IMG/VR virus record: IMGVR_UViG_3300021425_000247
Coordinates: 1 to 20,068 of that record
Length of the DNA stretch: 20,068 nucleotides
DNA from: a virus
Reading direction: 5' to 3' (one strand)
This document shows, in pieces, positions 1 to 20,068 of this stretch. Both the position numbers and the translations under genes were made by a program. Below the pieces are notes generated by a model. The model was given only the letters and a program-made list of their open reading frames with translations. It searched no databases and had not been told where the DNA came from. Position 1 is the stretch's first letter; each line of letters starts with the position of its first letter.

Positions 1-657
1 TCCCCCGTCATTATTACACTGGACGCCCATGCCTTGGTCTCCATCCCATTGCAACATGTATTGAATATCTGTGTCACCGTCCAAACCGGTAAAGCTTTTT
101 TCAGCCGTTTCACTTGACCAGCTTAACTCCTTCATGTATTCCCAAGAGCCTTGCACTGATTCCTTTGGAACGCGGTATACCATTATATGCCATTTGCAAG
201 AGGCTGAAATGGAACCGGTGAAGGTTATTAAAGTCACCTCGTCTGCTGTGTTAGTCCAATATGCATCAAAGACATATAACCTCGGATCATAACCAGAACT
301 AGAATTACATGATATTTTGCGCTTATCTCCACTCTCTCCCGTAAGGCTTCCCATTGCTAAAGAGTTGCGTGATGATTGATTTCGTGCAAGTGATGCAATA
401 TTGAAATATGATAGACTCGTTGACACTGTCGCTGACGCTGTAGAGGTAACGCCACTCATTAAATAACGGTCATAATTTGAGCCAGTATCAGCGTTTAAAG
501 TTACCTGTAAGCCACCACTTGCAGTACTCGCAGAATCACAAAAAATTATAAAATGATAGTCGTACAAATCCCCTTGTAAATTAGAAACCGTGTACGGGCT
601 TGTATTAAGATTATATGAGCTTTCGTCTAACTCGGCTATTAATTCAGCGCCAATCAT
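1..657 (-). CDS. Phage tail fibre-associated beta-rich protein, C-terminus cut by window edge
   Basis: The frame opens with ATG at 657, directly after the stop codon of the preceding fibre gene (TAA then ATG, no gap), and stays open for 219 codons to the left edge, so the C-terminus is missing. The ATG is preceded by a modest AGGTG ribosome site that lies inside the end of the upstream gene. The protein is rich in Ser, Thr, Asn and aromatic residues and has alternating hydrophobic strands with no membrane segment. Near the end of the visible part is a GLDGDTDIQY segment, which resembles a motif I associate with jelly-roll-type proteins encoded beside phage fibres. Its place at the end of the fibre cluster suggests a tip, receptor-binding or fibre accessory role; this is inferred. 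Five of its six arginine codons are CGN, unlike the AGA-rich sheath gene. Confidence 0.75.
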   Translation of the reverse strand, partial: MIGAELIAELDESSYNLNTSPYTVSNLQGDLYDYHFIIFCDSASTASGGLQVTLNADTGSNYDRYLMSGVTSTASATVSTSLSYFNIASLARNQSSRNSLAMGSLTGESGDKRKISCNSSSGYDPRLYVFDAYWTNTADEVTLITFTGSISASCKWHIMVYRVPKESVQGSWEYMKELSWSSETAEKSFTGLDGDTDIQYMLQWDGDQGMGVQCNNDGG

Positions 658-1956
658 TTAAGCACCTGCAACCATTCTACAATTAGTCGATGTATCACCA
701 CTAAAAGTCACAGTCTGACCCGCTGAAACGTATCTATCTGTATATTGTGAATTAATTGTCATGGTACCTGTATTTGAAACCACTACACGCGCAATATAAG
801 CCGATTCATTAACAACCGTAATCACTTGATTGGTCGCACTAAATAAACTCACATCTAACGTAATATCAAAGTCGGCGGTTGTTGCTGATCCTACAATTAT
901 GCCCGTGTTAACATCTCCGGACCCTACAGTATAAGAGGTTGTCTTATCACTTGAATCGGTAGCAGTTGGGAAGTTTCCAGAGCCTCCTAATGCTTCAATG
1001 GCTTGTTTAATCCTAAGAGGATTCCACCTGACCACAGTGGTTGATACTCCCGCCTCTGCTGTAGTCTGATCGACTAGTCCTACCTCTGCATTATAGGCTG
1101 TCTCAATCTCTTCGTTCGTCTGATCTCCTGTAGCTCCTGCCTCAATACCGTTAAGTTTGGTAAATAGAACATCTGTGAAAGCATTTACTTCTAGCTCGTA
1201 GGCAGCCTTGATCTCTGCGCCAGTTTGGTCTGCAGTTGCACTAGCCTCAATAAGGGCTAGCTTGTCATAAAGTGCGTCTGTGAAAGCTTTAACTTCTGCT
1301 TCGTACAGTGCCTTTATCTCTGCTCCATCCTGATCAGCAGTAGCACCTGCCTCTATTGCTGTAAGCTTGGATTGTTCTGAGGTAGTATAGTTCTTATTGT
1401 TAGTTCCTCCAACCATATTGTCTTGGTTGAAAGCATCTGCCTCTATAGAACTAGGGTCATAAGTGAAGGCCAGCATATCACCTGCACCTGCTCCTATCTC
1501 ATTCCAAGTAGCAGTTACTGCGTCAGAAAAGACACAGTCGTATACTTTACCTGAAGCTTGGTCTACCCAACGTGATCCGGCTGTGTAGCCTTCTGTAGCA
1601 TTGTTCAGGGTAGTTGGAGCCACAGTCGCATTGAAGTTACTGAACGCTAGGAAAGAAGAGCTTGCGAACTCTCCGTTGAACTTGTAGAGTGCGTCGTCGT
1701 CTAGCGTGATCGCACCATAAGAACCTTTAGTCCTAGTAGCAGGTATTCTTAGATCCACGAACTCCGTAGTTCCGTCTTTGACGAATGTAACTTGTCCGTC
1801 TCCGATCTGAGCGAACTGGCACTGAAAGCCCTGTAATAGGGTGTCAGGACAAGTCACAGTGACTGCAGCGTTAGAAGTGAATCTAAGTAAGAGACCATCA
1901 TCCCCAACTAACAGTGTGTATGAAGTTGTTGCTATATCTTTAGTTGTTATTGACAT
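658..1956 (-). CDS. Tail fibre protein with three KLxxIEAxATADQ repeats
   Basis: This 432-residue protein is a probable host-recognition fibre attached to the baseplate. Residues 8-98 form a beta domain (LLxxDDGLLLRF, then AVTVTCPDT and GQVTF) shared with the gene just upstream. Residues about 112-152 hold the APT...GYTAGSRWVD...VYDC...W segment common in phage fibres. Residues 197-291 contain three repeats beginning at K197, K232 and K267 with a 35-residue period (KLTAIEAGATADQ, KLALIEASATADQ, KLNGIEAGATGDQ), a motif found in many trimeric phage fibres. A VRWNPLRIKQAIEAL segment and a C-terminal beta domain (about 335-432) follow. ATG 1956 has a strong AGGAGG site formed by the last codons of the upstream gene, so the two are probably translationally coupled. 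The fibre role is well supported by motifs; the receptor is unknown. Confidence 0.85.
   Translation of the reverse strand: MSITTKDIATTSYTLLVGDDGLLLRFTSNAAVTVTCPDTLLQGFQCQFAQIGDGQVTFVKDGTTEFVDLRIPATRTKGSYGAITLDDDALYKFNGEFASSSFLAFSNFNATVAPTTLNNATEGYTAGSRWVDQASGKVYDCVFSDAVTATWNEIGAGAGDMLAFTYDPSSIEADAFNQDNMVGGTNNKNYTTSEQSKLTAIEAGATADQDGAEIKALYEAEVKAFTDALYDKLALIEASATADQTGAEIKAAYELEVNAFTDVLFTKLNGIEAGATGDQTNEEIETAYNAEVGLVDQTTAEAGVSTTVVRWNPLRIKQAIEALGGSGNFPTATDSSDKTTSYTVGSGDVNTGIIVGSATTADFDITLDVSLFSATNQVITVVNESAYIARVVVSNTGTMTINSQYTDRYVSAGQTVTFSGDTSTNCRMVAGA
1084..1368 (-). repeat. Three tandem 105-bp coding repeats in the fibre gene
   Basis: Codons 197-291 of the fibre gene encode three related 35-residue units (105 bp each), the last one trailing off after the EIxxAY segment. 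The units begin at about 1368, 1263 and 1158 on the minus strand. Protein similarity is strongest in the first 18 residues of each unit (KLxxIEAxATxDQxxxEI). Such units probably form a trimeric shaft; changes in copy number by recombination would alter fibre length. Confidence 0.85.
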
Positions 1957-1957
1957 A

Positions 1958-2701
1958 CTATCCTCCTATTACGGTATAAGTGTCTGTTCCCTCTGGGAGA
2001 ATCTCTAGCCAGTCATTAGCTGATACTGTAGCTGATAATCCTGTCAAAGTAGCTGTGCCTGCGAAGCCTATAGCTCCTGCACCTTTCTGAATAAGTTTAC
2101 AACTGAATGCGTCTTTAAGTCCTGTGTCTACAGTAACTGTAATAGCACCTGCGTTATTGCAGTAGATTATTGACTTATCGTCATTGTCTGTAAGTGTGAT
2201 CGATGTAGTAAGGTCTGTTCTGTAAGTTACAGATGTGTCTCTCTTTTTCCACACTGCTGCTCCAGTAGAAGCATCTGTGCAGTCATAGATATTTCCTGCT
2301 ACGTTATCGAACCAAGTAGAGCCTACTGAATAGGATAGTGTCTCGTCGTCATTAACTGTAGGTGCGATGATTGCGTTCTTGTTGATCAGTGACAAGAAAG
2401 TTGCTACTGTAAATTCACCATTGAACTTGTATAATGCGTCTGCATCTAAAGTGATCGCACAGTGAGCTCCTGTTCCTCTAAGTACAGGCTCCCTTATGTC
2501 TACGAACTGGGTAGTACCTACTTTAATAAAAGTAACTTGACCTGCACCTGCTTGTGTGGCCTCACATGTGAAGCCTTCTAAGATAGTGTCAGGACAAGAT
2601 ACTGTGACTGCTGTGGCTGCTGAGAACCTTAAGAGTAGGCCATCGTCGGAGTCTAGCAGTGTGTATGAAGTGTCTGGTATATTTTTGACTGTAATGGCCA
2701 T
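1958..2701 (-). CDS. Tail fibre protein, short paralogue of the downstream fibre
   Basis: This 247-residue protein is a structural fibre component. Residues 8-98 closely match the N-terminal domain of the next gene (shared SYTLL, DDGLLLRF, FVD, ALYKFNGEF), and residues 112-151 carry the same APT...YSVGSTWFD...IYDC...AAVW fibre segment. The C-terminal part (about 165-247) repeats the first domain's pattern: LTDNDD, AGAITVTV, FSCKLIQKGAGA. It lacks the KLxxIEAxATADQ shaft of its paralogue. ATG 2701 has a TAGGAG site at good spacing. The stop at 1958-1960 lies next to the ATG of the paralogue. It could be the baseplate-proximal fibre or an adaptor on which the longer fibre sits; the sequence does not decide between these. 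Confidence 0.8.
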   Translation of the reverse strand: MAITVKNIPDTSYTLLDSDDGLLLRFSAATAVTVSCPDTILEGFTCEATQAGAGQVTFIKVGTTQFVDIREPVLRGTGAHCAITLDADALYKFNGEFTVATFLSLINKNAIIAPTVNDDETLSYSVGSTWFDNVAGNIYDCTDASTGAAVWKKRDTSVTYRTDLTTSITLTDNDDKSIIYCNNAGAITVTVDTGLKDAFSCKLIQKGAGAIGFAGTATLTGLSATVSANDWLEILPEGTDTYTVIGG

Positions 2702-2710
2702 TGTTTACTC

Positions 2711-3076
2711 CTAGTCCAAGTTGAAGTTAATAGATCCGATAGGGAAGGTCATTATTTCGCCTATTCCTATTGTCTTTGGATTTACTAAAACTTCATTTAT
2801 TAATTGATTTCCTGCTAACTCTGAGTCGAATATTGCACAATGTGTTACTGTTCCCCAAGACTCTGCTGACTCAGGGAAAGAAATAGCATTTGTGTTAGAC
2901 AGGTCGCTACTTACTCTAGTTAAGGTTACAGGTTGTCTTGCGTAACTAAAGCCTGATACTTCTGTGCCTGAGTTATCGTCTGTAGGGTCAGAGGTAAATA
3001 GTGCAATCCAAGATGGAGATAGTGTTAATAATGCATCTAGTAAGATTTCTTCTGCGAAATTTGATAGTCCAGCCAT
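2711..3076 (-). CDS. Gp80-like phage tail fibre / baseplate-distal protein
   Basis: This 121-residue protein follows a pattern very common in phages, often annotated as tail fibre protein or Gp80: an N-terminal MAGLSNFAEEILLDALL helix, then WIALFTSDPTDDNSGTEVSG, then YARQPV, and a later SWGTVTHCAIFD strand. Its length is usual for the family. The role of the family is poorly defined; it sits next to fibre genes in many phages, and here it lies between Baseplate_J and the paired fibres. ATG 3076 follows an AAGGAATAACCAC ribosome site. Many contractile tails of this kind encode a tail protein I or DUF2612 protein directly after Baseplate_J; I do not see one, so this protein might take part in fibre attachment instead. 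That last point is inference. Confidence 0.75.
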   Translation of the reverse strand: MAGLSNFAEEILLDALLTLSPSWIALFTSDPTDDNSGTEVSGFSYARQPVTLTRVSSDLSNTNAISFPESAESWGTVTHCAIFDSELAGNQLINEVLVNPKTIGIGEIMTFPIGSINFNLD

Positions 3077-3088
3077 GTGGTTATTCCT

Positions 3089-4282
3089 TTATGTTGATAC
3101 TAATCTAGTTATTGTTATATTGGAAGGTAGAATTCGTGCTTTCTGGAATTCTTCGATATTTATATCGTTAGTCAGGGGGTTAGGGGCTACTTCCTCAGAG
3201 TCTATAGTTATCTCTAAGTTAGCTACTCCTGCTACAGTAAAGCATGGAGTGTTCAATCTGTCGCTTAGTGCATCTTTTCCTAACGTGTACTCTATGTCAG
3301 CAAAGTCTAATATAGCTGATGCTAATCTGGACTCCCCGTCAGCAGGGAAAATTTCTTCGTCGTAGATCCTATACTTAATATCTACAGAAACGTCCACTAT
3401 GTCTGGTCTTGAGAATCTTATCTGATGCTGGTTGCCTATATAGTCCTGATAGAAAGCCATTAATAATCCGAAAGAGTCTGTTCCTGCTGATTTAGTCAGA
3501 GCTATGGTTTCTATGATGGCGTTTTCATCGCCCCCTTCTACTACACACTCTATGGAGTGAGGTGGTCTTTTATATATGCCGTCTCCCCTAGGCTGGTAAT
3601 TATGGGTAGGGTTAGTTATAACTCTGGCTACAGTGACTCCGTCTATTTGTTCTAGAGAAGCTCTGATAGCAATGGCAGTTCCATTTCCCCCAACTGATAA
3701 TGTATTGTTCCTACGGGCTCTAAGTAACTCGTCTGACTCTATTTCGTCTGTGCCTGTAGTAATGGCAGTAGGGTTAGTTACTGTAGTAATACCTGCTAGA
3801 TCTACTACCTGTTCAGTTAATGTGCCTACAGGTGCTGCTATTGCTCCTGTGTCTTCTGCTATTACTTGAGCTCTGGCTTCTCCTGAAGGGCTTATAGATG
3901 TAGCTTCTCTTACTAGGAATACTCTGTTACTGTCTCCAGCCACATGTAGTTTGAATCCCTTTGGAATCTCTGTACCTACATCTCCTGTAAAGTCAACTAT
4001 TCCTGAAGAGTAAGTCTTATTCTTTCTGACAAGACCGCCTAGTAATGCCAGATTTTCGAGCATTCTTCCTTCAGCAGTATTGGCATTCAAGTTGGAATAT
4101 AGTTCTTGTAGATCTTCGTAAACCTTAATTACTTCTAGAGAAGTCACTCCAATAAAGTGACCGAGAGCTGAGTTAGCTGATGTATCTATTAATGGCCCGA
4201 AAAGATTTCGTGCGCTTTCTGACATTCCCTCGACCAACTCTATGATGTCCGGAGTGTCATATCCTGTGTTTGTTAATGGCAT
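3089..4282 (-). CDS. Baseplate_J family baseplate wedge protein
   Basis: This 397-residue protein forms part of the baseplate wedge, in the class of P2 gpJ and T4 gp6. The family order is visible: an N-terminal helical part, the LYSNLNANTAEGRMLENLALLGGLVRK region (about 60-90), a beta segment FTGDVGTEIPKGF, then a GAIAAPVGTL region and the typical TNPTAITTGTDEIESDELLRAR stretch (about 170-195), and a long mixed C-terminal region. Its length matches the family. ATG 4282 has a strong AAGGAG site. It follows gp25 and the spike, the usual gene order of contractile tails, so wedge assembly with gp25 around the hub is the expected role. Confidence 0.88.
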   Translation of the reverse strand: MPLTNTGYDTPDIIELVEGMSESARNLFGPLIDTSANSALGHFIGVTSLEVIKVYEDLQELYSNLNANTAEGRMLENLALLGGLVRKNKTYSSGIVDFTGDVGTEIPKGFKLHVAGDSNRVFLVREATSISPSGEARAQVIAEDTGAIAAPVGTLTEQVVDLAGITTVTNPTAITTGTDEIESDELLRARRNNTLSVGGNGTAIAIRASLEQIDGVTVARVITNPTHNYQPRGDGIYKRPPHSIECVVEGGDENAIIETIALTKSAGTDSFGLLMAFYQDYIGNQHQIRFSRPDIVDVSVDIKYRIYDEEIFPADGESRLASAILDFADIEYTLGKDALSDRLNTPCFTVAGVANLEITIDSEEVAPNPLTNDINIEEFQKARILPSNITITRLVST

Positions 4283-4291
4283 GTGTTCTCC

Positions 4292-4663
4292 TTAATTGAG
4301 TAGATCTTGGAACCCGAATGAGAGTGTCTCTCCTTCTGTAGTCCTTACGTCGAATCTTACTTCATATGTTCTTCTTTGAGAGTCCAAAGAACTAGTCCAG
4401 TTCTCTATTGTTCTTATCTCTGGCGTTTCTAGAACCACTCGTCTAATTTCCGCATCTGCTGCAAATTTCTCCACGCCTTTCTTAAGTATAATCTCGAACC
4501 ATTTAGTTCCTTGAGATCTATCTAAAATCCATTCTCTAAAGAAGAACCTGAGTCGTATCTTGAGTCTCTGGGCTATGGACTCGGAGCCTTCTTCAGATAT
4601 ACTCAGAGCGTTGTCGGTGACCACCAAGTCACCTGTCTGAGGATCTAATAATAAATCAGCCAT
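4292..4663 (-). CDS. Baseplate wedge protein, gp25/GpW family
   Basis: This 123-residue protein belongs to the small wedge component family of T4 gp25 and P2 gpW, which joins the baseplate wedge to the first sheath ring. The N-terminus reads LLLDPQTGDLVVTDNALSI, followed by the family hallmark of an arginine-rich helix ending in an aromatic pair (RLKIRLRFFFREWILDRSQG, residues about 33-52) and the C-terminal strand SLDSQRRTYEVRFDV. The family is sometimes labelled lysozyme, but there is no reason to assign such activity. ATG 4663 is preceded by AAGGAGG. Spike, gp25 and Baseplate_J in a row form a conserved baseplate cassette. Confidence 0.85.
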   Translation of the reverse strand: MADLLLDPQTGDLVVTDNALSISEEGSESIAQRLKIRLRFFFREWILDRSQGTKWFEIILKKGVEKFAADAEIRRVVLETPEIRTIENWTSSLDSQRRTYEVRFDVRTTEGETLSFGFQDLLN

Positions 4664-4673
4664 GAGGCCTCCT

Positions 4674-5528
4674 TTATGATGGATTTACAGGTGAATTACC
4701 TGTTTGTGAGTGTTTGTGAGTAAGCAGTGATACTTTTCCAGAATCTGCGTACACATTAAGTCCTGCAGTTATATTTCCTAGTACACTTAGGTTACCAGTC
4801 ACATTAACTAATGGAGTTACCATATTAACAGTAGTGGGTGCTGTTACAGTAACATTGCCTGACACATCCATTAAGGTAGTGCAACTTCCATTAGTGGTAA
4901 GTATATTTCCTGCGGGGTCCATGTTAGTACTGGCTACGAGATTGTTTGCTCGTATGTTGCCTATCTCTTGCATTGTTAGAGAGCAAGTAGTGTTCTTTAA
5001 TTCAATATCCCCACCGTTCTCTAGTGTGCCAGTGGCCTTGAGTGTCTTTATTTCTATATCGCCATTCTGCTTCAATCTTATATGATTGTACTTGTCAGCG
5101 TTCTCGTCGTCCTCTCTGTTATTGAATATCCAGACATCATAATCGGAAGGTATAGTTCCGTCAAACGAGCCAAAGCCAGTATAGGCCACACAATCAGTTA
5201 AGTCGTGTAATCTGGCTGTGTCTGTAAATGTGTAAGGATCTCCTTCAGGAGGAGTAAGTCCAGAGGTGTCTACAGTGAATAGTAGTCTCTGAATGTCTCT
5301 GTCTTGAATATGTAGTACTACCTTATCTCCTACCCGTACAGGTAACTTAATTCCTGAAAAAGCTGTGGCAGGAGTTATTATAGGCACGTTCTCTATAGAA
5401 GGGAAAGGTAACTGGGACCCGTCTCTGTATCTCATCTTTATAAGACACTTAACGGTAGCCTTACATGTGGTACTGTCGTATTCTTGTATAACTGCTGGTA
5501 GACTAGACCACAATTGTGATGCTTCCAT
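4674..5528 (-). CDS. Baseplate spike, Gp138 N-terminal family, with HxH tip
   Basis: This is the tail spike that punctures the outer membrane. Counting from the chosen start, about 100 residues form the OB-like Gp138_N domain (LPAVIQEYDSTTCKATVKC, then KLPVRVGDKVVLHIQDRD). A beta-rich, Asn/Thr-rich region of short repeats follows (GNIRANN, GNILTTNG, GNVTVTAP, GNLSVLGNI), as expected for a trimeric beta-helix. The end carries THKHSQTG; an HxH pair near the C-terminus of such spikes binds an iron ion at the apex in P2- and phi92-type spikes. I chose ATG 5528 (284 residues) because AAGGAGAGG lies just upstream of it; ATG 5546, three bases after the hub stop codon, has no comparable site and would place that sequence inside the coding region. 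The extra six residues cannot be excluded. Confidence 0.87.
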   Translation of the reverse strand: MEASQLWSSLPAVIQEYDSTTCKATVKCLIKMRYRDGSQLPFPSIENVPIITPATAFSGIKLPVRVGDKVVLHIQDRDIQRLLFTVDTSGLTPPEGDPYTFTDTARLHDLTDCVAYTGFGSFDGTIPSDYDVWIFNNREDDENADKYNHIRLKQNGDIEIKTLKATGTLENGGDIELKNTTCSLTMQEIGNIRANNLVASTNMDPAGNILTTNGSCTTLMDVSGNVTVTAPTTVNMVTPLVNVTGNLSVLGNITAGLNVYADSGKVSLLTHKHSQTGNSPVNPS

Positions 5529-5549
5529 GTTCCTCTCCTTTATCATTAA

Positions 5550-6671
5550 TTACCAACTACCTGAAGCTCCTGCTCCTCTGAAGCTTCCTCCAGTACTACC
5601 GAAATCACTTCCTGATTTACTCTTTACTGGATCTTTGTAGATTCTTACAACATCCATCGCAGTACTTCCTATAGGGGCTTTAGTTAGGTAGTCTTCTGAC
5701 ACTGATCCTACTATCTCTGTATACCAGACGTTTCCTCTGTACTTTCCCTTGTGACTAACTTCCGTCACTCTAAGTACTGTAGGAACTTCTGATATTCTTC
5801 CTCCGTCTTCCCTAATGTGAGAAGCTACTATTATAGAGTTTATATTTACTGTAGGCTCCAGTAACATGGTAATTGCAAACAGCTTCTTAGCATTAGCTGT
5901 GTTGGTAGGGACTAGCATGTTCTCTAGTATTCTTCTAGGAGGGTTTATCATATTCTCTCCAAGAGAAGCTTTGATAGCATTCACATTCTTTATAGTCCCA
6001 CCCTCTCTAACAAGCCTTATTGAATCATTCACTGTAATTGCTTTTATATTGAAAGTTTTTAACAGTTTCTGTAACTCATCCATGAGAGTGCCTGTTATAG
6101 TCAGAGATCCATAAGCAAGATCGGTGAGGACTACCCTCCCTTCCATACCTTTAACTATCAGTGTGTCTTTTGTGTTCTCTTCGTCTACTAATCTTACCAA
6201 GTCGGACAAAGCCCCATTTATAGACAGGTTAGGTAGGGATGTTTGCATCACATTTAACATTCTTCTAATTCTGGCTTCGTGAGTCTCTCCGGAAGGTAAT
6301 GTTTCCATTACAGGTTTTACGTCTGTTCTGGTAGACATTACTTTTAACTTAAGTACATGACTTCCTGCTCCTGCTTCTACCTTTCCTTCTCTCACGTCTC
6401 CTGAAAATATCTGAGAGACTCCAGTATCCTTATGGCCAACAGATAACCAACACTTAACTCCTAACTTCATGATCTTGGATATACTTGTTTCTCCTAATCC
6501 GTGAATGGATAGAGACATCGTTCCTTGACTATTACTTTTGGAGTCATAAGACACAGAGAAATCTATGTCGAGAGGATCTTGTTGGTCAAACGAACTTATC
6601 TCTAGCCTCTCGTCTGGGCTGGAGAACACTAGTTCGTACTCCCTGATCCATTTATTAGTTCCTGCTGGCAT
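5550..6671 (-). CDS. Baseplate hub protein (gpD/gp44-like)
   Basis: This 373-residue protein lies between the Dit-like protein and the spike, the usual position of the baseplate hub that joins the tube to the spike. The N-terminal half contains strand-rich text typical of hubs: IDFSVSYDSKSNSQGTMSLS (about 35-54), VKCWLSVGHKD, IFSGDV and a VLKLKVMSTRTD stretch. The middle part has a helix-rich TLMDELQKLLKTFNIKAI segment followed by IRLVREGG, and the MLLEPTVNINSIIVAS and VTEVSHKGKYRGNVWYTEIVG segments recall hub C-terminal domains. The end is a Gly/Ser tail (SDFGSTGGSFRGAGASGSW), probably flexible and perhaps touching the spike. ATG 6671 has an AAGGAGAGTAC site. Family assignment rests on pattern and position, so it is less sure than for its neighbours. 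Confidence 0.7.
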   Translation of the reverse strand: MPAGTNKWIREYELVFSSPDERLEISSFDQQDPLDIDFSVSYDSKSNSQGTMSLSIHGLGETSISKIMKLGVKCWLSVGHKDTGVSQIFSGDVREGKVEAGAGSHVLKLKVMSTRTDVKPVMETLPSGETHEARIRRMLNVMQTSLPNLSINGALSDLVRLVDEENTKDTLIVKGMEGRVVLTDLAYGSLTITGTLMDELQKLLKTFNIKAITVNDSIRLVREGGTIKNVNAIKASLGENMINPPRRILENMLVPTNTANAKKLFAITMLLEPTVNINSIIVASHIREDGGRISEVPTVLRVTEVSHKGKYRGNVWYTEIVGSVSEDYLTKAPIGSTAMDVVRIYKDPVKSKSGSDFGSTGGSFRGAGASGSW

Positions 6672-6680
6672 GTACTCTCC

Positions 6681-7778
6681 TTATAGTTTTCCCTGCTTCG
6701 CTAGTATGCGTAACATTCCTGAGTTTATACTAAGTCGTGCGTCCTTTGTTGCTGTTTCCTTGTCAGAAAGCTTAGTAGCGTAGGATCTATACACGTCTTC
6801 TAGTATTGTCTCTTTGGCTGTCTTATTGTTAGTAACTACTCTAGAGTACTTCCTTATTTTAGGCCCTTGTCCTTCTGAGTCTCTTTTCTTTAAGAGGTCT
6901 TCCCATAACTGTAATAAGTCTTTGTATACAGTATCACTCTTGTCTATTACTACAGGCTCTTGTCGGCCTTTGTCTTTATTCTCGTTGGCCACTTCTGTCT
7001 CTTTCTCGTCCACAACTAATTCTTTAGTAACAGTAGATGCTACTAATTGTTCTGAGAAAGAAAGACTTACCCAATAGCCTCCCCTCTGAGGACCGTTTCT
7101 GAGGGCGTTATTGAAGCTAGTAAGAACCATATTGTCGTATACCTCAAACATAGAGACAACCGTACATAAAATACTCTCTTTGTCTAATTCTGTAAGGAAC
7201 TCCCTTGCCTGAGTTATAGTACTGTTCTGGTCTTCCATTGTGTAGTTGTTGGTAAGAGAGTTGTTAGAATTTTTCAACTGTTTATCTCTTATCAAAGATA
7301 CTTCATCCCGCTCTCTATCTATTGTTTGAGTGGCCATGATTACCCAAAAAGGGCTTATAGCTTTTGCCTCTTCAAAGTCACGGGGACGAACTTCTTTCTT
7401 ATCTAGTATCTTCTGGACCACTTCACTAACAAGATTATAATCATTTGTAGTTTTAAATATCTCGTTATTGGTGTCCTCTTGGAACTGTTGTTCTAGCTTA
7501 GTTCTTATGGCCTGTTGTTGCTTATCTGTACTGGTCTTGAACTGAGGTGTAGGTTCTTCTTTTATAGCAGTAGTCCAATTGTCGGATATCATTCCGACAA
7601 TCTGTATCTTAACTCCCTCTCTAAACCTATGATCAGCCATTCCCTTATCGAGATGTTCTACAGGGTGTTGGGGTGTTTTAGAGGCCCTTACATGAGTCAT
7701 GGACTCTACTGTATCAAACACTAGTAGTTGTCCCTCAAAATTTCCATAAGAAGGCGTTATGTATATCTTAGATGCCAC
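6681..7778 (-). CDS. Dit-like baseplate / distal tail protein with a split domain
   Basis: This 365-residue protein has the two halves of the Dit-like phage tail N-terminal domain. Residues 1-68 read FDTVESMTHVRASKTPQHPVEH, then MADHRF and VKIQIVGMISD, matching the family's HPVE...DH...G-I-S pattern. Residues about 189-253 contain FLTELDKESILCTVVSMFEVYDNMVLTS and end in SLSFSEQLVAST, matching its second half. Between them lies a charged, Gln/Lys-rich insertion (about 70-188), and a hydrophilic extension follows (254-365, with helix-like KDLLQLWEDLLKK). Family members I know are much shorter, near 170-200 residues. The start is GTG at 7778, with AAGGAGGCCAAA just upstream; no ATG competes. It lies directly after the tape measure, as expected for the protein that closes the tube and starts the hub. 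The function of the added parts is unknown. Confidence 0.72.
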   Translation of the reverse strand: MASKIYITPSYGNFEGQLLVFDTVESMTHVRASKTPQHPVEHLDKGMADHRFREGVKIQIVGMISDNWTTAIKEEPTPQFKTSTDKQQQAIRTKLEQQFQEDTNNEIFKTTNDYNLVSEVVQKILDKKEVRPRDFEEAKAISPFWVIMATQTIDRERDEVSLIRDKQLKNSNNSLTNNYTMEDQNSTITQAREFLTELDKESILCTVVSMFEVYDNMVLTSFNNALRNGPQRGGYWVSLSFSEQLVASTVTKELVVDEKETEVANENKDKGRQEPVVIDKSDTVYKDLLQLWEDLLKKRDSEGQGPKIRKYSRVVTNNKTAKETILEDVYRSYATKLSDKETATKDARLSINSGMLRILAKQGKL

Positions 7779-7799
7779 TTTGGCCTCCTTACTTGTTAA

Positions 7800-9626
7800 T
7801 TAGGGTCTAGCGTTCGTGAACTTTTTATTCACTTCCTGACCTGTAACTGGATCGTTTACTTCTATGTAGTTGTGTACAACATTAGTACTGTGGTCTGAGG
7901 CAAAGCCTTCGCCTCTGGCTACTCTAGCTTTTCTGTTCTGCTCCATTACAGCAGTAAACTTGTCTGCCTCGTCGTGCTTTCCTAGCCTACGTAAGTTAGC
8001 TAGTCTAGTCTGGTGGTGCTTCATAGTCTCTGACTCTGACTTCCTGCCTTCTAGTTCTGCCTTCTTTCGTCCGAATAAGTCAAGAGCGTCTATAAGGCCG
8101 TGTACTGCCTTATTTATCCAGCCTATCTTCATAAGAAGCTTTCCTATTCCCCATCCTACAGCAAATGCAGCAGCTAGTTTTCCCAGTACTAATAGTATTC
8201 CTGTTAGTCCTGTTGCTCCTAATGCTCCTGCTAGAGTTCCTATCAGGGGAAGTAAAACGCCTACTCCTGCAACTAGTTTACCTATCCCTGCGAACAGTAA
8301 CGCAACTCCTGTAGTTATAGCTACAATTGCTGCTCCCCAAGCTATGAATTTTTGGACTGTCTCGTTGGCTATGAATCCTACGAATTTCTGTATGAGAGGC
8401 AGTAGCTCAGATAGCATAGTGGCTAGAGACATGCCTATCTTAAACATTGATTTCAAGGCTACTATCAGTGTCTTTATTGCGTCTTTAGCTTTCTCAGGAT
8501 TGTTCTTGAAGTCGTCGAATATGTCTGCAATGAAGAATAGTGCATCTTGAAAAGCTTCAGACAACTCGTCTAGAACAGGGTTCATGATAGACATTAGAGA
8601 GTTTGATATGTTTTCAAATACAGGAGTTATTCCTTTAAGGAAGGGAGCTAACTTAGATCCGAACTTTCCGAAAAACTCTCTAGTTACAGTATCTATAGAG
8701 GTGGTCATATCCTTAAAGAATACAGAGAAGCTCATGGCTCCTTTTTGTGCTTCTTTGGAGATAGCTGAGATTCTTTTGTTCTTTGCTATGATCTGGTCGT
8801 ATGACATTCCCAAAACGTTCATCTTCTGAGCAATGCCTGTAAGCATTCTATTACCTTCTTGTCCGAAGATCTTATCGAAGGCACTGGCAGCTTCTGGGGA
8901 GAATACTCCATCCTTCATCATCCTAGCACCAGCATTCATGATCCTAGCCAGTTGTTTCTCTGGCTTAAGCTTCTGTAGTTCGGCTGATGCTATACCTAGA
9001 GAAGAAAGACCTTCTTGTAGATTTAGTTCGACAAATCCTCCAGCCTCTCCTCCTAGCTTATTATTTAACTCTTCTACCAGCGAGTTGACGTGTTCAAATG
9101 TAAAGCCAAGAGCTTTGGCTTCCATCTCTAGAGCTCTCATGTCATTGAACGCAAAACCTGTGGCTTTTGATAGGAGCATCATTTCAGTGGTAGATGCATT
9201 TATCTTGCCTGCCAAGAACGTAAATGCTGTGAAGAATCCTGTAGGTACTACTAGTAGTTTGGCTATGCCAGACAACGCGAAAGATAATAATCCTATACCT
9301 ACTCGAACTTGAGCTATCTTATCAGACCAAAATCCAAATACTTTGGCGGTCCTCTTGGCTCCCTTTTCTTGCTTCTTCTGGTTCTTTATTGCCTGTTCTT
9401 GTCCATTGATGTACTTCTTCTGGGTAATGTTCTGTACCTTAAGGCCCTTACCCATAGTCCCGAAATTCTTCTTAGCAGCTTTACCTAGATCTCCTAATTG
9501 TTCTACAATATGCTCTAGTGTGTCTGCTATTTCTTCTAATTGCGCTTGGAACTTATTTAGTACCTTAGTGGGTACTTTAACGGTTATCGGGGCCGTTAGG
9601 GATGCTACTTGGATGTTCTGTGACAT
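7800..9626 (-). CDS. Tail tape measure protein
   Basis: This 608-residue protein sets tail length and lies inside the tube before ejection. It follows the tail chaperones and precedes the hub genes, the standard place. Residues about 22-100 are helical and Lys/Gln-rich; a hydrophobic stretch occupies about 111-140. A charged helical middle follows. Residues about 424-504 form a long run of hydrophobic, Gly/Ala-rich segments that could cross a membrane, as is typical for tape measures. The C-terminus is basic and helical (KSESETMKHHQTRLANLRRLG) and ends in a short beta-like tail (NVVHNYIEVNDPVTG). At about 1.5 angstrom per residue, the length would predict a rather short tail of some 90 nm; this is only an estimate from the family rule. 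ATG 9626 has a GGAGGCCTTAA site. Confidence 0.88.
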   Translation of the reverse strand: MSQNIQVASLTAPITVKVPTKVLNKFQAQLEEIADTLEHIVEQLGDLGKAAKKNFGTMGKGLKVQNITQKKYINGQEQAIKNQKKQEKGAKRTAKVFGFWSDKIAQVRVGIGLLSFALSGIAKLLVVPTGFFTAFTFLAGKINASTTEMMLLSKATGFAFNDMRALEMEAKALGFTFEHVNSLVEELNNKLGGEAGGFVELNLQEGLSSLGIASAELQKLKPEKQLARIMNAGARMMKDGVFSPEAASAFDKIFGQEGNRMLTGIAQKMNVLGMSYDQIIAKNKRISAISKEAQKGAMSFSVFFKDMTTSIDTVTREFFGKFGSKLAPFLKGITPVFENISNSLMSIMNPVLDELSEAFQDALFFIADIFDDFKNNPEKAKDAIKTLIVALKSMFKIGMSLATMLSELLPLIQKFVGFIANETVQKFIAWGAAIVAITTGVALLFAGIGKLVAGVGVLLPLIGTLAGALGATGLTGILLVLGKLAAAFAVGWGIGKLLMKIGWINKAVHGLIDALDLFGRKKAELEGRKSESETMKHHQTRLANLRRLGKHDEADKFTAVMEQNRKARVARGEGFASDHSTNVVHNYIEVNDPVTGQEVNKKFTNARP

Positions 9627-9642
9627 TTAAGGCCTCCGTTGG

Positions 9643-10038
9643 TTATACTATTAATGGCTTATCCAGTCTGTACAGGAATATAGTAAGGTCAGAGTACACT
9701 GTGTACTCTCTGGTTGCTGGGAACCTGCTGTCACTTCTAGGCAGATAATACAGAGTGTATGAATTACTGCTAAGTATACTCCTAGAAGTACTACCTTTTC
9801 CTACTAGAACGAAAATACCTTGAGGCCCTTCTTCTTCTAAGAAAGGTAAAGTTATGGGAGCCCCTTGGACTAACTTAGCTCCCTCTATGAGAGGGTTTGA
9901 GTCTATGTCGTAGATGCTCATGTAGAATCGTTGGAATTTAGACACCCATTTGAGTGTTATAGTGTACTCCCTTCCGTCCCCGTCGAGTTCTACAATTTGG
10001 GAGGAAATAGGGTCTTTTGGTATGGATATCTTAATCAA
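9643..10038 (-). CDS. Baseplate plug-like protein (Pam3 gp18-type, DUF6983-like)
   Basis: This 131-residue protein resembles the plug family of small contractile tails: MIKISIPK start, a strand pair EYTITLKWVSKFQRFYMSIYD, the turn DSNPLIEGAKLVQGAPI and a C-terminal TLYYLPRSD strand. In cyanophage Pam3 the family closes the tube at the baseplate. The match is from memory of the pattern and needs a profile search. The start is TTG at 10038, with AAGGAG six bases upstream and no better start between it and the chaperone stop at 10049. In phages I know, plug genes usually lie after the tape measure next to the hub; here the gene lies before it, which is unusual. It could instead be another tube-end protein. 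Confidence 0.55.
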   Translation of the reverse strand: MIKISIPKDPISSQIVELDGDGREYTITLKWVSKFQRFYMSIYDIDSNPLIEGAKLVQGAPITLPFLEEEGPQGIFVLVGKGSTSRSILSSNSYTLYYLPRSDSRFPATREYTVYSDLTIFLYRLDKPLIV

Positions 10039-10048
10039 AGTCCACTCC

Positions 10049-10857
10049 TTAATGTTGTGAGGCTCTGCTTTCTGCTTGTGCCTTCAGTTCGTCTCTCCTT
10101 CCTAACTCGTCTACAACGTCAAGAACTTCTATCATACTGATAGCTTCTTCCCAAGACCATTCGTATGCTATCTCTATGTAAGTTCCTAACTTGGCCTTAC
10201 ACAGTCTTAGTATTTGGGGATAGGTCCCGTTAATAGCCTTAACTGCTATCTCTAGATCATCCTCTTCTTCTGGTGACTGCTGTGCGTCTGACTTCAAGTC
10301 CCAGAAGTCTTCCATTCCTAGATCTGCTATCTGAGACTTGAGTTCCTCTTCTGAGGATTTTAGCTTGTTTCTTCGGTTGCCTTTTCCATCAAGGACTTCT
10401 TCATTGGCACTTTCTTTATTCTCTTCGGGGTCGGTAACTCTTGGGCTGTATCTTCCCCTTTTCCGAAAAAATCTGGAAAATTATACTGGAATACTTGCCA
10501 TATTACCTGAAGACACTCGGACACACTGTCAAAGTTGTTAGGATCTAGGATGGAGTATTCTGCTGTATCTTCGTCGTAGAATTCAGTCTGGTACAATAGA
10601 TCTTTGCAGACATTTGTTATTAACTTCTTATCTAGGTTGGAGAACATTTTTGATATGTCTGTCACATCTACTTCTTGATCTTCCTGTCCCTCTTCTTTGC
10701 CTGTATTGAAGTCGTCTACCAGAGAGATTATGGTAGGTAAGTATGTAAGCATTACTTCATTTGCCTCTAGAAAACCTAGAGCTGTGCTTCTAAATTTAGA
10801 TCCTTCAATCTCAAAAATTAAAGGCTTTCTTTGTGTTCTCTTTTTCATCTTTTCCAT
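10049..10857 (-). CDS. Tail assembly chaperone fusion (GT-type) made by -1 frameshift
   Basis: A ribosome that slips back one base on the T-TTT-TTC run at 10471-10465 would leave the frame of the first chaperone after residue 131 and read on without a stop to 10049, giving a 269-residue fusion when counted from ATG 10857. The second part (from CGG at 10465) includes acidic SPEEEDDLE, then a helical region ending in YEWSWEEAISMIEVLDVVDELGR, which resembles the second part of chaperone pairs in other contractile tails. The second frame has an ATG at 10315, but only GGA directly against it, so independent initiation looks poor. In lambda, G and GT are made by the same kind of slip and both are needed to load tube protein on the tape measure. 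Gene position, directly upstream of the plug and tape measure, fits. Confidence 0.8.
10360..10857 (-). CDS. Tail assembly chaperone, unshifted form (G-type)
   Basis: This 165-residue product (162 if the second ATG is used) is the expected abundant chaperone of tail assembly. It begins with a basic N-terminus (MKKRTQRKPLIFEIEG), has a helical middle with an acidic patch (KEEGQEDQEVD) and ends in a region containing WQVFQYNFPDFFGKGE; the NFPDFF text is like chaperones of other myoviruses. The frameshift site lies at the FF codons of this motif. The ribosome site AAAGGA touches ATG 10857 but stands nine bases before the second ATG at 10848, so the latter may be the true start. The stop is TAA at 10362-10360. 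An intrinsic terminator lies between this gene and the tube gene. Confidence 0.82.
   Translation of the reverse strand: MEKMKKRTQRKPLIFEIEGSKFRSTALGFLEANEVMLTYLPTIISLVDDFNTGKEEGQEDQEVDVTDISKMFSNLDKKLITNVCKDLLYQTEFYDEDTAEYSILDPNNFDSVSECLQVIWQVFQYNFPDFFGKGEDTAQELPTPKRIKKVPMKKSLMEKATEETS
10465..10471 (-). promoter_or_regulatory. Programmed -1 ribosomal frameshift heptamer T TTT TTC
   Basis: The minus strand reads GAT TTT TTC GGA in the chaperone frame, so the heptamer T TTT TTC fits the X XXY YYZ rule and both tRNAs can re-pair in the -1 frame. The -1 frame has a stop (TAA) at 10483-10481, only ten bases before the heptamer, and is then open to 10049. A slip must therefore occur between 10482 and the stop of the first frame at 10362, and this is the only clear heptamer there. 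A downstream GGGG/CCCC pairing is possible but weak. Confidence 0.78.
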
Positions 10858-10863
10858 TCCTTT

Positions 10864-10889
10864 AAAAAATAGGCCCCATTTCTGGGGCC
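10864..10889 (-). terminator. Intrinsic terminator between tube and chaperone genes
   Basis: Read on the minus strand, a GGCCCC stem (10889-10884), a six-base AGAAAT loop and a GGGGCC stem (10877-10872) are followed by TA and six Ts (10869-10864). This is a canonical rho-independent terminator between the tube gene stop at 10897 and the chaperone start at 10857. The genes beyond it share orientation and tight spacing, so it probably acts as a leaky terminator that lowers expression of chaperones, tape measure and baseplate relative to sheath and tube. Confidence 0.82.
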
Positions 10890-10896
10890 GTTAGTC

Positions 10897-11364
10897 TTAG
10901 ATACCGTCTACGATACCTTCGATGAAGCCTTTTCCTGCGCCTGTAATAGCGTATCGGATTTTGGCAGCGTCGATAACCCATTCTCTCGTAGATATCTCTT
11001 TACCGAAAGCAGATTCAGGCATGCCCTCTATCCAACACTCTGTGCCTAGATAGAAAGTTCCTTCACTGTTCTGGTCTCGAATTGCTACGGGGAATGTCAG
11101 ATTTCCTGTATTGTCGAATACGTCAGCAGATAATAGGCCACTTAGTACTCCATTCGCTCTTGAAGTTTGATTCAAGGTAAATACGAATCTACCAGTATCT
11201 GCTACATTGAATGATCTTGCTACTTCTCCATCGACAGAAGTGTACTTTACGAACTTTGCTTCGTCTAGGGATACTGTAAGCATATCTGAGTCTCCGAATC
11301 CAGTAATCTGGACTCCTGCTACAGAAATGATCATACGTTTAGGTGAATATGTTGCTGTGCTCAT
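10897..11364 (-). CDS. Tail tube protein, DUF3277-like
   Basis: This 155-residue protein follows the sheath gene and is the expected inner tube. It has the tube-like plan of beta strands with a long loop: YSPKRMIISVAGVQITGFGDSDMLTVS at the start, then an FVKYTSVDGEVARSFN segment (residues about 34-52) typical of the DUF3277-like group, FVFTLNQTS, and a FPVAIRDQNSEGTFY strand near the middle. The end is GKGFIEGIVDGI. ATG 11364 has a TAGGGAGAAC site ten bases after the sheath gene. Hundreds of copies per virion are needed, which agrees with the terminator placed after this gene. Confidence 0.82.
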   Translation of the reverse strand: MSTATYSPKRMIISVAGVQITGFGDSDMLTVSLDEAKFVKYTSVDGEVARSFNVADTGRFVFTLNQTSRANGVLSGLLSADVFDNTGNLTFPVAIRDQNSEGTFYLGTECWIEGMPESAFGKEISTREWVIDAAKIRYAITGAGKGFIEGIVDGI

Positions 11365-11374
11365 TTAGTTCTCC

Positions 11375-12769
11375 CTATACGAACAAGTTGATTAGAACTT
11401 TAGACTTATGAACAGCACCTGCTAAGTATGCTACTACTTGTAGGTCTGGAGCTGTACGAGCTGCGCGTTGGTTAGAAGGAAGATCTCCTACTAATCCTGC
11501 TGTCACAGTATAGCCTGCTTTGACTACTACATTTCCATTAGGGTCAGTGGATTGTACGTATTCTTTGATGAAGTCTCTATCTACATAGATCTCCATGATA
11601 CTTTCAGCTCCACCAATAAGAACTCCAATACCTTTGTCGGTAAGAGGAATCTTTCTTCCTGCTTTATTAGCTGATGCTATGATTCTAACTAGCTCAATCT
11701 GCATGTCAGAAGCCATGTTATCGGAGCCTCTCATAGTGTCGATCCACTCACGAGAAACTACCATTCCTTGGCGAATGTAGTCAATACCTCCAAAGTTGGT
11801 GAAGTAATTCCCACCTTTAGCTTCTAGGTTGGTAATGTTAGTTCTAGTAATGTTGTCAGCAATAACGCCTTTAGCAGGAGTAAGATCCCAAGTAGTACGA
11901 CCAGCTATTGTAGTCATCTTAGCTCCAAGTAGTGCCATTTCGATGAAAGTGTCGTCTGCTGTTGCTGAGTAAGTAAATGCTGTTCTGTCGTAGTTGAATG
12001 CGTGTAGTTGTCCTAATAGGTCGTCTGCAGTAGGTGTAGATAGTGCAGGAACGGCTAGAAGGTTGTCTGCGTGACTGTTAGAAGTAAAGTACAACTTAGC
12101 TCTAGCTTCCATTTCTGAAGCAATAGCTAGACAGCCTGCTACAGAGTGATCATAGGTAGCTAGTGCGTACCAAGTACAATATACTGATTCAATAGCTGTT
12201 AGTGCTGCTGCCCAAGTCTCTTGAGTAGTCCACTCAACACCAAATAATGTCTGAGAAGCTGCGACTGTAGTGTCGTTGTCTTCAGTGATAGTGAGAACAG
12301 TGGCTCCCAGTGTTCCTGAGATAACGCCAGTTACATCTGTGTCTGCGTCTACAAGTAATTGTAGTGCGGTTAAGATGTCCTCTATCGCTTGTGGCTTGTC
12401 GTTCTCTGATGTTGCTGAGGCTGAATGAGTATATACTGTTCCACCTACTACAATTGAGTAGTCTTGAGAATTTACTACCTGATTCTCAGTCATAGTAATT
12501 TCTACTTCTGATCCGTCTCTACGACCAATAGCCAATTGAGAAGGCTTAGGGCTTTGGGAAAAATAAGTTAAAGCAGCTTGATAAGTGGGAGAGTCAGAAG
12601 AGAAGCCGTCTGTTACTAGGTCTTGGGCTCTAGAGTACTGTCTGAATCTTTCTGTGAATATTTGTTCGTCTGTGACAAAGAGTGCAGCGTTGAAGTCTAC
12701 TTGAGTCAAAGGCTGAACATCTCTTGTTACTTGAACGTCTACGATAAGGTCTAGGTTATTTCCTGCCAT
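11375..12769 (-). CDS. Tail sheath protein, DUF3383 family
   Basis: This 464-residue protein is the contractile sheath subunit. The start LDLIVDVQVTRDVQPLTQVDFNAALFVTDE and the following FRQYSRAQDLVTDGFSSDSPTYQAALTYFSQSPKPSQLAIGRR (about 42-84) are the hallmark of DUF3383 sheaths: a time-like stretch in which a moving set of columns collides with sheath partners, then a strand leading to the variable outer domain (about 85-190). The C-terminal half has helical and strand segments ending in TAGLVGDLPSNQRAARTAPDLQVVAYLAGAVHKSKVLINLFV, which matches the conserved contractile core. The length is typical. ATG 12769 has AAGGAACGAAA before it. The presence of this gene is the main evidence for a contractile tail. 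Of 18 arginine codons 12 are AGA. Confidence 0.9.
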   Translation of the reverse strand: MAGNNLDLIVDVQVTRDVQPLTQVDFNAALFVTDEQIFTERFRQYSRAQDLVTDGFSSDSPTYQAALTYFSQSPKPSQLAIGRRDGSEVEITMTENQVVNSQDYSIVVGGTVYTHSASATSENDKPQAIEDILTALQLLVDADTDVTGVISGTLGATVLTITEDNDTTVAASQTLFGVEWTTQETWAAALTAIESVYCTWYALATYDHSVAGCLAIASEMEARAKLYFTSNSHADNLLAVPALSTPTADDLLGQLHAFNYDRTAFTYSATADDTFIEMALLGAKMTTIAGRTTWDLTPAKGVIADNITRTNITNLEAKGGNYFTNFGGIDYIRQGMVVSREWIDTMRGSDNMASDMQIELVRIIASANKAGRKIPLTDKGIGVLIGGAESIMEIYVDRDFIKEYVQSTDPNGNVVVKAGYTVTAGLVGDLPSNQRAARTAPDLQVVAYLAGAVHKSKVLINLFV

Positions 12770-12785
12770 TTTCGTTCCTTGGTTT

Positions 12786-12816
12786 ATTATATTTTAGATT
12801 AGTGAACTATTGTCCA
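12786..12816 (-). promoter_or_regulatory. Possible sigma70-type promoter before the sheath gene
   Basis: In the 37-base gap before the sheath gene the minus strand carries a perfect TATAAT (12791-12786), and a TGGACA, one change from TTGACA, lies at 12816-12811. The spacer of 19 bases is longer than the preferred 17. A local promoter could raise sheath and tube output. The -10 box might be chance in A/T-rich sequence, and a phage-coded late factor would use other boxes. Confidence 0.25.
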
Positions 12817-13373
12817 CAGATAGGGACTGTCGGGTCTGCTATGAAATCATCTCTAATGTCAGCATCAGACGGGTCTTCTGTAGGAGTAGTGCTTAGTGTT
12901 ACTGGGGCTTTTTCAACAGGTACAATATCTTCGTCGTAACTGTCACAAGAAGTTCCTAAAGTGATATCGAAAGTTGCTCTTTCTTGATAAGCTGTCTTTA
13001 TCAGGGGAGTCAAATCCACAACAGATGTTGATCCTCTCCAGACTACATTCACTGTATGCATCTTATCTACCATAGAAGGGTATTCTAGTTTTGTTTGGAA
13101 ATTCTTAGCGACTGTTATAGCTCCTTTTCCGTAGGTATTAACTCTTACAGTTATATCTACGTCCTGTCGCATCTGCTGTCCATACTCTGTTATAGGGCCT
13201 TCCCACAATTGTCCTACGGGGGTAAGATTAACTACCTGTAAGGTAGCATACGCACTTGTGGGACTGTCCTGATCAAACGGAGCTTGTATGATACAATAGT
13301 CTTCATCTCCTCCTGATAGTTTAGGTAGGAAAACAGGTACTAAGCTGTCTAAGAATGCTTCTTCGTCTATCAT
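12807..13373 (-). CDS. Tail terminator / completion protein, LIC_12616-like
   Basis: This 188-residue protein lies just before the sheath gene and caps the tail tube at the head-proximal end. The text YATLQVVNLTPVGQ, then QQMRQDVDITVRVNTYGKGAITVAKNFQTKL (about 66-96) and VWRGSTSVVDLTPLIKTAYQERATFDI (about 111-137) agree with the LIC_12616 family: a YATYQ strand, a VSV..YG.GA helix and a final RA-x-FD strand. The last 40 residues are acidic and Pro/Thr-rich and probably disordered. ATG 13373 overlaps the end of the head-closure gene by four bases (ATGA-type overlap), so its translation is probably coupled. Confidence 0.75.
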   Translation of the reverse strand: MIDEEAFLDSLVPVFLPKLSGGDEDYCIIQAPFDQDSPTSAYATLQVVNLTPVGQLWEGPITEYGQQMRQDVDITVRVNTYGKGAITVAKNFQTKLEYPSMVDKMHTVNVVWRGSTSVVDLTPLIKTAYQERATFDITLGTSCDSYDEDIVPVEKAPVTLSTTPTEDPSDADIRDDFIADPTVPICGQ

Positions 13374-13708
13374 AGTACATCTCCGACTAATTGGGCAATG
13401 TATCTATAGTGAGGCAGTGGAGAGAAAGCAGGGTCCCATTCGTCTGTCTTCTGGACTTGGTACTTCTTGTCCTTATACAGTAGGATGTCTTTCTCGTCTA
13501 ACTCCTCATGGAGGTATAGTGTTTTAAGGTCTGAGACTCTCGCACCTTCTGGTGCTCTTACTAAGTCTTCTCCTAATATAGGTTGCAGATTTCCTGAGAG
13601 TGTGATTTCTTCTTCGGATTCTTCGGAATATCTTCCAGTCTTCTTATCTAGAGTACCTTCGGTAATTCGTAGGAAAGTTAAAAGTGATTCTCTTACAAAC
13701 AAGCTCAT
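13370..13708 (-). CDS. Head-closure / head-tail connector protein
   Basis: This 112-residue protein stands between the gp10-like and the terminator genes, where head-closure (gp7/gp16-like stopper) proteins are found. It has the expected small beta-rich pattern: RITEGTLDKKTGRYSEESEEEITLSGNLQPI (about 15-45), then LYLHEELDEKDILLYKDKKYQVQKTDEWD (about 69-97) and the strand HYRYIAQLVG. The DxxxY-xVxxxxxW text before HYRYIA is typical. ATG 13708 overlaps the stop of the preceding gene by four bases. Assignment rests on plan and position, so the exact subfamily is open. Confidence 0.68.
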   Translation of the reverse strand: MSLFVRESLLTFLRITEGTLDKKTGRYSEESEEEITLSGNLQPILGEDLVRAPEGARVSDLKTLYLHEELDEKDILLYKDKKYQVQKTDEWDPAFSPLPHYRYIAQLVGDVL

Positions 13709-14259
13709 TGTTTACCCCTTATTTCCCTGTTAAGACTGCCAGTTGTCCTAACGTCCAGACTGGTGGCTAGTTGGAAAGTATCAATACCTATTAGAGTAGG
13801 TTCTAACGACCCTTTAGCTCTCTTCTGCCTAACTGTACTTTCTGTCAATTTATCTGCATTGAATCTTTGCTCGTACAAGTGCATTTGGAGTATTTTTAAT
13901 AATTTGCTTTTTGTTTCTTTCTTGGAATCTTTCTTCTGAAATGCGTCTCTGGCAAAAGCTCCGACTACCTCTAATATCTTTCTCTTGGTAGCTGATTGGT
14001 TAGAGTATACAGAGGAAAGCCACGGTCGGGCTACTTGGTTGTCTGTTCCGTATTCCAGCATAAGGCCTTTAGTAGCAGCCTTTGTGTTGAAAAGTCCTAA
14101 CTTGAAGGTAATTCCTTTAGTCTTCCCTGTTCCGAATATTCCTGCAAACTTTCTAAGTCCTGAGACATCTAATCTTACATGTCTTAATTTCTTTTTACTA
14201 CCACCCTTAGTCCGTCTAAGCTTTCTGGCCATTATACCAGAGCCTCTACGACGAGCCAC
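13705..14259 (-). CDS. HK97-gp10-like neck / tail completion protein
   Basis: This 184-residue protein is placed where gp10-type neck proteins occur, between the connector and the head-closure gene. The core is beta-rich with KGITFKLGLFNTKAATKGLMLEYGTDNQVARPWLSSVY (about 48-85), then a long helix, and a final region LIGIDTFQLATSLDVRTTG that fits the family's end pattern (PLIDTG-L-SI). The N-terminal 32 residues are very basic. The GTG at 14259 lies in TAGTG, sharing two bases with the upstream stop, so coupled start is plausible; ATG 14232 (codon 10) is an alternative with a weaker AGAGG site eleven bases before it. With the later start the basic tail is shorter. Confidence 0.62.
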   Translation of the reverse strand: MARRRGSGIMARKLRRTKGGSKKKLRHVRLDVSGLRKFAGIFGTGKTKGITFKLGLFNTKAATKGLMLEYGTDNQVARPWLSSVYSNQSATKRKILEVVGAFARDAFQKKDSKKETKSKLLKILQMHLYEQRFNADKLTESTVRQKRAKGSLEPTLIGIDTFQLATSLDVRTTGSLNREIRGKQ

Positions 14260-14705
14260 TATGATAGTCCTGTGTCGTCTCCGAACAAGAGTTTTGATAC
14301 TCCCTTGTCCTTCAGTTTAACACCGTCTTGGTAAATTTCTGTATCGTTGTCTACAGTATCCCTGTCCTCATTGAAGACTCCAGTTAGTCCGGCCATTATA
14401 GGAACGTGTCTACTGATAGAATTCATTAGGTCATCTCTCAACTTTTTGAGATTGTCCAAAATCTGAGACTGTGCTTCTGATACTTGCCCTGTCTCTTTGT
14501 CCACGAGACTTGCTGCGTGAGCTATCTGAGAGTTAAGTATGTCTAAACACGTCTGAGTCTGGTCGTTGGTATTTTGTTCTAAGAAGTAAGCTATTTCTTC
14601 GTCCTGTACTACCACTGCAGAGTATTGGCTAGTTTGTCCTAGCTTTAGTCGTATCTGGTATATAGGGTCTGTAGCTAACTTTGTTGGGTCGTAAGAAAAT
14701 GACAT
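14259..14705 (-). CDS. gp6-like head-tail connector (adaptor)
   Basis: This 148-residue protein follows the capsid gene, the standard position of the adaptor that binds the portal. The family plan is visible: a short N-terminal strand, YQIRLKLGQTSQYSAVVVQDEEIAYFLEQN (residues about 16-45, with the conserved DEEI helix start), a middle helical pair with IAHAASLVDKETGQVSEAQSQILDNLKKL (about 61-89) and an acidic C-terminus. ATG 14705 is preceded by TAGGAGTCATT. The hairpin after the capsid gene lies in its leader. The stop overlaps the next gene's GTG. Confidence is good for the connector role, less for the exact family. Confidence 0.72.
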   Translation of the reverse strand: MSFSYDPTKLATDPIYQIRLKLGQTSQYSAVVVQDEEIAYFLEQNTNDQTQTCLDILNSQIAHAASLVDKETGQVSEAQSQILDNLKKLRDDLMNSISRHVPIMAGLTGVFNEDRDTVDNDTEIYQDGVKLKDKGVSKLLFGDDTGLS

Positions 14706-14723
14706 AATGACTCCTATGTTGAA

Positions 14724-14745
14724 GAGCCCTCCCGAAAGAGGGCTC
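14724..14745 (-). terminator. Perfect 8-bp hairpin after the capsid gene (weak terminator or processing stem)
   Basis: The inverted repeat gagccctc / gagggctc pairs fully around a six-base loop (14732-14737), seven bases after the capsid stop. On the minus strand it is followed by TTCAACAT, not a real T tract, so efficient rho-independent termination is doubtful. It could be a leaky terminator, or an RNase or exonuclease barrier that keeps capsid mRNA stable. Confidence 0.6.
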
Positions 14746-14751
14746 GTGCGG

Positions 14752-15918
14752 TTAGGCTACACAGTTCTTGAAGTAGAATCCAAGATTAGGTGCGATGATT
14801 TCATTCTTGTAAGCAAAGTAACCGTCAATGTAATGAGTGAAGTTAACTTCGTCGAAACGAGATCTGATCATCAAGTTTGGAGTATCAATTCCACCAGCCA
14901 TACTTAGAGCTGAGTCAGAACCAGATAGTGCCTTAGTCAAACCGTCATGCTTGAAACAAGCAGCAGCAGTACGTGCATACTTACTGAAAGAAGCTTCGTT
15001 GTACATAAGAAGACAAGACTTCTCCAGTACCCACTTCATACCATTACCCAACGCACCATCAGTAGCGAAAGTAGGAGTAGAAGTCTGGCCGAAGTTGTGA
15101 TCTTGAACAGCTCTGTTAGCAAGTGCAATAGAAGCGATGTCTTGGTAAGCCATTTCTACTACAACGATGTTGTCTGTAGAGATCTCAAGATGCTGAGAAA
15201 GAATAGCTTTAACTTGACTTTCGCCACCATTGATGCTAAGAGTGTTAGCTGCCCACTGGTTGACATTGTCGTTGTCTCTAATAACGTCCATTACTTCACG
15301 AGGAATTAATAGCTTATTAGGGCGAATGCCTGTGTCCAACTGGATAGTACGGATAGCTTCTAGGAAGATCTTAATAGGATCAGAGGCAGTCTCGTTGAAC
15401 TGTAGGAACTGAGCTGGGTTAGTTCCACCGATAACTTCTTGCTTATCACCTAAGATAACTTCTCCACCACCTGTAGAAACAATAGTAGATACGCCTTCAG
15501 CTTGGAAGCCCCAAACATCGTCTACTAGGAAAGTATTAGCGAAGTCTAGTTCAGTGTCAACTACGAAGTTGTTGCCTAAGAAAGAAGCAGCATCAAGTAG
15601 TGGAGATAGTGAATCAGATGCTTCAACGATCTCGTCTACAGTTACCGCAACTGATAGGTGCTTAGATGGGATAGTAAATGTTGCAGTGTCTGCAGCATAC
15701 TTAGCGACAGGAGGAACTGATCCTGCTGTACGAGAAGCAACTTGTGTAGACATGAAGTATTGCTTGTCATATCTCCAGTAGAGACCTGTGTTTAGCATGC
15801 TTGATTTAGAAGGAACTAGGTTAGCAGAGTAAGTGTTAGCCTTAAGCTCCCAAGCAGCTAGTGATGTGTCACGGATTTCTTGGAGGATGTTGTTATTTGT
15901 ATGGTCGATAACGGGCAT
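14752..15918 (-). CDS. Major capsid protein, HK97-fold
   Basis: This 388-residue protein forms the shell. It directly follows protease and scaffold and precedes the connector. The text is typical of capsid proteins of this kind: YDKQYFMSTQVASRTAGSVPPVAKYAADTATFTIPSKHLSVAVTVDEIVEASD (about 50-102), a P-domain-like stretch with EAIRTIQLDTGIRPNKLLIPREVMDVIRDND (about 188-218), and the late SKYARTAAACF strand and FDEVNFTHYIDGYFAYKNEIIAP ending (about 354-378). There is no long N-terminal delta domain, which agrees with a separate scaffold. ATG 15918 has an AAAGGACAAAAC ribosome site. Codons such as GCA, GAA and AAG dominate and rare ones are few, as expected for a highly made protein; I did not compute an index. 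Confidence 0.9.
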   Translation of the reverse strand: MPVIDHTNNNILQEIRDTSLAAWELKANTYSANLVPSKSSMLNTGLYWRYDKQYFMSTQVASRTAGSVPPVAKYAADTATFTIPSKHLSVAVTVDEIVEASDSLSPLLDAASFLGNNFVVDTELDFANTFLVDDVWGFQAEGVSTIVSTGGGEVILGDKQEVIGGTNPAQFLQFNETASDPIKIFLEAIRTIQLDTGIRPNKLLIPREVMDVIRDNDNVNQWAANTLSINGGESQVKAILSQHLEISTDNIVVVEMAYQDIASIALANRAVQDHNFGQTSTPTFATDGALGNGMKWVLEKSCLLMYNEASFSKYARTAAACFKHDGLTKALSGSDSALSMAGGIDTPNLMIRSRFDEVNFTHYIDGYFAYKNEIIAPNLGFYFKNCVA

Positions 15919-15936
15919 GTTTTGTCCTTTGTGTGT

Positions 15937-16488
15937 TTACTTGGAAGCTTTTAATTCTGCTTCGATTTCTAGTCTGGCTTGCTTAGAAGCAACGTGTGGT
16001 CTAAGACCTTTTTCTTTGATAAGTTCTGCACGACGCTTCAAGATCATACCTGACTTATCTAGCTTCTCGCCATCATCTCCGCTTTCGCCCTTGTTTTTAA
16101 GGAGCTCAACATTGCTTTCAATGTTCTGGAGTTTCTCTAGCTGTTTAACTAATTCTGTGTACTCTTCTTCTTCTAAAGCATCTTTACACTTAACTAGAAC
16201 TGTTGCGAACTTTTCAGCATCGTCAGCTTTGAGGTCTTTAGACTTCTCAACTAACTCACTTCTTTCTTTAGCCTTATTAGCTTTTTCAACTTCTTCTAGT
16301 TTAGCGTCTAAATCAGCTTTAGCTTTTTCAACTTCTTCTAGTTTAGTAGCCTGATCAGCTTTAGCTTTTTCGACTTCTTCTAGTCTAGTAGCGTCATCAG
16401 CTAGTTTCTTCTCTAGTTCTGCTACTTTAGCTTCTGATGCAGCTTGGGCTTTTAGAATTTCTTCTAGTTTATTTTCATCAAGGGACAT
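15937..16488 (-). CDS. Internal-start scaffold protein (Nu3-like arrangement)
   Basis: ATG 16488, codon 59 of the longer frame, follows AAGGAAG (16500-16494) with five bases between, a strong ribosome site that would be wasted inside a gene. The product would be 183 residues: MSLDENKLEEILKAQ at the start, then the coiled coil with its three LEEVEKAKAD units and the acidic-basic end. The pattern is like lambda C/Nu3, where scaffold is made from an in-frame start inside the protease gene. Here the catalytic part lies in a separate frame upstream. Inferred from the site only; no experiment known to me. Confidence 0.6.
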   Translation of the reverse strand: MSLDENKLEEILKAQAASEAKVAELEKKLADDATRLEEVEKAKADQATKLEEVEKAKADLDAKLEEVEKANKAKERSELVEKSKDLKADDAEKFATVLVKCKDALEEEEYTELVKQLEKLQNIESNVELLKNKGESGDDGEKLDKSGMILKRRAELIKEKGLRPHVASKQARLEIEAELKASK

Positions 16489-16662
16489 ATAGTCTTCCTT
16501 TTTGTTATGTGGTTTCTCTGCCGGAGCAGTGGTTTCTCTGCGCTTGAGGACAAGCGTCTCGTCATGCTCTATAGCACCGTGGTCTACAAGTGCTACATGG
16601 CATTTCTTCTGACTAAAGTCCAGATTAGTTAATCTGCGCTTTGCCTTTCTTTCGTCAGACAT
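15937..16662 (-). CDS. XkdF-like C-terminal segment joined to coiled-coil scaffold
   Basis: This 241-residue protein has two parts. Residues 1-44 read KRRLTNLDFSQKKCHVALVDHGA, close to the end region of XkdF-type proteases (KR-L-x-L-x-x-x-x-SLVDxGA). Residues 60-241 are a charged helical scaffold with three 14-residue repeats LEEVEKAKAD (about 93-135) and a final basic end like other scaffolds. ATG 16662 shares its A with the protease stop (TAATG) and has GGAGG upstream, so it is coupled to the protease. The ATG at codon 59 (16488) has its own strong site, so a shorter scaffold is likely made too. The protein probably fills the prohead and is cut by the protease. Confidence 0.82.
   Translation of the reverse strand: MSDERKAKRRLTNLDFSQKKCHVALVDHGAIEHDETLVLKRRETTAPAEKPHNKKEDYMSLDENKLEEILKAQAASEAKVAELEKKLADDATRLEEVEKAKADQATKLEEVEKAKADLDAKLEEVEKANKAKERSELVEKSKDLKADDAEKFATVLVKCKDALEEEEYTELVKQLEKLQNIESNVELLKNKGESGDDGEKLDKSGMILKRRAELIKEKGLRPHVASKQARLEIEAELKASK
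16281..16393 (-). repeat. Three tandem 42-bp repeats coding for the scaffold coiled coil
   Basis: The plus strand shows cttttt(c)aacttcttctag starting at 16281, 16323 and 16365, an exact 42-base period with the third unit differing by gac for aac and tcta for ttta. They encode LEEVEKAKAD plus four variable residues, two heptads each. The near-identity at DNA level points to recent expansion. Change by slippage would alter scaffold length in steps of 14 residues. Confidence 0.9.
16494..16500 (-). promoter_or_regulatory. Internal ribosome binding site of the scaffold
   Basis: AAGGAAG on the minus strand stands five bases upstream of ATG 16488, inside the longer frame. It matches the 16S anti-Shine-Dalgarno core nearly as well as the strongest sites in the window and decides in favour of a second start there. 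Confidence 0.65.
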
Positions 16663-17036
16663 TATATGTCCTCCGTTTCAGCTAGAGCTCCGATAGAGAA
16701 TCCATTAAATTCTCCACGCTTGACAGCATCTAGTAGTTTTGTAGATTTACACTTAAGTGTGAGCATCCAAGTTCCTTCGGGTAGCTCTGTACCGTTGAAT
16801 TCTGTATTCTTCTGTAACACGTAACACTCAGTAAATTCAGCACTATCTGGGCTCAATTGAAACTCATGTTGTAGGTTAGGTTGCATACAGTTCTTAGAAA
16901 AGTTCCTGCAGGCCTTGAATATTTCTTCTTTGGATATGACATCACCGTGAGCATCTACGTAAGGTTCTGGTATTAGAGCAGGAGCTGTTATCTCCATACG
17001 TCCGTAGTCAGCCTTGGCTATGAATTCTATATTCAT
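16662..17036 (-). CDS. Prohead protease, XkdF-type catalytic domain
   Basis: This 124-residue protein matches the XkdF family: YVDAHGDVISKEEIFKACRNF (about 26-46), a beta strand with LQHEF, the ELPEGTWMLTLKCKS strand and the end VKRGEFNGFSIGA. By analogy to other prohead proteases, His57 in LQHEF and Ser114 in GFSIG are the best candidates for the catalytic pair; this is inference from position. The protein ends seven residues after the GFSIGA motif, while XkdF-like proteins run on into a KR-L...LVDxGA segment, which here is the start of the next gene. ATG 17036 overlaps the stop of the previous gene (ATGA). The site AAGGACTACA precedes it. It cuts scaffold and capsid during maturation. Confidence 0.78.
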   Translation of the reverse strand: MNIEFIAKADYGRMEITAPALIPEPYVDAHGDVISKEEIFKACRNFSKNCMQPNLQHEFQLSPDSAEFTECYVLQKNTEFNGTELPEGTWMLTLKCKSTKLLDAVKRGEFNGFSIGALAETEDI

Positions 17037-17617
17037 TGTAGTCCTTCTGGTTGATCTTCTTCTTCTATCTCTTCTGGCTCTTCCCTAAGTAGTGTAGCAG
17101 TAGCTAATGCTCCTAGTAGGAAGCTCCTATTGAACAATTGAGACTTTGGGATTGTTGGTTGTCTGGGGGAAGCAGAAGGCCTTCTAGTAGCCTGTCTGTA
17201 TCTGTTTAGTAGTAACGCAGGAGCACTTGCTTCTGCAGGAGTGATAGGGGGTGTAGAGGGTCTAGTAGGTCGAGTACTAGTGCTTACTACTCTGTTAGTT
17301 GTCTGAGTACTGATCGCAGTACTTGTTCCTGCACCTAACGAAACTGAACCTGTGTTCAGGCCCATACGTGATAAGGCATTTCTTATCTTATGTTTGTGCT
17401 TCTTATGTACAACAGATCCCAATTCTACTGGGGCAGCATATCTTAGGGAGTTACTTACTAATAAGTAGTCGCCTGATAATCTTACTCTCCAGCTTTTCCT
17501 GTAAGCACCTGTATCTACTGCAGATGCGCCTTTGGCAACTTTAAGTGCCTTAGAGGCTATCTTGTCGTATTCTTCAGGAGCGAACTTTCCTGCAAGGTTG
17601 TATCTGTATGTTATCAT
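17033..17617 (-). CDS. HK97-gp10-like minor head or neck protein with disordered tail
   Basis: This 194-residue protein has a gp10-like core: ASAVDTGAYRKSWRVRLSGD, then YLLVSNSLRYAAPVELGS (residues about 31-68). The family has a TG-x-[FY]-[RK]-x-SW motif and a N-x-x-x-YA-x-x-x-E-x-G motif, both present. From residue 90 on the protein is low in complexity: Ser/Thr-rich, then Pro/Arg-rich (RPTRPSTPPITPAEAS, 116-131), and ends in a hydrophobic stretch (FLLGALATATLL, 166-177) and an acidic tail (EEPEEIEEEDQPEG). It is the second gp10-like protein in this window and lies before the protease, not in the neck cluster. ATG 17617 is just two bases after the preceding stop, with GGGAGTAAGG before it. 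The role is uncertain; it may contact portal or neck. Confidence 0.6.
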   Translation of the reverse strand: MITYRYNLAGKFAPEEYDKIASKALKVAKGASAVDTGAYRKSWRVRLSGDYLLVSNSLRYAAPVELGSVVHKKHKHKIRNALSRMGLNTGSVSLGAGTSTAISTQTTNRVVSTSTRPTRPSTPPITPAEASAPALLLNRYRQATRRPSASPRQPTIPKSQLFNRSFLLGALATATLLREEPEEIEEEDQPEGLQ

Positions 17618-17620
17618 ACC

Positions 17621-18055
17621 TTACTCCCAGCTTTTATGTCCTCTCCATCGTACTGCATTATACCAGCACTCGCATCTAGTATACCTAACTGGCAATACTA
17701 GAATGGCTTTATACCATGACATTTTAGGATTGTTAGATTCGTACTTCATTATACGATACATTAATTTATCTGCCTTCTTGCGAACCTCTTTAGACCTTGG
17801 GCCCTTAAACACTCCTTTTCTAGAAAGGTAGTAAAGTGCATCGTGGTATTTAGTGGCTCTTCGCGTCCAAGGAGAATCTATAGTAGGCCCAGAGGCTGAC
17901 CATTCGAACCCTTCGTAGGTTGTTAGGCTTCCTCCCTTTTCAATCTTTACGTACCCATCGTCGTACCCAAATCCTAAAATGAAGGTCAAGAATGTTTCGT
18001 CTTCTAGGGACTTAAAGCAACTAGGAAGTTCTCTGTAAGTATCGTGGAAACTCAT
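17621..18055 (-). CDS. DUF1353-like protein
   Basis: This 144-residue protein shows the DUF1353 order of motifs: a beta N-terminus with YEGFEWSASGPTIDSPW (47-63) in the place of the family's GF-x-TD-x-ASVP strand, then KYHDALYYL (69-77, the HD-x-LY motif), RKKADKLMYRIM (92-103, the R-x-x-AD-x-x-F helix) and YNAVRWRGHKSW (132-143, the Y-x-AVR-x-G end). A hydrophobic bit (KAILVLPV, 116-123) lies between the last two. DUF1353 is common in phages and has no settled role that I know of. ATG 18055 follows the fibre gene by two bases, with AGGAATATAAT upstream. Conserved His71 and Asp72 hint at a metal or catalytic site; this is inference. Confidence 0.65.
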   Translation of the reverse strand: MSFHDTYRELPSCFKSLEDETFLTFILGFGYDDGYVKIEKGGSLTTYEGFEWSASGPTIDSPWTRRATKYHDALYYLSRKGVFKGPRSKEVRKKADKLMYRIMKYESNNPKMSWYKAILVLPVRYTRCECWYNAVRWRGHKSWE

Positions 18056-18057
18056 GA

Positions 18058-20068
18058 TTATATTCCTATACTTGGTTTTACATTGGTTAAAGTGTCCAAG
18101 CCCTCTTGTATTTGAGAAATTGGGTGTATATGCTGAGGGAGTATAACAAACTCATCTCCAGAACTTGGTGCCTGTGTCCACTCTTCTTCGAAAGTAAACG
18201 TACCACTTGAATAGTTTAGGATAGGTCTGGCTTCACCGTTAATTGATCCAGATACCAATACCAGTAGTTCGCTATCAAAAGCACCTTCAGTATATCCTGT
18301 TAAGTTTGTACTAAAACTAGATATAGTTGGAGTACCTGTAACCTCTCCTTCTATGGCTCTGTTAGCTTTTCTTAGTAAATCCATAAGCTTGCCAAATGTG
18401 CCGGCCGTGGTGTGTTGGCTGTATGACTCATCCCAATTTCTATCAACTATGTCGTCCTTATCTGCATTTGTTAATGAATAGTTGGTTTTATCATTGTTAG
18501 TCGCAACAATAACTTGGTCAGTTGCGTTGTTAAATGTGCTGAAACCCGTTGCAGTAAGCCAATCGCCTTGATTTTGCTGTAATTCATCTGTATCGGCCAA
18601 AATGCTTGTTAGATTAGATTGTATAGTTTCGCTTGATGCTATAGTAACCGGAGACCTCCACTCTACATCTATTCCGCCTCCTCCGCTAGTTGAACTAACT
18701 ACAGGACGTGCTCCATCTGCTCTATATAATCTACGATTATCAGTTTGTGAAATATTAGTAGCGGTTACATTATCTAAATAGATATTTACAACAGTGTTAT
18801 TGATTCTAAAATTAGCTTCATCTACTGCCGTTACACCGCCAAAAAATTCTGCTACCCCTTGGTTAGTAGTTAGGTTATACGCCCACCAAGCGTAAAACTC
18901 CGCTAAGGTAAAGTCGCTAGCCACTGAAATATCTACTTCATCGTTAATATAATCAGCTGTAAATTTAGTAATAGTAGAACCGTCTAGGGCTAGAGTATTA
19001 TAAGCTGTATCATCGTCTTGAGTAGTCAAGAAAGATAAACCTGTAATACCTATTATACCAGTTGCCAAAGCTTCACTTTTTGCGCTCGTGCCTGACGTAT
19101 ATGTTGCGCGTAGTCTAATAGTATCACCGTCATCAACAGATGCACTTAGCAAGTTAACAGATGTTGAGTACCCTGAACCGCCAGAAACAACGCTGTTGTC
19201 CAGCTCCGCAGCTTTAGTAACGTTATATACTTGGACTCTTGAACCGTCTATAATGTTAGGTGCAGTAATATTAACTGATTGCTCTAAGGTTATATTTGGC
19301 CCTGTGTTGGTTGTGACAGTTGTTCCGTTAGTTAAACTTAATGTGATAGCTCCACCGCTTGAGTTTGTTACTTCGCTTATTGTACACCCATCAAGTGTAT
19401 AAGTTCCTGCTGTATCAAAGTCCAAAACACCATTTACAGTAACATTCGTTAGTGTTGTCCCTGATCCACTCTGGTAATTTACGTCACAATCAAAAGTCCC
19501 TCCACTTAATAATGTACCATTTTGTGTTGTTACAGATCCTGTTGTAGCTGTTGCTCCTCCTGTATACGTTGAGGCTTTTATTGTTACTTGAGGATCTGAG
19601 TAAGCGAACACTGAGCTAGCAGTAGCGTCTATTACAAGTGTCTTGTTAGTTAGTTCTATTTGATTACCTGAACGAGTTACAATAAAATCAAGGTAAGTCC
19701 CTAAATTATCTTCTAAGTGTGAAGCTGCTCGGTCATAAAATTTTTCAGGCGTATCAATTTCCGTGTACGCATCGACAATCGCTTTGTTTGACTCTGTGAT
19801 ATTAGCGTCTGGCAATAAAGATATATTTAACTCTAAATCTTCTAATCCGTTCAAATTGTAATCATTTGATTGTATTAAGTAGCCGTATTTGTAACTAGAT
19901 GCGGTAAAAATTCCACCATCGTCTGCATTTTTATCAAATCGTATAACCTCTAAATCATTGCCATCGGTTGTAAGTAAATACCATACCTTAAGAATTTGAT
20001 TGTGAGTTGATGATTTGCCATTAGCTGCCGTTGTTAATGTTGTATCGGATACTGCCGTAAAATCCCAT
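18058..20068 (-). CDS. Large beta-rich fibre/whisker-like structural protein, N-terminus cut by window edge
   Basis: The frame is open from the right edge (first complete codon at 20067) to the stop at 18058, at least 669 residues, with no ATG in frame near the edge; a TTG at 19854 is not the true start, since the frame runs on upstream through aromatic-rich, well-formed protein (VWYLLTTDGNDLEVIRFD). Segments in order: that N-terminal part, an ESNKAIVDAYTEIDTPEKFYDRAASHLEDN helix pair, a long Thr/Ser/Gly-rich beta region like a beta-helix, DDDTAYNTLALDG and AEFYAWWAYNL parts, a WDESYSQHTTAGTFGKL helix, and a final beta domain (TGYTEGAFDSELLVLVSGSINGEARPILNYSSGTF). Similar proteins are found in phages beside head genes. 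A fibre, whisker or neck decoration is likely; not a typical tail fibre place. Confidence 0.7.
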   Translation of the reverse strand, partial: WDFTAVSDTTLTTAANGKSSTHNQILKVWYLLTTDGNDLEVIRFDKNADDGGIFTASSYKYGYLIQSNDYNLNGLEDLELNISLLPDANITESNKAIVDAYTEIDTPEKFYDRAASHLEDNLGTYLDFIVTRSGNQIELTNKTLVIDATASSVFAYSDPQVTIKASTYTGGATATTGSVTTQNGTLLSGGTFDCDVNYQSGSGTTLTNVTVNGVLDFDTAGTYTLDGCTISEVTNSSGGAITLSLTNGTTVTTNTGPNITLEQSVNITAPNIIDGSRVQVYNVTKAAELDNSVVSGGSGYSTSVNLLSASVDDGDTIRLRATYTSGTSAKSEALATGIIGITGLSFLTTQDDDTAYNTLALDGSTITKFTADYINDEVDISVASDFTLAEFYAWWAYNLTTNQGVAEFFGGVTAVDEANFRINNTVVNIYLDNVTATNISQTDNRRLYRADGARPVVSSTSGGGGIDVEWRSPVTIASSETIQSNLTSILADTDELQQNQGDWLTATGFSTFNNATDQVIVATNNDKTNYSLTNADKDDIVDRNWDESYSQHTTAGTFGKLMDLLRKANRAIEGEVTGTPTISSFSTNLTGYTEGAFDSELLVLVSGSINGEARPILNYSSGTFTFEEEWTQAPSSGDEFVILPQHIHPISQIQEGLDTLTNVKPSIGI

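Follow-up and report, generated by a model that had tools for sequence, protein, structure and literature searches.

The question raised by this locus is whether an uncultured phage uses a single start to produce two forms of its tail assembly chaperone, the longer of them through a backward slip of the ribosome into a second reading frame. The window, i.e., the whole stretch of DNA that was analysed, is IMG/VR record IMGVR_UViG_3300021425_000247 of an uncultured virus with a length of 20,068 bases. A chaperone pair joined by a -1 frameshift had been proposed in the first-pass annotation, and this is clearly the best reading, supported by the frames, the register of the slip site, its conservation, and the homology of the second half to T regions. 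The chaperone is thus very probably made in two forms via a programmed -1 slip, predicted at the heptamer T TTT TTC.

Genomic setting

The head and contractile-tail genes of the window were located on the minus strand by means of the open reading frame list and profile searches. They include a tail sheath of the DUF3383 type (phrog_205, E=4.9e-87) and a tube gene (10897-11364); a Dit-like protein and baseplate proteins are also encoded. The tape measure candidate (7800-9626, minus strand, 608 aa) was assigned by its position; its best match was phrog_3654, a family of unknown function, and a weak match to the tape measure family phrog_1272 was obtained (E=0.002). The chaperone pair is located between the tube and tape measure genes. 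One gene intervenes before the latter, a Pam3 gp18-like baseplate plug gene (9643-10038, minus strand; PF22479, E=7.7e-16), which directly adjoins the T frame. This placement was otherwise found only in the nearest relative, locus L014, a separate IMG/VR contig with 72% DNA identity and 80% amino acid identity in the sheath. There, the same plug protein follows directly after T (after L014 position 9727), its reading frame being open at the contig end. About 60 other loci were found to carry the plug gene as well, 2-5 kb further along, and in the annotated ones it follows the tape measure and Dit genes. The plug gene position is a clade-specific gene move of the window and L014.

Between the tube and chaperone genes, a strong terminator-like hairpin (GGCCCC-AGAAAT-GGGGCC plus TATTTTTT; 10872-10889, minus strand; -15.7 kcal/mol, z=-4.5) was observed. 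At the same place, L014 carries a strong hairpin of different sequence (8868-8912, z=-3.9) with no clear T run. The intergenic hairpin may lower chaperone expression relative to the tube. Elsewhere in the window, two adjacent proteins (658-1956 and 1958-2701, minus strand) share a similar N-terminal region (M.IT.K.I..TSYTLL...DGLLLRF) and, as judged from this similarity, are probably duplicated tail-fibre parts; neither had a Pfam match. An XkdF-type prohead protease domain (PF14550, E=4.3e-24) is encoded at 16662-17036 (minus strand), and the stop of this gene overlaps the start of the next, coiled-coil-like gene (15937-16662), which is possibly a scaffold gene.

Reading frames, slip site and second domain

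The short form (G or TAC-N, 162 aa) is encoded at 10360-10848 on the minus strand, and its frame ends at 10360 with the stop TAA 10362-10360, as annotated before. The start had been placed at ATG 10857. ATG 10848 is probably the correct one, since the Shine-Dalgarno sequence AAAGGA (10858-10863, minus strand) lies 9 nt before ATG 10848 and 0 nt before ATG 10857, and since ATG 10848 is aligned with the MKRKTQRKPL of L014. Because of this probable start, the junction peptide of the fusion, formerly given as Phe131-Arg132, becomes Phe128-Arg129. The first half was assigned to Phage_TAC_15 (PF21822, E=3.2e-11) with 44.3 bits, above the gathering cut-off of 22 bits; PF21822 was matched in all 32 sampled tail assembly chaperones (TACs). 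An AlphaFold model of the first half (pLDDT 77) matched annotated phage TACs in BFVD (E=3.6e-6).

The last stop in the -1 frame is TAA 10483-10481, from 10480 on this frame stays open as far as 10049, and the heptamer T TTT TTC is positioned at 10471-10465 (minus strand), 9 bases inside this open frame; all of these coordinates agreed with the first-pass annotation. The -1 frame extension (T, part of TAC-NC; 10049-10465, minus strand) comprises 138 aa, and the predicted length of the GT fusion product is 266 aa. The first frame reads GA(T TTT TTC), and a -1 slip would bring the tRNAs of both the P-site TTT and the A-site TTC to pair with TTT. The heptamer is the sole in-register XXXYYYZ sequence in the overlap of the first and -1 frames (0.11 expected in the 37-codon overlap at the window-wide rate) and the sole in-register heptamer of the T6/A6 type among the 6,286 codons of the window. 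Over its 143 codons, the -1 frame stayed open in none of 2,000 dinucleotide shuffles, and it continues for 102 codons beyond the chaperone stop. The raw length of a -1 extension was rejected as a diagnostic, as long extensions also arise from overlapping neighbour genes in other parts of the window.

No significant RNA structure was detected 3' of the heptamer (10464-10400, z about -0.2). A downstream GGGG/CCCC hairpin with a 6-nt spacer, foldable in L014 as well, was no better than shuffled sequences and was dismissed as a stimulator. By inspection of the sequence, no Shine-Dalgarno-like stimulator was evident upstream. A downstream stimulatory structure is an optional, non-defining trait of G/GT-type pairs, and P2-type slip sites were reported without one (PMC3091744).

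The second half had been described as chaperone-like, and its homology to the T regions of other phages was established with a profile built from the T regions of 66 other phages, the window and L014 being left out. Among 237 six-frame open segments of the window and L014, the -1 product of the window ranked first (E=1.6e-5), followed by that of L014 (1.2e-4), and the next target had an E-value of 0.21. The conserved T core (YPQILRL...EWSWEEAISMIEVLDVVDELGRRD) corresponds to 10061-10222 (minus strand). Direct matches of the second half in Pfam, PHROG or NCBIfam were not obtained, and a Foldseek search against the PDB returned nothing usable for either half. In the AlphaFold model, the second half is all-helical, with an ordered core (pLDDT above 95) following a low-confidence linker.

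At the slip site, L014 retains GATTTTTTCGGAAAAGGGGAAGAT unchanged, together with both frames. From the internal ATG on, the second halves are 64% identical, including the shared core TYPQIL(R/K)LCKAKLG(T/S)Y(I/V)EIA(Y/F)EWSWEEAISM, and substitutions numbered 24, 15 and 42 by -1 codon position (third-position excess, p=4.5e-4). By this pattern of substitutions, the -1 frame is under coding selection from that ATG on. The third-position signal was not significant in the 42-nt stretch before the internal ATG, and in the overlap region neither frame had a third-position bias; the segment just after the slip would therefore be a loosely constrained linker, except for RKRGR. The distance from slip site to T core amounts to 81-82 aa in the window and L014 versus 24-52 aa elsewhere. 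An identical run of 24 nt at the heptamer was not regarded as exceptional, as eight runs of 25-33 nt are shared by the window and L014 elsewhere.

Conservation in relatives and rival explanations

Relatives were retrieved using a four-sequence sheath alignment as query, which yielded 80 IMG/VR loci; an alignment of nine sheath sequences proved too divergent for scanning. Nothing was found by single-protein scans of viral contigs with sheath and TAC, nor when phage records were searched with DNA and the TAC protein. In the alignment of related phages, the heptamer region and the -1 frame proved conserved: the -1 frame runs past the chaperone stop in all 84 related loci with a recognisable chaperone, and no stop occurs between slip site and T end in any of the 68 non-redundant, uncut loci. 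In these 68 loci, the median extension past the chaperone stop was 79 codons in the -1 frame, whereas the +1 frame reached only 3. In most related loci, a slippery site, poly-T or other, is present no more than three codons away from the window's Phe-Phe column. Among 39 representatives chosen at 70% identity, with the site in this same range, the spellings were TTTTTTC (9), TTTTTTT (8), TTTTTTG (4), CCCTTTT (3), GGTTTTT (8), other poly-T variants (5), GGGAAAG (1), and TTTTATG (1).

Members with Phe-Phe at the slip site spelled it T TTT TT[TC] in 17 of 17 cases (70%-identity representatives), versus 5 of 71 pyrimidine-preceded Phe-Phe pairs in other genes of the same phages (Fisher p=4e-14, computed with phylogeny ignored and inflated by shared ancestry). 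As this spelling is constant at the slip site and rare in other genes, the T6 codon bias points to selection on nucleotides and not on amino acids alone.

Relatives that keep both frames without the heptamer had been named in the first-pass annotation as grounds for refutation. Such relatives do occur in the Pakpunavirus-like clade (L003, L008, L015, L017, L020, L024, L030, L035, L055, L060, L073, L075), with GGTTTTT, AGTTTTT, CGTTTTT or TGTTTTT as slip codons. They do not refute the frameshift, because the same codons are occupied by a different poly-T motif, GGTTTTT or one of its variants. A -1 slip at these sites would leave the tRNA of the P-site GTT with an imperfect new pairing. Taken across loci, the comparison suggests that a -1 frameshift chaperone is general in DUF3383-sheath myophages, including the window, Pam3, CR3, PiR and others. 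In the public annotations of Pam3 (L007), CR3 (L009), PiR (L012) and AAM37 (L004), the chaperone is one ordinary CDS, and the -1 extension is missing or a separate hypothetical gene.

The second half might instead be a separate gene, translated from the internal ATG at 10313-10315 (minus strand) or by termination-reinitiation, with an incidental slippery site. This ATG is a weak candidate for the start of a stand-alone product; it lies 45 nt past the chaperone stop and, in agreement with the poor start noted earlier, is not preceded in the window by a Shine-Dalgarno match at usable spacing. L014 retains this ATG and has a further one in frame, two codons upstream, with AAGGAG at 8 nt, and the second half of the Felix O1-like phage JH2 is annotated as its own gene. 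However, 33 of the 68 relatives lack any ATG, GTG or TTG ahead of the T core, and no more than 7 of the 68, L014 included, have a start with a Shine-Dalgarno match there. Together with the -1 frame open from the slip site in 68/68 and the bias of the site codons to T6, this makes two separate genes very unlikely. Since so many relatives are startless before the core and so few have a matched start, fusion appears to be the general rule, and an extra stand-alone product is possible in the clade of the window and L014. A combination of both routes in this clade, with GT at a low level and T initiated separately, would fit the long slip-to-core region, the conserved internal methionine of GM(E/D)DFW and the good Shine-Dalgarno sequence of L014, but not the lack of one in the window, and is considered unlikely. 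That T is both fused and self-initiated there and that the plug gene moved in between, coupling the supply of plug and chaperone, is slightly less probable still.

Slippage of the RNA polymerase on the T6 run, instead of the ribosome, could also give access to the -1 frame, and some relatives have T7. For transcriptional slippage in bacteria, a run of six bases is short, and the CCCTTTT and GGGAAAG of relatives suit tandem tRNA slippage and not homopolymer slippage, which leaves this explanation highly improbable. A homopolymer error in sequencing or assembly, or a decayed gene, might be suspected in an uncultured 20-kb IMG/VR record; as the same T6 and both frames are present in L014, a separate contig of only 72% DNA identity, and the same arrangement occurs in the isolated phages JH2, Pam3, CR3 and PiR, the chance of this is close to negligible.

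Proposed mechanism and known systems

With programmed ribosomal slippage as the preferred reading, most ribosomes would stay in the first frame, terminate at 10360 and release the 162-aa short form (G). On T TTT TTC, a minority would move back by one base, and their further translation in the -1 frame as far as 10049 would give the 266-aa GT with its helical C-terminal T domain, so that both forms would arise from one start. By analogy to lambda, many G and few GT would coat the tape measure protein, T would recruit tube subunits, and G and GT would both leave before the tail is completed. Occurrence and efficiency of slippage at T TTT TTC are predictions, as is the tail assembly role of G and GT here, which is drawn from that analogy.

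The frameshift mechanism itself is a known trick of tailed phages, which the window extends to a distant lineage. A predicted recoding event of an uncultured lineage is hereby placed in a deep family, the DUF3383-sheath myophages, whose slippery sequence varies (TTTTTTC/T/G, CCCTTTT, GGGAAAG, GGTTTTT) at a conserved slip position. Such naturally varied sites lend themselves, as a series, to the question of which slippery sequences can be tolerated. For annotation, the second half belongs in a fused coding sequence and not in a separate gene.

The lambda G/GT heptamer is GGGAAAG. Gene position, shared start and a -1 product that is in the minority and carries a T domain are the same in lambda G/GT (reviewed in PMC5009743), but the lambda tail is non-contractile, and the comparison covers mechanism and gene position. 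The lambda logic in a contractile tail had been pointed out in the first-pass annotation; it is not new, being already known in P2, in Felix O1-like phages and in Adele and the Vandenendeviridae. At the level of mechanism, P2 E/E+E' likewise combines a contractile tail and a T6 -1 slip with no downstream structure found, its heptamer ending in G (TTTTTTG) and that of the window in C (PMC3091744). Felix O1-like phages have been annotated with a -1 shift since at least 2015 (PMC4591319, PMC5543628), and the Adele paper of December 2025 described a -1 shift in 56 Vandenendeviridae alleles and, in 231 Andersonviridae, an identical GTTTTT motif (PMC12846349). The Vandenendeviridae/Andersonviridae group (Adele; the Citrobacter phages Moogle, Mijalis and Michonne; the Felix O1-like JH2, whose TTTTTTC is identical) likewise has a PF21822 chaperone, a shift in the -1 direction, a poly-T site near the 3' end, and an uninterrupted -1 frame. 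The window differs from this group by identities of only about 30% in the sheath and 14-20% in the TAC, a longer linker, a plug gene that separates the pair from the tape measure gene, and a T domain without direct Pfam or PHROG match. The Pam3 chaperone gp15, annotated as a single gene and with 18% TAC identity to the window, has its TTTTTTC aligned in one column with that of the window and likewise keeps the -1 frame open, and the gp18 plug gene of Pam3, unlike that of the window, follows the tape measure gene.
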